NCBI RefSeq assembly: GCF_900102695.1
Contig: NZ_FMVW01000002.1
Coordinates: forward strand, 310,001-374,000
From: Afifella marina DSM 2698
GTDB lineage: Bacteria; Pseudomonadota; Alphaproteobacteria; Rhizobiales; Afifellaceae
Length of the DNA stretch: 64,000 nucleotides
Reading direction: 5' to 3'
Shown here: piece after piece, positions 1 through 64,000 of the stretch
Position numbering within the stretch: the stretch's first letter is position 1
How the letters are laid out: the number at the start of each line of letters is the position of its first letter
Notes under the pieces: generated by a model
Database searches by the model: none
What the model was told of the DNA's origin: nothing
The model's input: the letters and a program-made list of their open reading frames with translations, nothing else
Made by a program: the position numbers and the translations under genes

Positions 1-2060
1 AGTTCGGCCGTCTTGCCCCAGCTGCCGAGGAGTGCGCAGGCCTGAGCGATCGCCTGGCGCGTCAGGATTTCCGCCTGTCCGGTCTCTTCGGCGAAGCTTG
101 CCAGCTCCTGACGGCGGAAAGTCCCCCATCTTTCATGGTGCCAGCAGGGCAGGAGCTCTGCCCCGCGGCAGATCCCGTCGACATCATATTGAGCCTCGAG
201 CAGGAACTCGATGCCGCCGGCGTCGATCGCGCGGCGAAAGTCGGCCACCGCGCCGACATGCTCGCGTACGGGCGTCCGCTTTGCGGGGCTGAAGACGCTG
301 AGGCCGTTGCGGCCGGCGGCCTTGGCTTCGTACATCGCGAGATCAGCGCGTTTGAGGAGCTCTTCCGGATCACTCTCGCGTCCGTCCAGCAAGGTGAGGC
401 CGATCGAGCAGGTGGTCTGAAAGCGCTGCTCGTTGAGGAGGCAGGGCTGGTCGACGGCCTGCAGGACTTTGCGCGCGACCCTGTCGGCGTGGCGGATCGC
501 CTGCGCTTCCGTATCGCCCAAATCCTGCAAGAGCACGACGAATTCGTCGCCGCCGAGCCGCGCGACCGTATCGAGCTCTCGCAGGCAGAGGCGCAGACGC
601 TGGGCGGTGCTGGCGAGAAGGAGATCGCCGACATCGTGGCCGTAGCTGTCGTTGATGAGCTTGAAATTATCGAGATCGATGAAGAGGAGGGCGCCGAAGC
701 TCTTGCGGCGCCGGCTTGCGGCAAGCGCCATCGCCAGCCTGTCGCGCAGCATCTGCCGGTTCGGCAGGCCGGTCAGCGAATCGAAATAGGCGAGCTCATA
801 GATCTGCCGCTCATTGGTCTTGAGCGCGGTGACATCCGAAACGAGGCCATGCCAGAGGACGGAGCCATCGGGCTCACGGTCGGGTACGGCGCGACCGGAC
901 AGCCAGATCGTGCCGCGGTGGGGATGATTGACGCGAAATTCCAGCGCCCAGGGCGTCATGCGCGTTGCCGAGCGCAACAGGCTTGCCGACAGACGCGTGC
1001 GATCGTCGCGATGGACGGCTGCGAGGAGAGGAGAGGCATCGTTGCGTACGTCTTCCGGAGCCAGCCCGAAAAGCGGCTCCAGACCGAGACCGGCATAGGG
1101 GACGGCACTGGTCGCGTTCGGGCGGCGCCGCAGTTGAAAGAGACAGGCCGAAATGACGGCGCCGATCCTCTGCAGGCGCTCATGCAGCCTCAGCTGTTCG
1201 ACCGTGCCCGTCACCTCGCGCACGGTTCCCTCATAATAAAGAGCCTCGCCGGTCGCCGGATCTCTGACGAGGTGGGCGTTCTCCTCCACCCAGATGCGCT
1301 CGCGCGTCTTGTGGCGGTAGACCTCGGAGATGAACCGCTCCACCCGACCATGTTCGCGAAGGGTGGCCTGGAATTCGGCCCTGCGCGTCGGGTCGACGTA
1401 CCATTCCGTGGCGATGTCGTGGACATTCGCCAGCATCTCCGCCTCGCTGTCGTAGCCGTTGAGGCGCACGAGAGCGGGATTGGCGGCAAGCTGCCGCCCG
1501 TAGATGGAGGAGCGGTACACGCCTTCCTGAATGTTCTCATAGATGGCGCGGAACGTCGCCTCCGGCTCTTGTTCGATCCGGGGAGCCGGGGCCTGGGCGG
1601 CTTCTGGAGAAATGCCGTGAAGGATGGCGACGCATTCATCGGCGCGTGTGCCGCCGCTCGTGAAGGCGCTCAGTGTGAGATTGATCCGCACGGGACAGCC
1701 ATTGCCGCCGATGCAGTGCATTTCGCCGCTGCATTCCGACAGAGCCCCGCAGCTGAGGCGCGTCAGGCGCTCGCCCCACAGATCGCGCTCCTCCGGAACG
1801 GCCAAAGATATCAGAGTGCGGCCGGCGAGCCCGTTCGGCTCGAAACCGAGAAGGGCGGCGCAGCGGGGGTTGATCCGGGTGAAGCCGCCGTCGGCGAAAC
1901 GGATCTGGGCCGCGGCGACGACGTTTTGATCGAACAGAGAGGCCGGCGCGCTCGGCTGTAGCGTGCCTGTCTGTGGCGCGCTCATCTGCGGACGCACGGC
2001 GCAGCGCGGAGGCGGCTCAGAATCCGCCATATCCCTCGCACTCGCCGCTTGTTCCCCCAT
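1..2060 (-). CDS. PAS-containing diguanylate cyclase with degenerate EAL domain (partial, 3' end off window)
   Basis: About 686 codons are visible and the gene continues past position 1. From a start at 2060 (ATG with GGAGAGGA 7 bases upstream; in-frame ATGs at 2081 and 2030 are alternatives) there are about three PAS-like modules (roughly residues 35-420), then a GGDEF domain with an intact signature ARLGGDEF (GGDEF at residues 503-507) and the upstream FIDLDNFK metal-binding strand. An EAL-type domain begins near residue 610. Its signature reads GAELLPCW instead of the usual GAEALLRW, so the arginine of the E-x-L-x-R motif is cysteine (E635 is kept). I infer an active c-di-GMP synthase with a non-catalytic, possibly sensory EAL domain. 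No N-terminal membrane segment is visible, so it is probably cytosolic. Confidence 0.88.
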   Translation of the reverse strand, partial: MGEQAASARDMADSEPPPRCAVRPQMSAPQTGTLQPSAPASLFDQNVVAAAQIRFADGGFTRINPRCAALLGFEPNGLAGRTLISLAVPEERDLWGERLTRLSCGALSECSGEMHCIGGNGCPVRINLTLSAFTSGGTRADECVAILHGISPEAAQAPAPRIEQEPEATFRAIYENIQEGVYRSSIYGRQLAANPALVRLNGYDSEAEMLANVHDIATEWYVDPTRRAEFQATLREHGRVERFISEVYRHKTRERIWVEENAHLVRDPATGEALYYEGTVREVTGTVEQLRLHERLQRIGAVISACLFQLRRRPNATSAVPYAGLGLEPLFGLAPEDVRNDASPLLAAVHRDDRTRLSASLLRSATRMTPWALEFRVNHPHRGTIWLSGRAVPDREPDGSVLWHGLVSDVTALKTNERQIYELAYFDSLTGLPNRQMLRDRLAMALAASRRRKSFGALLFIDLDNFKLINDSYGHDVGDLLLASTAQRLRLCLRELDTVARLGGDEFVVLLQDLGDTEAQAIRHADRVARKVLQAVDQPCLLNEQRFQTTCSIGLTLLDGRESDPEELLKRADLAMYEAKAAGRNGLSVFSPAKRTPVREHVGAVADFRRAIDAGGIEFLLEAQYDVDGICRGAELLPCWHHERWGTFRRQELASFAEETGQAEILTRQAIAQACALLGSWGKTAE

Positions 2061-2436
2061 CGGCTCGTCCTCTCCAACCATTGGCACAGGTTCCCCCAGG
2101 CTTATGACCAATTCCCTAGGGGAATGATGCTGCCTTAACCTGTTTGGTTAGTAGGTGAATATAATCTTACTTCTGACGGTGTATTTATATTGTCTCCACC
2201 TGCGAATGTAAAACAGGTTCTGCTCGCCTAGCAATTGTTCTTTTGTACGATTATCGGGTCGCTCGATAATTTGGGAGGGGCGCTGGTGTTGTCGGGCGGC
2301 GTCGCGTTGCAAACACCGCGTGCGAACGGGGATTTTCGGTGCTGCCCGTCCCAGAAGGCAGGTTTGGGAAGGCCGATTTGGGAAGGACAGTCTCGGGAGG
2401 CCGGTCTCTGGGGACGGAGGGCCCCAGGGGAGCGGG
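2061..2436. other. Intergenic region between two minus-strand genes
   Basis: There is no convincing gene here. The part from about 2100 to 2230 is unusually AT-rich for this window and lies directly upstream of the PAS-GGDEF gene, so it probably carries that gene's promoter. I could not fix -35/-10 boxes with confidence. The part from 2340 to 2436 is GC-rich with imperfect repeats of TTTGGGAAGG. Confidence 0.5.
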
Positions 2437-4950
2437 CTAACGGACCGGGTCGCCGTGTGCCAGATCCTTGGAGATGGAGAGTGTGTGGCCCAAGCGGCTG
2501 CGATAGGCCTGGAGGTTTTCCATCACCTTCTGGACGTAGTTGCGCGTCTCGTCGAAGGGGATCCGCTCCACCCAGTCGACGGGATCGGTCTCCGCACCTC
2601 GGGGGTCGCCGTAACGTTTCACCCAATCGATGGCGCGGCCGGGCCCGGCATTATAGCCTGCGAAGGTCATTATATATGAGCCGCGCAGATTGGTCAGGAG
2701 CTCGCCGAGATGGGCGGCGCCCAAAGTGGCGTTGTAGACAGGGTCGCTCGACAGGCGTACGAGAGAGAAGGGAAGGCCGATCTGCCGCGCCGTATAGCGC
2801 GCGGTCGCCGGCATGAACTGCATCAGCCCGCGCGCCCCGACATGGCTGGTGGCCGACGGATTGAAGGCACTCTCCTGTTTGGAGACCGCATAGAGAAGTG
2901 CGCGGTCGACGATCGCCGGCTGCGGAATGTCCGGGGGAACGACTATGAGCGGCGCGCGCAGGGCCCCGACCTCGACGCCGCGGGCATCGGCGCGGGCGGC
3001 GGCGAGCATGCCGTAATGCGGTTCGTTGATGCGCCGGGACAGCGTATCGAGAAGCGAAAGCTCGCCCGGGCTCTCAAGCTTGTCGCCGAGCGCCATGAAA
3101 AAGGGACGCGTGCGGAAATTGTGCTCCGCCGCCGCCAGACGCTTGATGGCGTGCACTTCCGGCCTTGCGGCAAAGCGCAGCCTGTCGAGCGCGGTCGGGC
3201 GCGGCCGGAGTTCGAGCCCCGTATGGGTGAGGCCGAGGGCCTCGCGCGACAGCTGACCATAATATGTGGCGCCGTGGCGGGCGGCGACCGAATAGGCCTT
3301 GGCCGCCTGATCGGCATGGCCGCTCGCGGCGTGGGCGCGACCGAGCCAGTAATAGCCGCGCGCGATGGAGCGCGGCTGCGTGGCGACGGCGGCGATCCTG
3401 GCGAAATGCGCCCGCGCGGCCCGCGGAGAATTCAGATATCGGAGCGCCAGCCAGCCGGCATGGAACTCCGCTTCGACGATCGCCTCCGGCGATTGCGCGG
3501 CATGCGTGGCGGCCACCGAGTAGCCGAGGGCCGGATAGCCTTCTTCCAGAAGCATACGCGCGAGATCCTTGCGCAGCTCCCACCACCGGTCGGCATCGCC
3601 GAGCTTGTTGCCGTCGCGCTCCACCAGGCTCATGCGCAACGCGGCTTCGACAAGCTGGTCTTTGCGAATGAGCATGAGGATGCGGGCGTATTCCCAGGCG
3701 GGCTCGCCACGGAAACGCGTCTTGATCGCCATCAGGCTCGCGGTCGAGCCGCCGCGGTCGACGGCGGCGGCGACCGCACGTGCCAGCTGGTCGTAGCCCG
3801 GACCGATCGCCTGACCGACGCGGATCGCCTCGCCGGTGCGCTTGTGCAGGAGAAGTCTGCGGAAGCGGTAGAGGTGGTCTTCTTTCGACAGCACATCTGC
3901 ATGCTCGGCCAGGATATGCGCCATCTGCGCGCTCGACAGCGATTCCTCGCGCCAGATCCGGCGAACGATTTTCCGGCTGCGCTTGTGCCAGCCGCGCTCT
4001 GAATAGATGTCGGCGAGCCGCAGCCAGCCATCGTCCGTCATCGGCGCGCCTTCGGCATAGAAGGCGAGAATGGCTTCGTCGGTTGGATGCGTGCGCAGGA
4101 GCGCCTGTTCGGCACGCAGCCTTAGGAGATCGGGATCAGGCCAGTCCGGGTGTTTGCGTGCGACGTTCTCGATCGTCGACGGGGCGAGGCCGGAGAAGGG
4201 GGCGCGGGCGACGAAGAAACGGATGAGCTCGCGGTCGAAGGCGTTCGGAAGGGTCTCGGAGAAGGAGAGTGCGCTCGTATAGGCATCGGCCGTCACGAGA
4301 TCGAGGCCGCGCTTCAGGAGGCCGGCCTGAGAAAATCCGTAAGGCGGACGATCGTTCTTGATCCGGTTCAGCCGTTCGGCGGCGACGCCCGTCGGGTCCG
4401 GACGGGGGCGCGGCCCCAGGAAGGCGAGCTTCTGTGATGCGGCGGGTTCTGGTTTCGTCGGGCCAGAGGTCGTCTCGTCGGCCGCGATCGAGCCGGTCGT
4501 CGTTTCCGTCTCGGCCCCCGCCGATGCGTACTTTTCCGGGCCCGGCTCCGCGTTTTCATCGACGGGTTCAGGCGCGGAGGCCTCTGCGGATGGCGCCTCC
4601 GCCTCCGCAACAATGTCGGGCTTCGCATCAGCGGAGGAATTCGGCCCGTCTGCACTTTGCGTGGCTGCATTCTGTGTGCCGTCGGTCGCAGGGCGTGGCT
4701 CGGGCATTGCGTCCGTCTGTGCGGATGCCTTTTCTGCCGGGCGTGGCTTTGGCAGCATCGGCTGGGCGGGCGCCGCGATCGCCGTGGGCGCAGAAGTCAA
4801 CGCGAACAGGAACTCCCCAGCCGCGAGGGCAAGGGCGAGGGCTGCGGCGATCGCCGCCGGTTTCCTGCTCGGCAAGATCACGTGTTCGGTTCTGCTTCCT
4901 TGCGGCCCCAGAGAGGAGGCGGTGCGCTTGCTCTTGCCAGGATGCGCCAC
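2437..4950 (-). CDS. Soluble lytic murein transglycosylase (Slt-type)
   Basis: A periplasmic enzyme that cleaves peptidoglycan glycan strands to 1,6-anhydro products. It is 837 residues from a GTG at 4950. A second GTG 24 codons later (VILPSRKP) would put the hydrophobic signal peptide at the very N-terminus and may be the real start. After the signal comes a long Pro/Ala/Glu-rich low-complexity linker (roughly residues 50-190), then an alpha-helical superhelix region. The C-terminal SLT domain has the catalytic Glu in AVSKQESAF (E693), then [13 protein letters not shown] and [10 protein letters not shown]. It is divergent from dapA, with only 47 bases between the two starts. Confidence 0.93.
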
Positions 4951-4997
4951 TATCGTCCGCCGCCACAGTCAAAAGGACAGAATTTTTGGGCCAAGTT

Positions 4998-5876
4998 ATG
5001 TTCAAGGGGTCAATTCCGGCGCTGGTGACGCCCATGCGCAACGGTAATGTCGATGAAGAGGCGTTCCGCAACTTTCTGGAATGGCAGATTGGCGAGGGCA
5101 GCCACGGCTTCGTGCCTGTCGGCACGACCGGCGAATCGCCGACGCTGTCGCATGCGGAGCACAAGCGGGTGGTGGAATTGTGCGTCGAGGTCACGGCCAA
5201 ACGGGTGCCGGTGATCGCCGGTGCCGGCTCCAACAATACACGCGAGGCGATCGAACTTGCCGAGCATGCGGAGAAGGCAGGTGCCGATGCCGTGCTGGTG
5301 GTGACGCCCTATTACAACAAGCCGAGCCAGAAGGGCCTTTACGCACATTTCAAGGCGGTGGCGGACGCGATCTCCATCCCGATCATCATCTACAACATCC
5401 CGCCGCGCTCGGTGATCGACATGAGCGTGGAGACGATGAAGCAGCTCTTCGAGGATTGCCCGAACATCGCCGGCGTCAAGGACGCGACGGCCAATCTGGT
5501 GCGCGCCAGCCTGCAGCGCCAGGCGATCGGCACGGAATTCAATCAGCTCTCCGGCGAAGACCCGACGGCGCTCGGATTTATGGCGCATGGCGGGCATGGC
5601 TGCATTTCGGTGACGGCGAATGTGGCACCGAAGCTCTGTTCGGAATTCCAGAAGGCCTGCATGGCGGGCGATTTCTCAACCGCGCTCGACTATCAGGACC
5701 GGCTGATGCCGCTCCATCGCGCATTGTTCCTTGAGCCGAGCCCGGGACCCACCAAATATGCACTCTCGGTGCTCGGAAAGATGAGCGAGGAAGTGCGCTC
5801 TCCGATCACCACGATCGGAGAGGAGACCAAGAGCGAGGTGCAGGACGCGCTTCGCCATGCGGGCCTCCTCAATTAA
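4998..5876 (+). CDS. dapA: 4-hydroxy-tetrahydrodipicolinate synthase
   Basis: Condenses pyruvate with aspartate semialdehyde in lysine and diaminopimelate synthesis (cytosol). It is 292 residues, the family's usual length. Visible hallmarks are GTTGESPTL (residues 42-50), YYNKPSQKG, the catalytic Tyr132 in YNIPPRS with substrate-carboxylate Arg137, and the Schiff-base Lys161 in AGVKDAT. The start at 4998 ([12 protein letters not shown]) matches the family N-terminus; the longer open frame upstream is only the antisense of the transglycosylase gene. smpB follows 23 bases downstream, so the two are probably co-transcribed. Confidence 0.98.
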
Positions 5877-5899
5877 CGCAAGGTTGCAGTTGGATTTCG

Positions 5900-6373
5900 A
5901 TGGCGAAGAAGACGACGACGAACAACAAGGTTGTGGCCGACAATCGGCGCGCCCGTTTCGATTACGAAATCGGCGAGACGATCGAGGCCGGCCTGCAACT
6001 CGTCGGGACCGAGGTGAAGAGCCTCCGGCATAACAAGGCCAATATCGCGGAATCCTATGTGAGCCCGGAAGGCGGCGAGGTGTGGCTGATCAACGGCAAC
6101 ATCCCGGAGTACCTCCAGGCGAACCAGTTCAACCATGATCCGCGACGCAAACGCCGGCTGCTCTTGCATCAACGCGAGATCGACCGGCTGTCGCAGAGCG
6201 TCGACCGCGAAGGCATGACCATCGTGCCGTTGCGGCTTTATTTCAACGATCGCGGCATCGCCAAGCTCGCGATCGCGCTTGCCAAGGGCAAGAAGACCCA
6301 CGACAAGCGCGAGACCGAGAAGAAGCGCGACTGGCAGCGCGAGAAGAACCGGTTGTTGAAGGAGCTCGGCTAG
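5900..6373 (+). CDS. smpB: SsrA-binding protein SmpB
   Basis: Binds the tRNA-like domain of tmRNA and delivers it to stalled ribosomes for trans-translation. It is 157 residues with the family core ([35 protein letters not shown]) and a highly basic C-terminal tail ([21 protein letters not shown]) that acts as the decoding-site helix. The tmRNA gene itself is not in this window. It lies just downstream of dapA, a common arrangement in this bacterial group. Confidence 0.98.
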
Positions 6374-6402
6374 CCGGGCTTCTGCTGCGGTTCAGGGGCG
6401 GC

Positions 6403-6762
6403 TCACGAGAGGAGCTGGCCTGAACTTGCGCTTCTTTCTGTGAGATAAAGCGCCCGGGGCGGAACGGCGATGCCGGCGAGCAGGAACGCCAGCACCATAA
6501 AGGCCGCTGCGATCAGATTGAAGCGCCGAACCGGCGCGCCGAAACCTTTCAGAATTTCAAGGGCTTCCTCTGCCTGGCTCGATGGCACGCGCAAGGCGAC
6601 GCCGCCGAGTGCAACGCTGTAATGCCAGGCGACGGAGATGTGCTGCTGCCCCACCGGCACCACGACGATGCCGTGGGCCTTAAGCATGCAGATGGCGAGC
6701 GATGTCTCGCTCAGACCATAGACATGCGCGATCGTCGTCAGATCCTGTGCCGGCTCGGCCAT
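6403..6762 (-). CDS. DUF2007-like protein with C-terminal membrane segment
   Basis: 119 residues of unproven function. The N-terminal part (VYGLSETSLAICMLKAHGI, then two short beta-rich stretches and SSQAEEALEILKGFG) looks like the small ferredoxin-like DUF2007 putative signal-transducing fold. The C-terminal third has one hydrophobic helix (about residues 82-100, LIAAAFMVLAFLLAGIAV), so the protein is probably anchored in the inner membrane. It converges with smpB and sits alone. No catalytic motif is visible, and the family assignment rests on pattern only. Confidence 0.7.
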   Translation of the reverse strand: MAEPAQDLTTIAHVYGLSETSLAICMLKAHGIVVVPVGQQHISVAWHYSVALGGVALRVPSSQAEEALEILKGFGAPVRRFNLIAAAFMVLAFLLAGIAVPPRALYLTERSASSGQLLS

Positions 6763-6868
6763 GCCATTCCCCCCACATGTGCGGTGAAGACGTAGCCTTT
6801 AAAACAATGTTGCGGCAAGGTTCCGTCGTTTTCTCAACATCGGCCGCAATGTCTTGGTTAGCGAATGA

Positions 6869-7591
6869 TTAACGCGGCTTGCCCAAGAGGTTGCGGATCT
6901 CTGCGAACACGCCTTTGAACATCTTTTCCGTCAGAACACCGGTGTTCGTGTTGTAACGCGAGCAATGGTAGCTGTCGAAAAGGCGGAGGCCGCCTGAGGC
7001 CTCGCCCGGGATTTCGTGCACTGCGCCATGGCCGAAGGGCGCGTCCTTGAGGCGCAGGCCGAGGGTGCGCACGACGCTGTCATGGGCGATGCGCCCGAGC
7101 GCCAGGATGGCCGTAAGATCGGTGTGGCGGGCGATGGTCGCGGCGAGGAACGGCCGGCAATTGTTGATCTCCGCGCCGACCGGCTTGTTCTGCGGCGGCA
7201 CGCAGCGCACCGCGTTGACGATCGCCGCATCGACCAGTTCGAGCGTGTCGCTCGGATCGGCGCGGTATTCGCCGCGCGCGAAGCCATATTCGATCAGCGT
7301 GTCGTAGAGGAGATCGCCGGCATAATCGCCGGTGAAGGGGCGTCCCGTGCGGTTGGCGCCGCGCAGGCCCGGCGCCAGACCGATGATCAAGAGACGGGCA
7401 GAGGAGGGGCCGAAGGTCGGCACGGGCGCGTTGTGCCAGGTGGGCTCTTTGGCGCGCCATTCGTTGCGGAATTCGACGAGGCGCGGGCAGAGGGGGCAGT
7501 CGCTCGGCGGATTTGCGGGCGGATAGGAGCCGCGAGAGGCCTCCGACGACGACGGCAATTCCCCCGCGGCCGGGTTTTCAGCGTATTTCAC
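6869..7591 (-). CDS. Uracil-DNA glycosylase, family 5 (UdgB-like)
   Basis: Removes uracil and related deaminated bases from DNA. It is 240 residues with the family-5 pattern GLAPGLRGANRTGRPFTGD (motif A, lacking the usual catalytic Asp/Asn of other families), HCSRYNTNTG (motif B) and four cysteines placed as 4Fe-4S ligands (DCPLC, RCVPP, NNCRP). A [4Fe-4S] cluster and activity on U, hypoxanthine and xanthine are known for the family, not shown here. Its ATG overlaps the stop of the upstream NYN gene by four bases, so the two are translationally coupled. Confidence 0.9.
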   Translation of the reverse strand: MKYAENPAAGELPSSSEASRGSYPPANPPSDCPLCPRLVEFRNEWRAKEPTWHNAPVPTFGPSSARLLIIGLAPGLRGANRTGRPFTGDYAGDLLYDTLIEYGFARGEYRADPSDTLELVDAAIVNAVRCVPPQNKPVGAEINNCRPFLAATIARHTDLTAILALGRIAHDSVVRTLGLRLKDAPFGHGAVHEIPGEASGGLRLFDSYHCSRYNTNTGVLTEKMFKGVFAEIRNLLGKPR

Positions 7592-8229
7592 CGGGCGCTC
7601 GTGTCGACTTCATCATCGTCGTCGTAATAATCGAACTCGTCGTCCTCATAGGTGCCGGGGCTGCCGTCGTTCTCGTCATCGGAGGCGGGACGTGTGCGGG
7701 CGGGGCCGGCACGACCGAATTCGGCTGCCATGTCGGCGAGCTCGAGAAAATGGTCGGCCTGGCGACGAAGGTCGTCGGAGATCATCGGCGGCTGCGATTT
7801 CAAGGTGGAGGCAACGGTCACCTTCTTGCCCTTGCGCTGCAAGGCGTCGACCAGATAGCGGAAGTCTCCGTCGCCGGAGAAGAGAATGAGATGGTCGATG
7901 TGCTCGGCGATTTCCATGGCATCGACCGCGAGCTCGATGTCCATATTGCCCTTGACCTTCCGCCGACCCTGCGCGTCGGTGAATTCCTTCAAAGGCTTGG
8001 TGACGATGCGGTAACCGTTGTAATCGAGCCAATCGATCAGCGGGCGGATCGAAGAATATTCCTGATCCTCGGCGAGCGCAGTATAATAAACCGCGCGCAA
8101 GACATAGGCTTTCTTGCGAAAGCTATCGAGAAGGCGGCGATAATCGATGTCGAAACCGAGCGAGCGGGATGTTGCGTAAAGATTGGCTCCATCCAGAAAT
8201 AAGGCAACTTTTTCACGCGCATCGAACAT
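7588..8229 (-). CDS. NYN (LabA/DUF88) domain protein, probable nuclease
   Basis: 213 residues. The NYN/PIN-like fold is shown by VALFLDGANLY near the N-terminus, a central GNMDIELAVDAM and LFSGDGDFRYLV, which supply the acidic metal-binding residues of this RNase superfamily. The last 50 residues are very acidic (a run of Glu, Asp and Tyr). It is co-transcribed with the downstream uracil-DNA glycosylase (ATGA overlap) and divergent from rpoZ. Nucleic-acid cleavage is inferred from the fold; the substrate is unknown. Confidence 0.88.
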   Translation of the reverse strand: MFDAREKVALFLDGANLYATSRSLGFDIDYRRLLDSFRKKAYVLRAVYYTALAEDQEYSSIRPLIDWLDYNGYRIVTKPLKEFTDAQGRRKVKGNMDIELAVDAMEIAEHIDHLILFSGDGDFRYLVDALQRKGKKVTVASTLKSQPPMISDDLRRQADHFLELADMAAEFGRAGPARTRPASDDENDGSPGTYEDDEFDYYDDDDEVDTSAR

Positions 8230-8414
8230 CGTGAACCTCCTCTAAGACAATGTGTTTTCTTGGAAATTTTTGCCGCACCAAGAAAGTTGCCAACGCCTAA
8301 GTGAGGGATTCGGCGCTTTCAAGGCAGGCTGTTCGTAAACCTTGCGAGACTGTTGAAAAAGGCCTATGGGGAACCCAATTCCCGTTTTCGAACGATTTTT
8401 GAGGAGGTGCATCC

Positions 8415-8786
8415 ATGGCGCGCGTCACCGTGGAAGATTGCGTCGACAAGGTCGATAACCGGTTCGATCTCGTGCTTCTTGCGGCGCACCGCTCGCGCAC
8501 GATCTCGAATGGTTCACCGCTGACGGTGGACCGGGACAACGACAAGAACCCCGTCGTTGCCTTGCGGGAGATTGCCGACGAGACGATTCAGCCCGAGGAT
8601 ATGAAAGAAGATCTCATTCATTCCTTGCAGAAGTTCGTCGAGGTCGACGAGCCGGAGCCGGCTCCGGAAGAGATCGAAGCCCAGAGCGGCGGTGCAGAAG
8701 ACGAAATGACCTTCGATCGGATGAGCGAAGAAGAGCTTCTGCGCGGTCTGGAGAGCCTCGATCCGCCCGAGCGGCGCGACGACTGA
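8415..8786 (+). CDS. rpoZ: RNA polymerase omega subunit
   Basis: Assembly and stability subunit of RNA polymerase and part of the ppGpp site. It is 123 residues; the N-terminal 60 ([40 protein letters not shown]) are canonical, followed by an acidic alphaproteobacterial extension. A very strong ribosome site (GAGGAGGTG) precedes the start. A possible promoter TTGCGA, 16 bases, CTATGG lies at 8342-8369. A tandem intrinsic terminator follows, yet rsh starts only 180 bases on. Confidence 0.98.
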
Positions 8787-8805
8787 GAACGGCCTCAGGA
8801 CATCG

Positions 8806-8865
8806 GCGGCGGGGCTTTTTCCCCGCCGCGACGATAAAGTCCCGCCGCTGCGGGGCTTTTTTTTT
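8806..8865 (+). terminator. Tandem rho-independent terminator after rpoZ
   Basis: Two GC hairpins in a row: a 9-bp stem GCGGCGGGG/CCCCGCCGC with a T-rich loop (8806-8829), then CCCGC/GCGGG (8841-8854) followed by nine T residues (8857-8865). The second has the classic intrinsic terminator form. It separates rpoZ from rsh. Confidence 0.85.
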
Positions 8866-8967
8866 CGCATGGATGCGCTCAGCCTTTGTAAAGCCTATAT
8901 CCGGCAAAATGCATTGAAAGCGGTTCACTAGCCGCACAGGGCTGCAAGGCCGCGAGGACGTCTGGGG

Positions 8968-11166
8968 ATGATGCGCCAATACGAGCTGGTCGAGCGGGTC
9001 GCCGCCTACAATCCAGCCGTCAATGAAGATCTGCTCAACCGCGCATATGTCTATGCCATGAAGAAGCATGGCACGCAGAAGCGCGCCTCCGGCGACCCCT
9101 ACTTTTCCCATCCCCTCGAAGTCGCTGCGATCATTACCGAACTCAGGATGGACGACGCCTCCGTCGCCGTCGCGCTTCTCCATGACACGATCGAAGATAC
9201 GAGTGCCACGCGCGACGAGATCGACAAGCTCTTCGGCACCGAGATCGGGCGCCTCGTCGACGGGCTGACGAAAATCGACCGGCTCGACCTCATGTCGCGC
9301 GAGGCGCGGCAGGCGGAGAGCCTCAGAAAGCTGCTTCTCGCCGTCGCCGACGATGTGCGCGTGCTTCTCGTCAAGCTCGCCGACCGTCTGCACAATATGC
9401 GTACGATCCAATACGTGCCGGAGGCGAAGCGCGGCCGCATCGCCGAAGAGACGATGGAGATCTATGCGCCGCTCGCCGGGCGCATGGGCATGCAGGCCGT
9501 GCGCGAGGAGCTGGAGGAGCTTTCGTTTCGCACGCTCAATCCGGAAGCCTATGCGACGATCGCGGCAAAGCTCGTCGATCTTCGCGAGCGCACCGGCGGC
9601 GACATCGAGACGATCCAGGTGGCGCTTGAAAAGAGGTTGCAGGACAGCGGCATCAACGGCGAGATCCGCGGCCGGCAGAAGCGGCCTTATTCGATCTTCG
9701 CCAAGATGCAGCGCAAGGCCGTCGGCTTTGAGCAATTGTCGGATATTTTCGGCTTCCGCATCTTCTTTCACGACGTGAGCGACTGCTACCGGGCGCTCGG
9801 GGCCGTGCATACGGAATGGCGGATGGTGCCGGGGCGGTTCAAGGATTACATCTCGACGCCCAAGCAGAACGGCTATCAATCGCTGCATACGACCGTGGTC
9901 GGACCCGGCAAGCAGCGCGTCGAGCTGCAGCTTCGCACCTATGATATGGACCGGATCGCCGAATACGGCATCGCCGCGCATCCGCTCTACAAGGACGGGA
10001 TTGCGGCCGACCGCGACCGGCTGGCGCGCGAATCCTCCGCCTATGCCTGGCTGCGCCAGACGGTGGAACACATCGCCCATGGCGACGCGCCGGAAGAGTT
10101 TCTGGAAAACACCAAGCTCGAGCTCTTTCAGGACCAGGTCTTCTGCTTCACGCCGAAAGGGCGCCTCATCGCGCTGCCGCGCGGCGCGACGCCGATCGAC
10201 TTCGCCTATGCGGTGCATACCGATATCGGCGACACCTGCGTCGGGGCGAAGGTCAATGGCAAGCTGACGCCGCTCGTGACGCCCCTGGAGAACGGCGACG
10301 AGGTGGAGATCGTGCGCTCCGAAGCGCAGCGGCCGCCGCCCGCATGGGAATCCGTCGTCGTGACCGGCAAGGCGCGCGCCGCCATCCGCCGCGCCACGCG
10401 CGCCCATGTGCGCAAGCAATATGCGGGGCTCGGCCGCCATACGCTGCACCGGGCCTTCGAGCGGCTCGAGGAGCCTTGGTCGGAGGCGCGCCTCAAGGAG
10501 CATGTCGGCCATTTCGGCTTCGAAGACGTCGAAGATCTCCTCGCCGCCGTCGGCCGCGGTCAGGTCAATGCCGAAGCGGTGATGAACTCCGTCTTCCCCG
10601 AACGCATGGCCGCGACGCAGGCGGGGGCGCGCACCAATACCTGGCACGATAGCGCGCGGGCGAGCCTCGGCTTCAACCTCGACGAGGAAGGCCGTCGCGG
10701 CGCGCATGACGACAACGCCCTGCCCATCCGCGGGGCGAGCGGCGACATGCCGATCCGTTTCGATCCGGAGGGCGGTGCGGTGCCGGGCGACCGTATCGTG
10801 GGCATCCTCACACCAGGTGAGGGGATTACCATCTATCCGATCCATTCTCCGGCTTTGACGGAATTTGAGAACGAGCCGGATCGGTGGGTCGATGTGCGCT
10901 GGGACATTCCGGGCGGCTCTGCAGAGAGATTTCCGGCCCGGATACGGGTTTCGACGCTCAACGAGCCGGGATCTCTTGCCGAAATCGCAGATTCGATCGG
11001 TCGTAGTGACGGAAATATCGACAATCTTCGGATGTTGCAGCGCCGTCGAGACTTTACCGAGCTTGAAATCGATCTAGAAGTCTGGAACCTCAAGCATTTG
11101 AACCACATCATGCGGAACTTGAGGGCGAAATCGGTGGTGAGCGGCGTGGTGCGCGTCAACGGATAG
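8968..11166 (+). CDS. rsh: Bifunctional (p)ppGpp synthetase/hydrolase (Rsh/RelA-SpoT)
   Basis: Makes and degrades the stringent-response alarmone. It is 732 residues. The HD hydrolase domain has H48 in YFSHPLEV and H72-D73 in LLHDTIEDT. The synthetase domain follows (RQKRPYSIFAKMQRK, FGFRIFF, RFKDYISTPKQNGYQSLHT), then a TGS domain (VFCFTPKGRLIALPRGATPIDFAYAVH) and a C-terminal ACT domain. Both catalytic halves look intact, as expected for the single long Rsh of Hyphomicrobiales. An alternative ATG lies one codon downstream of the chosen start. Confidence 0.97.
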   Translation: MMRQYELVERVAAYNPAVNEDLLNRAYVYAMKKHGTQKRASGDPYFSHPLEVAAIITELRMDDASVAVALLHDTIEDTSATRDEIDKLFGTEIGRLVDGLTKIDRLDLMSREARQAESLRKLLLAVADDVRVLLVKLADRLHNMRTIQYVPEAKRGRIAEETMEIYAPLAGRMGMQAVREELEELSFRTLNPEAYATIAAKLVDLRERTGGDIETIQVALEKRLQDSGINGEIRGRQKRPYSIFAKMQRKAVGFEQLSDIFGFRIFFHDVSDCYRALGAVHTEWRMVPGRFKDYISTPKQNGYQSLHTTVVGPGKQRVELQLRTYDMDRIAEYGIAAHPLYKDGIAADRDRLARESSAYAWLRQTVEHIAHGDAPEEFLENTKLELFQDQVFCFTPKGRLIALPRGATPIDFAYAVHTDIGDTCVGAKVNGKLTPLVTPLENGDEVEIVRSEAQRPPPAWESVVVTGKARAAIRRATRAHVRKQYAGLGRHTLHRAFERLEEPWSEARLKEHVGHFGFEDVEDLLAAVGRGQVNAEAVMNSVFPERMAATQAGARTNTWHDSARASLGFNLDEEGRRGAHDDNALPIRGASGDMPIRFDPEGGAVPGDRIVGILTPGEGITIYPIHSPALTEFENEPDRWVDVRWDIPGGSAERFPARIRVSTLNEPGSLAEIADSIGRSDGNIDNLRMLQRRRDFTELEIDLEVWNLKHLNHIMRNLRAKSVVSGVVRVNG

Positions 11167-11218
11167 TTTGGATTTCAAGCCGCTGGATCGTTCTGGCGGA
11201 GAGATCAGAAGGCGAAAG

Positions 11219-11809
11219 ATGCTGTTTCGCAGACGTATAGAGGAAGGTCGTTTTCAGCGCTTGCGCGTCTGGCTTTGGCCGCGTTCGAGCTGGCGACGCT
11301 CGTTTCTCTATTTCATGAAGCGGATTTTGCGGCTCTCGGCGACGCCGCATGCGATCGCCGCGGGCTGCGCAGCCGGCGTCTTCACCTCGTTCACGCCGTT
11401 TCTCGGTCTGCATTTCGTGATTTCCTTCGCCATTGCCTGGCTCATCGGTGGCAACCTCATCGCCGCGGCACTCGGCACCTCGATCGGAAATCCGCTCACC
11501 TTTCCCTTCATCTGGGCCGCGACCTACAAGCTCGGGCATCTTCTGTGGCGCGGCGCGCACGAACTGCCGCCGCCCCGGCTCGGACACGATCTGGTGGAGA
11601 AATCCTTCGAGCAGCTTCTGCCGATCCTGAAGCCGATGACGGTCGGAGCCATCCCGCTCGGGCTCGTCGCCGGCATCATCACCTACACGATTGTCTACAG
11701 GCTCGTGGCGGCCTATCAGGCAAACCGGCGAGAGCGCTTCGTCGCGCGGCGCAAGCCGGCCGCGAACGATGCCCCGCAGAACGGTGCAAGCTTCAACGGA
11801 ATTCAATGA
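11219..11809 (+). CDS. DUF2062 membrane protein
   Basis: 196 residues from the ATG at 11219 (AGAAGG six bases upstream), preferred over a TTG 17 codons earlier. Two hydrophobic regions (about residues 40-75 and 130-155) flank the family signature [27 protein letters not shown] and [14 protein letters not shown]. It is an inner-membrane protein of unknown biochemical role. It sits between rsh and pdxJ and overlaps the pdxJ start by four bases, so it belongs to the same operon. Confidence 0.9.
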
Positions 11810-12567
11810 CCTCTTCGCTTCGGCTCGGTATCAACATCGATCACGTGGCAACGGTGCGCAATGCGCGCGGCGGTGACCATCCAGACCCCCTAAGAGCGGC
11901 GAAAATCGCCGAGGAGGCTGGCGCCGACGGCATCACCGCACATCTGCGCGAAGATCGCCGCCATATCCGCGACGGCGATATCGATCGGCTGATGAGCGAG
12001 ATCTCGTTGCCGCTCAATCTGGAGATGGCGGCGACCGAGGAGATGCTCGAAATCGCGCTGAAGCACGGCCCGCATGCGGCCTGCCTCGTTCCTGAAAGGC
12101 GCGAGGAGCGCACCACGGAAGGCGGGCTCGACGCGGCCGGCAGCCTCACACGGCTTCGGCCGATCGTGAGCGCGCTCAACGAAAGGGGCGTGCGCGTCTC
12201 GCTGTTCATCGAGCCGGCGAAGGCGCAGCTCGATGCGGCCCGCACGCTTCACGCGCCGGTCGTCGAATTGCACACCGGGCGCTTCTGCGATCTCTGGCGC
12301 GAGGGCGACGAGGCCGGCGCCGAAGAGGAGCGCCAGCGCATTGCGGAGATGGCGCGCTATGGCGCTTCGATCGGGCTCGAAGTGCACGCAGGCCATGGGC
12401 TCGGCTATGACAATGTGGCGCCGATCGCCGCGCTTGCCGAAGTCCGCGAGCTCAATATCGGCCATTACCTCATCGGCGAGGCGATCTTCGTGGGGCTCGG
12501 CGAGAGCATCCGCGAAATGCGCCGGCTGATGGATGCGGCCCGCGCGCAAGCCGGAGAGGTGGCATGA
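11806..12567 (+). CDS. pdxJ: Pyridoxine 5'-phosphate synthase
   Basis: Last step of de novo vitamin B6 synthesis, joining 1-deoxy-xylulose 5-phosphate and 3-amino-2-oxopropyl phosphate. It is 253 residues, a TIM barrel. Hallmarks are [16 protein letters not shown] at the N-terminus, [21 protein letters not shown] and [12 protein letters not shown]. The start at 11806 overlaps the DUF2062 stop (ATGA), and the end overlaps the acpS start by four bases. Confidence 0.98.
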
Positions 12568-12965
12568 TCATCGGGCTCGGCTCCGATCTCATCGACATTC
12601 GGCGGGTGGAACAGACGCTCGATCGTTTCGGTATGCGGTTCGTCGAACGCGTCTTCACCGAGGTGGAGCGCGCGAAATCGGAACGCCGGCGGATGCGGGC
12701 GGCCTCTTATGCCAAGCGCTTCGCCGCCAAGGAGGCCTGTTCCAAGGCGCTCGGGACGGGCCTGCGGCAGGGCGTCTTCTGGCGCGATATGGGGGTGGTC
12801 AATCTCCCATCCGGCAAGCCCACCATGCGGCTGACCGGCGGGGCGGCGGAAGTGCTTGCCCGGATGACGCCCGAGGGCTACGAAGCGCTCATCCATCTCA
12901 CCATCACCGACGACGGCCCGCTGGCGCAGGCTTTCGTGGTGATCGAGGCGGTGCGCGCAGACTGA
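12564..12965 (+). CDS. acpS: Holo-[acyl-carrier-protein] synthase
   Basis: Transfers 4'-phosphopantetheine from CoA to apo-ACP in fatty-acid synthesis. It is 133 residues, with the N-terminal Mg-binding motif [15 protein letters not shown] and the second motif [15 protein letters not shown]. It is tightly coupled to pdxJ (ATGA overlap); lepB follows after a 116-base gap. Confidence 0.97.
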
Positions 12966-13081
12966 CGGCGCTGCCCCATTCAGGCCTCAAAAACAGAATT
13001 AATGCGCAGCAGAGACGGCCCGGCGTTGCAGGCGGGGAACGCTGCCGTTAAACCCGCGAGCAATTTCCCAAGGACGGAGCC

Positions 13082-13852
13082 ATGAACGTGGCCGAACGCA
13101 GCGCCGAATCCGAGAAAGCCAAATCGAGCGGAGGCCTGGGCGAAACGCTCAAGGTCGTTATCCAGGCGCTCTTGATCGCGCTCGTCTTCCGCACCTTTCT
13201 CTATCACCCTTTCAACATTCCTTCCGGATCGATGATGCCGACACTTCTCGTCGGCGATTATCTCTTCGTCTCGAAGTTCAGCTACGGTTATTCGCGCTAC
13301 TCTTTCCCGATCGACCTGTCGTTCATTCACGGCCGCATCTGGGAAGGGGACGGGCCGAAGCGCGGCGATGTCGCGGTCTTCCGGCTGCCGCGCGATCCCA
13401 AGACCGATTACATCAAGCGCGTCATCGGACTGCCCGGCGACAAGATCCAGATGAAGAACGGCCTTCTCTACATCAACGGTACGCCGGTGGAGCGCGAACG
13501 CGTCGAGGATTACACCGGCGAGAACGCCTTCGGTCAGGAGATCAAGGTCGCGCAGTACCGCGAAACGCTGCCGGACGGCGTCAGCTATATGACGCTCGAC
13601 CTCACGCCCAACGGCGAGAAGGACAATACCGGCGTCTACGAAGTGCCGGCCGGCCATTATTTCATGATGGGCGACAATCGCGACAATTCCTCCGACAGCC
13701 GCTTTTTGAATTTCGTCGGCTTCGTGCCGGAGGAAAATCTCGTCGGTCGCGCCGAGGTCATCTTCTTCTCGGTCGAGGAGGACAGCCATGTCTGGGAATT
13801 CTGGCGGTGGCCGTGGTCGTTGCGTTACAACCGGCTGCTTGAAGCATTATGA
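13082..13852 (+). CDS. lepB: Signal peptidase I
   Basis: Cleaves signal peptides of exported proteins at the periplasmic face of the inner membrane. It is 256 residues with one N-terminal membrane helix (about residues 23-42). The catalytic Ser50 is in SGSMMPTL and the general-base Lys is in DYIKRVIGLPGDK; the C-terminal box has GDNRDNSSDSR. GGAG sits close upstream of the ATG. The stop overlaps the rnc start by four bases. Confidence 0.97.
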   Translation: MNVAERSAESEKAKSSGGLGETLKVVIQALLIALVFRTFLYHPFNIPSGSMMPTLLVGDYLFVSKFSYGYSRYSFPIDLSFIHGRIWEGDGPKRGDVAVFRLPRDPKTDYIKRVIGLPGDKIQMKNGLLYINGTPVERERVEDYTGENAFGQEIKVAQYRETLPDGVSYMTLDLTPNGEKDNTGVYEVPAGHYFMMGDNRDNSSDSRFLNFVGFVPEENLVGRAEVIFFSVEEDSHVWEFWRWPWSLRYNRLLEAL

Positions 13853-14550
13853 GCGGCAAGGCTTCGATCGGCGATCTTGAAGAGCGGATCGGCCATCATT
13901 TCGCCCGCCCGGACCTTCTCAAGCGCGCGCTGACGCATGCGAGCGCGATTGGTGACGAGCGGCGCGGCGATCCGCTTAATACCTATGAACGGCTGGAGTT
14001 CCTGGGCGACCGGGTGCTCGGCCTCGTGATTGCCGATTTGTTGATCGAGGAATATCCGCAGGCGCCGGAGGGCGAGTTGTCCCGCCGGCTCGCACGGCTC
14101 GTCAATCGCGACGCCTGTGCGGAAGTGGCGGAGGAGATGCATCTTGCCGAGCATTACCGCGTCGGCGAGAGCCTGGCGCGGGCGACGGAGCGCACGGCGC
14201 GGTCGATCCTCGCCGATACATGTGAATCGGTGATCGGCGCGGTCTTCCGCGATGCCGGCCTGGATGCGGCCAAGGTCATCATTCACCGTTTTTGGATCAA
14301 GCGGCTGCGGACGATGCAGGGCCCGCTGCGGGACGCCAAGACCGAATTGCAGGAATGGGCGCATCGCAACGGGCACGGGACGCCGCGCTATCAGGAGAGT
14401 GGACGAAGAGGGCCGGACCATGCGCCGGAATTCTCCGTCAAAGTTTTGATCGAAGGCGCCGAAGGGGCAGAGGGCCGAGGCCCGTCGAAGCGAGAGGCCG
14501 AACATGCGGCCGCTTCCGCCATTCTGCGTCGCGAGGGGGTATGGCTGTGA
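13849..14550 (+). CDS. rnc: Ribonuclease III
   Basis: Double-strand-specific endoribonuclease for rRNA and mRNA processing. It is 233 residues. The family signature ERLEFLGDRVLG is at residues 47-58, with the second acidic cluster in DTCESVIGAVF. A C-terminal dsRNA-binding domain follows (TELQEWAHRNGHGTPRY, SKREAEHAAASAIL). It is part of the lepB-rnc-era operon, with overlaps at both ends. Confidence 0.97.
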   Translation: MSGKASIGDLEERIGHHFARPDLLKRALTHASAIGDERRGDPLNTYERLEFLGDRVLGLVIADLLIEEYPQAPEGELSRRLARLVNRDACAEVAEEMHLAEHYRVGESLARATERTARSILADTCESVIGAVFRDAGLDAAKVIIHRFWIKRLRTMQGPLRDAKTELQEWAHRNGHGTPRYQESGRRGPDHAPEFSVKVLIEGAEGAEGRGPSKREAEHAAASAILRREGVWL

Positions 14551-15491
14551 CAACCGAGCTTGAAAGCCCGGCATCATCTGAAAGCGAAGAGCGAACGCGG
14601 GCGGGCTTCGTGGCCCTGATCGGCGCGCCGAATGCGGGCAAGTCGACGCTGTTAAACCAGCTCGTCGGCACCAAGGTGGCGATCGTCACGCATAAGGTGC
14701 AGACGACGCGCTCCGTCATCCGCGGCATTGCCATGCACGAAGGCGCGCAGATCGTCTTCGTCGATACGCCCGGTATCTTCGCGCCGAAGAAGCGTCTGGA
14801 AAAGGCGATGGTGAGCACCGCCTGGGCGCAGGTGGCCGATGCCGATATCACCGCCGTTCTGATCGATGCACGTGTCGGGCTCGACGAAGCCGCGCTCGGC
14901 ATCATCGACCGCCTGGGCGAATCCGGGGCGCGCGAAGACAAGCGCGTCCTGATCTTGAACAAGATCGACCTCGTGCGCCGCGACGCGCTTTTGGCCATCA
15001 CGGCGGAGGTGAATGCGCGGCTGCCGTTCTCCCGCACCTTCATGGTGTCGGCGGCGAACGGCGACGGCGTCAGCGACCTTCTGGGGTTTTTCTCCGAGGC
15101 GATGCCGGAGGGGCCGTATCTCTATCCGGAAGATCAGGTCTCCGACCTGCCGATACGCGCGATCGCGGCCGAGGTGACGCGCGAGAAGCTGATGCTGCGC
15201 CTGCATCAGGAGGTGCCGTATTCGGCGACGGTCGAGACGGAAAGCTGGGAAGAAAAGCGCGACGGATCGGTGAGGATCAGCCAGGTGATCTTCGTGGAGC
15301 GCGAAAGCCACCGCAAGATCCTGCTCGGCAAGGGCGGCGAGACGATCAAGCAGATCTCGATCGCCGCACGCCGCGAGCTGCACCACATGCTGGAGCGCAA
15401 GGTGCACCTCTTCCTGTTCGTGAAGGTGCGCGAAGGCTGGACGGACGATCCCGAACGCTACCGGGAGATGGGCCTGGAATTTCCGAAATAG
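14541..15491 (+). CDS. era: GTPase Era
   Basis: Ribosome-assembly GTPase that binds the 3' end of 16S rRNA. It is 316 residues from the ATG at 14541 (GAGGGGGT just upstream, overlapping the rnc end by 10 bases); the open frame extends further upstream only as an artefact of rnc. G1 is GAPNAGKST (28-36), G3 DTPGIF and G4 NKID. The C-terminal KH domain has ILLGKGGETIKQIS. Confidence 0.97.
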   Translation: MAVTTELESPASSESEERTRAGFVALIGAPNAGKSTLLNQLVGTKVAIVTHKVQTTRSVIRGIAMHEGAQIVFVDTPGIFAPKKRLEKAMVSTAWAQVADADITAVLIDARVGLDEAALGIIDRLGESGAREDKRVLILNKIDLVRRDALLAITAEVNARLPFSRTFMVSAANGDGVSDLLGFFSEAMPEGPYLYPEDQVSDLPIRAIAAEVTREKLMLRLHQEVPYSATVETESWEEKRDGSVRISQVIFVERESHRKILLGKGGETIKQISIAARRELHHMLERKVHLFLFVKVREGWTDDPERYREMGLEFPK

Positions 15492-15786
15492 CGGCGTTGC
15501 GGCGCTCGTCGTAAATCGAAATTCACTTTCCGCAACCTATAAGCTCTTCCAGTCGATGATGCCGATCCCAGCCGAAAGGTGCATTGAGCCCGATTTGCCG
15601 GCATGGCAGAGCGCATGTCTTTCACCGGCAGGGCCATCCTGCGATTGGCTTTGCCGGCGCAGCTTTCGCCACACGGCGCTGCGCTCCGGAATCTTCCTGA
15701 ATCGCCTCAAAGGGCTGGCGGGCGATTTCAAACTTATGAATCTACTTTAAGAAGGGCGGCACGAGCAGCCCGCTGCGAGGATCTTT

Positions 15787-16329
15787 ATGGACCTACGTCA
15801 TATCTCTGTCGGCAAGAACCCGCCCCGGGATCTTCATGCCATCGTCGAAATTCCGCTCGGCGGCATTCCGGTGAAATACGAGCTCGAGAAGAAGTCGGGC
15901 GCGATCTTCGTCGATCGGTTCCTGCACACGGCGATGTTCTATCCGGGCAATTACGGCTTCATCCCGCACACGCTCTCGCCGGACGGCGATCCTTGCGACA
16001 TTATGGTGGTGAGCCAGGTGCCGGTGGTGCCGGGTGCCGTCATCCGCTGCCGTCCGGTCGGGGCGCTGATCATGGAAGACGAATCGGGCGGCGACGAGAA
16101 GATCATCGCCGTGCCGGTCGACGAGCTGCATCCGTTCTATACCGGCGTGCGCAGCTATCTCGATCTGCCGCAGATCATGTGCGAGCAGATCGCCCACTTC
16201 TTCCAGCATTATAAGGATCTGGAGAAGGGCAAGTGGGTCGATGTCGGCCGCTGGGTCGACACGGAAGGCGCCGAGCAGTTGGTCATCGAAGGTATCGAGC
16301 GCGCCAAGGCCAAGGCCGCCGAAAAGTAA
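15787..16329 (+). CDS. ppa: Inorganic pyrophosphatase (family I)
   Basis: Hydrolyses pyrophosphate released by biosynthesis. It is 180 residues with the soluble family-I motif DGDPCDIMV, the acidic pair in DEKIIAVPVDE, and KYELEKKSG and YPGNYGFIPHT near the N-terminus. It lies between era and recO, with 295 bases before it in which I see no gene (15492-15786). Confidence 0.97.
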   Translation: MDLRHISVGKNPPRDLHAIVEIPLGGIPVKYELEKKSGAIFVDRFLHTAMFYPGNYGFIPHTLSPDGDPCDIMVVSQVPVVPGAVIRCRPVGALIMEDESGGDEKIIAVPVDELHPFYTGVRSYLDLPQIMCEQIAHFFQHYKDLEKGKWVDVGRWVDTEGAEQLVIEGIERAKAKAAEK

Positions 16330-16478
16330 GCATCACCGCGAAGCGGCGCGACGCCTGGCGCGTTGTGCCGCTCGCTCTCTGCCCGTCTCTCGCTTGCGTG
16401 CGTCTTTCGCCGGATCGCCGCATCGCATGCGAACGAGAAGTGTTTCCGTCGCCGGATGAAACGCACTAAGCCTGCGCC

Positions 16479-17219
16479 ATGGAATGGTCGGAGCACGGTA
16501 TCGTCCTGTCCACGCGCCGGCATGGCGAGGCGGACATCATCCTCGAGGTGATGACGGAAGCGCGCGGCCGTCATCTCGGCCTCGTCAAGGGCGGGCGCTC
16601 GCGCCGCCAGCGGCCGATCCTGCAGCCGGGCAATACCTTGTCGCTCACCTGGCGGGCGAGACTCGACGCGCATCTCGGCAATTTCCGCGCCGAACCCATC
16701 ATAGAACGCGCCGCCGCCATCATGGCCGACCGAACCGCGTCCTACGGCATGCAGCTTCTCTCGGCGCATTTCAGGCTTCTGCCGGAGCGCGACCCGCATC
16801 CGGCCCTGCATGCGGCGCTCAGGACACTCCTCGACGGGGCGCTCAGCGCCGATGCCGCGCGCGCGGGCTTTGCCGCGGGGATGGTGCATTTCGAGATCAT
16901 GCTTCTGGAGGAGCTCGGCGTCGGGCTCGATCTCACCGCCTGTGCGGCGACCGGCACGACGGAGCAGCTCGTCTATGTGTCGCCGAAATCCGGCCGCGCG
17001 GTGAGCGAGGGGGCAGGGGCGCCTTACCGGGACCGATTGCTGCCGTTGCCGGCCTTTTTGCGGGCAGAAGGCGACGAGGCGCCGCCTGACGAGGAAGATC
17101 TGGCGGCGGGCTTTGCCATTACCGGGCTGTTTCTCGAGCGGCATGTGCTGGCGCCCAGAGGCCTCGGCCTGCCCGAGATGCGCCAGGCCTTTATCCGCAC
17201 AGCGCTGGCGCGACCGTGA
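16479..17219 (+). CDS. recO: DNA repair protein RecO
   Basis: Loads RecA on SSB-coated gaps with RecR. It is 246 residues. The N-terminal OB fold is seen as GIVLSTRRHGEADIILEVMTE and GRHLGLVKGGRSR, followed by the helical domain. The zinc-finger cysteines of some RecO proteins are absent, with only one Cys in the corresponding stretch (LTACAATG), which is common among alphaproteobacteria. It is near era, the usual neighbour in this order. Confidence 0.93.
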   Translation: MEWSEHGIVLSTRRHGEADIILEVMTEARGRHLGLVKGGRSRRQRPILQPGNTLSLTWRARLDAHLGNFRAEPIIERAAAIMADRTASYGMQLLSAHFRLLPERDPHPALHAALRTLLDGALSADAARAGFAAGMVHFEIMLLEELGVGLDLTACAATGTTEQLVYVSPKSGRAVSEGAGAPYRDRLLPLPAFLRAEGDEAPPDEEDLAAGFAITGLFLERHVLAPRGLGLPEMRQAFIRTALARP

Positions 17220-17322
17220 ACGTTGCCGTGCCGGACCTCATCATGCCGCGCGCTTTGTCCGGGGCCCTCGTCATGTCGTGAAAGCCCGCTAGACTTATCG
17301 CCGAACAAGGGAGGCTTATCTC

Positions 17323-18027
17323 ATGAAAGTGACCTGGCTCGGACATTCCGCATTCCGTCTCGAATTCGCCGACAAGGTGGTGATGATCGACCCGTTCCTG
17401 TCGGATTCGCCCGTCTTCGAGGGCGACCCGCTGGATGTGGCGAAAGGGGCGACGCATGTTCTCCTGACGCATGGCCACAGCGACCATACCGGTGACACGC
17501 TGCCAATCCTCAAGGAGACGGGGGCTATGCTCGTCTCCTCCTTCGAGGTGTGCATGTATCTCGCTGAGCAGGGCGTCGACGAGAACAAGATCAATCCCGG
17601 CAATCACGGCGGTACGGTCGATTGCGGCGGCTTCACCGTCTCCTTCGTCAATGCGCTGCATTCCTCCTCGATGATGGTCGACGGCAAGCCGGTCTATCTC
17701 GGCAATCCGATGGGCCTCGTCGTCAAGGCGCCGGGCGAGAAGGTGCTCTACCATATGGGCGACACCGACATTTTCGGCGACATGGCTCTCGTCCACGAGC
17801 GGCACAAGCCGGACATCGGCATCGTGCCGATCGGCGATCGCTTTACGATGGGCGGCGAGACGGCGGCGCTCGCCTGCCAGCGCTATTTCGAGTTCGAAAA
17901 GATCTTCCCGTGCCATTATCGCACCTTCCCGCTGGTCGATCAGACGCCGGACAAGTTCCTGGCGGCGCTCGGCGACGATGCCGGCAAGGTGCTGGTGCCC
18001 GAGGTCGGAGAGACGATGGAGGTCTGA
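17323..18027 (+). CDS. UPF0173-type metal-dependent hydrolase (MBL fold)
   Basis: 234 residues of the metallo-beta-lactamase fold. The zinc motif THGHSDH, an early GHSAFRLE, the later HMGDTDIF and the C-terminal CHYRTFP supply the metal ligands seen in this family. The natural substrate is unknown. It stands alone, with gatC 167 bases downstream. Confidence 0.9.
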   Translation: MKVTWLGHSAFRLEFADKVVMIDPFLSDSPVFEGDPLDVAKGATHVLLTHGHSDHTGDTLPILKETGAMLVSSFEVCMYLAEQGVDENKINPGNHGGTVDCGGFTVSFVNALHSSSMMVDGKPVYLGNPMGLVVKAPGEKVLYHMGDTDIFGDMALVHERHKPDIGIVPIGDRFTMGGETAALACQRYFEFEKIFPCHYRTFPLVDQTPDKFLAALGDDAGKVLVPEVGETMEV

Positions 18028-18086
18028 GGCGTCCGGCCTTCTAAGGCTTCGGGCGTGGGGCGGCGTTTCGTGTCCGCCCCGCGCCT

Positions 18087-18114
18087 CCTGCCTGCACGGG
18101 CCTGCCTGCACGGG
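18087..18114. repeat. Perfect 14-bp tandem duplication
   Basis: Two head-to-tail copies of CCTGCCTGCACGGG in the gap between the MBL hydrolase and gatC. Probably a slippage product; no function is assigned. Confidence 0.9.
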
Positions 18115-18194
18115 ATGGATCGTGCGCCTGGGCCTCAGGGCGTTGCCGCGCCGGTTTCTGCGGTCTATAGCGGGCCGGAGAAGAGGGGTTTTTT

Positions 18195-18482
18195 ATGTCC
18201 GTCGATCTTTCAACCGTCAAACGCGTCGCGCATCTCGCCCGCATCAAAGTCACCGAGGAAGAGGCCGAGGGCCTGCGCGGCGAGCTCAACACCATTCTCG
18301 GCTTCGTCGAGCAATTGCAGGAAGTCGATGTCGAGGGCGTCGAGCCGATGACCTCCGTCGCCGCCATGACGCTCAAGATGCGGGCCGACGAGATCACCGA
18401 CGGGGCCAAGGCCGCCGACATCGTCGCCAACGCGCCTTTGAGCGAAGACAATTTCTTCCTGGTTCCCAAAGTCGTGGAATGA
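18195..18482 (+). CDS. gatC: Asp/Glu-tRNA(Asn/Gln) amidotransferase subunit C
   Basis: Small subunit that stabilises GatAB, which converts Glu-tRNA(Gln) or Asp-tRNA(Asn) to the amide form. It is 95 residues with [39 protein letters not shown] and the C-terminal [15 protein letters not shown] gene is inserted between gatC and gatA. Confidence 0.97.
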
Positions 18483-18485
18483 GCC

Positions 18486-18965
18486 GTGACGGCGGTTCTG
18501 GAACAGTCAGCGTCTATTGCTGCGGAGCATCCCGATCAGCCGGAGGTGCGTGAGCTCATCGCCGAGCTCAACGCCCATCTTCTGTCTTTCTACCTTCCCG
18601 AGGCCTGCCACCATATGACGGTGGCGGAATTGTCTGAGCCCAATATCGTGTTCTTCGTCGCCCGTGAGCGGGGCAAAGCCGTCGGCTGCGGAGCGCTGCG
18701 GGTTCTGTCTGCGGAAGAGGGCGAGGTGAAGCGGATGTATGTGGCGCCGGGACAGCAGGGGCGGGGCCTCGGCCGTCTGATTCTCACGGCGATCGAAGCG
18801 CGCGCCCGCGACATGGCGCTTGCCACGCTTCTTCTGGAAACCGGCGACCAACAAGCGGCCGCTCTCAGCCTTTACCGTTCGGCCGGCTTTGCCGTCCGCG
18901 GTCCTTATCTCGATTATCCCGATGACGGCGTCTCCATTTTCATGGAAAAACGCCTTTCCAACTGA
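18486..18965 (+). CDS. GNAT-family N-acetyltransferase
   Basis: 159 residues from a GTG start only three bases after gatC, so co-translated with it. Acetyl-CoA-binding motif A is [20 protein letters not shown], with motif B near LYRSAGF. The substrate is unknown. It sits between gatC and gatA, an unusual insertion into an essential operon. Confidence 0.9.
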
Positions 18966-18975
18966 GCCGATTTCG

Positions 18976-20457
18976 ATGACCGATCTTACTTCCCTCACCA
19001 TCGCCGAGATCGGCGATGGCCTTGCCGCCAAGTCGTTCTCCGCCGTGGAGCTGACGGAGGCGTATCTCTCCGCCATCGAAGCGGCGAACGATGCGCTCAA
19101 CGCCTATGTGGCGGTGACGCCCGACAAGGCGCGCGACATGGCGAAAGCTTCCGATGAGCGCCTCGCCAAGGGCGAGGGAGGGACGCTCGAGGGCGTGCCG
19201 CTCGGCATCAAGGATCTCTTCGCCACCGAAGGCGTGCATTCGCAGGCGGGCTCGCACATCCTCGACGGCTTTCTGCCGCGCTACGAATCAACGGTGACGG
19301 CCAATCTGTGGGCCGATGGCGCCGTCATGCTCGGCAAGCTCAACATGGACGAGTTCGCCATGGGCTCCTCCAACGAGACCTCGTATTACGGCCCGGTCGT
19401 CAGCCCGTGGCGGGCGAAGGGGTCGAACACCGATCTCGTGCCGGGCGGTTCCTCGGGCGGCTCGGCGGCCGCGGTTGCGGCCAATCTCTGCGCCGGCGCG
19501 ACGGCGACGGATACGGGCGGTTCGATCCGCCAGCCGGCGGCCTTCACCGGCACCGTCGGCATCAAGCCGACCTACGGGCGCTGCTCGCGCTGGGGCATTG
19601 TCGCCTTCGCCTCCTCGCTCGACCAGGCGGGCCCGATCGCCCGCACCGTCAAGGACGCGGCGATCATGCTGAAATCCATGGCCTCGGTCGATGCGAAGGA
19701 TTCCACCTCCGTCGACATCGCCGTGCCGGATTATCCGGCCGCGATTGGCGAAAGCGTCAAGGGGCTGAAGATCGGCGTGCCGAAGGAATACCGCGTCGAG
19801 GGGATGCCGGAGGAGATCGAAAAACTCTGGCAGCAAGGCATCGACTGGTACCGCGACGCAGGCGCCGAGATCGTCGAAGTGTCGCTGCCGCACACCAAAT
19901 ACGCGCTGCCGGCCTATTACATCGTGGCGCCGGCCGAGGCTTCGTCCAACCTCGCGCGCTATGACGGCGTGCGCTACGGCCTGCGCGTCGATGGCGACGA
20001 CATCATCGGCATGTACGAAAAGACGCGTGCGGCGGGCTTCGGCCGCGAGGTGAAGCGGCGCATCATGATCGGCACCTATGTGCTCTCCGCCGGCTATTAC
20101 GACGCCTATTACCTGCGCGCCCAGAAGGTGCGTACGCTGATCAAGCGCGATTTCGAGGATGTCTTTGCCGCGGGCGTCGACGCCATTCTGACGCCGGCGA
20201 CGCCGTCGGCCGCCTTCGGCATCGCCGACCAGGAGATGAATTCCGACCCGGTGAAAATGTATCTGAACGACGTCTTCACGGTGACGGTGAACATGGCGGG
20301 GCTTCCGGGCATTTCGGTGCCGGCCGGCCTCGATACCAAGGGGCTGCCGCTCGGCCTGCAGCTTATCGGCCGTCCCTTCGATGAGGCGACTTTGTTCAAG
20401 GCCGGGCAGGTGATCGAAGACGCGGCTGGCGCCTTCAAGCCGGAGCGCTGGTGGTGA
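18976..20457 (+). CDS. gatA: Asp/Glu-tRNA(Asn/Gln) amidotransferase subunit A
   Basis: Glutaminase subunit of the tRNA amidotransferase. It is 493 residues of the amidase-signature family: catalytic Lys in [10 protein letters not shown], the Ser pair region [14 protein letters not shown], and [15 protein letters not shown]. The start at 18976 is chosen because the N-terminus [16 protein letters not shown] fits the family and lies 10 bases after the GNAT stop. gatB is not next; it is about 4.5 kb downstream. Confidence 0.97.
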
Positions 20458-20465
20458 GGATGCAT

Positions 20466-20494
20466 TTGTCTTTGTTCGCTTTATGTTCTATACT
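20466..20494 (+). promoter_or_regulatory. Predicted promoter of the Panacea-domain gene (leaderless)
   Basis: TTGTCT (20466-20471), 17 bases, TATACT (20489-20494). The expected transcription start, 6-7 bases after the -10 box, falls on the ATG at 20500. No Shine-Dalgarno sequence precedes that ATG, consistent with a leaderless mRNA. Confidence 0.5.
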
Positions 20495-20499
20495 CTCTC

Positions 20500-21066
20500 A
20501 TGGCATTTGATTCACGGGCCATAGCGAATCATTTTCTCGATCTCGCGGATCGACGAGGAGAGCTGCTGTCTTCTATGAAGCTCTTGAAGATACTTTATTT
20601 CGCTCATGCTTGGCATTTGGCCAAATATCAAGAGCCTCTTGTTGGTCAACCTTTCGAGGCGTGGAAGCATGGGCCTGTAAATAGAGCTGTATACGATCAG
20701 ATAAAAGTATATAAAAATCAAAAAATAACTGGCCGGCTAAAGGTTATAGATGTTTTTTCTGGAGAGTTTGTGGATGCCAAGTGTGTTTTAGATTCGGAAA
20801 AATCCACATTTCTTGAAAATATATATTCATATTATTATAGTTTTCACCCATATAAGCTCTCTGATTTGACGCATGAGCCGGGCTCGCCTTGGGATACCGT
20901 CTGGAGAGCTGCGGAGGAGCGCTCGGTCCCGGGGATGTTGATACCAGATGCGTTAATCCTCGAGTGGTTTGTAAAGGCGCGGCGTACAATGTATGTTCGG
21001 GGGAACAAGGAGCGAACAGATGACTCGCTTGATTGCACCCCCATTGGCCGAGGTTATTCGAGCTGA
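20500..21066 (+). CDS. Panacea-domain (DUF4065) protein, candidate antitoxin
   Basis: 188 residues. The Panacea/SocA-like signature is clear: MKLLKILYFAHAWHLAKYQEPLVGQPFEAWKHGPV split over residues 26-60, followed by a helical C-terminus. Panacea domains are known as versatile antitoxins paired with many toxins. The coding sequence is AT-rich (many ATA, TTT, AAA and AGA codons) against GC-rich neighbours, suggesting horizontal transfer. It overlaps the next gene by 47 bases, typical of a toxin-antitoxin pair. It lies between gatA and gatB. A proteolytic-adaptor role (as for SocA) is an alternative. Confidence 0.85.
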   Translation: MAFDSRAIANHFLDLADRRGELLSSMKLLKILYFAHAWHLAKYQEPLVGQPFEAWKHGPVNRAVYDQIKVYKNQKITGRLKVIDVFSGEFVDAKCVLDSEKSTFLENIYSYYYSFHPYKLSDLTHEPGSPWDTVWRAAEERSVPGMLIPDALILEWFVKARRTMYVRGNKERTDDSLDCTPIGRGYSS

Positions 21067-21721
21067 CACTACCAGCACGGAGACGGCAGTTGCGTCCCTT
21101 TTGGCTTTCTACGAAGGCCCGGATGGAGGGTTCAATTATCTCCGGGCTGTGAAGGTGACAAAAGCTGCCTATCGAGGGATGCATAAGCTTAAGGTGTTGT
21201 TGCAGGCACCTCCGTCTGAGCAGAATCGAGTTGGGTTTAGATTTAATCAAGAGGTTATCGAGTTGACCGCGCCGTACGCTTTCGGTCGCACAACTCAGGT
21301 ATTTGACTTGTCTGCGCGCAAGTTTCCTTTCGGTGCCGGCCGCTTTGCATCATACAGGGTTCCTTTTTTCTTTGTTGAAAAAGGAGTTGTGAAGGTTTGT
21401 TATCTGCAGACTCGCAAGGGTCCATATTTAACGGCGGAGGATTATGGCGGCATGGCCGCTGTGCATTCCAGATATTTGATGGCGCAAGAATTTTACGGGG
21501 AAAAGATCGATGTTGAATACGTCGACGTCGGCGCAACCATCGAAGGTGGCCCGCGGGAACGTCGGCGGCTGACGTTGGCTAATTTGGACATTTGGCCAGC
21601 AGATCGTTTGGCGGATCATCTGAATGTGGTCGCGGAAGCGCTTGTTGCTATCGAAGCCAGGGGGGTGGCGCCAAAGCGTCGGCGGCCTCTTAAGGATGCT
21701 GAATTGCCGCTGTTTGACTGA
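21020..21721 (+). CDS. Unknown protein, partner of the Panacea gene (candidate toxin)
   Basis: 233 residues from the ATG at 21020, chosen because AAGGAG sits seven bases upstream; an ATG at 20993 is also in frame. I recognise no family. Visible features are a mixed alpha/beta composition, a central aromatic-rich stretch (FASYRVPFFFVEKGVVKVCYLQTRKGPYLT), and a C-terminus with ANLDIWPADRLADHLN and a basic RRRPLKD. Lower GC at its start and the 47-base overlap with the Panacea gene suggest the two work together. Toxicity is an inference from context only. Confidence 0.75.
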   Translation: MTRLIAPPLAEVIRADTTSTETAVASLLAFYEGPDGGFNYLRAVKVTKAAYRGMHKLKVLLQAPPSEQNRVGFRFNQEVIELTAPYAFGRTTQVFDLSARKFPFGAGRFASYRVPFFFVEKGVVKVCYLQTRKGPYLTAEDYGGMAAVHSRYLMAQEFYGEKIDVEYVDVGATIEGGPRERRRLTLANLDIWPADRLADHLNVVAEALVAIEARGVAPKRRRPLKDAELPLFD

Positions 21722-21735
21722 GGCTGGTAACCACA

Positions 21736-22122
21736 ATGCGCAAGAACATCTCGTCGGCGAGCCCGTTCGAGCCGATTATCGGCTTCTCGCGGGCGGTCAG
21801 GATCGGCAACCGCGTTCTGATCGGTGGTACGGCGCCGATCGGCGAGGATGGCAAAGCGTTTGCCGTCGGAGATGCGGCGGCGCAGACGCGCCGCTCGATC
21901 GAGATCGCCAGGATCGCGCTCGAAGAAGCGGGTGCGAGCCTTGCCGATGTCGTACGCACACGCATCTTTCTGACCCGCCGCATGGATTGGGAAGAGGTCG
22001 GTCGCGCCCATGGCGAGGCGTTCGGAGAGATCCGTCCGGCTTCGACGATGGTGGTGACCGCGGGGCTCATCGATCCCGACTGGCTCGTCGAGATCGAGTT
22101 CGAGGCGGTCATCTCCGAATAA
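21736..22122 (+). CDS. RidA/YjgF-family protein lacking the deaminase arginine
   Basis: 128 residues of the chorismate-mutase-like Rid fold (RVLIGGTAPIGEDG, QTRRSIEIARIALEEAGASLADVVRTRIF, FGEIRPASTMVV, VEIEFEAV). True RidA enzymes hydrolyse reactive enamines and imines using an Arg in a P-A-R-S context. Here the aligned stretch reads P-A-S-T, so that Arg is missing and the protein belongs with the uncharacterised Rid subfamilies. It starts 14 bases after the preceding gene. Confidence 0.88.
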   Translation: MRKNISSASPFEPIIGFSRAVRIGNRVLIGGTAPIGEDGKAFAVGDAAAQTRRSIEIARIALEEAGASLADVVRTRIFLTRRMDWEEVGRAHGEAFGEIRPASTMVVTAGLIDPDWLVEIEFEAVISE

Positions 22123-22131
22123 CCGGCACGC

Positions 22132-23553
22132 TCAGAGCTTGCTGAGGCCGCCGCCGCTGCCTGCGGCGGGGCTGGCGATATGGCCGCTCATCTCAGAGCC
22201 CGCATCATCCGGCAGGCGCAGGAAGAAGAGCATCGAGAGCGCGGAGACGAGCGCTACGCCGTAGAAGGCGAAGTGGAAGTCGCCGACCTCGATCCCGCCG
22301 CCGTGGCTGAGCATCGAAACTTCCAAGAGCGTGCCGCCGACGGCCACACCGGTCGCGAGAGAAATCTGCTGCGCCGTCGCCCACAGGCTCGTCGCATGGC
22401 TCATGCGCTCGTGGTCGATATCGGCGAAGGCGAGCGCGTTGAGCGAGGTGAATTGCAGCGAGCGGGCGAAGCCGCCGGCAAGCAGCAGCCCCATCATGAC
22501 GAGCGCCGGGGTTTCCTCGGTGAAGAAGCCGATGACGCCGAGGAAGGCTGCGCCGATCAGCGTGTTGACCACGAGGACGGCGCGGAAGCCGAGGCGACGC
22601 AGGATGGGCTGCGCCAGAAACTTCATAAAAAGGGCGCCGGCCGCACCCGTGAAGGTGATGAGGCCGCTGTGAAACGGGCTGAGGCCAAAACCCATCTGCA
22701 GCATCAAGGGCAGGAGGAAGGGCATGGCGCCGACGCCGATGCGGAAGAGGGTGGCTCCGCCGAGACTCAAGCCGAAAGACGGTACGCGGATGAGGGAGAG
22801 GTCGACCACGGGATAGGCGACACGCCGCGCGTGGCGGAGATAGGCGAGAGCGGACACGCCGCCGGTGACGATCATCGCCTGCCAGGCGAACGCCGGCAGC
22901 ACGCCGAGACTTGCGACGGAAAAGCCGAAGACGAGGCCTGAACTCGCGAGCCCCATCAGCACGACGCCGAGCGAATCGAGCGGGCGCGTTTCCTCCGATT
23001 TCAATTCCGGCACGAAGCGGAGCGCGAAGAAGATGCCCAGAATGCCGATCGGAATGTTGATCAGAAAGATCCAGTGCCAGGAGAAATAGGTGGTGATGAA
23101 GCCGCCGAGCGGCGGGCCGGAGATCGGTCCCAGCAGAGCGGGGATGGAAAACCACGCCATGGCGTTGACGAAATCGCGCTTTTCCACCGTGCGCATGATC
23201 ACGAGGCGGCCGACCGGCGTCATCATGGCGCCGCCCAGCCCCTGCAGGAAGCGGGCGCCGACGAAGTTCATGAGCGAATTGGAGGCGGCGCAGGCAAGCG
23301 AGCCGATCATGAAGACGACGATCGCCGAGGTGAAAACCCGCCGCGCGCCGAACCGGTCCGCCGCCCAGCCGGAGACCGGGATGAAGATCGCAAGCGACAG
23401 AAGATAGACGGTCAAGGCGAGCTTGAGCGCGATCGGCGTGGTGCCGATATCGGCCGCGATCTGCGGGAGCGACGTGGAAATCATGGTCGCGTCCATGTTT
23501 TCCATGAAGAGCGCGACCGCGATGATGAGCGGGATAAGGCGGTGGGCGGGCAT
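22132..23553 (-). CDS. MFS drug/metabolite exporter, DHA2 type
   Basis: 473 residues from the ATG at 23553 (MPAHRLIPLIIAVALFMENMDATMIS). A longer in-frame reading upstream exists but is proline/arginine-rich and not membrane-like. About 14 hydrophobic segments are visible. The DHA2 motif C-like region LDAT/MDATMISTSLPQIA near helix 1, motif A GWAADRFGARRVF, and GPPLGGFITTYFSWHWIFLINIPIG are diagnostic. A proton-driven inner-membrane exporter is expected; the substrate is unknown. It converges with the Rid gene. Confidence 0.92.
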   Translation of the reverse strand: MPAHRLIPLIIAVALFMENMDATMISTSLPQIAADIGTTPIALKLALTVYLLSLAIFIPVSGWAADRFGARRVFTSAIVVFMIGSLACAASNSLMNFVGARFLQGLGGAMMTPVGRLVIMRTVEKRDFVNAMAWFSIPALLGPISGPPLGGFITTYFSWHWIFLINIPIGILGIFFALRFVPELKSEETRPLDSLGVVLMGLASSGLVFGFSVASLGVLPAFAWQAMIVTGGVSALAYLRHARRVAYPVVDLSLIRVPSFGLSLGGATLFRIGVGAMPFLLPLMLQMGFGLSPFHSGLITFTGAAGALFMKFLAQPILRRLGFRAVLVVNTLIGAAFLGVIGFFTEETPALVMMGLLLAGGFARSLQFTSLNALAFADIDHERMSHATSLWATAQQISLATGVAVGGTLLEVSMLSHGGGIEVGDFHFAFYGVALVSALSMLFFLRLPDDAGSEMSGHIASPAAGSGGGLSKL

Positions 23554-24014
23554 TGAAAAAGAAAGGCTGGGACGGAGGTCTTCTTCCCGCGTTTTGTCGC
23601 AGGGCGCAATCTTTTCAATGCATGGAGGGAGGACGAGAGGCAGCCCCGCGGGCTTTGACGGCGAGGGCGATGCCGCCGGCGGGCGGGCGCAGCGGGCCGC
23701 GAGAATCGGTCGGCGACTGCGGAAATCTCGCAGAGGTTGTGCCAACGATGCTGGTCAGCGATGCGCGATGGCGGATGTCTCGGTCGCCGGTCGCCGGTCG
23801 CCGGCCGCAGGTGGGGGGTCGGGCCGTTGCCTGTCTGACGCCTCAGACAGGGGCGGGCTCAAGCGGAATGGGCCCCAAGCTAAATGGGGCAGGCGGAGAC
23901 GGAGCGGATCCTTGGCACGAGACCGAAGTCCCGAGCTCCCCCCAAGCCGCTCACGTCACCGCCTACCCCGGCCCCCATCCGTTGGGCGTATTCGCTTTGG
24001 CTGCCCTCCGAGGT
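23554..24014. other. GC-rich intergenic region
   Basis: Between two minus-strand genes. No coding stretch with family character was seen. It contains three tandem copies of GGTCGCC (about 23782-23802) and presumably the promoter of the MFS gene near its left end. Confidence 0.4.
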
Positions 24015-24356
24015 TCAGGCAGAGGCGCCGAAGCGGACGCCACGTCGATCGATTGAGTGCCAGGCACTCAAATCGGCGCTTTCGGACCGGGCCTGTCTCG
24101 GGTCGCCGTCCAGCTGGGCGGCGAGTGCCTCGATAAGTTGCAGGTTCGGGCAAAAAACTGGCGCGTCCGCATTCTCACCGTCTGCAAGGTATGCTTCGCA
24201 AGGGCATACAGAGTCGCAGGTGATACAGCGGCCGAGGGCGTTGCGCGTCTCGTTGTCGCCGAGCATGTTCGTGACATCGCTCGGGCCCAAACCATAGATC
24301 GCCATCATTCGACGCATCCGGTTCAGGTGTTCGAGGTAGCGCTTCTTGAGTGCCAT
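24015..24356 (-). CDS. DUF6455-type cysteine-containing protein
   Basis: 113 residues with GGAGG six bases upstream of the ATG. Cysteines cluster in GRCITCDSVCPCEAYL and later APVFCPN, a pattern seen in the DUF6455 group of alphaproteobacterial proteins and suggestive of metal or iron-sulfur binding. N-terminal helices (MALKKRYLEHLNRMRRMMAIYGL) are basic. Function is unknown. Confidence 0.75.
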   Translation of the reverse strand: MALKKRYLEHLNRMRRMMAIYGLGPSDVTNMLGDNETRNALGRCITCDSVCPCEAYLADGENADAPVFCPNLQLIEALAAQLDGDPRQARSESADLSAWHSIDRRGVRFGASA

Positions 24357-24570
24357 ACTCGCCTCCGCCGTGCTGCGGGCTGCCCGCGTATGGCGAAATT
24401 ATGGCCGCGGGCAAAGTCGAACATTGATCAGGATCAATTCGCCTGCCCTGCGCGCGTTAACTGAAAATTTACGATGACAGCAACTCGGCCGGGAACACTT
24501 CGCTCTGTTAACCATTTCCAGCTCGATTTGCCTCAATTTGGGCAAGGTTGATCGAGCGCTGGGGAGTTTC

Positions 24571-24879
24571 ATGAGACGAGAATACTGGCGTACGGCGCGG
24601 CAGATGCTCGCTGTGGCTGCATTGTCCGCGGCGGCCATCGGAATGCTGGCGGCGAGCGTTTCCGCAGCCAGGGCCGCCGATCTCGATGTCGGCTATTATC
24701 CCCCGGTCGATCCGCAGCCGCAGGTGGTGGTGTGTCCGATCGGCGGGGAGACCGTGAAACTCTTCGACAAAGAGGGGCGGCCGACCGTTCCGGCGCGCAC
24801 GCCGTATTTCTATTGCGCCACCGGCGAGACGCTCCTTCCCGGCGAGATCCCGCCTCCGCCGGAATATTGCTGCTACTGA
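24571..24879 (+). CDS. Small secreted cysteine-containing protein
   Basis: 102 residues from the ATG at 24571, which has GGGGAG four to five bases upstream. A Sec signal peptide is clear (basic MRREYWRTARQ, hydrophobic core, cleavage expected after SAARAA, near residue 34). The mature part of about 68 residues carries four cysteines (VVVCPIGG, YFYCATG, EYCCY at the very end) and is rich in proline and tyrosine. Periplasmic or extracellular; no family recognised. Confidence 0.75.
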   Translation: MRREYWRTARQMLAVAALSAAAIGMLAASVSAARAADLDVGYYPPVDPQPQVVVCPIGGETVKLFDKEGRPTVPARTPYFYCATGETLLPGEIPPPPEYCCY

Positions 24880-25020
24880 GGTCTCTCCCCGGAGGCTGAG
24901 CCTTGCCGGGATGCCGGGTGCAGCCTTGCGATCTGGCGCGCGGCCGGCGGCGGGCGACTGGCCTCTTTCCTTTCGGCGAAACGGTGGTCTATAGCGGGCG
25001 CAACGCTGGAGCCTTTGCGA

Positions 25021-26517
25021 ATGATCGCCGAAAACCGCAATACCAATCCCAAAAACCTCATCGCCGGTGCGACCGGTGACTGGGAAATCGTCATCGGCAT
25101 GGAAGTCCATGCCCAGGTCGCTTCGAACTCGAAGCTCTTTTCCGGCGCCGCCACGGCGTTCGGAGGCGAGCCGAACGATCATGTGAGCCTCGTCGATGCG
25201 GCCATGCCCGGCATGCTGCCGGTGATCAACGAGGAATGCGTGGCGCAGGCGGTGCGCACGGGGCTCGGCCTCAAGGCTGAGATCAACCATCGCTCGGTTT
25301 TCGCCCGCAAGAACTACTTCTATCCCGATCTTCCTCAGGGTTATCAGATCTCGCAGTACGACCAGCCGATCGTCGGCGAGGGCGAGATCATCGTCGAGGT
25401 CGGTCCCGACAAGAAGGGCGAGTTCGAAGAGATCATGATCGGCATCGAGCGGCTGCATCTGGAACAGGATGCCGGCAAGTCGCTGCACGACCAACACGAG
25501 ACGATGAGCTTCGTCGATCTCAACCGCTCGGGCGTCGCCCTGATGGAGATCGTCTCCAAGCCCGATCTCAGGTCGTCCGAGGAGGCCAAGGCCTATCTCG
25601 CCAAGCTGCGTTCGATCCTGCGCTATCTCCGGACCTCCGACGCCGATATGGACAAGGGCAATCTCCGGGCGGACATCAACGTTTCGGTGCGCCGGCCGGG
25701 CGAGCCTTTCGGCACCCGTTGCGAAATCAAGAACGTCAATTCCATTCGCTTCGCCGGGCAGGCGATCGAATATGAAGCGCGCCGCCAGATCGGCGTCATC
25801 GAGGATGGCGGCAAGATCGATCAGGAGACGCGGCTCTTCGATCCCAACAAGGGCGAGACGCGGTCCATGCGCTCCAAGGAAGAGGCGCATGATTATCGCT
25901 ATTTCCCCGATCCCGACCTTCTGCCGCTCGAGTTCGACGCCGCCTATGTCGAGGCGCTGGCCGCCGATCTGCCGGAATTGCCCGACGACAAGCGCGTGCG
26001 GCTGATCCAGGCTTTCGGCCTGTCGGCCTATGACGCGTCGATCCTCGTCTCCGAGCGCGCCATCGCCGATTATTTCGAGCATGTCGCGGAGGGCCGCGAC
26101 GGCAAGCAGGCGGCGAACTGGGTGATCAACGATCTTCTGGGCGCGCTCAACAAGGACGGACAAACGATCGAGGATTCGCCGGTTTCGCCGGCCCAGCTCG
26201 GCGAAATTCTCGACATGCTCAAGGAAGGGGTGATCTCCGGTAAGATCGCCAAGGACCTCTTCGAGATCGTCTACAGCGAGGGCGGCGATCCACGCGACAT
26301 CGTCGAGACGCGGGGCATGAAGCAGGTGACCGACACCGGCGCCATCGAGAAGGTGGTCGACGAGGTGATCGCCGCCAACCCGGATAAGGTGGAGCAGGCG
26401 AAGGCAAAGCCGACGATGATCGGCTGGTTTGTCGGCCAGGTGATGAAGGCGAGCCAGGGCAAGGCCAACCCGCAGGCCGTCAACGCCCTGTTGAAGGACA
26501 AGCTCGGCATCGAATAG
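25021..26517 (+). CDS. gatB: Asp/Glu-tRNA(Asn/Gln) amidotransferase subunit B
   Basis: Activates the tRNA-linked carboxylate and transfers ammonia from GatA. It is 498 residues from the ATG at 25021. Signature elements are [41 protein letters not shown], and [10 protein letters not shown] with RCEIKNVNS. The C-terminal YqeY-like tRNA-binding tail is present. It is separated from gatA by the Panacea, Rid, MFS and DUF6455 genes. Confidence 0.97.
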
Positions 26518-26586
26518 GTTGAGCTTGAAACGAGAGTGGAGCGGCGGCAAAGCCCGCCGTCCGCCTTTCCCGGGGGCGCATTTCAT

Positions 26587-26937
26587 ATGAACTCGCAGGC
26601 TCTCGCGATGACCGCGCGCTTTTGTTCTGTCATTGCATTCCTTCTCGGCGTGCTCATTTGGGCGGAGGGTGCTTCCGACCTAGTCCTCAACTTTCACATG
26701 ATCGCCGGCGGCATTTTTCTCGCCGCGTTATGGATGTTGAGCCGCCGCCTGCTGCGGGCCAAGCCGCTGATTTCGGCGGCAGGTTTCATCCTCATTCCGT
26801 TCGTCGTCCTGGCCGGCATCGCGCCGGTCTTTCTTTTGATCGACGGGCGGGTGACGGGCGCAGCACATCTCGTGCTCGCGGTCGCCGCCATCGGTGTTGC
26901 AGAGATGGCCGCCAAACGGTTGAAGGTTGCCGCTTGA
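26587..26937 (+). CDS. Small four-helix membrane protein (paralogue 1)
   Basis: 116 residues with four hydrophobic segments. It shares its layout and key motifs with the protein at 27143: NFHMIAGGIFLAALWMLSR versus a matching HMTFGGLFVLTLWALALK, and a common C-terminus AHLVLAVAAIGVAEMAAKRLK. A conserved His lies in the second helix. Inner membrane, function unknown. The pair are probably tandem duplicates. Confidence 0.75.
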   Translation: MNSQALAMTARFCSVIAFLLGVLIWAEGASDLVLNFHMIAGGIFLAALWMLSRRLLRAKPLISAAGFILIPFVVLAGIAPVFLLIDGRVTGAAHLVLAVAAIGVAEMAAKRLKVAA

Positions 26938-27142
26938 AACGAGATTTCGGACCGTCTGCAGGTCCGCTGCAAACCTCTTTCGCGCGCCCATATTTCCAGG
27001 GTCCATGTTTCCCGGGCTCATATTTCCCGCGCCCATGCGTCACGCGGACCAGATCGGCTTGCGCGCTTCGGCGAGCGGCGCGCACAGGCTTCCGGCACAT
27101 ACCGCTTCGACAGACACCACATTCTGAATTGGAGAGCGAACG

Positions 27143-27499
27143 ATGACGAAAATGCTGATCATGGCCGCCAGGGTGTTGGCCCTCGTTGCCCTGGCCCTCG
27201 GGGCGGCTTGGTGGTTCGGTTATTACGAATTGCCCATCCATCTTCACATGACGTTCGGCGGGCTTTTCGTGCTGACCTTGTGGGCGCTGGCGCTCAAGGT
27301 GATGCCGGTGTCGAAGGGGGTGGCCGCGGGGGCTTTCCTGCTCGGTCTCGCTCTGCCCCTCGTCGGGCTGGCGCAGCTCCATATGCCGATCGCGAGCGCG
27401 CCCTGGCTCCTGAAGCTCGTGCATGTGGTGGTCGCCCTTGCCGCCATCGGCATCGCCGAAGCGGCAGCAAAGCGCGCCAAGCTCGTGTCAAATGCGTGA
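27143..27499 (+). CDS. Small four-helix membrane protein (paralogue 2)
   Basis: 118 residues, four predicted membrane helices, and a paralogue of the gene at 26587 (shared HM..GG.F...LW.L pattern and terminal AAIG.AE.AAKR). It has an extra HLHM and LAQLHM, so several histidines face the membrane region. The 205-base spacer contains an imperfect 15-base repeat (26989-27035). Function is unknown; it converges with the RiPP-like operon. Confidence 0.75.
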   Translation: MTKMLIMAARVLALVALALGAAWWFGYYELPIHLHMTFGGLFVLTLWALALKVMPVSKGVAAGAFLLGLALPLVGLAQLHMPIASAPWLLKLVHVVVALAAIGIAEAAAKRAKLVSNA

Positions 27500-27582
27500 C
27501 GGCGGGGAGTAGCGAAAAGTCGATGCGCGGGCATCGCGCGATCTCTGCGCGAGCGCTTCGGTTACTCTAAGGTTTTAAGAAC

Positions 27583-27613
27583 AAAAAGGCGACTGCACTT
27601 GCGTGCAGCCGCC
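27583..27613 (-). terminator. Intrinsic terminator of the RiPP-like operon
   Basis: On the minus strand an 11-bp stem (GGCGGCTGCAC/GTGCAGTCGCC, one G-U pair) closed by a GCAA tetraloop is followed at once by TTTTT. It stands 25 bases after the stop of the 20-codon peptide gene, which supports that tiny gene being transcribed. Confidence 0.85.
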
Positions 27614-27638
27614 TCCACAATACCTGGACTGGAAGAGA

Positions 27639-27701
27639 TTACTTCTTGCCGCCCTTACCGCCCTTCGGATCCTTCGGGCCCGGCTTCGGAGTATTTGCCA
27701 T
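27639..27701 (-). CDS. 20-residue Pro/Lys/Gly peptide, possible second peptide product
   Basis: The ORF is 21 codons including the stop. It begins MANTPKPGPKDP and ends in a Lys/Gly-rich tail; six of the twenty residues are Lys, four are Pro and five are Gly. It has no Cys, Tyr or other aromatic residue. AGGA lies eight bases before the ATG, and a strong terminator follows 25 bases after the stop. It is the last gene on the RiPP-like transcript, 234 bases after the precursor. It may be a second substrate, a regulator or a stand-alone small protein. Confidence 0.6.
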   Translation of the reverse strand: MANTPKPGPKDPKGGKGGKK

Positions 27702-27815
27702 CGTCTCTATCCTGAAAGCATCGGCGGTGTTGGCTGGGCCGGAATTGGCCTTTAGAGCTCACCGTCGATAGATGAAATCTTGTTTTTGACTTGTGTCCGC
27801 GTTGAGGCGGAAATG

Positions 27816-27861
27816 CGGCGCAAATCCGGCATCGTGAAGGTAATGCCGCGACTTTGCGCCG
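27816..27861. other. Large stem-loop between the precursor and the small peptide gene
   Basis: Outer stem CGGCGCAAA/TTTGCGCCG (27816-27824 with 27853-27861, 9 bp) and inner stem CGGCAT/ATGCCG (27827-27832 with 27843-27848, 6 bp) around a 10-base loop. It has no T-run in either direction, so it is not a standard terminator. It could be an mRNA-stabilising or processing element for the abundant precursor message. Confidence 0.6.
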
Positions 27862-27935
27862 GCGAATGAACGGGCCGAAGCGCGGGGGCGCCGGTTTGGA
27901 AAGCACTGCTGCGCATGCGAGCGAACGGCCGGTTC

Positions 27936-28178
27936 TCAGCCCTTCACGTAGCACGTGTTTTTAACGTAGCAGGTATCCTTCACGTAACAGGTGTCCTTCA
28001 CGTAACAGGTGTCCTTCACGTAACAGGTGTCCTTCACGTAGCAGGGATCTTTGACGTAGCAGCTCGCGCGGACATGAAGGTCATCCGCCTCCGCAGCCGG
28101 TTGCGATGGCCCCGGTTCCGCGATCTGCTCCCGCCTGTGGCTTCGGCCATAGGCGCTCAGCGTGTAGGTCTTCTTCAT
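27936..28178 (-). CDS. Candidate RiPP precursor with seven CYVK repeats
   Basis: 80 residues, translated from an ATG with a near-perfect ribosome site (AAGGAG, spacing 5). The leader (residues 1-39) begins MKKTYTLSAYGR and is followed by polar and acidic residues. The C-terminal half is seven CYVK units exactly six residues apart (Cys at 40, 46, 52, 58, 64, 70 and 76), with linkers DP, four DT, NT, and a final G before the stop. Such repeats next to radical SAM/SPASM genes are typical of peptides modified after translation. The first 98 bases overlap the 3' end of the second radical SAM gene in another frame. I do not recognise the repeat as a named RiPP class. Confidence 0.82.
   Translation of the reverse strand: MKKTYTLSAYGRSHRREQIAEPGPSQPAAEADDLHVRASCYVKDPCYVKDTCYVKDTCYVKDTCYVKDTCYVKNTCYVKG
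27939..28061 (-). repeat. 18-bp tandem repeat array encoding the CYVKDT core
   Basis: Seven units with an 18-base period (the last truncated). Three central units are identical at DNA level (TGT TAC GTG AAG GAC ACC); the flanking units differ by a few bases. The near-identity suggests recent expansion or gene conversion, while the frame and the Cys-Tyr-Val-Lys residues are fully kept. Confidence 0.92.
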
Positions 28179-29187
28179 CGTGGCTCCTTCGTTCGGCTGT
28201 GGCCAGCGGCTTGAAGGCGAGACAGCCGCCCTGGCAGATATCGAGGGTGCGCCATTTGCAGGTCTCACACGCCTTCCGGGTCGGGACCTCCCAGCGCAGC
28301 GTTTGGACCGTCTCTTCGATCGTCTCGACGATTTCCTTGGCGTCCGCATAACCGTCGATGCGGCCGAAGCTCAGATGCTTCAAAGGCCCGCAATAAAAAA
28401 GCTGAAGGCCGGGCGTCACGTCGATGGCGCCGGGGCAGGCGAAGGACAGGAATATCCCGGCCTCTTTCAGGCGTGCCAGACGCTCGTTGTCGACCGCGCA
28501 GACGGGAAGGCAGCAATCCGTGTTGAGGGCGATGCCGTCCTTCTGGCAGCGTTCGGCGATCTTTTCGAAGAGCGGCATCATCGCGGGCAGCGCCTCAAAG
28601 CCGACATGGGTGTTGGTTGCCGCGGAATTGGGTTTGGCGACGTCGACCCGCAGATGCCGCGCGCCATAGCGTTCCAGGAGATCGAAGACGAAGTCGACCT
28701 CCTGATCGGGCGCGAAGAGGTTGAGGCTGAGGCTGAACGGTTCACGCCCGCGGCCGCGGGCGATGATGTCGAGATTGGCGTTGAGCCGGCGCCACAGGCG
28801 CCCGCGATAGCTCAACGGATGGTTGATATTGAGCATCAGTCCGCAGGGCGTTTCGCCGAGGAATTCGGCGATCTGAGGCTCGAAGATGCCGTTGGAGAAA
28901 ACGTTGACGGGCAGCGGCGCACCGTTCGGCAGAGCGAATTCGCGCGAGCGGGCGATTGCAAGGAGCTCACGAAAGCGCGGGTGCAGCGTCGGTTCGCCGC
29001 CGAGCAGGTTGACGCTGTCGCGAAGCCCCGTGGCGACGAAATCCCGCCCGTAACGCAGGGCGAGGCGGAAATTCTCTTCAGAGATGATGTCGTGACCGCC
29101 GCGCTCCGCCGGGCGGGCATTCAGGCTGCCGGCGAAGAAGCAATAGGCGCAGGTGAGGTTGCAGCGTTCGATGAGGAGGAGGTTCAT
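28081..29187 (-). CDS. Radical SAM protein with C-terminal auxiliary cluster, RiPP maturase candidate
   Basis: 368 residues from the ATG at 29187, which overlaps the upstream maturase stop (ATGA). The radical SAM motif CxxxCxxC is near the N-terminus (C9, C13, C16 in CNLTCAYC), followed by the GGEP-type SAM motif (LLGGEPTLHP). Six C-terminal cysteines (C251, C266, C307, C310, C318, C322; pattern C-x2-C-x7-C-x3-C) resemble SPASM/twitch cluster ligands. The last 32 codons overlap the precursor gene. The short start with no N-terminal extension suggests it relies on a partner for peptide recognition. Exact chemistry is unknown. Confidence 0.85.
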   Translation of the reverse strand: MNLLLIERCNLTCAYCFFAGSLNARPAERGGHDIISEENFRLALRYGRDFVATGLRDSVNLLGGEPTLHPRFRELLAIARSREFALPNGAPLPVNVFSNGIFEPQIAEFLGETPCGLMLNINHPLSYRGRLWRRLNANLDIIARGRGREPFSLSLNLFAPDQEVDFVFDLLERYGARHLRVDVAKPNSAATNTHVGFEALPAMMPLFEKIAERCQKDGIALNTDCCLPVCAVDNERLARLKEAGIFLSFACPGAIDVTPGLQLFYCGPLKHLSFGRIDGYADAKEIVETIEETVQTLRWEVPTRKACETCKWRTLDICQGGCLAFKPLATAERRSHDEEDLHAERLWPKPQAGADRGTGAIATGCGGG

Positions 29188-30935
29188 GCCAACACCTCGC
29201 CGAAGAGGGCCGTGCAATAGCGCCTGAAAAGCGATCCCTGGGGTTCGTCGATGAAGCGCCAGAAGAGCTCTTCCACCAATTCGCGGCTGAAGCGGCATCG
29301 TTCGGTCCCGCGCGCGGGATCGGAATCGACGAGGACGGAGACGCCGATATTGGTGCAGCCGTAATGGGCGAGGCTTGCGGCGGGACACGAGCCGCCGCAG
29401 AAGGCGAGGATGGGGCAGGCGGCGCAGGAAACCGCGTTGCCGGCCTCCGCGGCACAGGCGTTCGGATGCTCGCAGAAAAGATCGGGATCATAAAAGCTCG
29501 TCACCTGCGGGCAGGTCTGTTCCAGCGGTGCGTCGAGCAGACGCCGCGTGCAGTCCGGGGCGGCGACATCGCCGATGAGATAGCGGTCGATGAGGTCGCG
29601 GTGACAGGCAAAAGCGCGGCCCGTCGGATCGACGGCGAAATAGATGTCGCCCATGCCGCAGGTCTGGCGTTCGCCGCCGCGGGCCACGCGGTGAAGGAGC
29701 GAGGTGACGGGTCCGAAATCGAAGATGCGGCCCGTCCAGTCATAGAGGTTCAGCACCGTCTCGAAGGCGTCGAGATATTCCCGCTTCAAGATTGCCGGAT
29801 CCGGTGCTGCGACGCCGGCAACCCGTCTGCCATGGGCGACGTCCTGCATGGGGATGAAGGAGGCGGCGCTCAGCCCCCAGGCGGCATATTTCTCGATCGA
29901 TCGGCGCACGGCGCTCTGGTTGTGATCGCTCACCGTGGCGCGCAGGCCGACGCGCACGCCGGCATCGAGGAGCCGCCGCAGCCCGTTCTCGACCGTCTTG
30001 CCGCTCTTTGAATGGTGGCCGGGGAAGGGGCGCTGCCAGTCGTTCACCTCCACAGGCGGATCGAAGGAGAGCGCGACACGAACATCGTAGGCTTTGAAGA
30101 AGGCGATGAGATCGTCGTCGATCTGCGTGCCGTTGTCGTCGATCGCGAAGCGGATGAAGATCTTTTCGCGGGCGGCATAGGCGCTGAGGTATGCGGCCGC
30201 GTGACAAAGGAAGTCGCGCACCTTGCCCTTCAACGATGGCTGGCCCCCGAAGAACACGACGTTGAGGCATCCAATGCCCCAGCGCTGGCGGATGTAATCG
30301 ACAAATGTGCGGGCGAAGGCCGCAAGCGTCGCCTCCGACATGACGCCGACGGCTTTTTCGGACGGCTCGGCCGGCGCGTTATCCATCACATGGCAGTACC
30401 GGCAGCGCAGATTGCAGGCGTCGGTGATGAGGAGCGACACTTCCACGAAGGGGGCCGAATCCGGTGGAGCGAAGGTCGACCAGGGCCTGGTGCCGTCGCG
30501 ACGGAAGATCTCCAGCTTCTCGTCCAGGTCCTGGCGGAAGGCGGTTTCGCGCGCCCGCATCGCCGCGTCGTAGCCGCGGCGCACTTGGCGGATGCAGTCT
30601 GCGGCCGGCTCGGGCGGGGCGAAGAAACGCTCCTCCTCGAACGCGGTGAGATAATCCTCCGCCTTTCTCGGGACGGCGGCACGGAACGCCTCCTCGTCGA
30701 GGCCCCGTCTGAGCGCAAGGACGTCGCTCTCGTCGGCGTCGAAGACGAGGTAGCGGGAAACCGGCACTTCGCAATCGTTGAACAGCGCAAAGCGGCCCGT
30801 GCGAAAATCCCGGATGGCTTTGACGCCGGGCGCGAAGACGAGCCGGCGCGGACTGGCGCCACCCGGAAAGGCGACAGCTGGGGAGAGGGCGGCAGTGGAG
30901 GCAGTGCCGCGAGAGGCCGCAAGCGTTTTATCCAT
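29184..30935 (-). CDS. Radical SAM/SPASM peptide maturase
   Basis: 583 residues. A long N-terminal region (residues 1-165, containing FRTGRFALFNDCEVPVSRYLVF) could hold a peptide-recognition fold; this is inference. The radical SAM core has C174, C178 and C181 in CNLRCRYC, then FFGGQPSL. The SPASM region has C426 (TCGMGD), C444 (GRAFACHRD), C504, C507, C513, C517 and C527, enough for two auxiliary 4Fe-4S clusters, with the typical AFCGGSCPAA. Enzymes of this type install thioether or carbon-carbon links in peptides. The ATG overlaps the end of the glycosidase gene by eight bases and its stop overlaps the next gene. Confidence 0.92.
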   Translation of the reverse strand: MDKTLAASRGTASTAALSPAVAFPGGASPRRLVFAPGVKAIRDFRTGRFALFNDCEVPVSRYLVFDADESDVLALRRGLDEEAFRAAVPRKAEDYLTAFEEERFFAPPEPAADCIRQVRRGYDAAMRARETAFRQDLDEKLEIFRRDGTRPWSTFAPPDSAPFVEVSLLITDACNLRCRYCHVMDNAPAEPSEKAVGVMSEATLAAFARTFVDYIRQRWGIGCLNVVFFGGQPSLKGKVRDFLCHAAAYLSAYAAREKIFIRFAIDDNGTQIDDDLIAFFKAYDVRVALSFDPPVEVNDWQRPFPGHHSKSGKTVENGLRRLLDAGVRVGLRATVSDHNQSAVRRSIEKYAAWGLSAASFIPMQDVAHGRRVAGVAAPDPAILKREYLDAFETVLNLYDWTGRIFDFGPVTSLLHRVARGGERQTCGMGDIYFAVDPTGRAFACHRDLIDRYLIGDVAAPDCTRRLLDAPLEQTCPQVTSFYDPDLFCEHPNACAAEAGNAVSCAACPILAFCGGSCPAASLAHYGCTNIGVSVLVDSDPARGTERCRFSRELVEELFWRFIDEPQGSLFRRYCTALFGEVLA

Positions 30936-31665
30936 AACCGATCACCCAGCAGGGGATGGAGCTGTCATTGCCCCCTTTCACGAGGACCTTGTCGTTGACG
31001 GCAAGCGAGGTGGAGCCGCCCCCGTCGAGGAAGACCGCGTCGGTGACGCCTCTCGCCTGCATGGCGTCCGCCATTTCGGCGGGCCTCATGCCCTTATGGG
31101 CGGGGGTTTCCTTTTCGGTTGCGACGAAGACGAGAAGCCGGCCGGATGTGTCGATGCCGAGCGCCGGCCGCGAGGTTTTGCGGATCGCATCGTCGAGGAA
31201 GAACTGGCCGGAATTGTCTTTCAGCGTCGCGCTACCGGCGACATTCTTGCCACCGGAGAGCAGACGCCCGAGACCGCCCAAAGCTGCGTGGTAGGTGGCG
31301 CGGTAGCTGGCTTCGAGGTCTTTGGGGGCCTCCGGGAGCAGGGCGCGCTCATAGATCGTCGGCTGGTCGAAGAGGGTGATGGCGAAGCCGAAGCGTTTTC
31401 TCGCTTTCGGTTCTGAGGTGAGATGGAGATGGCCGGAAAGCGTCAGGACGTCTCCGAGAAGCCGACCGGCGTAGAAGAAGGTGCCGTTGATGGCGAAACT
31501 CTTGCCGGTCTTCGCCTTGCGATGCGCGAGGGCTGCGGCCGAGGCGATGCCGCCCCTGCCGACATGCACGTCGATCTTGAAGCTGGCACCCGGCTTGTCG
31601 ATCCAGAGGAGGTGGCCGGTTTCCGGGATGTGGGAATGATCGAGCATCTTTTGCACCTCACTCAC
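30928..31665 (-). CDS. Phosphodiester glycosidase (NAGPA) fold protein
   Basis: 245 residues with the NAGPA-domain hallmarks: FAINGTFF, RPALGIDTSGRLLVFVA, and GVTDAVFLDGGGSTSLAVND near the C-terminus. Known members (for example the uncovering enzyme) remove N-acetylglucosamine from a phosphodiester; many bacterial members are uncharacterised. No signal peptide is seen, so it should act in the cytosol, unlike most relatives. It overlaps both neighbours in the RiPP-like operon (ATGA with the upstream gene), implying a role in the same pathway. Confidence 0.88.
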   Translation of the reverse strand: MSEVQKMLDHSHIPETGHLLWIDKPGASFKIDVHVGRGGIASAAALAHRKAKTGKSFAINGTFFYAGRLLGDVLTLSGHLHLTSEPKARKRFGFAITLFDQPTIYERALLPEAPKDLEASYRATYHAALGGLGRLLSGGKNVAGSATLKDNSGQFFLDDAIRKTSRPALGIDTSGRLLVFVATEKETPAHKGMRPAEMADAMQARGVTDAVFLDGGGSTSLAVNDKVLVKGGNDSSIPCWVIGYG

Positions 31666-32060
31666 TCTTTGGGCAGGGTGGCGAGCATCCGGCGATAGCG
31701 GTCCGCCAGCGCTCTCCAGGCTGACTGGTCACCCTCCTCGTGGACGACATGGAAGGTGGCGATCTCGGTAAACTGGCGCACCAGATCGCGGCAGAGCGGC
31801 TTTGCATCCTTCAGATCGTGCCGGAGGAGGTTGGCGATCTCGTCGTAGAACTGTGTGAGGGCGACGACTTTTCCGGCGTCATCTTGCCGGCCGAGGGCGT
31901 TCATCAGCTCCTGGGTCTTGTCGGCGGCGACACTGCCCTGGGCGACGAAGTTGTTGATTTCACTTTGCGTCGCCGTGCCGGTAACGATCCTCGGATATGC
32001 GTCTTTTATCGCAAGAAGGATCTTGCAGGCATCCCGAAAGAGCGTCTGAGGCGCCGTCAT
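31662..32060 (-). CDS. Small helical protein, first gene of the RiPP-like operon
   Basis: 132 residues from the ATG at 32060 (GGAGGGA about six bases upstream), preferred over longer in-frame starts. Predicted mostly helical: LFRDACKILLAIKDAYPRI, SEINNFVAQGSVAADKTQELM, LTQFYDEIANLLRH, ALADRYRRMLATL. No family recognised. It may be a peptide carrier, regulator or partner of the maturases. Its stop overlaps the glycosidase start (ATGA). Confidence 0.75.
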   Translation of the reverse strand: MTAPQTLFRDACKILLAIKDAYPRIVTGTATQSEINNFVAQGSVAADKTQELMNALGRQDDAGKVVALTQFYDEIANLLRHDLKDAKPLCRDLVRQFTEIATFHVVHEEGDQSAWRALADRYRRMLATLPKE

Positions 32061-32613
32061 GGCGTCCCTCCCTCGATGAATTCTCATCGTTCAGGTCGAG
32101 CTCGTCTCTCTGGAAAGAGTAAAGTCTAACTTCGGACGCAAAGACGACTTTGCGGCGTGCTCGCATTGCCTGAAAATGTATCATAATTATTGTATTCGTT
32201 CATGTGTTTGCTGTTGCGGCCAGTCGCCGCGTTGGGGGCTGGTGCCTGCGGAGCCGCTCCCCGCAACTCCCCATCGCTTGAAAGGCGGCGGTGCGGCGGG
32301 CCCGTCGTCAGTGACCGCCATGAGTGACCGCCGTGAGTGACTCGAGCGGCCGGAGGCCGTGTGTCTGGCACGCTGTGAGACCGGGTGCCTCACGGACCGT
32401 GCGAACGCTCTCATCTTGTGCAATCGGGGATGTTGGCTTCGGCCGGAATCGGCCTTAAGCACGCGCGGGACCCGACGGGCTGCGCGGTCTGAACGAGATC
32501 GTGCGGTCGTCGGCGGGGGCGGGGGAACGCATGTCCCGCTCAAGCTGTCGTGCGCAGATCGCACTTGCATTCGTGACTGCGCTTGCATTCGAGAAAGAGG
32601 TTGAGCGACAGGA
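32061..32613. other. Divergent intergenic region upstream of the RiPP-like operon
   Basis: 553 bases with no gene. An AT-rich patch (about 32160-32210) on the minus-strand side, including TATGAT, is the likely operon promoter region. The palindrome listed separately lies between it and the first gene. The GNAT-side half is GC-rich with short repeats (GTGACCGCC at about 32309-32335; CTTGCATTCG at about 32560-32590). Confidence 0.45.
32137..32154. promoter_or_regulatory. Perfect palindrome upstream of the RiPP-like operon
   Basis: CGCAAAG-ACGA-CTTTGCG, a 7-bp inverted repeat with a 4-base spacer, 77 bases before the first start codon of the operon and just downstream of its AT-rich promoter region. 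It could be an operator or a 5' leader hairpin. Confidence 0.45.
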
Positions 32614-33075
32614 ATGTCTGGACTTTCTATCCGCCGAGCCAAACGGGGTGATCTCGCGGCGTTGATCGCCATCTTTGCGGCCGACGACGTTGGTGGCCAT
32701 GGCGATACGCTGCATCCTGCGGCCTTGCCGTCCTACCAGAAGGCGTTCGAGGAGCTGGCCGACAGCCCGGACGAATGTCTTTACGTTGCCGAACAAGACG
32801 GTGAAGTGGTCGGCACCTTTCAGCTCGGATTTCGCTATTCGCTGCCCGATCGCGGTGCCCTGAAAGCCACGCTCGAAGCCGTGCAGGTGCGCCCCGCCGA
32901 GCGGGGGCAGGGGATCGGCGGCAAGCTCGTGCGCTTTGCCATCGCCGAGGCGCGGCGCAAGGGCGCGCATTCGCTCTCCCTCACGTCGAACAACGCCCGC
33001 CGCGACGCGCACCGCTTCTATGAGCGCCTCGGGTTTCAGAACACGCATCGCGGCTACAAGCTTTTTCTGGACTGA
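32614..33075 (+). CDS. GNAT-family N-acetyltransferase
   Basis: 153 residues: acetyl-CoA motif LEAVQVRPAERGQGIGGKLVRFAI and the C-terminal YERLGFQNTHRGYKLFL. AGGA lies just upstream of the ATG. It is transcribed divergently from the RiPP-like operon and followed by guaA after 58 bases. The substrate is unknown, and there is no sign that it acts on the RiPP. Confidence 0.9.
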   Translation: MSGLSIRRAKRGDLAALIAIFAADDVGGHGDTLHPAALPSYQKAFEELADSPDECLYVAEQDGEVVGTFQLGFRYSLPDRGALKATLEAVQVRPAERGQGIGGKLVRFAIAEARRKGAHSLSLTSNNARRDAHRFYERLGFQNTHRGYKLFLD

Positions 33076-33133
33076 GGCCTTCTCCGGCGATTGGGTTATT
33101 GAGCTCGCGCGCACATGCGCCTAAAGGCGTGCC

Positions 33134-34717
33134 ATGAAAGAGCATCCCTCCGAACAGCACGATACGCTGCTCATCATCGACTTCGGCTCGCAGGTCACCC
33201 AGCTCATTGCGCGGCGGGTGCGCGAAGCCGGCGTCTATTCCGAAGTCGTGCCCTTCCAGAAGGCCGAAGAGGCGCTTAAGCGGCTCAATCCCCGTGGCAT
33301 CATCCTTTCGGGCAGTCCGGCGAGCACGACGGAAATCGACACGCCGCGCGCGCCGCAGGCGATCTTCGAGGCCGGCCTGCCGGTGCTCGGCATCTGCTAT
33401 GGCGAGCAGACGATCTGCCGGCAGCTCGGCGGCGAGGTGGAGCTTTCCGACCATCGCGAATTCGGCCGCGCCTTCGTCGAGGTGAAAGAGGCCTCGCCGC
33501 TCTTTGAGGGCGTGTGGGACAAAGGCTCGCGCTACCAGGTGTGGATGAGCCACGGCGACAAGGTGACGGCCATCCCTGAGGGCTTTCGCGTCATCGCCGC
33601 CTCAAGCGGGGCGCCCTTTGCCGCGATCTCCGATGAAAGCCGCAAGATCTACGGCGTGCAGTTTCATCCCGAAGTGGTGCACACGCCGGACGGGGCGCGG
33701 CTGATTGCGAATTTCGCGCACAAGGTCGTGGGCCTCAAAGGCGACTGGTCGATGGCGGCCTTCCGCGAAGAAGCGATCTCCCGCATCCGCGAGGATGTGG
33801 GCTCCGGCCGTGTCATCTGCGGGCTTTCCGGCGGCGTCGATTCCTCGGTCGCGGCGGTTCTCCTGCACGAGGCGATCGGTGATCAGCTCACCTGCATCTT
33901 CGTCGATCACGGGCTGATGCGCTTGGGCGAGGGCGAGGAAGTCGTTTCTCTCTTCCGCGACCATTACAATATCCCGCTCGTGCATGTGCGCGCCGAGGAC
34001 ATCTTCCTCTCCGCACTCGAAGGCGAGGCGGACCCGGAGACGAAGCGCAAGACGATCGGGCGCCTCTTCATCGAGACCTTTGAAGCCGAGGCGGAGAAGC
34101 TTGCCGCCGACGGGCGCAAGGCGCCGGAATTTCTGGCGCAGGGCACGCTCTATCCGGACGTCATCGAATCCGTTTCCTTCACCGGCGGGCCTTCGGTGAC
34201 GATCAAATCGCACCACAATGTCGGCGGCCTGCCGGAGCGGATGAACCTCAAGCTCGTCGAGCCGCTGCGTATGCTCTTCAAGGACGAGGTGAGGGCGCTC
34301 GGGCGTGAGCTTGGACTGCCGGAGAGCTTTGTGGGGCGCCATCCTTTCCCGGGGCCGGGGCTCGCCATCCGCTGCCCGGGCGGCGTGACGCGCGACAAGC
34401 TCGACATCCTGAGGAAGGCCGATGCGATCTATCTCGACGAGATCCGCAAGGCCGGGCTCTATGATGCGATCTGGCAGGCCTTTGCCGTGCTTTTGCCGGT
34501 GCAGACCGTCGGCGTGATGGGCGATGCGCGCACCTATGATTTCGTCTGCGCGCTCCGCGCCGTCACCTCGGTCGACGGCATGACGGCCGACTTCTTCCAC
34601 TTCGACATGGACTTTCTGGGCGCGGCCGCAACGCGCATCATCAACGAGGTGAAAGGCATCAACCGCGTCGTCTACGACGTGACCTCGAAGCCGCCGGGAA
34701 CCATCGAGTGGGAGTGA
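33134..34717 (+). CDS. guaA: GMP synthase (glutamine-hydrolysing)
   Basis: Converts XMP to GMP. It is 527 residues. The class-I glutaminase domain has nucleophile C88 in LGICYGEQT and the His-Glu of GVQFHPEV. The ATP-pyrophosphatase domain has the P-loop [12 protein letters not shown] and [11 protein letters not shown]; the dimerisation domain ends in the conserved PPGTIEWE. The 3' end of guaA is a well-known integration site for genomic islands. Confidence 0.98.
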
Positions 34718-35060
34718 GGGGTAACCCGAGCAAGAAGACAGAGCGGCACAGGATATTTTTTTAATTATCCATAGCACGATCCCAATCGCCCTGACCGTTT
34801 TAGGCAACTCTCTGGGTCTTCGTGGTGTAGTGTCCGAGTTTCTGTGAGTTAGTGCTGCCGGCAGAAGTTTTTGGCAGTGTTTCCAGTAGTGTCTTTCAAT
34901 TGTAAATGAAAGCCCGAGGAGGCTGCCGCTAGCTGGAATGGCTGAAATTGACGCCAGTTTTCTGCCACTCAATGCGCTACTTTCCCTGTAATGTAAAGAT
35001 TAGAGGCGCTTTATTCTTTTGTGTTGAGCGTTTCGGTTCGCTCTGCGTCAGGGATTCTTA
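34718..35060. other. AT-rich region after guaA
   Basis: 343 bases between guaA and an AT-richer orphan gene. Base composition shifts sharply from the GC-rich guaA. No tRNA, integrase or clear terminator was seen. A perfect CTGCCGGCAG palindrome occurs at about 34855. The region may be foreign DNA or a decayed island edge. Confidence 0.45.
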
Positions 35061-36008
35061 ATGAGCGTTTGGCGCCCCGTGACAGACAATCTCTCGGGCT
35101 ATCTGTTTAGTCTGAGCGATTCACTTCGTCTCGCCGAGGCTCAAAATCCCGATATGTTGGTTTCAGTACACCGCGGTACAATGGTCCTCGCGAGTGATTA
35201 CTCTGGTCAACATAAGGAAGCGAGCCACGAAGCTTATTCCTTCCTTATTACGACTGATGAGGCGCTGATCCGCTGGCTGCCCTCCTTGAGTGAGTTTCGC
35301 GGACAATGGCTACCGGATGGCCGGCGCATTTCGTTCAAGAAACTCAATGAACCTGTCCGTTGGCGGGCGCTTCCAGCTTTTCTCGAAACGGTAAGCGAAC
35401 TAGAGGGCAATCTTATAACGATCCTTGTTGATAAGCGGGTAGGAAGTTTTATGTCGGGCGGTCCTGAAGCAACTGTAGAAGCGTTTCCTGACTGTTTTGA
35501 TGCTCGCATTAAGAAAGGAACGATAGAGAAGATGTTCCGCCTTGCGAGCTTTGTTGCCTTGATCTTGGCGGGATTTCGTCACCAGAAGCAGGTTTCGAAT
35601 TGGATAAGTGACCATGACGAAGCGCTTGATAGTCATGATAAGCGAGAAAAATTTGCGCGCTTGGCTACGTATCTTACATTTGGCCTTACAGGCTGGCGGC
35701 AGGCGGCCGATCATCTCTTCGCTACTACAGAGTCACATATGGCGCCCTATTGGTCGGAGGATGTGGCAGCGGTAGCAGACCTCGCCGCAGGCGCCTATTG
35801 TCAGTTGAGTGGCTATTTGCCTGCATTCGTGGGCAGGGAGACTTGGCGAATGAGACTGAATCCAAGCAGTATCGAAAATCGGCGTGCGAGTGCGATTGGC
35901 AATTGGCTGGCCGAAAGTCGAGGTTCCCTCAAGCATGCGCTACTTCGGTTGGAACAGGATAGCGAGGGTGAGGTTCGGGCATCGGCCCAGGCATTCGTTG
36001 GTCGTTAA
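35061..36008 (+). CDS. Orphan protein of unknown function, probably horizontally acquired
   Basis: 315 residues with no family I can name. An early beta-strand with VLASDYSGQHKEASHEAYSFLIT resembles the Asp-x-Ser-Gly entry of RNase H-like/DUF3800 proteins, but this is a weak resemblance. Codon usage (many TTT, CTT, AAA, GAT) is AT-richer than its neighbours. It is a single gene, flanked by guaA and by a noncoding region. AGGGA lies just before the ATG. Confidence 0.7.
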   Translation: MSVWRPVTDNLSGYLFSLSDSLRLAEAQNPDMLVSVHRGTMVLASDYSGQHKEASHEAYSFLITTDEALIRWLPSLSEFRGQWLPDGRRISFKKLNEPVRWRALPAFLETVSELEGNLITILVDKRVGSFMSGGPEATVEAFPDCFDARIKKGTIEKMFRLASFVALILAGFRHQKQVSNWISDHDEALDSHDKREKFARLATYLTFGLTGWRQAADHLFATTESHMAPYWSEDVAAVADLAAGAYCQLSGYLPAFVGRETWRMRLNPSSIENRRASAIGNWLAESRGSLKHALLRLEQDSEGEVRASAQAFVGR

Positions 36009-36307
36009 ATTGGCTCTCAGGAGCGACGAACGTGCCGATCTTGCGCGTTTGCGTCCGTGCTCACGCGGCGAGGATGTGGGCTGACGGTCCTTTTGTGCGC
36101 CTTCGGGCTTTTCGGATGTCTGGCTCGAGGGATGCCGGCAACCCGAGTGAGAAACGGCTAACGCCGCCGCATGCGCACACCCCCGCATGCGCCGACCGCC
36201 AACCCTTTGGAAAGCCGACCCTGGGGCGACGTGCCGAATCGTCGCATTCGCGTGAAAATGTCCCTCGAGAGTGGGGATCGGCGAAATTTTTTGGTTTCGA
36301 TTATCGA
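36009..36307. other. Intergenic region before the symporter leader
   Basis: About 300 bases with no gene that I can support. It probably contains the promoter of the symporter transcript; an AT patch with a T6 run lies near 36280-36300. I could not assign promoter boxes. Confidence 0.35.
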
Positions 36308-36447
36308 CTTTCGCCTCCGGAGAGGGTTTTAAGTCCGCCAGCCTGAGCCGGTGAGGCGAAAGCCCGTCCTTCCCTGCACCGGCACTCATCCACACGAGAG
36401 CATTCGTGCCGGCCATGCGACGGCCGGTCGGCATGCGAAAACCCGAC
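36308..36447 (+). promoter_or_regulatory. Structured 5' leader of the NSS symporter gene with alternative hairpins
   Basis: Four stems can be drawn: CTTTCGCCT/AGGCGAAAG (36308-36316 with 36354-36362, extended by CCGG/CCGG); CCGGCAC/GTGCCGG (36379-36385 with 36406-36412); CCGGCC/GGCCGG (36409-36414 with 36422-36427); GTCGG/CCGAC (36427-36431 with 36443-36447). The second and third share 36409-36412, and the third and fourth share 36427, so they exclude each other. The last abuts the AGGA ribosome site. This layout suggests an attenuator or riboswitch; I recognise no known class. Confidence 0.45.
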
Positions 36448-36458
36448 AGGATCGATTC

Positions 36459-37790
36459 ATGGACGCTCCGAGAGAAAAGTGGCACTCCCGCATCGGCTTC
36501 ATCGTCGCCGCTGCCGGCTCCGCCGTCGGCCTCGGCAATATCTGGAAGTTTCCCTATATCACCGGCGAGAATGGCGGCGCCGCTTTCCTTCTTCTCTATC
36601 TGGCGATCGTCTTCACCATCGGCCTGTCCGTCCTGCTTGCCGAGGTGGCCATCGGCCGGGCCGGTCAGACCGACGCCCTTTCGGCCTTCAAGGCGCTCGG
36701 CCACAAGGGCTGGACCGTCGTCGGCGCGATCGGCCTCACCATCGCCTTCCTCATCCTGTCTTTCTATTCGGTCATCGCCGGCTGGACGATCGCCTATGTG
36801 ATCAAGTCGGCCGACGGCGCATTCAGCGGCCTGGATATCGGCGCGGTCGGCGATTCCTTCGTCGGCTTCATCTCCGACCCCTGGCAGCCGTTGATCTACC
36901 AGGCGGTGTTCGTCGTTCTGACCGTCTTCGTGGTCCTGAAGGGCGTGGCCTCCGGCATCGAACGGGTCAGCAAGATCCTGATGCCTGTGCTGTTCCTCAT
37001 CCTGCTCGCGCTCGTCGCGCGCTCGCTGACCCTGCCGGGTGCCGAGGAGGGGCTTCGGTTCTTCCTGTCGCCGGACTTTTCCAAGATCGACGGCACCGTC
37101 TTCATGGCCGCCCTCGGCCAGGCCTTCTTTTCGCTCTCCATCGGCATGGCGGCTATGCTGACCTACGGTTCCTACCTCGACCGCGGCACGCGCATCGGCC
37201 GTTCCGCCTGGTACATCGTCTCCCTCGATACGATGGTCGCGGTGCTGGCCGGCCTCGCCATCCTGCCGGCGGTGTTCGCCTTCGGCCTCGACCCGGAGGC
37301 CGGTCCGGCGCTCACCTTCATCACATTGCCGACGGTGTTCCAGGCCATGCCCGGCGGGGCGATCTTCGGGCCTGCCTTTTTCGTGCTCCTGCTGATCGCG
37401 GCGCTGACCTCCTCGGTCTCGCTGTTGGAGCCGCTCGTTGCGGTGTTCTGCGACCGTGGCTTCGGCCGGGTGCCGACGACCATCGGCATCGGCGTCGTCA
37501 CCTTCCTGCTCGGCGTCCCGTCGTCGCTGTCGCAAGGGATCTGGGCCGACTACAAGCTGTTCGGCATGGGGTTCCTCGATCTCCTCGACTTCCTGACGGC
37601 CAACATCATGCTGCCGATCTCCGGCCTGATGGTGGCGATCTTCGTCGGCTGGGTGATGGGGCCGCGGGCCGCCAACGAGGTGACCATGGACGGTGAGCAT
37701 CCCGGCATCCTCTTGACGTTGTGGATCTTCATCCTGCGCTTCGTTGCGCCGATCGCGATCCTGGCGATCCTCATCAACGGGCTGATGTAG
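36459..37790 (+). CDS. Sodium-dependent symporter, neurotransmitter (NSS/SNF) family
   Basis: 443 residues with 11-12 membrane segments (LeuT fold). The signature GSAVGLGNIWKFPY at the first helix carries sodium- and substrate-binding residues. The start at 36459 (MDAPREKWHSRIGFIVAAAG) is chosen for the family N-terminus. Bacterial members take up amino acids; the substrate is not predictable here. An Lrp-type regulator lies convergent downstream and may control it. Confidence 0.95.
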   Translation: MDAPREKWHSRIGFIVAAAGSAVGLGNIWKFPYITGENGGAAFLLLYLAIVFTIGLSVLLAEVAIGRAGQTDALSAFKALGHKGWTVVGAIGLTIAFLILSFYSVIAGWTIAYVIKSADGAFSGLDIGAVGDSFVGFISDPWQPLIYQAVFVVLTVFVVLKGVASGIERVSKILMPVLFLILLALVARSLTLPGAEEGLRFFLSPDFSKIDGTVFMAALGQAFFSLSIGMAAMLTYGSYLDRGTRIGRSAWYIVSLDTMVAVLAGLAILPAVFAFGLDPEAGPALTFITLPTVFQAMPGGAIFGPAFFVLLLIAALTSSVSLLEPLVAVFCDRGFGRVPTTIGIGVVTFLLGVPSSLSQGIWADYKLFGMGFLDLLDFLTANIMLPISGLMVAIFVGWVMGPRAANEVTMDGEHPGILLTLWIFILRFVAPIAILAILINGLM

Positions 37791-37893
37791 GGACATCGAG
37801 CCTTACCTGTATGACAGGCGAGGGGACGCGACAGGCGCGCCCCCTTGCGGACCGGATATGTGTCGGTCGCCGGCCCGTCCGCGTGATCGACGA

Positions 37894-38397
37894 TTACTGG
37901 TCGTCCGCGACCGGGCTCGGTCCTCGCTCGAGATAGGTCGATAAAGCGATGTAGCTGCGGGTGCCCTTGAAGCCCTCGATGGAATGGATGCGCTCCAGAA
38001 GGTCCTCCAGGGCCTGCGTGTCGCGCGTCCTCACCTTGAGGAGCATGGCGCTTTCGCCCGTGACCGTGTGGATCTCTTCCACTTCGGGAAGCTCCTTGAG
38101 CGCCAGGAGATGGCGCGTCACCGCCCAGCTCGTCGTGTCGACATGCACGAAGGCCAGAAGGGGTCTTCCGAGCCTTGAACCGTCGAGAACCGCGACATTT
38201 GCTTTGATCACGCCATCCTGCCGCAGACGCTTGACGCGCTCGTGCACCGCCGGGGGCGAGAGGTGGAGCAGCTTGCCAAGCTCCGCATAGCTCCGCGTGG
38301 AATCCTCAGCCAAAAGACCTAACAGGGTTCGGTCCTTGTCGTCCAAACGGGCCGGGGCTGCGAGCCGCGGCCGAACGTGGTTCGTATCTTTCGTCAT
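37894..38397 (-). CDS. Lrp/AsnC-family transcriptional regulator
   Basis: 167 residues. N-terminal winged helix (RLDDKDRTLLGLLAEDSTRSYAELGKLLHLSPPAVHERVKRL), then a C-terminal RAM ligand domain (LAFVHVDT, EVEEIHTVTGESAMLLKV). It is divergent from the DUF2000 gene, with 99 bases between the starts, and convergent with the amino-acid symporter, both plausible targets. Confidence 0.95.
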   Translation of the reverse strand: MTKDTNHVRPRLAAPARLDDKDRTLLGLLAEDSTRSYAELGKLLHLSPPAVHERVKRLRQDGVIKANVAVLDGSRLGRPLLAFVHVDTTSWAVTRHLLALKELPEVEEIHTVTGESAMLLKVRTRDTQALEDLLERIHSIEGFKGTRSYIALSTYLERGPSPVADDQ

Positions 38398-38496
38398 GGC
38401 CCGGAAAGCCTTTGGTTTGGAATATCATTCGGGATTAGAGAGGAAGCATCTTACCCAATATAATGGAAACTGCTTCTCAGCCGAAGGAAATAAGGC

Positions 38497-38904
38497 ATGT
38501 TTGACACAAAGGTCGCCATTCTGGTGCTGGACGATCTCGCGACCTGGCAGAAGCTGAACGTCACCGCGTTCCTTGCCACCGGGGTTGCCGCTATGGCGCC
38601 GGAGGCTATGGGCGACCCCTATGAGGATGCGGCGGGACGACAATTCGCCAGTCTCCTCGGGCAGCCGATGCTGATCTTCGCGGCGGGAGAAAGCGAGCTC
38701 AAGCGCGCCCACCGCATTTCGGGCGAGAAAGGGCTTCTCACCGCCGCCTATGTCAGGGCGATGTTCTCGACGGGCCACGATGCGGCGAACCGCGAGGCGT
38801 TTAAGGCCGAGCCCGCCGATGCCCCCGATCTCGTCGGGATCGCGATCCGCGGTCCGAAGAAGGACGTCGACAAGGCGATCAAGGGAGCGAAGCTGCATCC
38901 TTGA
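38497..38904 (+). CDS. DUF2000 family protein
   Basis: 135 residues, matching the pattern of the peptidyl-tRNA-hydrolase-II-like DUF2000 family (KVAILVLDDLATWQKLNVTAFLATG, QPMLIFAA, RAHRISGEKGLLTAAYVRAMFSTGHDAANRE). Function is unproven. It is divergent from the Lrp regulator, an arrangement often seen in this family. Confidence 0.85.
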   Translation: MFDTKVAILVLDDLATWQKLNVTAFLATGVAAMAPEAMGDPYEDAAGRQFASLLGQPMLIFAAGESELKRAHRISGEKGLLTAAYVRAMFSTGHDAANREAFKAEPADAPDLVGIAIRGPKKDVDKAIKGAKLHP

Positions 38905-39092
38905 TCGACGCCGCGGCCGTCGCCTTACGCAACTCTTTGCCTTCGTGACCTTCGCCGTCCTGGCGTCGCTGGGCGCGACGCCAAGACGGTTTTGCGCAAG
39001 GCGAGGAGCCTGCCGAGCTCGATCCCGCCGGCATGACGGTCGGCGCGGCATCGATCATCTTCATGCCGCGAGACGGCGAGGGCGTTCCTCGA

Positions 39093-39992
39093 TCAACCGG
39101 CGCTGGCCGCGTAATCCATGCGAGCGAGGTTTTCCGAAAGCGTCGGGCCAGTCGGCCGCCAGCCGAGCCGTTCGCGGGTGAGGGCACTGGAGGCCGGCAT
39201 GTCGAGACTGGCGAAGCCTGAGAGCCACCCAAAATGGGTCTCGGCCTCGTTCTTCGTCACGGATCGGACCGGCACATTGAGGCCGGCTCCGATCGCTTCA
39301 GCTATGGCGCGCATCGGAATGGCTTCCTCGGCCACGGCGTGCCAGCGGATGCCCGGCTCATGACGGTCGAGCGCCAGGACATAGAGGCGGCCGACGTCTT
39401 CGACGGCGGCGGCGCACCAGCGGTTGCTGCCCTCATCCATATAGGCCGAGACGCCCTTTTCGCGGGCGAGGTCGATCAGTGGCGAGATCAGGCCCTGTTT
39501 GACGGGGTCATGGACCTGGGGCAGCCGCACGACGCCGACGGAGACGCCCCGTTCCCCGGCGGCGAGGCCCGCGAGCTCGCTCTTGATCCGGGGCAGGGGA
39601 TGCTCCCGATCAAAGACATCCTCGCGGGCGAACTGTCCCGGCCCGGGACTGCCCATACCGATGGCCGAGGTGATGAGGAACGGACGATCCGAGCCGGCAA
39701 GCACGTCGGCGATTGCCTCGATCACCCGCCGGTCCTTGTCGCAATTCTCCGCATAGCGCGCGAAATCGTGGTTGAATGCCGTGTGGATCACGGCGTCGAC
39801 GCCCTCGGCGCCCTTCGCCAGCGTCGCCGGGTCGTCGAGATCGCCGCGGTGGACCAAGGCGCCAGCCTCCTGCAGCCGGCGAGCGCCCTCTTCGGAGCGG
39901 GCGTTGCCAAGTACCTGGTGTCCCTCCGCAAGCAGATTGGGCAGGATTCGCGAGCCGATAAAGCCGGTTGCACCAGTCAGAAATACACGCAT
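39093..39992 (-). CDS. Extended SDR-type NAD(P)-dependent epimerase/reductase
   Basis: 299 residues with the N-terminal Rossmann motif MRVFLTGATGFIGS and the second strand GDLDDPATL. The classical YxxxK active pair is not obvious after TSAIGMGSP, as in the atypical SDR group of NAD(P)-binding proteins. The substrate is unknown. It is transcribed divergently from an XRE-type regulator 95 bases away, which probably controls it. Confidence 0.9.
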   Translation of the reverse strand: MRVFLTGATGFIGSRILPNLLAEGHQVLGNARSEEGARRLQEAGALVHRGDLDDPATLAKGAEGVDAVIHTAFNHDFARYAENCDKDRRVIEAIADVLAGSDRPFLITSAIGMGSPGPGQFAREDVFDREHPLPRIKSELAGLAAGERGVSVGVVRLPQVHDPVKQGLISPLIDLAREKGVSAYMDEGSNRWCAAAVEDVGRLYVLALDRHEPGIRWHAVAEEAIPMRAIAEAIGAGLNVPVRSVTKNEAETHFGWLSGFASLDMPASSALTRERLGWRPTGPTLSENLARMDYAASAG

Positions 39993-40043
39993 CAGGGTCT
40001 TCCTCTTTGAGAGGATGCGTATTTCGTGGGCTGTCGGTACCTG

Positions 40044-40072
40044 TTAAAGTAGTGAGCTTATCATGGTATAAT
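40044..40072 (+). promoter_or_regulatory. Predicted promoter of the XRE-type regulator
   Basis: A consensus -10 box TATAAT (40067-40072) stands 17 bases after a weak -35 TTAAAG (40044-40049). The expected start site is about 8 bases before the regulator ATG, giving a very short leader. The same 95-base gap must also hold the SDR promoter on the other strand. Confidence 0.45.
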
Positions 40073-40086
40073 CCACAACAGGTTCG

Positions 40087-40926
40087 ATGGTGCCCGACGA
40101 CACGCCAAACCCGCTCGGCATGTATCTGCGCGATCGCCGCACCCGGCTCGATCCGGCGTCGTTCGGCTTCGTCGGCGGCAGGCGCCGCACGCCCGGATTG
40201 CGCCGCGAGGAGGTCGCCGCTCGCGCGAACATCAGCACGACCTGGTACACATGGCTCGAACAGGGGCGCGGGGGCGCGCCCTCGGCCGATGTGCTCGACC
40301 GGATCGCCAAGGGGCTGATGCTGACGGAGCCGGAGCGCGAGCACCTCTATATGCTGGCCCTCGGCCATCCGCCGGAAGTGCGTTACCAGCCGGTCGAAGG
40401 CCTCACCCCGCGGCTCCAGCGCGTGCTCGACGCGATGCCGCTCAGCCCCGCCATTATCAAGACGGCTCTATGGGACGTGGTCGGCTGGAATAGGGCGGCA
40501 GCGGCGCTTTTGACCGACTATTCCAAGCTGCCGCACGAGGGACGCAACATCCTCCGCCTCATGTTCGGCAGCTCCCGCGTGCGGGACAAGCAGGAAGATT
40601 GGGAAAGCGTCGCTCGCTTCGTCGTCGGCGCGTTTCGGGCGGATGTGGCACGAGCGGGGGCGAGCGGCAGCGCCGAGGTGATGCGGCTCGTTGCCGAGCT
40701 ATGCGAGATGAGCTCGGAGTTCGAGGCGCTGTGGCGGGACAACGACGTGGTCGCGCACGGCGAGGGCGTGAAATGCATTCATCACCCGGAGGCCGGACTG
40801 CTCGATCTGGAATTCTCCTCTTTCGCCGTCGAGGGGCGGCCCGAGCTCGGCATGATCGTCTATACTCCCGCATCGCCCGCGGACGCAGAGCGCTTGCGAG
40901 TGCTCATCGAGGCGAAAGCGACCTGA
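40087..40926 (+). CDS. XRE-family regulator with MmyB-like ligand domain
   Basis: 279 residues. The N-terminal HTH (LRREEVAARANISTTWYTWLEQGRG, VLDRIAKGLMLTEPEREHL) is followed by the MmyB-type PAS-like domain (AALWDVVGWNRAAAALL, FHHPEAGLLDLEF-like CIHHPEAG). Such regulators usually sit divergent from a single SDR gene, as here, and repress or activate it. Confidence 0.93.
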   Translation: MVPDDTPNPLGMYLRDRRTRLDPASFGFVGGRRRTPGLRREEVAARANISTTWYTWLEQGRGGAPSADVLDRIAKGLMLTEPEREHLYMLALGHPPEVRYQPVEGLTPRLQRVLDAMPLSPAIIKTALWDVVGWNRAAAALLTDYSKLPHEGRNILRLMFGSSRVRDKQEDWESVARFVVGAFRADVARAGASGSAEVMRLVAELCEMSSEFEALWRDNDVVAHGEGVKCIHHPEAGLLDLEFSSFAVEGRPELGMIVYTPASPADAERLRVLIEAKAT

Positions 40927-41487
40927 TCGGATTGCAGCCGCCTCCGGGCAAGGTCGGTAAGGTCGGCCGGGATATGGCGCATATCCGTCGGGCGCGTGCC
41001 GCTCGACCTGCCGACATATCGATATGCCGAGATAGGTCGCCAGCTCCTCCGGCGTGCCGGCGGGAAACGCCTGCCCGACGCTCAAGAAACGCCAATATGC
41101 GCGGGCTGAGACGTCTCCTCGCGGATAGAGCGTCCGCAGGCAGTCGCTGGCATATCGACATCGCCCCAGCTCACCTATGTGCTAGCGCAGGCGGCGCGGC
41201 CGACCAGGCTCTCATCCGCGTCCAGATTGGTCTGGGTTAAGATGTTTGTGTGATCTAATGGGGAGTTGGATTTGTACTATAGTTAACATTAAATAATAAT
41301 TGAATTTTGTAAAGTTTATCGGAATGATGTTTCCCGTCTACATGGGGTCTCCCGTGATGTGGCGGGTGGTGATGTCGGAGTTTGCGTTTCGTCGAGGTCA
41401 TCGCCTCTCGTGGGTTGCCGTTCCGAGAGTTGCCCTTTCGAGAGTTGCCGAGGCGAGGGGCGGGCGTTTTTCGGCGCGTTTTCTCGC
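40927..41487. other. Intergenic region before the outer-membrane protein gene
   Basis: 561 bases with no supportable gene. The section 41230-41320 is strongly AT-rich (TTAAATAATAATTG) and probably holds the promoter. A short imperfect repeat of TTCGAGAGTTGCC occurs at about 41410-41455. Confidence 0.4.
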
Positions 41488-42318
41488 ATGTTTCGCCTGA
41501 CAAGCGGCCGGGCCGGGGCGGGGGTCTCGCGGTCGAGTGCCCTGCTTGCCGGAAGCTTCGTCGTCGTCTCGCTCGCCTTGTCTTTCCTCGTCGGCAATTC
41601 TCTTGCCCTTGCTGGTGCGTGGACGCTGCAGAAAGGCGCCGGTCAGGTGATCGGGACGTTGGTCTTTTCGCAAAGTCCAGGCGACCTCACGGGCGGCCTC
41701 TACGGCGACACGAAAACGGAATTCACGCTCTTCACCGAATATGGCATGACGCGCGACCTGACTTTGATTGCAGTACCTGGTTTTCGCCGCGCCTCGGTCG
41801 GCGCTTCGACGAGCAGCGGGCCGGGATATTTCGATTTCGGTGCGCGCTATCAGGTCTTCAGCAAAGGCGCGGCGGTCGCATCCGTTCAGGGGATTGCGCG
41901 CATTCCAGGCGCCTCGGATCCCAACGTGTCCGCCAATCTCGGCCACACCAACGCCGAATATGATCTGCGCGGGCTTCTCGGCTACGGCTTCAAGCTCGGC
42001 GAAAACGAGGCATTCGTCGACATTCAGGCCGGCTACCGGTACCGCACGGCCGGGCCGGCGGACGAAGTGCGGGCCGATCTTTCCGTCGGCTACCGCTTGC
42101 GGCCGGACCTTCTCCTCATCGGTCAGTCCTTCAATACGGTGAGCGTCGGAGAGGCGCAGGGCGGCTTCCGACGCGTTCGAGAGCACAAGCTGCAGGTGAG
42201 TGCCGTCTACGACATCAACGCGCGCCTCTCCGTGCAGGCCGGCAGCTATGCGAGCGTCTATGGAGAGAACGCGCTCCGCGAGCGGGCCGTCTTCTCCGCC
42301 GTCTGGGTCCGCTTCTGA
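41488..42318 (+). CDS. Outer-membrane beta-barrel protein
   Basis: 276 residues from the ATG at 41488. An N-terminal signal peptide (hydrophobic ALLAGSFVVVSLALSFLVG) is followed by alternating beta-strands with aromatic girdles (EFTLFTEYGMTRDLTLIAVPG, AFVDIQAGYRYRT, LLIGQSFNTVS) and a C-terminal Phe (AVFSAVWVRF), the usual outer-membrane insertion signal. Length suggests about 12 strands; related proteins are annotated as transporters or phenol-pathway outer-membrane proteins. It converges with the IclR gene. Confidence 0.82.
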   Translation: MFRLTSGRAGAGVSRSSALLAGSFVVVSLALSFLVGNSLALAGAWTLQKGAGQVIGTLVFSQSPGDLTGGLYGDTKTEFTLFTEYGMTRDLTLIAVPGFRRASVGASTSSGPGYFDFGARYQVFSKGAAVASVQGIARIPGASDPNVSANLGHTNAEYDLRGLLGYGFKLGENEAFVDIQAGYRYRTAGPADEVRADLSVGYRLRPDLLLIGQSFNTVSVGEAQGGFRRVREHKLQVSAVYDINARLSVQAGSYASVYGENALRERAVFSAVWVRF

Positions 42319-42333
42319 GCTTTCTGAGGTCCC

Positions 42334-43146
42334 TCAGAGACTCCCCATGATCGCCCGTGCCGCTTCCATTGCGAGCGGAGAGGCCCGTTTGACGAAATCC
42401 TCGGGCGTCCATTCCGACAACGATCCCGCGACGTGGATGGCGCCGAGGGGGATGCCATCACCGCGCGAAATCGCCACGCCGAGCGCAACTTCGCCGTGGA
42501 GAAATTCCTCCACGACCAGGGCATAGCCGTCGGTGCGGGCCTTTTGGATTCGCTCCATGATCGCGTCGGGTTCGACGACGGTCTTGGCCGTGTATTTGTG
42601 CAAAGGCGTGCGCATGACGATGTCGCGCGCTGCCTCGTCCGAAAGGAGCGACAGGAGGGCCCGGCCGCCCGACGTGCAATAGGTCGGCACGCTGTGACCG
42701 ACGAGGGTGGCATGGAAGGTCTCGCGTTTGCTCTGCATGCGCAGCGCGTAGACGAGGCGGGTTTCGTCATAGAGGCTGAAGTCGACGCGCTCGCGGACGG
42801 TCTTGCGCAATTCCAGGAGCACGGGCGTTGCTTTCTGCACCACGGGGTCGAGCCTGAGCACGTCGAGTGTGTGGTCGAGAAGGCGGATGCCGGGGAGATA
42901 GCCGTGATCGCCGGGACCGCGCCGCAGATATCCGAGCTTTGAAAGGGTGTGGACGAGGCGTTGCGCGGCCGACCTGTCGATGCCGGCGTGAAGTGCGATC
43001 TCGGAAAGGCTGAGTGGGCCCGGCGCGTGATGAAAGGCGCTCAAAACCTGCATGGCCCGACCGGCAGCGCGGACGAAGAGGCTGTCGTCCTCATAAGGGA
43101 GGGAATCGATCGGCTGGGTGGGGTCGGCCCGGAAGCGCTTATTCAT
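42334..43146 (-). CDS. IclR-family transcriptional regulator
   Basis: 270 residues from the ATG at 43146. N-terminal winged helix (RAMQVLSAFHHAPGPLSLSEIALHAGIDRSAAQRLVHTLSKLGYL) and the C-terminal effector domain (HATLVGHSVPTYCTSGGRALLS, GYALVVEEFLHGEVALGVAI). It is divergent from the peptide-catabolism operon, with a palindromic site between. I infer that it regulates that operon in response to a pathway metabolite. Confidence 0.94.
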   Translation of the reverse strand: MNKRFRADPTQPIDSLPYEDDSLFVRAAGRAMQVLSAFHHAPGPLSLSEIALHAGIDRSAAQRLVHTLSKLGYLRRGPGDHGYLPGIRLLDHTLDVLRLDPVVQKATPVLLELRKTVRERVDFSLYDETRLVYALRMQSKRETFHATLVGHSVPTYCTSGGRALLSLLSDEAARDIVMRTPLHKYTAKTVVEPDAIMERIQKARTDGYALVVEEFLHGEVALGVAISRGDGIPLGAIHVAGSLSEWTPEDFVKRASPLAMEAARAIMGSL

Positions 43147-43186
43147 GGATAGCTTGACGGCTCGTTCAAGGGGGGTACTATGATCG

Positions 43187-43222
43187 TTGTGCAATATAGT
43201 TGTATTGCATAGCGATACACAA
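43187..43222. promoter_or_regulatory. Nested palindrome, candidate IclR operator
   Basis: A perfect inverted repeat TGCAATA, 6 bases, TATTGCA (43190-43209) nested within TTGTG...CACAA (43187-43222). It lies 41 bases upstream of the IclR start and 43 bases upstream of the M81 peptidase start, well placed to control both. Confidence 0.6.
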
Positions 43223-43264
43223 CCTCTTTTAACGGTGTGTGCCGATGGGTTGGGGCAAGCAGAG

Positions 43265-44824
43265 ATGACGTTCAGGGTCGCGGTCGCCGGTTTCCTCCAC
43301 GAAACCAATACGTTCGCTCCGGTTCGGGCGGATCTTGAAGCTTTTCGGGTCGGCGGCGGCTATATCGGGATGACGCGGGGCGCTGCGCTTCTCGATGCGG
43401 CGCAGAGGGTCAATCTCGGCATTGCCGGTGCGCTCGATGTTGCCAGGGAGCAGGGCTGGGACGTGGTGCCGACGCTCTGGGCCGGGGCAATCCCATCCGG
43501 CTATGTGACGCGCGAGGCGTTTGAGACGATCGCCGGTGAGATCGTGCAGCGGATTTCCGAGGACGGGCCTCTCGACGGCGTCTTCCTCGACCTCCACGGC
43601 GCGATGGTGGCGGAGCATCTCGACGACGGGGAAGGCGAGATCGCCCGCCGCGTCCGTGCGGTCGTCGGCGATGCCGTTCCGATCACATCGGCGCTCGACC
43701 TTCACGGCAATATTTCGGCGGCCTTCGTCGACACCGTCGACGCGCTCGTCGCCTTCCGCACCTATCCGCATGTCGATATGGCCGCGACCGGCGCGCGGGC
43801 GGCGCGGCTTCTTCATCGGATGATGGAGACGGGCAGGCGGCCTGCGAAAGCATTCCGGCGCATGTCCTATCTCGTGCCGATCCCGTTTCAGGCGACGGAC
43901 ATGGCGCCGGGGGACGCGCTTTACGCCGAGATCGACGCGCTGGAGCGGGAGGGGGTTCTGTCGGCCTCGCTCTTCATGGGGTTTCCGGCCGCTGACATTC
44001 CAGATTGCGGCCCGACGGCGATGGCGTTTGCGGCGACGCAGGCGGAGGCTGAGCGTGCCGCCGACCGCATCGCGGCCGCCTATGAGGCGGCCGAGCCGCT
44101 CTTCGACAACCGCACTTTTATGGCCGAGGAGGCCGTGGCGGAGGCTGCGCGTATCGCTGCAAGCAAAGGCGGACCGGTCGTCATTGCCGATACGCAGGAC
44201 AATCCCGGGGCCGGCGGCGTTTCGGCGACCACCGGGATGTTGCGTGCGCTCATTGCTGCGGATGCCCAGAACGCCGCGATCGGCCTCATCGTCGATCCGG
44301 CGAGCGCGGAAAAGGCGCATCAGCTCGGCGAGGGGGCGACGGCGCATTTTGCGATCGGCAGTCATCCCGGGGTGCCTGGCGACCAGCCGGTCGAGACGGA
44401 GGCGGTGGTGGAGTGTCTGTCCGACGGCCGGGTTCACGCGACGGGCCCCTATTACGGCGGCGGACGGCTCAATCTCGGTGCCTCGGCGTGCCTGCGCATC
44501 GGCGGCGTGCGCGTCGTGGTGACAAGTGGCATCGCGCAGATGGCGGACCGCGAAATGTTCCGTTTCGTCGGCATTACGCCGGAGGAGCTGGCGATGCTGG
44601 TGGTGAAAAGCTCGACGCATTTCCGGGCCGATTTCGCGCCCATCGCGTCAGGGATCCTGGTGGCGATTTCGCCCGGCCCCATGCCTTTCAATCCTGCCGA
44701 CCTGCCGTTCACGCGGCTTCCGGCCGACATGAAACTCTTCCCGAACGGACCCCTGTTCGGAGAAGCAAGCGCCGCAAAGGCGCATTCCGACCCAGGCGGG
44801 GAGAACATCGCTGCGGTCCAATAA
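43265..44824 (+). CDS. M81-family metallopeptidase (MlrC-like)
   Basis: 519 residues from the ATG at 43265 (MTFRVAVAGFLHETNTFAP). The family signature HETNTF, FLDLHGAMV, and ALDLHGN carry probable zinc ligands; DTQDNPGAGG is in the second half. Members include MlrC, which finishes breakdown of the cyclic peptide microcystin, though most have unknown substrates. First gene of an operon that imports and degrades peptides or amides. Confidence 0.92.
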   Translation: MTFRVAVAGFLHETNTFAPVRADLEAFRVGGGYIGMTRGAALLDAAQRVNLGIAGALDVAREQGWDVVPTLWAGAIPSGYVTREAFETIAGEIVQRISEDGPLDGVFLDLHGAMVAEHLDDGEGEIARRVRAVVGDAVPITSALDLHGNISAAFVDTVDALVAFRTYPHVDMAATGARAARLLHRMMETGRRPAKAFRRMSYLVPIPFQATDMAPGDALYAEIDALEREGVLSASLFMGFPAADIPDCGPTAMAFAATQAEAERAADRIAAAYEAAEPLFDNRTFMAEEAVAEAARIAASKGGPVVIADTQDNPGAGGVSATTGMLRALIAADAQNAAIGLIVDPASAEKAHQLGEGATAHFAIGSHPGVPGDQPVETEAVVECLSDGRVHATGPYYGGGRLNLGASACLRIGGVRVVVTSGIAQMADREMFRFVGITPEELAMLVVKSSTHFRADFAPIASGILVAISPGPMPFNPADLPFTRLPADMKLFPNGPLFGEASAAKAHSDPGGENIAAVQ

Positions 44825-44863
44825 CGAAAACGCATCAACAGATCGAATCCGAGAGAGGGATGT

Positions 44864-46474
44864 ATGCAGAGCTTGAAACCACTTTCTTGCATGAAGCGTA
44901 GCCTTGCTGCCGCATTTGTTGCGGGCGGGGTGCTGTCCGCACCCGCTGTTGCCAACGCACAGGACGATGGCAAGACCATTACGGCGGTGATGCATTCGGG
45001 CCTGCGTGTGCTCGATCCCATCATCACGACCGCCCACATCACCCGCGATCACGGCTACATGATCTATGACGTCCTGACGGCCGTGGACGACAATTTCGAA
45101 CCCCACCCACAGATGGCGGATTGGGAGATCTCCGACGACAAACTGACCTACACCTTCACCCTGCGCGACGGGCTGAAGTTCCATGATGGGGCGCCGGTCA
45201 CCGGCAAGGATGTCGTCGCTTCGCTTAACCGCTGGGGCAAGCGCGATTCCGGCGGTCAGATGATCTTCGACGTGACGGAGAGCCTCGAGGCGCCGGACGA
45301 CAAGACCCTTGTGTGGAAGCTCTCCGAGCCGTTCCCGCCGCTGCTCGGCGTCATCTCCAAGCAATCGGCCGTGCCGCCCTTCATCATGCCCGAGCGGGTG
45401 GCGGAGACCTCGCCGGACGAGCCGATCACCGAATACATCGGCTCAGGGCCGTTCGTCTTCAATAAGGACAAGTACGAGCCGGGTGCTTCGGTCACCTACG
45501 ACAAGTTCGAGGATTACGTGCCGCGCGACGAGCCGCCCTCGTGGATGGCCGGCGGCAAGAAGGTCAATGTCGATCACGTGGTCTGGACGACGATGCCGGA
45601 CAATCTGACTGCGATGAATGCGCTCGCGGCGGGGGAGATCGACTATCTGGAGCAGGTCCAGGTCGACCTTTTGCCGGTGATCGAGAATGCGCCGAACGTG
45701 ACGGTGGAAATGGGTGATCCGCTTGGCTTCGTCACGATCGGGCGGCCGAACTTCCTGCATCCGCCCTTCGACAACAAGAAGGTGCGCCAGGCGGCGCTTC
45801 TGGCGCTGAGCCAGGAAGACGTGCTCGCTACGATGATGGGCTCCGACAAATACTACAAAGTCTGCGGTGCTATCTTCGGTTGCGGGACGCCGCTCGGTGA
45901 CGAATCCGGCTCCGAGCCGATCACGTCCGGCGCGCATCCGGAAGAAGCCAAGAAGCTCCTGGAAGAAGCCGGTTACGACGGCACGCCGGTGGTGCTCATG
46001 CAACCGACGGATGTCGTCAGTCTGAGCAACCAGCCGGTTGTCGCCGCGCAGGCGCTCCGCCAGGCTGGCTTCAACGTCGACATGCAGACCATGGACTGGC
46101 AGTCGGTCGTGCAACGGCGCGCGCAGCAGAATCCTCCCTCCGAGGGCGGCTGGAACATCTTCTTCACGAACTGGATGGTGCCGGAGATCTCCGATCCGCT
46201 CATCAACGTGATGTTGAGCGGCCGTGGCGACGACGCCTGGTTCGGTTGGCCGGAAGATCCCGAGATCGAAAAGCTGCGCGATGAATTCGCCCATGCGGAA
46301 GATCAGGAGGCGCGCAAGGCGGCAGCCGTCGCGATGCAGAAGCACGTGATGGACAATGTGAACTACATCCATCTCGGCGAATACAACATGCCCCAGGCGC
46401 GGCGGAATTCGATCCAGAACATGATCCCGTCGCCGGTTCCGGTCTTCTGGAACATGACGAAAGAGGCGGAGTAA
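44864..46474 (+). CDS. ABC transporter substrate-binding protein, peptide family (SBP_bac_5)
   Basis: 536 residues with a signal peptide (cleavage expected after AVANA, near residue 32). Family-5 motifs are FTLRDGLKFHDGAPVTGKDVV and YIGSGPFVFNKDKYEPG. Periplasmic receptor for the downstream permeases; the ligand is probably a peptide or peptide-like amide, judging by the operon. A strong hairpin follows the stop. Confidence 0.95.
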   Translation: MQSLKPLSCMKRSLAAAFVAGGVLSAPAVANAQDDGKTITAVMHSGLRVLDPIITTAHITRDHGYMIYDVLTAVDDNFEPHPQMADWEISDDKLTYTFTLRDGLKFHDGAPVTGKDVVASLNRWGKRDSGGQMIFDVTESLEAPDDKTLVWKLSEPFPPLLGVISKQSAVPPFIMPERVAETSPDEPITEYIGSGPFVFNKDKYEPGASVTYDKFEDYVPRDEPPSWMAGGKKVNVDHVVWTTMPDNLTAMNALAAGEIDYLEQVQVDLLPVIENAPNVTVEMGDPLGFVTIGRPNFLHPPFDNKKVRQAALLALSQEDVLATMMGSDKYYKVCGAIFGCGTPLGDESGSEPITSGAHPEEAKKLLEEAGYDGTPVVLMQPTDVVSLSNQPVVAAQALRQAGFNVDMQTMDWQSVVQRRAQQNPPSEGGWNIFFTNWMVPEISDPLINVMLSGRGDDAWFGWPEDPEIEKLRDEFAHAEDQEARKAAAVAMQKHVMDNVNYIHLGEYNMPQARRNSIQNMIPSPVPVFWNMTKEAE

Positions 46475-46482
46475 TCCACCTT

Positions 46483-46510
46483 CGGAGACGCGCCTTTGCG
46501 CGCGTCTCCG
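46483..46510 (+). other. Intercistronic stem-loop after the binding-protein gene
   Basis: Perfect 11-bp stem CGGAGACGCGC/GCGCGTCTCCG with loop CTTTGC and no T-run. Such hairpins commonly protect the binding-protein message so that it is made in excess over the permeases. Confidence 0.7.
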
Positions 46511-46573
46511 GCTGCCGTCTTGTCTCGAAATTTGCGCTGAGGCTCAGCAGGCCTCGCGGCAAGGAGACCGATC

Positions 46574-47515
46574 ATGTTCAGCTATATCCTGAAGCGGATC
46601 CTCGCCACGATCCCGGTGATGGCGATCGTCGCGGTCTTCGTCTTCCTCCTGCTTCGGCTGACGCCGGGCGATCCGGCGGCGATCCTCGCCGGCGATGCTG
46701 CCACACCTGCGCAACTCGAGCGCATCCGTGACCGGCTCGGCCTCAACGATCCTCTGCATATCCAGTTCTTCACCTGGATCGGGCAGATGCTGCACGGAGA
46801 TCTCGGCACCTCCCTCATTTCCAGCACACCGGTTGCGGGAATGATCGGAGACCGGATCGGGCCCACGATCAGCATCGCCATCATGACGATCATCATCTCG
46901 GTGCTGCTGGCCGTGCCGATGGGTGTGATCGCCGCCTGGCGCCACCGCACCTGGGTCGACTTCCTGGTGATGTCCTTCTCGGTTCTGGGGTTCTCCGTCC
47001 CCGTCTTCGTGATCGGCTACATCCTGATCCAGATTTTCGCGATCGAGCTTCGCTGGGTGCCGGTGCAAGGCTATGCGCCGCTTTCCGACGGCATCGGTCC
47101 GTTCATGACGCGTGCAATCCTGCCGTCGCTGACGCTCGCCACGATCTATGTGGCGCTGATCGCCCGAATGACGCGCGCCTCGATGCTGGAAGTGCTGGGG
47201 GAGGATTACGTGCGCACCGCCCGCGCCAAAGGCGTGCGGGAAAATGTCGTGCTTTTCCGCCATGCGCTGCGCAACGCCGCGGTGCCGATCCTGACCATTA
47301 TCGGCACCGGTTTCGCGCTTCTGATTTCGGGCGTGGTGGTCACCGAGAGCGTCTTCAACATCCCGGGCATCGGCCGGCTCACCGTCGATGCGATCCTGGC
47401 GCGCGACTATCCGGTCATTCAGGCGATGATCCTGTTCACCGCCGGTATCTACGTCTTCGTCAATCTCATCGTCGACGTCTCCTATTCCTTCTTCGACCCG
47501 AGGATCCGCTACTGA
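46574..47515 (+). CDS. ABC transporter permease, DppB/OppB type
   Basis: 313 residues with six membrane helices. N-terminus MFSYILKRILATIPVMAIVAVFVFLLLRLTPGDPA is typical for DppB. The EAA loop is seen in YVRTARAKGVRENVVLFRHALRNAAVPI. GGAG lies before the ATG. The next permease starts one base after the stop. Confidence 0.96.
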   Translation: MFSYILKRILATIPVMAIVAVFVFLLLRLTPGDPAAILAGDAATPAQLERIRDRLGLNDPLHIQFFTWIGQMLHGDLGTSLISSTPVAGMIGDRIGPTISIAIMTIIISVLLAVPMGVIAAWRHRTWVDFLVMSFSVLGFSVPVFVIGYILIQIFAIELRWVPVQGYAPLSDGIGPFMTRAILPSLTLATIYVALIARMTRASMLEVLGEDYVRTARAKGVRENVVLFRHALRNAAVPILTIIGTGFALLISGVVVTESVFNIPGIGRLTVDAILARDYPVIQAMILFTAGIYVFVNLIVDVSYSFFDPRIRY

Positions 47516-47516
47516 C

Positions 47517-48404
47517 ATGGCTGAGCTTTCCCCCTCCCGCCATAGCGCCTTCCAGGTCTTGACCGGGTTGTTCTCGCTCCCGGCCGGAGCGCGCGTAGGC
47601 GCGGGCCCGATGATCGCGGCTGCGATCCTTGTCGCGATCGTGCTGGCTTCTCTGTTGGCGCCGCTTTACGTGCCCTACGATCCGCTGGCGATGGATTCCA
47701 TGTCCCGCCTGAAGCCCCCTTCGGAGATGCATCTCCTCGGCACGGATCAGTATGGCCGCGACACCTTCAGCCGGGTGATGACCGGCGGGCGCGTGTCGCT
47801 CCTAATCGGCGTCGGCGCGGCTCTCGTCAGCGTCGTCATCGGCCTCGTCATCGGTCTCGTCGCCGGCTTCTTCCGCGCCGCGGACGGCATCATCATGCGC
47901 ATCATGGACAGCCTGATGGCGATCCCGGCGATCCTCCTGGCGATTGCGCTCGTCGCCCTCAACGGTCCGAGCCTCGGCTCGGTGATCATCGCCATCACCA
48001 TTCCCGAAGTGCCGCGCGTCGTCCGGCTGGTGCGCTCCGTCGTGCTGTCGGCGCGCGAGGAGCCCTATGTGGAGGCCGCCATCGCGCTTGGCTCGTCGAT
48101 GCCGAAAATTCTGGTCCAGCATTTGATGCCGAACACGCTCGCACCGCTCATTGTGCAGGGGACATATATCTGCGCCTCGGCGATCCTGATCGAAGCGATC
48201 TTGAGCTTTCTCGGAGCCGGCGTCTCAACCGAGATCCCGACCTGGGGGAACATTATGGCCGAGGGCCGAAGCTATTTTCAGGTGAAGCCCGGGCTCATCT
48301 TCTGGCCGGGACTTCTCTTGTCGTTGTGCATTCTCGCGATCAACCTCCTCGGCGACACCGCCCGCGATCTCCTCGATCCGCGGATGAAGAAGCGGGAGGG
48401 CTGA
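47517..48404 (+). CDS. ABC transporter permease, DppC/OppC type
   Basis: 295 residues with six membrane helices. DppC features are the periplasmic LGTDQYGRDTFSRVMTGGRVSL and the EAA loop EPYVEAAIALGSSMPKILVQHLMPN. It forms the membrane pore with the preceding permease. Confidence 0.96.
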   Translation: MAELSPSRHSAFQVLTGLFSLPAGARVGAGPMIAAAILVAIVLASLLAPLYVPYDPLAMDSMSRLKPPSEMHLLGTDQYGRDTFSRVMTGGRVSLLIGVGAALVSVVIGLVIGLVAGFFRAADGIIMRIMDSLMAIPAILLAIALVALNGPSLGSVIIAITIPEVPRVVRLVRSVVLSAREEPYVEAAIALGSSMPKILVQHLMPNTLAPLIVQGTYICASAILIEAILSFLGAGVSTEIPTWGNIMAEGRSYFQVKPGLIFWPGLLLSLCILAINLLGDTARDLLDPRMKKREG

Positions 48405-48405
48405 G

Positions 48406-50091
48406 ATGCAGCTTTCATCGCGAGACTTTTCGAACGCGCACCGCGTCCTCAAAATCCGCGGACTGAAGGTCGGCCTGACCGGGCGGCCCAATGCAGCCGC
48501 AGTTCTGAATGGCATCGATCTCGATATTCGTGCGGGCGAAACCCATTGTCTGGTCGGCGAAAGCGGATCGGGGAAATCGGTCACGTCGCTCGCCGTCATG
48601 GGGCTTCTGCCGAAAGGGGCTCTCGAAGTGCAGGGCGGCGCGATCGACGTCGAAGGCTTCGAGATCACCACCGCGACGCATTCCCAGATGCGTGAATTGC
48701 GGGCCCGCCGGATCGCCATGATCTTTCAGGAGCCGATGACGGCGCTCAACCCGGTGCTGCGGGTCGGCGAGCAGATCGAAGAGGTGCTCAACATGCACAC
48801 CGATCTGTCGCAGGCGGAGGCCAAGAAGCGCACGCTCGACATCATGGAGCAGGTGCATCTGCCGGATGTGGAGCGGATTTATAAATCCTATCCGCATCAA
48901 CTGTCCGGCGGCCAGCGCCAGCGCATCATGATCGCGATGGCGCTGGTGCTCGATCCGCATCTGTTGATCGCGGACGAGCCGACGACGGCGCTCGATGTCA
49001 CGACGCAGCTGCAGATTCTGAAGCTCATCGCGGAAATGCAGGAGCGCAAGGGAACGGCGCTTCTCTTCATCACGCACGATATGGGCGTGGTGGCGGAAAT
49101 CGCCGACACGGTGAGCGTGATGCAGAACGGCCGGATCGTGGAGAAGGCCCCGATCCGCGAGCTGCTGACGGACCCGAAAGAGGATTACACCAAAAAACTC
49201 CTGACCGCCGTTCCGAATCTTGCGCCACGGCCGGCGCGAGCGCCTGCCTCGGCCAAGGAGGTGCTCGAGGTCCAAGATCTCGAAATGGTCTATGGCGGTG
49301 GTGGCTTCCTGAAGCGCTCCGGCGGTGTGACGGCCGCTCAGGACGTGAGTTTTGCGATCGCGCCGGGCCGCACGCTCGGCATCGTCGGCGAAAGCGGCTC
49401 CGGCAAGTCCACGGTGGCGCGCTGCATCATCCGTCTGATCGATCCGACGGGTGGACGGGTGAATGTCGCCGGCACGGATATTTCGACGCTGTCGCGTCGT
49501 CAGCTGCAGCCGCATCGCAAACATCTGCAGATCGTCTTCCAGGATCCCTACCGTTCGCTCAATCCGCGCTGGACCGTGGCTCGCAGCCTTTGCGAAGGGC
49601 CGATCAATTTCGGCACCTCGAAGGCCGAGGCGATGGAGCATGCCGCCGAGCTGATGGAGCTCGTCGATCTGCCGCGCGATGCGCTCAAGCGCTATCCTCA
49701 CCAGTTTTCGGGGGGGCAGCGGCAGCGCATCGCGATCGCCCGCGCCGTCGCGATGAAGCCCGACCTCTTGATCGCCGACGAGGCGGTCTCCGCGCTCGAT
49801 GTGAGCGTGCAGGCGCAGGTGCTCGACCTCCTGGACGACGTGCAGGAGAGGTTCGGTATCGCGATGCTCTTCATCACCCACGATCTGCGGGTCGCCGCAC
49901 AGATCTGCGACGAGGTGCTCGTCATGCAGAAAGGCCGGGTGGTGGAGCATGGCCCCGCCGGCGACGTCCTGCAGAACCCGCATGATCCCTACACACGCAA
50001 TCTGATCGAGGCCGCGCCCGGCCGGCAATGGGACTTCGCCAATTTCCGCGCGCTCGGCACGTCGCCGCTTAACGAAGGAGCCCCCGCATGA
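48406..50091 (+). CDS. Fused dipeptide/oligopeptide ABC ATPase (DppD-DppF type)
   Basis: 561 residues with two complete ATPase domains in one chain. Domain 1 has Walker A GESGSGKS, signature LSGGQRQR and Walker B LLIADEPTTALD; domain 2 repeats GESGSGKST, FSGGQRQR and LLIADEAVSALD. In domain 2 the residue after the Walker B aspartate-glutamate is A-V rather than P-T. It powers uptake through the two permeases. Its end overlaps the next start (ATGA). Confidence 0.96.
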   Translation: MQLSSRDFSNAHRVLKIRGLKVGLTGRPNAAAVLNGIDLDIRAGETHCLVGESGSGKSVTSLAVMGLLPKGALEVQGGAIDVEGFEITTATHSQMRELRARRIAMIFQEPMTALNPVLRVGEQIEEVLNMHTDLSQAEAKKRTLDIMEQVHLPDVERIYKSYPHQLSGGQRQRIMIAMALVLDPHLLIADEPTTALDVTTQLQILKLIAEMQERKGTALLFITHDMGVVAEIADTVSVMQNGRIVEKAPIRELLTDPKEDYTKKLLTAVPNLAPRPARAPASAKEVLEVQDLEMVYGGGGFLKRSGGVTAAQDVSFAIAPGRTLGIVGESGSGKSTVARCIIRLIDPTGGRVNVAGTDISTLSRRQLQPHRKHLQIVFQDPYRSLNPRWTVARSLCEGPINFGTSKAEAMEHAAELMELVDLPRDALKRYPHQFSGGQRQRIAIARAVAMKPDLLIADEAVSALDVSVQAQVLDLLDDVQERFGIAMLFITHDLRVAAQICDEVLVMQKGRVVEHGPAGDVLQNPHDPYTRNLIEAAPGRQWDFANFRALGTSPLNEGAPA

Positions 50092-51257
50092 GCGTCATTC
50101 CGAAGATCGAAGAATTCGCTGCCGAACTGACCGCGATCCGGCACGACTTTCATGCGCATCCCGAGCTCGGCTTCGAGGAGACGCGCACCGCCGGCATCGT
50201 GGCGGAAAAGCTGCGCGCCTATGGCGTCGACGAGGTGCATGAGGGCATCGGCGGCACCGGCGTCGTAGCGCTGATCAAGGGAGAGGGCGGCGGCAACCGC
50301 AGGGTCGGACTGCGCGCCGATATGGACGCGCTGCCAATCGAAGAGGCGTCGGGTGTCCCCTATACCTCGCAGAATCCGGGGCGGATGCATGCCTGCGGCC
50401 ATGACGGGCACACGACGATGCTGCTTGGCGCGGCCCGGTATCTTGCCGAAACGCGCGATTTCGACGGCACGGTCGTGTTGATCTTCCAGCCGGCCGAAGA
50501 GGGGCTCGGCGGGGCACGACGGATGATCGCCGAAGGCCTATTCGAGAAATTTCCCTGCGACGAGATCTACGGCATGCACAACGATCCGAATGCGGAGCCC
50601 GGGATCGTCACCGTCGCGCCGGGGCCGGCGATGGCGGGGGCGAGCTTCTTCGACATTACGGTGAAGGGCACCGGCAGCCATGCCGCCATGCCGCATCAGT
50701 CGAAGGATCCGATCGTCATTGGGACGGCACTCGTGCAGCAATTGCAGAGCGTCGTCAGCCGCAATACGCCGCCGACGAAGCCGGTGGTGATCTCGGTGAC
50801 GACCTTCCATGCCGGCGCCGCCTACAATGTCGTGCCGGACACGGCGACGATTTCCGGTACGATCCGCTATTTCCACGACGAAGTCGCCGAGATGGCGCAT
50901 CAGCGGATCAAAGATCTCTGTGCGGGGCTGAGCCAGGCCTACGGTGTCGAGATCACCGCCGATCTGCGCAACGTCTTCGACGTCTTGATGAACGATCCGG
51001 AACTCTCCACCGCCTATGTCGATGCGGCAAAAGAGGTGGTGGGTGCCGACATGGCCTTCGAAACCAGCGACCAGATGACCGGCTCGGAAGATTTCGCCGA
51101 CATGCTGAAGGTGGTGCCGGGAGCTTATTGCCGGGTGGGGCATGCGGGGTCGATCGGGCTGCACAACCCGGCTTTCGTGCTTGACGACGCGATCCTGCCG
51201 GTTGGGGCCTCGATCTATGCGCGCATCGTCGAAAACCGCCTGAAGCGCGGCGCCTGA
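50088..51257 (+). CDS. M20-family amidohydrolase (hippurate/IAA-amino acid hydrolase type)
   Basis: 389 residues with HDFHAHPELGFEETRT, metal-site MHACGHDGHT and GMHNDPNAEPG. Hydrolyses N-acyl or amide-linked amino acids; the exact substrate is unknown. Translation is coupled to the transporter ATPase. Cytosolic. Confidence 0.95.
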   Translation: MSVIPKIEEFAAELTAIRHDFHAHPELGFEETRTAGIVAEKLRAYGVDEVHEGIGGTGVVALIKGEGGGNRRVGLRADMDALPIEEASGVPYTSQNPGRMHACGHDGHTTMLLGAARYLAETRDFDGTVVLIFQPAEEGLGGARRMIAEGLFEKFPCDEIYGMHNDPNAEPGIVTVAPGPAMAGASFFDITVKGTGSHAAMPHQSKDPIVIGTALVQQLQSVVSRNTPPTKPVVISVTTFHAGAAYNVVPDTATISGTIRYFHDEVAEMAHQRIKDLCAGLSQAYGVEITADLRNVFDVLMNDPELSTAYVDAAKEVVGADMAFETSDQMTGSEDFADMLKVVPGAYCRVGHAGSIGLHNPAFVLDDAILPVGASIYARIVENRLKRGA

Positions 51258-51333
51258 CGACACCCACGTTCTTTCCTTCTCAAGTTTACCAGCTCGGCCA
51301 GCCACACGCGGCGGCCGGTAGAGGAGCTGTCTG

Positions 51334-52473
51334 ATGATGAATCCGCTCGATCTGCCCTTCAATGCGGAGGAGATGCTCGCGGGCCTGAAGCCTTGGATCG
51401 AGACCGAAAGCCCGACCTTCGAGGCGGCGGCGGTCAATCGCATGATGGATCTCGTGCAGCACGAGCTTGCAGCGCTCGGGGGCAAGGTCGAACGCATTCC
51501 GGGCCGTATGGGGCTCGGTGACAGCGTGCGCGCGACGATGCCGCATCCGCGCGCAGGCGAGGGAGGCATCCTGCTTCTCGGCCATCTCGACACGGTGCAT
51601 CCGCTCGGCACGATCGACGTTCTGCCGTTCAAGCGGGAGGGCGAGATCTGCTACGGCCCCGGCCTGATGGACATGAAGGGGGGCAATTACGTCTATCTCG
51701 ACGCGCTTCGGAAACTCTTTGCCGCCGGGATCGAGACGCCCCTGCCGGTGACCGTCCTCTTCACGCCCGACGAGGAGATCGGCACGCCATCGACGCGCGA
51801 GCTGATCGAGGCCGAGGCGAAGCGCCACAAATATATCCTGGTTCCGGAACCGGCGCGCCCGGACGGAGGCGCGGTGATCGGGCGTTATGCGATCGTGCGC
51901 TTCAACCTGACGGCGCGCGGCAAGCCGAGCCATGCGGGCTGGCAGCTCGCCGATGGGCGTTCTGCGATTGCCGCGATGGCGAAGAAAGTCGCCGAGATCG
52001 AAGCCATGACAACGGAAGACTGCACGTTTTCTGTCGGCGTTTTCAATTCGGGAAGATGGGTGAATTGCGTCTCCTCCGTCTGCGATGCCGAGGTTCTGAG
52101 CATGGCGAAAACGCAGGAGCTTCTCGACGAAGGCATTGCCAAGATGATGGCCTTCAATTCCACCGAAGGCGATGTGACGCTGGAGGTCACACGCGGCGTC
52201 ACCCGACCGGTCTGGGAGCCGGATCAAGCCGGCACGATGGCGATGTTCGGGCTCGCCAAGGAGATCGCCGGCGAGATCGGTTTCGAGCTGAGCGCCGCTT
52301 CCGCCGGTGGTGGATCGGACGGGAATTTTACCGGCTTTCTCGGCCTGCCGACGCTCGATTCGATCGGCGTGCGCGGCAAGGACCTGCACACGCTCAACGA
52401 ACATATCTTCGTCGACAGCCTGGTGGAGCGGGCGCGGCTTGCGGCAGCACTCTACTGCAGGCTGGGTGCGTGA
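51334..52473 (+). CDS. M20-family carboxypeptidase (CPG2/ArgE-like)
   Basis: 379 residues. Metal-site motifs are LLGHLDTVHPLG, GPGLMDMKGGNY and FTPDEEIGTP, and the final His is in LNEHIFVDS. It is close to glutamate carboxypeptidase, removing a C-terminal or amide-linked glutamate-like residue. It is the second M20 enzyme in the operon and overlaps the gamma-glutamyltransferase start. Confidence 0.94.
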   Translation: MMNPLDLPFNAEEMLAGLKPWIETESPTFEAAAVNRMMDLVQHELAALGGKVERIPGRMGLGDSVRATMPHPRAGEGGILLLGHLDTVHPLGTIDVLPFKREGEICYGPGLMDMKGGNYVYLDALRKLFAAGIETPLPVTVLFTPDEEIGTPSTRELIEAEAKRHKYILVPEPARPDGGAVIGRYAIVRFNLTARGKPSHAGWQLADGRSAIAAMAKKVAEIEAMTTEDCTFSVGVFNSGRWVNCVSSVCDAEVLSMAKTQELLDEGIAKMMAFNSTEGDVTLEVTRGVTRPVWEPDQAGTMAMFGLAKEIAGEIGFELSAASAGGGSDGNFTGFLGLPTLDSIGVRGKDLHTLNEHIFVDSLVERARLAAALYCRLGA

Positions 52474-54038
52474 TGTCGGAAGCTCTGTCGCGGACGATGG
52501 AGATCCGCAAACATGTCGTGGAGACGGAACGCGGCATTGTCGCCTCGCAGCATCGTCTCGCATCGGAGGCCGGCGCTGAGGTGTTGCGGGCCGGCGGCGA
52601 TGCCGTCGATGCGGCTGTCGCCTGCAGTTTCGTCTGCGGCGTGCTCGAACCGTGGATGAGCGGCCCGGCCGGCGGCGGCGCGGCCATGCACTGGCGCGCC
52701 GATCGTGGCGAGGCGCATGCTCTCGATTTCGGCATGCGTGCGCCGGCGGGATTGAAGACTGAGGATTTTCCGCTGTCGGGCGAGGGGGCGGCCACCGACC
52801 TGTTCCCGTGGGAGCGTGTCGTCGACGACCGCAACGTCGTCGGCGCGAAAGCCGTGGCGGTGCCGGCTCTCGTTGACGGCCTGGAAGCTGCGCATCGGCG
52901 CTGGGGGCGCATGCCTTGGGCGGAATTGGTGGCGCCCGCCATCGCCCATGCCCGAGAGGGGATGAGGGTCGACTGGTATGCGGCGCTCATCATCGCCACG
53001 GCTACCCGCGATCTGGCGCGTGATCCCGACGCGGCGGCGATGTTCCTCACCGACGGCCAATGGCCGCGGCCGTTCTCCTGGACGGGGATCGCGGAAGACC
53101 GGATCGACCAGAGCCGCATGGCGGACAGTCTCGACATTCTCGCCCGAGACGGGGCGGCGGCGATGCATGGCGGCGATCTCGGCGCCGCGATGGCGCAGGA
53201 TATCCGCGACAAGGGCGGGTATCTTACGCTCGATGACCTCGCCGGCAACCGTGCCAGGTTCAAGGCGCCGCTGTCGGTCGCCTATCGCGATGCGCTCTTT
53301 CACGTCATGCCCGGGCTTACCGCCGGACCGACCTTCGCGTGTGCCATGCGCGAGCTTGCTGGCGAGCAATTGTCATCACCGGAGCTTGCCTATCCCGCCT
53401 ATGCGCGCGCCCTTTTTGCGGCCTATCGCGACCGGCTGGAGCGTATGGGTCATGACGGCGAAATCCCAGAATGCGCCGGCTCCACGACGCATTTCTCGGT
53501 CGTCGACCGTGACGGCAATATGGTGGCCCACACTCAGACCCTGCTGTCGCTCTTCGGATCGCGCGTTGTGTCGCCCTCGACCGGCTTTCTGATGAACAAC
53601 GGCATCATGTGGTTCGATCCGGTCGAGGGGCGCCCGAACTCGCTCGGACCCGGCAAGACATGTTTGATGAATGTCTGTCCGGTGCTGGGCGAGACCACGG
53701 GGCGCCGTTTTGCGTTCGGCGCTTCGGGCGGGCGGAAGATCGTCTCGGCGGTCACGCAGCTTGCGTCTTTCATGACCGATTTCGGCATGGATCTCGGCGC
53801 GGCGTTTCGGCAGCCGCGCATCGATGCCTCGAGCGGAGAGCAGATCGTCGCCGATGCGGCACTGCCGGCCGAAGTGGTCAGGGCGCTGGAGGCGGTCGCG
53901 CCCGTCAAAGCCGCGCGCCGGTCGATGCTGCCTTATCCCTTCGCCTGTCCGTCGGCGGTGATGGATGAGGGCGGCAGGCATTTCGGCATGACGGAGACGA
54001 TGAGCGCCTGGGGCGACGCCGTCGCGGAAGGGGAGTGA
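52473..54038 (+). CDS. Gamma-glutamyltransferase family protein
   Basis: 521 residues starting at 52473, one base into the preceding stop codon region. An Ntn-hydrolase: the catalytic threonine of the self-processing site is in CAGSTTHFSVVDRDGNMVAHTQT, and the large-subunit entry is ERGIVASQHRLASEAGAEVLRAGGDAVDAAVA. No signal peptide is seen, so it should be cytosolic, unlike E. coli Ggt. In this operon it would cleave gamma-glutamyl or similar amide bonds of imported compounds. Confidence 0.93.
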   Translation: MSEALSRTMEIRKHVVETERGIVASQHRLASEAGAEVLRAGGDAVDAAVACSFVCGVLEPWMSGPAGGGAAMHWRADRGEAHALDFGMRAPAGLKTEDFPLSGEGAATDLFPWERVVDDRNVVGAKAVAVPALVDGLEAAHRRWGRMPWAELVAPAIAHAREGMRVDWYAALIIATATRDLARDPDAAAMFLTDGQWPRPFSWTGIAEDRIDQSRMADSLDILARDGAAAMHGGDLGAAMAQDIRDKGGYLTLDDLAGNRARFKAPLSVAYRDALFHVMPGLTAGPTFACAMRELAGEQLSSPELAYPAYARALFAAYRDRLERMGHDGEIPECAGSTTHFSVVDRDGNMVAHTQTLLSLFGSRVVSPSTGFLMNNGIMWFDPVEGRPNSLGPGKTCLMNVCPVLGETTGRRFAFGASGGRKIVSAVTQLASFMTDFGMDLGAAFRQPRIDASSGEQIVADAALPAEVVRALEAVAPVKAARRSMLPYPFACPSAVMDEGGRHFGMTETMSAWGDAVAEGE

Positions 54039-54041
54039 GGC

Positions 54042-55565
54042 GTGGCCATGGTCGCCAATTTCAGACCTGACGCGTCGGATCCGGCCGATCTCAGCGCCAT
54101 CGAGGCGCGGCGGTTGATCGGGCGGGGCGAGCTTGCCGCCGAAGAACTTGCGCGGGCCTGCATCGCCCGCGTCGAAGCAATCGATCCGGCGGTGAACGCG
54201 CTGGTGGCGCGCGATTTCGACGCCGTGATCGAAGGCGCGCGAAAGGCGGATGCGGACAGGGCGGCCGAGAACGCTCTCGGTCCTCTGCACGGCCTGCCCG
54301 TCGCCATCAAGGATATGAACGACGTCGCGGGTCTTGCGACGACGTTCGGCTCCGAGATTTTTCGGGGCAACGTGCCGAAGCGCGACGATGCGCTGGTCGC
54401 CGGTCTCAGGAAGGCGGGTGCGCTGCCGATCGGCAAGACCAACAATCCAGAATGGAGCGCCGGCGCCAATACGCGCAACCGCGTCTTCGGCACGACGGCC
54501 AATCCGCATGACCTCACCCGCAATTGCGGCGGTTCTTCAGGCGGCTCTGCGGTCGCGCTTGCCTGCGGCTACGCACCTCTCGCCTCGGGCTCGGATCTCG
54601 GCGGTTCGCTGCGCACGCCGGCGGCTTTCTGCGGGGTCGTCGGGTTTCGCCCGAGTTTTGGTGTGGTGCCCGGAGACGCCCGTCGCACGAGCCTGTTGCC
54701 GCTTGCGACCTCCGGGCCGATGGCGCGCAACGTCGCCGATTGCGGGCTGATGCTCTCGGTCATGGCGCGGCCGGATCCGCGCGATCCGTTCACCGCCGTC
54801 GCCGGGGGCAAGACGGCGTGGCGGCCCGAAGATTTCGCCAATCTGCCGCGCTGCGATCTTGCCTCGCTCCGCTTTGCGGTGACAGAGGATTTCGGCTTTG
54901 CTCCAGTCGAGGCGGCGAGCCAGCGCACGTTCCGCGAGGGGGTGAACGCCCTTTTGCCGTTTCTACGCTCGTGCGAGGAGGCAAGTCCCGATTGCACGGA
55001 TGCCGATCGCATCTTTGCCGTGCTGCGGTCGGTCATCTTCCTGTCGACGCATGCGGCCTTCGTCGACAAGAGCCCCGAGCTCGTCGGCGAGAACGTGACG
55101 GAGAATGTCCGTGAGGGGCGGTCTTACAGCGCCGAAGATGTGGCGCAGGCGCTGGTGATGCAGGGCAATTACGACCGGCGCTGGCAGGGCTTTTTCGAAG
55201 ATTGCGATTTCATCCTGGCGCCGGCGGTCACCGCGCAGCCGCGCGACTGGCACGAGGCCTATCCGAAGGAGATCGATGGGCAGGCGACCGCGAGCTATTA
55301 TCATTGGCTCGCTTGCGCTTATGCATCGACGATCGCCGGCTGCCCATCGATCACGATTCCGTGCGGGCGGGACGAGAACGACATGCCGTTCGGCCTGCAG
55401 ATCATCGGGCGGCGGCATGACGACCTGCGCCTGCTTGCCGTCGCAGCCGAGCTCGAAGCTTTGATTGCCGGTCTGTCGGAGCTTGCACCGAAAGGCCCGG
55501 ATCTTGCGGCCCTTGCGCGTGCTCCGAAGCTCAGTGCGGCGGAGGGGTTTTGGGATGTGCCATGA
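54042..55565 (+). CDS. Amidase (amidase-signature family)
   Basis: 507 residues from a GTG (ATG at 54048 is an alternative). The Ser-Ser-Lys triad is visible: Lys in LPVAIKDMND, Ser in [12 protein letters not shown] and in GSDLGGSLRTPA. It hydrolyses amides to acid plus ammonia or amine. Last gene of the IclR-linked operon, three bases after the gamma-glutamyltransferase. Confidence 0.95.
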   Translation: MAMVANFRPDASDPADLSAIEARRLIGRGELAAEELARACIARVEAIDPAVNALVARDFDAVIEGARKADADRAAENALGPLHGLPVAIKDMNDVAGLATTFGSEIFRGNVPKRDDALVAGLRKAGALPIGKTNNPEWSAGANTRNRVFGTTANPHDLTRNCGGSSGGSAVALACGYAPLASGSDLGGSLRTPAAFCGVVGFRPSFGVVPGDARRTSLLPLATSGPMARNVADCGLMLSVMARPDPRDPFTAVAGGKTAWRPEDFANLPRCDLASLRFAVTEDFGFAPVEAASQRTFREGVNALLPFLRSCEEASPDCTDADRIFAVLRSVIFLSTHAAFVDKSPELVGENVTENVREGRSYSAEDVAQALVMQGNYDRRWQGFFEDCDFILAPAVTAQPRDWHEAYPKEIDGQATASYYHWLACAYASTIAGCPSITIPCGRDENDMPFGLQIIGRRHDDLRLLAVAAELEALIAGLSELAPKGPDLAALARAPKLSAAEGFWDVP

Positions 55566-55661
55566 GGGGCAGGGGGGCGCATCCCCGCCGTTACGGCGCT
55601 GCGTCGGCCGGCCCGCCGCGTGGCGACGACTTGAGGGGGGACGCGCGGTCTTTTGCGTGTT

Positions 55662-56294
55662 ATGGCCGATAGCATGAGTGCCACCGATTTCGCGCAATGT
55701 GTGGAACCGAGCCGGGCGAAAAGGCTCAAGACCGCGACACATGAAACACATATGCGGCTCGACCAGACGGTCATGGCCTGCGATCCGTTTTCCAGCCTGG
55801 AACGCTACCGGCTGTTTTTGAAGATGCAGCATCGCGTCTTTTTCGACGTCGACGCGCTGTGTTTTCATCGCGAGCTCATCGCTCTCGTGCCCGACCTTCC
55901 CGAGCGCCGGCAGCTCCATCTGGTGGAGCAGGATTTCGAAGATCTCGGGCTCGTCGTTCCGTCGCCGGAATTGGAACCCGTCTTCGGCGAAGGCGCGATC
56001 GATGTGCCGACGGCGCTCGGCTATCTCTACGTGACCGAAGGCTCCAATCTCGGCGCCGCGTTCCTCATCAAGGAAGCCAAGAAGATCGGTCTGTCGGAGA
56101 GTTATGGGGCACGCCATCTCGCCGGTGCGGAAGAGGGCCGGGCCCGGTCGTGGCGAACCTTCACGAATGCGCTCGACGCCGTCGATCTCTCACCGGCGGA
56201 GGAGGCCCGGGCCGTCGCCGGGGCGGAAGCCTCCTTCGAGCGTGTCTTCGTGCATGTCGAGAGCGCCTTCGGCAAGGTTCAGACGCTCCGCTAG
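55662..56294 (+). CDS. Heme oxygenase (biliverdin-producing)
   Basis: 210 residues from the ATG at 55662 (55674 is an alternative; neither has a clear ribosome site). The proximal heme ligand region is KTATHETHMRLD, and the distal glycine-rich helix is GYLYVTEGSNLGAAFL. It cleaves heme to biliverdin, iron and CO. Such genes often accompany bacteriophytochromes, but none is visible here; the neighbour is a 5TMR hybrid kinase without GAF/PHY domains. Confidence 0.88.
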   Translation: MADSMSATDFAQCVEPSRAKRLKTATHETHMRLDQTVMACDPFSSLERYRLFLKMQHRVFFDVDALCFHRELIALVPDLPERRQLHLVEQDFEDLGLVVPSPELEPVFGEGAIDVPTALGYLYVTEGSNLGAAFLIKEAKKIGLSESYGARHLAGAEEGRARSWRTFTNALDAVDLSPAEEARAVAGAEASFERVFVHVESAFGKVQTLR

Positions 56295-56586
56295 AGGCTG
56301 TGTCCGCGCGCTGGAGCTGCTGGCGCGGCGCGGCAGCTGCGTCCTCACGCCCTCGTGCGTTGCCGTGCTCATGTCGCGCTCGTCTTGCATCCTGTCGTTG
56401 TTTTGCGCCGCGCGGCACGTCGCGCTGCTGTTCTCGCCTCTATGAGCCGGCAACATAGCGCCTTGGCCAAATCGTTGTTCGCCTGCGGTTTACGAGGTTC
56501 GGGGATAGAACGACGCTGACCTTGTATTCTTGGGCCGTTCCATCAACTCTGACGGGTGAAGATGCGAACGCGGCGATGACATTCGA

Positions 56587-59061
56587 ATGCTCCAGTTTAT
56601 CCATATGATCGAGAGTGCGGCTCTCGTGACGCTCGCCATCCTGGCGCTGTCGTTTCTCGGACCGAGGCTCGACCAGTCGCTGTGGCTGAAGGGCGGCGTC
56701 ACCGGCCTGATTTTCGGGTTGACGGGTCTGTTGAGCATGGCAGCCCCCATCGAGGTTGCGCCGGGCATCGTGGTGGATGCGCGCAATGTCGTGATGGCGC
56801 TTTCGGGCGGGCTCGGCGGACCGGTCAGCGCGATCATCACCGCAGCGATGCTCATCGCCATGCGCGTCTGGTTCGGGGGCGCCGGGATGGTCGCCGGCAT
56901 CTTTGCCGTCCTGCTCGTCGGGGGCGCCTCGACGGTTCTCTGGTTCGTGATCAACCGGCGATATCAGGGGCGCCTCAGTGTCGGCGCGCTTTTGGCGCTT
57001 GCTGCGATCGCGGGGGTGACGCCGATGCTTACGCTCGTCTTCATCCCGAACCTCTCGGGAGAGACGGCCTATTCCCTTCTGTTGCTGCTGGTGCCGACCA
57101 ACTTCGTCGCTGTCATCGTGCTCGGGCTTTTGTTCCTCGGCGATCTGCAGAGACGCTGGGCGATCGCCGCCTATGGCGAAAGCCGGCTGTTGCTGCAGGC
57201 GATGGTCAACAACGCGCCGGGTGTTCTCTTCCAGCTCAAGGAGGCACGACCGGGATCGGCCTCCTTCACCTATGTGTCGGCGGGCGTGAAGCGGTTCCTC
57301 GGGATTGGCGTAGACGAATTGTTGGGGGATCCCACGCATATCGAACGCCTGTTTTCGTCCAACGATCTCGCCCGGGTGAGGGAAAAGCTCGCGACTTCGG
57401 CGAGCAGCATGCAGTCCTGGGTGATGGAAGCCGAGCTCGCCGTTCGTGGCGGTGGCAAGGTGTGGGTGCGCATTGCCGCCAAACCCCGGATGGATCCGAG
57501 CGGCAAGGTGATCTGGGACGGCTCGCTCTTCGATATCACCGACCGCAAGCGCATGGAGCAGATGAAGAACGATTTCATCTCAACGGTCAGCCACGAATTG
57601 CGCACCCCGCTCACCTCGATCCGCGGCTCTCTCGGCCTTGTCGCGGGCGGTGCGGCCGGAGAGTTGCCGCAGAAGGCGGCGAGCCTGATCAACATCGCGC
57701 ATTCCAATTCGGAACGGCTCGTGCGCCTCATCAACGATATCCTCGACATCGAGAAAATCGAATCGGGGCGCATGCCCTTCGAGCCGATACCTGTCGGACT
57801 TCATCCCGCCGTCGAACAGGCGGTGGAGGCGAGCCGCGACTATCTTCTGGAACGCAATGTCGAGATCAGCGTCGTCGACGATGCGCCGGACGCAAATGTC
57901 TACGTCGATCCCGACAGGCTGCATCAGGTGCTCACCAACCTCCTGTCGAATGCGATCAAATATTCGCCGGAAGACGGGACGGTCGTCGTCAATCTCTGCC
58001 GCCATGGCGGCAATCTGCGCATCTCCGTCATCGACAACGGGCCGGGGATTCCCGAAGCGTTCAGAAGCCGCATTTTCCGGCGATTCGAGCAGGCCGATTC
58101 CTCGGCGACACGTCAGAAGGGCGGCACCGGTCTGGGCCTCAATATTGCGAAAGCCATCGTGGAGCGCTCCGGCGGCGACATCACCTTCGAAAGCGAACCA
58201 GGCATCCGCACCGTTTTTCATGTCGATCTTCCCGAATGGCACGTCGCCAGCGAAGGGGGCGAGGCCGGCAAGATGCCGGTGCCGGCCGACGCGTCGCGGA
58301 CGGTTCTGATCTGCGAAGATGCCGAAGACGTCGCGGAACTGATTGCCGAGAACCTGCAACAGGAAGGTTTTCAGAGCACGATCGCCCGCAATGTGGCAGC
58401 TGCGCGCCGCGACATCGCCGCCAAGGATTATCTCGCCGTGATCGTCGATCTCGATCTGGAGAACGAGGCAGGGTTGTCGCTCATCCGCGAACTCTGCGAT
58501 GCGACCGCCAACAGGGGCGTGCCGGTCATCATGATCTCGGCCAGCATTGATGACGCACAGCGGGTGCTCAACGGTTCCGCCGTCGGGGTGGTCGCATGGC
58601 TGGAGCGGCCGAGGAACATGGAAGAGTTGCGGCGGGCGGCGTCGGTGATCGCGGCACGTCTGTCGCACCGGCGTCCCTCCATCCTGCATGTCGAAGACGA
58701 CGACAGCCTTCTCGAGGTGATGGCGGCCGAACTCGGCGAGGAGATGCAGGTCGTCAAGGCGCGTACGATTGCGGAAGCGAAAGCCGCTCTGTCGCGCACG
58801 ACGTTCGACCTCGTCATCCTCGATCTCGGCCTGCCGGACGGGCAGGGCGCCTGCCTTCTCGGTACGATCCCGAGCGGGACGGCGGTGATCATCTTTTCCG
58901 CCGCCGATGCGGAAAAGGACATCGCAAAACGGGTGCAGGCGGCGATGACGAAAACCCGGACGTCTGAGAAGGCGATCGCCGATCTGGTGCGCAAGCTGGC
59001 CTTCGAGCATCGCGAACGGGATGAGGCCGCGCAACGCCGCGAAATGGGAGCCGTCAGATGA
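56587..59061 (+). CDS. Hybrid sensor histidine kinase: 5TMR-PAS-HisKA-HATPase-REC-REC
   Basis: 824 residues. The N-terminal five or six membrane helices (residues 1-195) carry the 5TMR-LYT pattern (VDARNVVMALSGGLGGPVSAI). A PAS domain (about 205-330) is followed by HisKA with phospho-His H336 in STVSHELRTPL, and an ATPase domain with NLLSNAIKYSP, DNGPGIP and GGTGLGLNI. Two receiver domains follow (about 575-690 and 700-800; phosphoacceptor Asp in VIVDLDLE and ILDLGLPDG). The first receiver has Arg where the usual Lys lies (LERPRN). Inner membrane; the signal is unknown. Confidence 0.94.
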   Translation: MLQFIHMIESAALVTLAILALSFLGPRLDQSLWLKGGVTGLIFGLTGLLSMAAPIEVAPGIVVDARNVVMALSGGLGGPVSAIITAAMLIAMRVWFGGAGMVAGIFAVLLVGGASTVLWFVINRRYQGRLSVGALLALAAIAGVTPMLTLVFIPNLSGETAYSLLLLLVPTNFVAVIVLGLLFLGDLQRRWAIAAYGESRLLLQAMVNNAPGVLFQLKEARPGSASFTYVSAGVKRFLGIGVDELLGDPTHIERLFSSNDLARVREKLATSASSMQSWVMEAELAVRGGGKVWVRIAAKPRMDPSGKVIWDGSLFDITDRKRMEQMKNDFISTVSHELRTPLTSIRGSLGLVAGGAAGELPQKAASLINIAHSNSERLVRLINDILDIEKIESGRMPFEPIPVGLHPAVEQAVEASRDYLLERNVEISVVDDAPDANVYVDPDRLHQVLTNLLSNAIKYSPEDGTVVVNLCRHGGNLRISVIDNGPGIPEAFRSRIFRRFEQADSSATRQKGGTGLGLNIAKAIVERSGGDITFESEPGIRTVFHVDLPEWHVASEGGEAGKMPVPADASRTVLICEDAEDVAELIAENLQQEGFQSTIARNVAAARRDIAAKDYLAVIVDLDLENEAGLSLIRELCDATANRGVPVIMISASIDDAQRVLNGSAVGVVAWLERPRNMEELRRAASVIAARLSHRRPSILHVEDDDSLLEVMAAELGEEMQVVKARTIAEAKAALSRTTFDLVILDLGLPDGQGACLLGTIPSGTAVIIFSAADAEKDIAKRVQAAMTKTRTSEKAIADLVRKLAFEHRERDEAAQRREMGAVR

Positions 59062-59426
59062 ACTTTCGTGTGCTTTATGTCGACGACGAACCGGATATCC
59101 GCGAGGTGGCGGCGCTGTCGCTCGAACTCGACGAGACGTTCACCGTGCGCACCTGTTCGTCGGGAACCGAAGCGCTCGTTGAAGCTCCGAAGTTCGAACC
59201 GCATCTCATTCTGCTCGATGTGATGATGCCGGGTATGGACGGGCCGGAAACTCTGCGACAGCTGAAAGCCGATCCGCGCACCTCGGATGTGCCGATCGTC
59301 TTCGTCACCGCGAAGACGCAGACGACCGAGATCGCCCGCTTTCTGGCAATCGGTGCGGCCGGCGTCATCCGCAAGCCCTTCGATCCGATGACGCTCGCCG
59401 CGCAGGCGCGAGGCTTTTTGAGCTGA
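59058..59426 (+). CDS. Single-domain response regulator (REC only)
   Basis: 122 residues: acidic pair in YVDDEPD, phospho-acceptor Asp in LLDVMMPGMDG, Thr in FVTAK, Lys in IRKPFD, all intact. There is no output domain, so it should act as a phosphate shuttle or bind a partner. ATGA overlap with the hybrid kinase. Confidence 0.95.
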   Translation: MNFRVLYVDDEPDIREVAALSLELDETFTVRTCSSGTEALVEAPKFEPHLILLDVMMPGMDGPETLRQLKADPRTSDVPIVFVTAKTQTTEIARFLAIGAAGVIRKPFDPMTLAAQARGFLS

Positions 59427-59451
59427 ACAAGGCGGCGTCTGGTGCCGCGGT

Positions 59452-59751
59452 CTATTCTTCGGCTGCCGCCTCGAGGGCCTGAAGCAGGGCTTCGACGGCC
59501 TCACGGCTTTCGGGGCCGGTGCAGGATGTTTCCCGCATCACCTGCTCGGTCCGCAAAGCACGCTCGCTGATTTCGGGATAGCCGAAAGTTCCACCCGCCC
59601 CGGCGAGCGAATGCACACGCAAGATGAGCTCCGCCTCTTCGTCGGAGGAGAGCGGCTCATTGCGATTGATGAGTTCGTCGATCCAGTCGTGCTCGCGCCG
59701 GCAGCGCTTGCGAAAGCGGTTGTGGATCGATCCGGAAGTGGGGCCCGACAT
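59452..59751 (-). CDS. Hpt-domain phosphotransfer protein
   Basis: 99 residues. The Hpt histidine is in LRVHSLAGAGGTFGYPEIS, the standard H-x-L-K/A-G form. It is convergent with the kinase-regulator pair, 25 bases apart, and could link the kinase receivers to a downstream regulator elsewhere. Confidence 0.88.
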   Translation of the reverse strand: MSGPTSGSIHNRFRKRCRREHDWIDELINRNEPLSSDEEAELILRVHSLAGAGGTFGYPEISERALRTEQVMRETSCTGPESREAVEALLQALEAAAEE

Positions 59752-59996
59752 CTGCGCTCCTGGAGACGGTGTCTCGCCTGTTGGGTCTGTGGCGCTGGCT
59801 GGCGGAGACGCTGCCGGCCAGAATGTCTCTCTTTAAGTGCCATCGCCCAAACTGCAGGGCCGCCACGACAGGCATACGCAGGTGCGGTTAAAAAAAGACG
59901 GGCAAGTCTTATAAATAACTAGAGATTTGCCGGCTTATTATTGTTGCGGCGCACGCGGCCGAAGAACTCGCGCGAGGCGCTGGAGAGCGCGGTGCT

Positions 59997-60677
59997 TCAG
60001 CCTTCGATGTGGGAGAGCAGGAAGGGCCGCAGGCGCGGATCGTGATAATCGCGGATCGCAAGGGCTGCACCCGCCTGAAGCAGGGTTTCCTCCGCAAGGC
60101 TCGTGCGCAGGCCGATGGTCGGAACGCCGGCGCGCACGGCCGCCGTCAGACCCGGAATGGCATCTTCGAAGGCGACCGAGTTTTCAGGGGCGACGCCGAG
60201 CCGCTCCATCGCCGTCCGGTAAGGCAGCGGGTCCGGCTTGCCGCGGGGAAGCTCGTCGGCGGAGATTAGAATGTCGAACGCGTCGGAAAGCCCGACACCG
60301 GCAAGGATCGCCTGCTGGTTGGCGATCGGCGCATTGGTGACGAGCGCGAGCCCCCAGTTTTTCGCCCGGGCCCGGGAGAGAAGCTCGGGCAGGCCGGCGA
60401 TCGGCTCTGCACCCCGCTCCAGAAGCTCGCGGAACAGCGCTTCCTTTTCGTCGGCAATCTCGGCGTGTCGCGATTTGTCGATATGGGGAAAGAGCTCGGC
60501 GCAAATCTCCTCGTTGGTGTGTCCGGAGATGCGGGTGCGAAAGATCTCTTCGTCGATCTTGGCGCCGTATTTGTCGCAAGTCTTCTGAAAGGCTTCGAAA
60601 TGATAGGGGTCGCTGTTCATCACCGTGCCGTCGAGATCGATGAGAAGAGCGCCTTTGAGCGAGCGGGAAGGGGACAG
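59997..60677 (-). CDS. HAD-superfamily phosphatase (beta-phosphoglucomutase-like), probable CTG start
   Basis: Motif I (LLIDLDGT) is encoded upstream of the first GTG (60623) and ATG (60620), so the protein must begin earlier. Between that motif and the in-frame stop of lacI (60744-60746) no ATG, GTG or TTG exists. A CTG at 60677 with GAGG five bases upstream gives 226 residues, the family norm. Later motifs are ALVTNAP, ELPRGKPDPLPY and AFEDAIPG. Likely a sugar-phosphate phosphatase or mutase serving the adjacent sugar importer. A base-level error is the alternative. Confidence 0.85.
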   Translation of the reverse strand: MSPSRSLKGALLIDLDGTVMNSDPYHFEAFQKTCDKYGAKIDEEIFRTRISGHTNEEICAELFPHIDKSRHAEIADEKEALFRELLERGAEPIAGLPELLSRARAKNWGLALVTNAPIANQQAILAGVGLSDAFDILISADELPRGKPDPLPYRTAMERLGVAPENSVAFEDAIPGLTAAVRAGVPTIGLRTSLAEETLLQAGAALAIRDYHDPRLRPFLLSHIEG

Positions 60678-60743
60678 GATCGCCTCGTTCGGGTGAGAGG
60701 TTGAGATTTGCGCGGCTCTGTGTACGGGCCGCGAGCGCGCGCC

Positions 60744-61781
60744 TCAGGCGGAATCGCGCATGATCAGCTTTGCTTCAAGGAGCGTGGGCCCGGCTGGTTC
60801 CGTTTTCGGCGCCGCCTCGTCGGATTTGCCGATCATGTCGAGCAGAAGTCTCAGGCTCGCGGTCGCAAGACCGGAATAATCCTGCGCGACCGTCGTCAGC
60901 GCGGGGCAGGTGTAGCGGCTCAACGGATGATCGTCGTGGCCGGCCACCCGGAGATCGGCATCGGCGCTGCGGCCGATTTTGAGGCCGCGCTGATAGGCGG
61001 CGGACATGACGCCGAAGGCAAGGCGGTCGTTGGCGCACAAAACCGAGCGCGTCGGAAAGCCGCCCTGATCGAGGATCTTGTTGGTTTCCTCAAAGCCGAC
61101 GGTTTCGAAATCCCAGTCGGCGGAATCGACGGACAGCACATGCGCCTCGAAGCCGAGATTGGCCATCGCCCGTTCATAGGCGGCACGGCGCTCGGTGGCG
61201 TTGCGGTTCACCCGAGGCATTTCGAGGAAGCAGGGGCGCTCGCCGGTGCGGCAGAGATATTCCACCATCAAGGAGATGCTTTGCGCATTGTCGGTGCCGA
61301 CGAAGGGCTGGTCTTCGGCCGCGCGCGAATCGAGGAAGACGAGCGGCATCGCCTGGCGCAGCTCGCGGATGAGGTCTGCATCGGATTCGTAGCCGAGCGG
61401 CGCGACGACGGCGCCCGAGAGCTTCAGAGATTGCAGCATCTGGATGGCTTTGGCCTCCAGATCCGGCTCGCCGTGGGAGCTCAAAACGATCGCCCAATAG
61501 CCCTGGCGAAGGCTCGAAATCTCGATCTGCCGGACGATCTCCGCATAGAACGGGTCGGAGATGTGGGGGACGATGACGCCGATGTTGCGCGGATTGCGGC
61601 GGTTCAGGTTCACCGCGAAAATGTTCGGCTGATAATTGTGGCGCGCCAGCGCCTCCTCGATGCGCTGCCGGGTCGAGGCGCGCACGGAATTCGGATCCTG
61701 AAAGTACTTGGAGATCGTCGGACGGGAGATGCCGGCGGCGACCGCGAAATCCTCCATGTTCCTGATTTTCTTGCCGCTCAT
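60744..61781 (-). CDS. LacI-family transcriptional regulator
   Basis: 345 residues. N-terminal HTH (MEDFAVAAGISRPTISKYFQDPNSVRASTRQRIEEAL) with the hinge NYQPNIFAVNLNRR, then a periplasmic-binding-like sugar domain (IGVIVPHISDPFYAEIVRQ). It is divergent from a sugar ABC operon that it probably represses, and upstream of the HAD gene. Confidence 0.95.
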   Translation of the reverse strand: MSGKKIRNMEDFAVAAGISRPTISKYFQDPNSVRASTRQRIEEALARHNYQPNIFAVNLNRRNPRNIGVIVPHISDPFYAEIVRQIEISSLRQGYWAIVLSSHGEPDLEAKAIQMLQSLKLSGAVVAPLGYESDADLIRELRQAMPLVFLDSRAAEDQPFVGTDNAQSISLMVEYLCRTGERPCFLEMPRVNRNATERRAAYERAMANLGFEAHVLSVDSADWDFETVGFEETNKILDQGGFPTRSVLCANDRLAFGVMSAAYQRGLKIGRSADADLRVAGHDDHPLSRYTCPALTTVAQDYSGLATASLRLLLDMIGKSDEAAPKTEPAGPTLLEAKLIMRDSA

Positions 61782-62290
61782 CGGGAGGTTCCGCAGATGT
61801 CTCTGTCGAGGTTGGCGTTGCTTTGGGCCGGCCAGGGGATTCGGACGGCGAAGGAATTCGGCATGATTGAACCGATTTCCGGCTCAATCCAAAACGAAGA
61901 CAATCGGCCACGCTCCTTTTCGCCGTGAGAGAGGAGAATGCTCACGGACAAGTTATCTGGCACGCGACATTTCAATTCTTTACGCGCGACAAATTTAAAT
62001 TGACATTTTGTCCCATGAAGTGTCATCTGGCGTCAATAACAATCTGATGAAAGGAGGCGCGGCCCGTGCCCGCGCATGTGCCGGTTCAGGTTTTTCGCGG
62101 CCCCGTTTCCGCCTCTCTCATGCACGGTTTTCGCCGCTGCCACTGCCGGGCGGGCAGATGACCCGAAGATCAGAAGCTGGCGCGTCGGCGTGACGAGAAA
62201 GCCGTTCGCGGCAAAGCCAGTGATCGGGCGTCTTTCATGCTCGCCATCAGAAAAGGCGAAGAGTACCGCCCGATAATCAGGAGGAAGCCT
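61782..62290. other. Divergent control region of the LacI regulator and sugar importer
   Basis: 509 bases without a supportable gene. An AT-rich segment around 61985-62030 holds TTGACA (62000-62005), a candidate -35 box, overlapping the inverted repeat listed separately. The section 62041-62276 is GC-rich with no coding character and may be a long 5' leader of the importer message. Confidence 0.45.
61988..62012. promoter_or_regulatory. Inverted repeat, candidate LacI-family operator
   Basis: GACAAA (61988-61993) and TTTGTC (62007-62012) flank an AT-rich centre and overlap a TTGACA promoter-like box, an arrangement expected for a repressor site. It does not have the tight CG-centred palindrome of many LacI operators, so this is tentative. 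Confidence 0.35.
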
Positions 62291-63196
62291 ATGTTCAAAA
62301 GTTTCGTTTCGAAGTTCCTGCTTGCAGCCGGGATCGCGCTTGCCGGGTTCGCCGGCTCGGCATCTGCCGAAGGGATCGGAGCCTCGCTTCTGACCCAGCA
62401 GCACCCGTTCTATATCGCGCTCGCCGATGCCATGCGCGCCGAAGCGCAGGCCGAAGGCGTGCCGCTCGAGATCAAGATCGCCAATCAGGACCTCAACAAG
62501 CAATTCGCCGACGTCGAGGACTTCATCACCAAGGGTGTCGACGTCCTGGTCATTTCCCCGGTCGATTCCACCGGCGTGCGCACCGTCATCGGGCGCGCCC
62601 AGAAGGCCGGCATCAAGGTCATCACCGTCGACGTGCCGGCGAAGAACGTCGATGTCACCTCCTATGTCGGCACGGACAATTACGCCGGCGGCGTGAAGGC
62701 CGGCGAGCTGATGGCCAAGATGATCGGCGACAAGGGCAAGGTCGCCATCATCGATTATCCGATGGTCGCCTCGGTCGTCGCCCGCACCGATGGCTTCAAG
62801 AAGGCGATGGAATCCCATCCCGATATCGAGATCGTTGCGCAGCAGGCCGGTATCACCCGCTCCGAAGCGCTGACCACGGCGCAGAACATTTTGCAGGCGC
62901 ATCCCGATCTCGACGGCATTTTCGGCTTTGGCGATGACGCGGCGCTGGCGGCGGCTTCCGCTGTCGCTTCTGCCGGGCTTGAAGGCCAGGTGAAGGTCAT
63001 CGGCTTCGATGGCATGAAAGAGGCCCGCGACGCGGTTGCCAGCAATCCCGTCATGGTGGGCGTCATCGCTCAGTACCCCGATGAGATGGGCAAGGTTGCG
63101 GTCGAGACGGCCGTGAAGGTCATGAACGGCGAAGAGGTCGCGGCCGAACAGCCGATCGAGCCGGGCGTCGTCACCAAGGACGGCGAGACCAAGTAG
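62291..63196 (+). CDS. Sugar ABC transporter substrate-binding protein (ribose-type)
   Basis: 301 residues from the ATG at 62291 with a strong ribosome site (GGAGGAAG). Signal peptide to about residue 26 (SASA cleavage), then a periplasmic-binding-protein type-1 fold: GASLLTQQHPFYIALADAM, VDVLVISPVDS, VGTDNYAGGVKAGEL and FGFGDDAALAAASA. It probably binds a pentose or hexose. Two hairpins follow the stop. Confidence 0.94.
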   Translation: MFKSFVSKFLLAAGIALAGFAGSASAEGIGASLLTQQHPFYIALADAMRAEAQAEGVPLEIKIANQDLNKQFADVEDFITKGVDVLVISPVDSTGVRTVIGRAQKAGIKVITVDVPAKNVDVTSYVGTDNYAGGVKAGELMAKMIGDKGKVAIIDYPMVASVVARTDGFKKAMESHPDIEIVAQQAGITRSEALTTAQNILQAHPDLDGIFGFGDDAALAAASAVASAGLEGQVKVIGFDGMKEARDAVASNPVMVGVIAQYPDEMGKVAVETAVKVMNGEEVAAEQPIEPGVVTKDGETK

Positions 63197-63208
63197 CGAG
63201 AAGAGGTC

Positions 63209-63278
63209 AGGAGAGAGCCGCCCCCCACTCTCTCCTCCTGTGCCCCGCGCCCACCCCCTCATCTGGTGGGCGCGGGCA
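63209..63278 (+). other. Two intercistronic stem-loops after the sugar-binding-protein gene
   Basis: AGGAGAGAG/CTCTCTCCT (63209-63217 with 63228-63236, 9 bp) and TGCCCCGCGCCCACC/GGTGGGCGCGGGCA (63241-63255 with 63265-63278, 14 pairs with one bulge). Neither is followed by a T-run. Probable mRNA-stability or attenuation elements raising binding-protein output over the ATPase. Confidence 0.7.
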
Positions 63279-63340
63279 CTTCCTCGCCACCTGACAGCCT
63301 TCCTGCCAGTCTTCCTGCCAGCTTCGGCGGAGCTTTCGCC

Positions 63341-64000
63341 ATGACCGCCCCCCAAGACGAGACGGTTCTCGACATCCGCAACGTGACCAAGACCTTCGGG
63401 CCGGTCACGGCGCTCAAAGACATGACGCTCTCGGTGAAGAAGGGACGCGTCCACACGCTCATCGGCGAAAACGGTGCCGGCAAAAGCACCTTGATGAAGA
63501 TTCTTGCCGGGGTGCATCCGCAGACCTCCGGTGAAATCACCTTCAAGGGCGAGCCTTACCGCCCGAAGAGCCCGCGCGAGGCGCGGCTTTCGGGCCTGAC
63601 GATCGTCTTCCAGGAGCTGAGCCTCTGCCGTCACATGACGGTGGCGGAGAACATTTTTGCGACGCACGAGCCGAACCGCTTCGGCTTCATCGATGACGCG
63701 GAACTGGTGCGTAAGGCCGAAGAGCTGATCGAAGAGCTCGGCCTGCCGATCAAGGCCCGCGCCAAGGTCAGCCAGCTTTCGATTGCGCGCCGGCAGCTCG
63801 TCGAGATCGCCAAGGGGCTGAGCTATCCGGCCGATCTCGTCATTCTCGACGAGCCGACCTCGTCGCTGTCGGAAAGCGAAGCGGAAATCCTGTTCTCGCT
63901 GATCGGGCGCCTCAAGGAAAAGGGCGTCACGGTCATCTACATCTCGCACCGCATGGAAGAGATCATGCGGCTGTCCGACGACATCACCGTCATCCGCGAC
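63341..64000 (+). CDS. Sugar ABC transporter ATP-binding protein (partial, 3' end off window)
   Basis: The first 220 codons of an RbsA/MglA-type ATPase: Walker A GENGAGKST, Q-loop FQELSL, a relaxed signature VSQLSIARRQLVEIAK as usual for the first domain of sugar importers, Walker B LVILDEPTSSLS, and the switch His in YISHRMEE. The full protein would normally carry a second domain. The permease gene should follow beyond the window. Confidence 0.95.
   Translation, partial: MTAPQDETVLDIRNVTKTFGPVTALKDMTLSVKKGRVHTLIGENGAGKSTLMKILAGVHPQTSGEITFKGEPYRPKSPREARLSGLTIVFQELSLCRHMTVAENIFATHEPNRFGFIDDAELVRKAEELIEELGLPIKARAKVSQLSIARRQLVEIAKGLSYPADLVILDEPTSSLSESEAEILFSLIGRLKEKGVTVIYISHRMEEIMRLSDDITVIRD

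Follow-up and report, generated by a model that had tools for sequence, protein, structure and literature searches.

Several described peptide-maturation systems resemble the locus reported here. In the PapB/freyrasin ranthipeptides, a radical SAM/SPASM enzyme acts on a Cys-rich, regular substrate; the literature describes both PapB and SCIFF enzymes as forming thioethers, and PapB as promiscuous in spacing and accepting of Glu. For SCIFF/thermocellin, a Cys32-Thr37 spacing is described in the SCIFF peptide. The His-Xaa-Ser system joins two radical SAM enzymes, HxsB and HxsC (TIGR03978/TIGR03977), to a repeat precursor, and CefB (NF038107) is a radical SAM/SPASM enzyme associated, by its family name, with regular Cys spacing. 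Two further systems were compared by description only: in TvgB/TvgA poly-cyclopropylglycine, Val is modified by a radical SAM enzyme in every unit of a tandem TVGG repeat, and in thuricin CD, the two radical SAM enzymes TrnC and TrnD act as a complex.

The window, that is, the whole stretch of DNA that was analysed, comprises 64,000 nt of Afifella marina DSM 2698 (contig NZ_FMVW01000002.1, positions 310,001-374,000). It encodes a pair of radical SAM enzymes together with a CYVK repeat, and the co-occurrence of this pair and repeat in a distant planctomycete points, at the level of sequence comparison, to a rare peptide-modification system.

A five-gene insert in Afifella marina

A small accessory gene cluster of five genes is present in the window. 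On the minus strand, the order is helical protein, NAGPA-fold protein, radical SAM enzyme 1, radical SAM enzyme 2 and an 80-residue repeat peptide, and these genes are the content of an insert that is absent from four congeners (G001 to G004). The features are as follows.

27874-32628 (approximate), no strand: insert of 4.76 kb; absent from G001 and G003, which have 33 bp in its place, and absent too from G002 and G004
27936-28178, minus strand: repeat peptide, the probable substrate; 80 residues, with a putative leader (residues 1-39) followed by seven CYVK units
27939-28061, minus strand: the seven CYVK units (CYVKDP, CYVKDT four times, CYVKNT and CYVKG)
28081-29187, minus strand: radical SAM enzyme 2; a short protein of 368 aa whose C-terminal cysteines are SPASM-like
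29184-30935, minus strand: radical SAM enzyme 1; 583 aa, SPASM-type, with a long N-terminal part
30928-31647, minus strand: NAGPA-fold protein; 239 aa from ATG, with an alternative GTG start at 31665
31662-32060, minus strand: helical protein; 132 residues, without a family match
32423-32464, minus strand: upstream element; second copy of the element that precedes the 20-codon gene discussed below

The last codons of enzyme 2 overlap the repeat-peptide gene by 98 bases (28081-28178), the genes for enzymes 1 and 2 overlap in an ATGA (29184-29187), and those for the NAGPA-fold protein and enzyme 1 share 8 bases (30928-30935), all as originally predicted; a further ATGA proposed at 31662-31665 was a misreading of GTGA. 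An AAGGAG lies directly 5' of the repeat-peptide ATG. The assignment of the NAGPA-fold protein also held (Pfam NAGPA, PF09992; 60.3 bits, cut-off 25). No exporter or protease gene was found within the insert, and Rfam and tRNA scans returned nothing.

The original prediction described six genes ending in one strong terminator. The cluster itself is real, but the proposed sixth member, a 20-codon gene at 27639-27701, was found in all four congeners, none of which carries the cluster (the protein is identical in G001 and G003, and differs by one residue in G002 and G004). The 20-codon gene therefore belongs to the ancestral chromosome, outside the cluster, and a six-gene cluster was ruled out. 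The hairpin at 27585-27616 does exist, with 14 pairs; however, matching DNA is present in G001 and G003, the nearest two congeners, where at least the hairpin is likewise ancestral, and the terminator is thus not the cluster's own. In G002 and G004, the match ends short of the hairpin. Terminator-like sites in the region numbered 7 versus 7.0 expected from shuffles, so that this hairpin is distinguished by its stem length alone. Read-through from the cluster into the congener-shared terminator is possible.

CYVK hexads in two phyla

The predicted Cys-Tyr-Val-Lys repeat peptide was borne out: the seven CYVK units lie six residues apart (a period of 18 nt) at the C-terminal end. The precursor and maturases had also been expected to occur together in other genomes, and the sole other genome found with both enzymes, a Brocadiia (planctomycete) MAG, also encodes CYVK hexads. 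In this MAG the genes for both enzymes are adjacent (45% identity to the window enzyme for enzyme 1, 43% for enzyme 2), and a different contig encodes a 273-residue protein with four CYVK units six residues apart, followed by a TPR region. The enzyme pair and the repeat are observed together in two phyla, as is the conservation of the motif: the C, Y, V and K residues show no variation among the 11 units (seven in the window, four in Brocadiia), and position 6 of the hexad is Ser or Thr in 9 of 10 units and Ser in those of Brocadiia; because the system is found in two genomes only, this conservation rests on a single comparison. In the window units, the codons for C, Y, V and K have constant first and second positions, and the third positions vary in three of the four.

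In 84,980 species genomes, a pattern scan of a kind that overlooks divergent copies returned this one relative with the enzyme pair, and the pair therefore looks rare. Among 294 planctomycetes drawn, the Brocadiia MAG alone matched enzyme 1 at E <= 1e-25. The precursor was matched at E <= 0.01 in 16 of the 294, and no CYVK-like repeat was found in the other precursor-matching planctomycetes (one matched locus each in 9 of 15 genomes).

Repeat and enzyme genes occur together in the window and on separate contigs in the sole relative found. The two Brocadiia contigs have an 89-bp upstream sequence in common and like G+C, which favours one genome, not linkage. Since the Brocadiia hexads lie in a TPR protein off the enzyme contig, the repeat need not take the form of a small secreted RiPP. 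That the MAG repeat gene does not adjoin the enzyme genes would fit unmodified hexads that form a structural or metal-binding repeat (e.g., a beta-helix) while the enzymes act elsewhere, and hexapeptide beta-helix acyltransferase models do match weakly (best E 7e-4, 18.5 bits, cut-off 292). However, the CYVK repeat accompanies the enzyme pair in two phyla, the window peptide gene overlaps that of enzyme 2, and seven hexads would be short for a beta-helix; we consider unmodified hexads quite improbable.

Family relationships of the radical SAM enzymes

Both enzymes exceed the Pfam Radical_SAM (PF04055) cut-off of 29.5 bits, at 39.4 bits for enzyme 1 and 47.4 bits for enzyme 2, and both contain the CX3CX2C motif (CNLRCRYC and CNLTCAYC in the two enzymes). 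For enzyme 1, predicted to be radical SAM/SPASM, the first half of the designation stands; the SPASM label derives from matches of residues 166-524 to PapB and sulfatase-maturase models and from the Cys layout as judged by eye, but the Pfam SPASM model gave no match. The original prediction had left room for membership in an existing family model, and this doubt is answered in part: none of the best 25 NCBIfam families listed for each enzyme reached its cut-off.

The NCBIfam families nearest to enzyme 1 are the PapB, nif11, QhpD and SCIFF maturases. PapB (NF047865) is the best match (105.5 bits, E 3.2e-30), and would be consistent with a freyrasin-like ranthipeptide, in which a PapB-type enzyme 1 would form a thioether from the sulfur of each Cys to the C-beta of an Asp at Cys-X3-Asp spacing and enzyme 2 would be accessory. 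Five of the seven window units have the Cys-X3-Asp spacing, and the tolerance of spacing and Glu described for PapB would assist such a reading. However, the PapB score is far under the cut-off of 340, the Asp is missing from two window units and from all four Brocadiia units, and the second radical SAM enzyme and identical hexads of the window cluster set it apart from PapB/freyrasin. Cys-X3-Asp was demoted as a defining motif because it is missing from the relative, and a freyrasin-like product is unlikely.

The invariance of Tyr-x-Lys across the 11 units raises instead a triceptide-like product, in which one or both enzymes would link Tyr to the Lys two residues on (Tyr-Val-Lys) in a three-residue cyclophane and the Cys would have another purpose. 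Enzyme 1 scores 68.1, 60.2 and 59.3 bits against the cyclophane families YhhB, FxsB and XyeB, and a paper listed among the references of PMC11002830 has Tyr-containing cyclophane motifs in its title. These scores are nevertheless below their cut-offs (445, 370 and 450) and below the PapB score, and the invariant Cys is left unexplained, making a triceptide-like product rather doubtful.

The remaining described systems were each similar in one respect and dissimilar in others. The Cys32-Thr37 spacing of SCIFF equals that from the hexad Cys to the Thr five residues on, but the window has no six-Cys SCIFF peptide, the relative has Ser, and enzyme 1 scores 60.4 bits against SCIFF (TIGR03974; cut-off 425). 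Dissimilar from the His-Xaa-Ser system, the window peptide has no His-x-Ser repeats, enzyme 1 scores 54.9 bits against HxsB (cut-off 370), and HxsC is not among the families listed for enzyme 2. The CYVK spacing is six rather than the five of the Cys-every-fifth family of CefB, against which enzyme 1 scores 37.5 bits (cut-off 600). TvgB/TvgA has one radical SAM enzyme and a different repeat. To our knowledge, the sactipeptide precursors of thuricin CD lack CYVK-like repeats.

A viperin defence function for enzyme 2 was ruled out by its scores (prokaryotic viperin NF038283, 33.1 bits, cut-off 180; PADLOC pVip, 35.7 bits over residues 2-85 only). For an RRE, the PqqD-like domain that binds a leader, Pfam PqqD gave no match in enzyme 1, and a profile comparison of low power gave a probability of 0.1%. 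Structure models built from alignments of two sequences each were poor, with mean pLDDT of 39.0 for enzyme 1, too low to reveal an RRE, and 53.6 for enzyme 2. In a fold search with the enzyme 1 model, peptide maturases (5wgg, 5v1q and 6efn among them) ranked highest, but this adds little because the model is so poor.

A candidate dual maturation system

The reading that we favour, with a probability of about 0.68, is a rare dual maturation system in which two radical SAM enzymes have a run of [S/T]-Cys-Tyr-Val-Lys-x hexads as their substrate, RiPP-like in the window and embedded in a protein in the planctomycete. The two enzymes, of which enzyme 2 is the shorter and is translationally coupled to enzyme 1, would act on the hexads either sequentially or as a complex. 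Most probably a thioether would run from each Cys to a partner common to both organisms (Ser/Thr at Cys+5 or Lys at Cys+3), and a second change would fall on Tyr-Val-Lys, as a Tyr-x-Lys cyclophane or an altered Val. We infer that the hexads are the substrate, and likewise this division of labour, each of the bonds and whatever part the leader plays.

The dual system is favoured by the adjacency of the enzyme pair in the Brocadiia MAG together with the four hexads there, and also counted for it are the conserved C, Y, V, K and Ser/Thr positions with their constant first and second codon positions. Furthermore, two of the maturases nearest to enzyme 1, PapB and SCIFF, make thioethers, and distant relatives of enzyme 2 also adjoin other radical SAM or PqqD genes. 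Counted against it are its presence in two genomes only, the different contigs of the Brocadiia repeat and enzyme genes, the negative though weak RRE comparison for enzyme 1, and the NAGPA-fold and helical protein genes, which it does not explain.

The lack of an exporter or protease gene in the insert and the position of the Brocadiia hexads inside a TPR protein suggest that the repeats, once modified, may remain intracellular within a protein instead of being secreted as a peptide. More tentatively, and possible rather than probable, the enzyme pair would cross-link each [S/T]CYVK hexad in an undescribed way, in a peptide here and in a TPR protein in the planctomycete, giving a rigid or metal-binding intracellular repeat. 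We know of no chemistry that fits the CYVK motif. Searches of the open-licence literature found no paper on Cys-Tyr-Val-Lys, alone or with radical SAM, on a phosphodiester glycosidase with radical SAM and RiPP, or on Cys-every-fifth. Should the hexads prove to be modified, two co-operating radical SAM enzymes would be reading a code of four residues, Cys-Tyr-Val-Lys, which would amount to a new substrate rule, and a motif shared by a small peptide and a TPR protein would unite RiPP chemistry with the modification of ordinary proteins; the repetition would also make modification easily seen by mass, each modification giving as many as seven identical steps.

Mobile elements were searched as well. 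Relatives of enzyme 1, the NAGPA-fold protein and enzyme 2 were not found in viral contigs, nor enzyme 2 and the repeat peptide in phages, nor the NAGPA-fold protein, helical protein and planctomycete repeat in plasmids; a search for the helical protein in genome G101 returned nothing, which carries little weight. A match of the CYVK pattern in a viral sequence (L024) was judged by eye to lie on the strand opposite a long reading frame of phage-like character, and was rejected as chance. Plasmid relatives of enzyme 1 numbered 36 records with the window query and 92 with the planctomycete query, none covering 80% of the query, and the contexts of two such relatives (in Bradyrhizobium and Nostoc) each list a single radical SAM gene, with no second one. 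The repeat peptide matched 6 plasmid records at 17-35% identity.

Gene content and genomic position of the cluster

The original prediction described a six-gene minus-strand cluster in A. marina linked by four overlaps. Five of the genes are as described; the sixth, a 20-codon gene, lies outside the cluster, because it is kept in all four congeners, none of which has the cluster. Three of the four overlaps were correct, while positions 31662-31665 read GTGA rather than ATGA.

Features of the cluster and its flanks
25015-26517: gatB, flanking gene
27639-27701, minus: 20-codon gene (MANTPKPGPKDPKGGKGGKK)
27720-27755, minus: upstream element copy, before the 20-codon gene
27936-28178, minus: repeat peptide, 80 residues
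28081-29187, minus: radical SAM enzyme 2 (Pfam Radical_SAM, above cut-off)
29184-30935, minus: radical SAM enzyme 1 (Pfam Radical_SAM, above cut-off; 39.4 and 47.4 bits for the two enzymes)
30928-31647, minus: NAGPA-fold protein (Pfam NAGPA, 60.3 bits, above cut-off)
31662-32060, minus: helical protein, 132 residues
32423-32464, minus: upstream element copy, before the operon and inside the insert
32614-33075: GNAT acetyltransferase, flanking gene
33134-34717: guaA, flanking gene

The neighboring stretches of the congeners (G001 to G004) were fetched using guaA as an anchor. In G001 and G003, the flanks of the window (to 27873 and from 32629) align at 90-96% with 33 bp between them, and positions 27874-32628 (4755 bp) are thus an insert relative to these two genomes. 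The flanks are more diverged in G002 and G004, where 181 and 102 bp, respectively, lie between the aligned parts. Among 100 relatives, no enzyme 1 ortholog was seen, the 14 matches at E <= 0.001 all being partial and at most 45 bits, and NAGPA matched in none of 60 relatives at the same threshold. The insert is not marked as foreign by composition, since its G+C content (0.635) is close to that of the window (0.631). No exporter or protease was recognizable by Pfam among its five genes; therefore, any processing or export would depend on genes beyond these five. The 20-codon gene encodes a conserved small protein, identical in G001 and G003 and carrying Ser in place of Asn3 in G002 and G004, and the terminator-like hairpin DNA at 27585-27616 was matched in G001 and G003 and unmatched in G002 and G004.

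An upstream element precedes both the operon and the 20-codon gene. The operon copy (32423-32459) is 84% identical to the copy at 27720-27755 over 37 columns, and the operon copy is 83% identical to a copy in G004 over 41 columns. The core of the element, AAGGCCRATTCCGGCC, occurs in the window as two exact copies, with three copies within two mismatches (0.20 expected); a longer pattern matched the operon copy only, because of a one-base gap in the other copy. The element may reflect shared regulation, as a promoter region common to both, or be an insertion scar.

Elsewhere in the window, a SocA/Panacea antitoxin-like protein is encoded at 20500-21066 (plus strand) between a gatA-like gene, named by eye, and gatB (Pfam 78.2 bits; NCBIfam 146.7 bits, below the cut-off of 190). 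The G+C content dips to 0.52-0.53 at 34500-36000, around an ORF just after guaA (35061-36008) matching no NCBIfam or Pfam family, and this stretch is perhaps another insert.

A planctomycete relative and the distribution of the system

When 84,980 species genomes were scanned by pattern for relatives of enzyme 1, one was recovered, on a 3.6-kb contig (L001) of a MAG of Candidatus Brocadiia, a class of Planctomycetota. Enzyme 2 directly follows enzyme 1 on this contig, with a one-base overlap (TGATG) compared to the four-base ATGA of the window; identity between the window and the MAG is 45% for enzyme 1 and 43% for enzyme 2. An ATPase-domain protein (HATPase_c_2, 77.5 bits) is encoded upstream of the pair. 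No repeat gene was seen on L001, which stops 122 bp past enzyme 2, and neither the NAGPA-fold nor the helical protein is encoded on this short contig; a search of the MAG with the helical protein gave no match.

Searching the MAG with the peptide revealed a 273-residue ORF on another contig, containing FKAASCYVKSSCYVKSSCYVKSSCYVKRSEH followed by a TPR region (TPR_2, 27.4 bits; cut-off 27). The enzyme and repeat contigs have a common 89-bp upstream sequence (86.5%) and G+C contents of 0.386 and 0.371, which supports their origin from one genome, with linkage unproven; one of them may be wrongly binned. On the repeat contig (L023, 303-4603), the CYVK-TPR gene precedes genes for a HemW-type radical SAM protein (263.8 bits, cut-off 205.4) and for an ABC transporter, the latter with no equivalog among the best 25 families.

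C, Y, V and K never vary across the eleven units of the window and the relative. The fifth residue is D in five window units and N and G in the others, and S (three units) or R in the relative. At position 6, the window has P once and T five times, its last unit stopping short, and the relative has S in all four units, so that Ser/Thr occupies nine of ten. In both, Ser immediately precedes the first Cys. Within the window units, the first and second codon positions of C, Y, V and K never vary and three of the four third positions do (Fisher p = 0.018, the units not being independent).

Rarity was measured with a profile of enzyme 1 built from two sequences. In the MAG's phylum (294 genomes), its only match at E <= 1e-25 was the MAG itself. 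Of 385 genomes of the window's class, one, the window's own, matched at E <= 1e-20, as did two of 398 of its phylum, namely the window's genome and one partial match (8.8e-21, 73.4 bits). Nine of 149 relatives of the MAG matched at E <= 1e-15, all partial (57-69 bits) except the MAG ortholog. The peptide search matched 16 of the 294 genomes of that phylum at E <= 0.01, so that E-values for the peptide by itself lack specificity. A CYVK-like hexad repeat was present in none of nine non-MAG genomes (one matched locus each, read in six frames), the six further matched genomes having no locus to read. The window's own genome gave one other match to the peptide, which is meaningless (E 1.08). Altogether, the two-enzyme system is real, rare and accessory, and the conserved motif is its candidate substrate. 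The NAGPA-fold and helical proteins are putative members and are assigned no role in it.

Family comparisons and predicted chemistry

The system resembles RiPP maturation in outline and, by the definition tested, belongs to none of the named classes. Enzyme 1 scored highest in NCBIfam against PapB (105.5 bits), the nif11 maturase (92.4), the sulfatase maturase (74.9) and the QhpD type (72.8), with lower scores for YhhB (68.1), SCIFF (60.4), HxsB (54.9) and CefB (37.5), and the best 25 of 59 families were all below cut-off. Enzyme 2 reached at most 33.1 bits, with the best 25 of 37 families likewise below cut-off.

In the best reading, coupled enzymes 1 and 2 would both act on every hexad. Formation of a Cys thioether by enzyme 1 is ranked first because the nearest models of this enzyme include the thioether makers PapB (described in PMC9413430) and SCIFF, for which a Cys32-Thr37 thioether is reported (PMC8326336). 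Asp could not be the sole acceptor, since the units of the relative have no Asp; the acceptors that remain conserved as candidates are Ser/Thr at +5 and Lys at +3. Enzyme 2 would either introduce a second bond or act in complex with enzyme 1 in the manner of TrnC and TrnD, which are described as operating as a complex (PMC12093266). The hexads may carry a Tyr-x-Lys cyclophane (PMC11002830) or a change at Val such as that reported for TvgB in TVGG repeats (PMC9062424).

Plasmid-borne relatives of enzyme 2

Two distant relatives of enzyme 2 are encoded on plasmids of Chlorohelix (26.9% identity, 88% coverage) and Thiodictyon (22.3% identity, 73% coverage). The Chlorohelix gene is preceded by a radical SAM gene (PapB, 104.6 bits) and a 98-residue ORF matching no family, with a third radical SAM gene farther along. 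In the Thiodictyon region (L039, 7576-14147), the gene, whose product has a PqqD match just under cut-off (22.4 compared to 23.4), is preceded by a PqqD-radical SAM fusion (PqqD, 33.2 bits) and followed by genes annotated as amidohydrolase, YcaO and TfuA. These contexts place enzyme 2 in a diffuse group accompanying peptide-modification genes.

The Chlorohelix region (L038, 7333-13889) encodes, with its three radical SAM genes, two proteins, one WD40 and the other of no named type, that have in common an N-terminal segment as well as a Cys-rich C-terminus whose last residues are YWYPN or YWHPN; the region is a candidate system for modifying a peptide or protein. On the Thiodictyon plasmid, a small unannotated ORF ending in CKC (L039, 13905-14147) could be the precursor.
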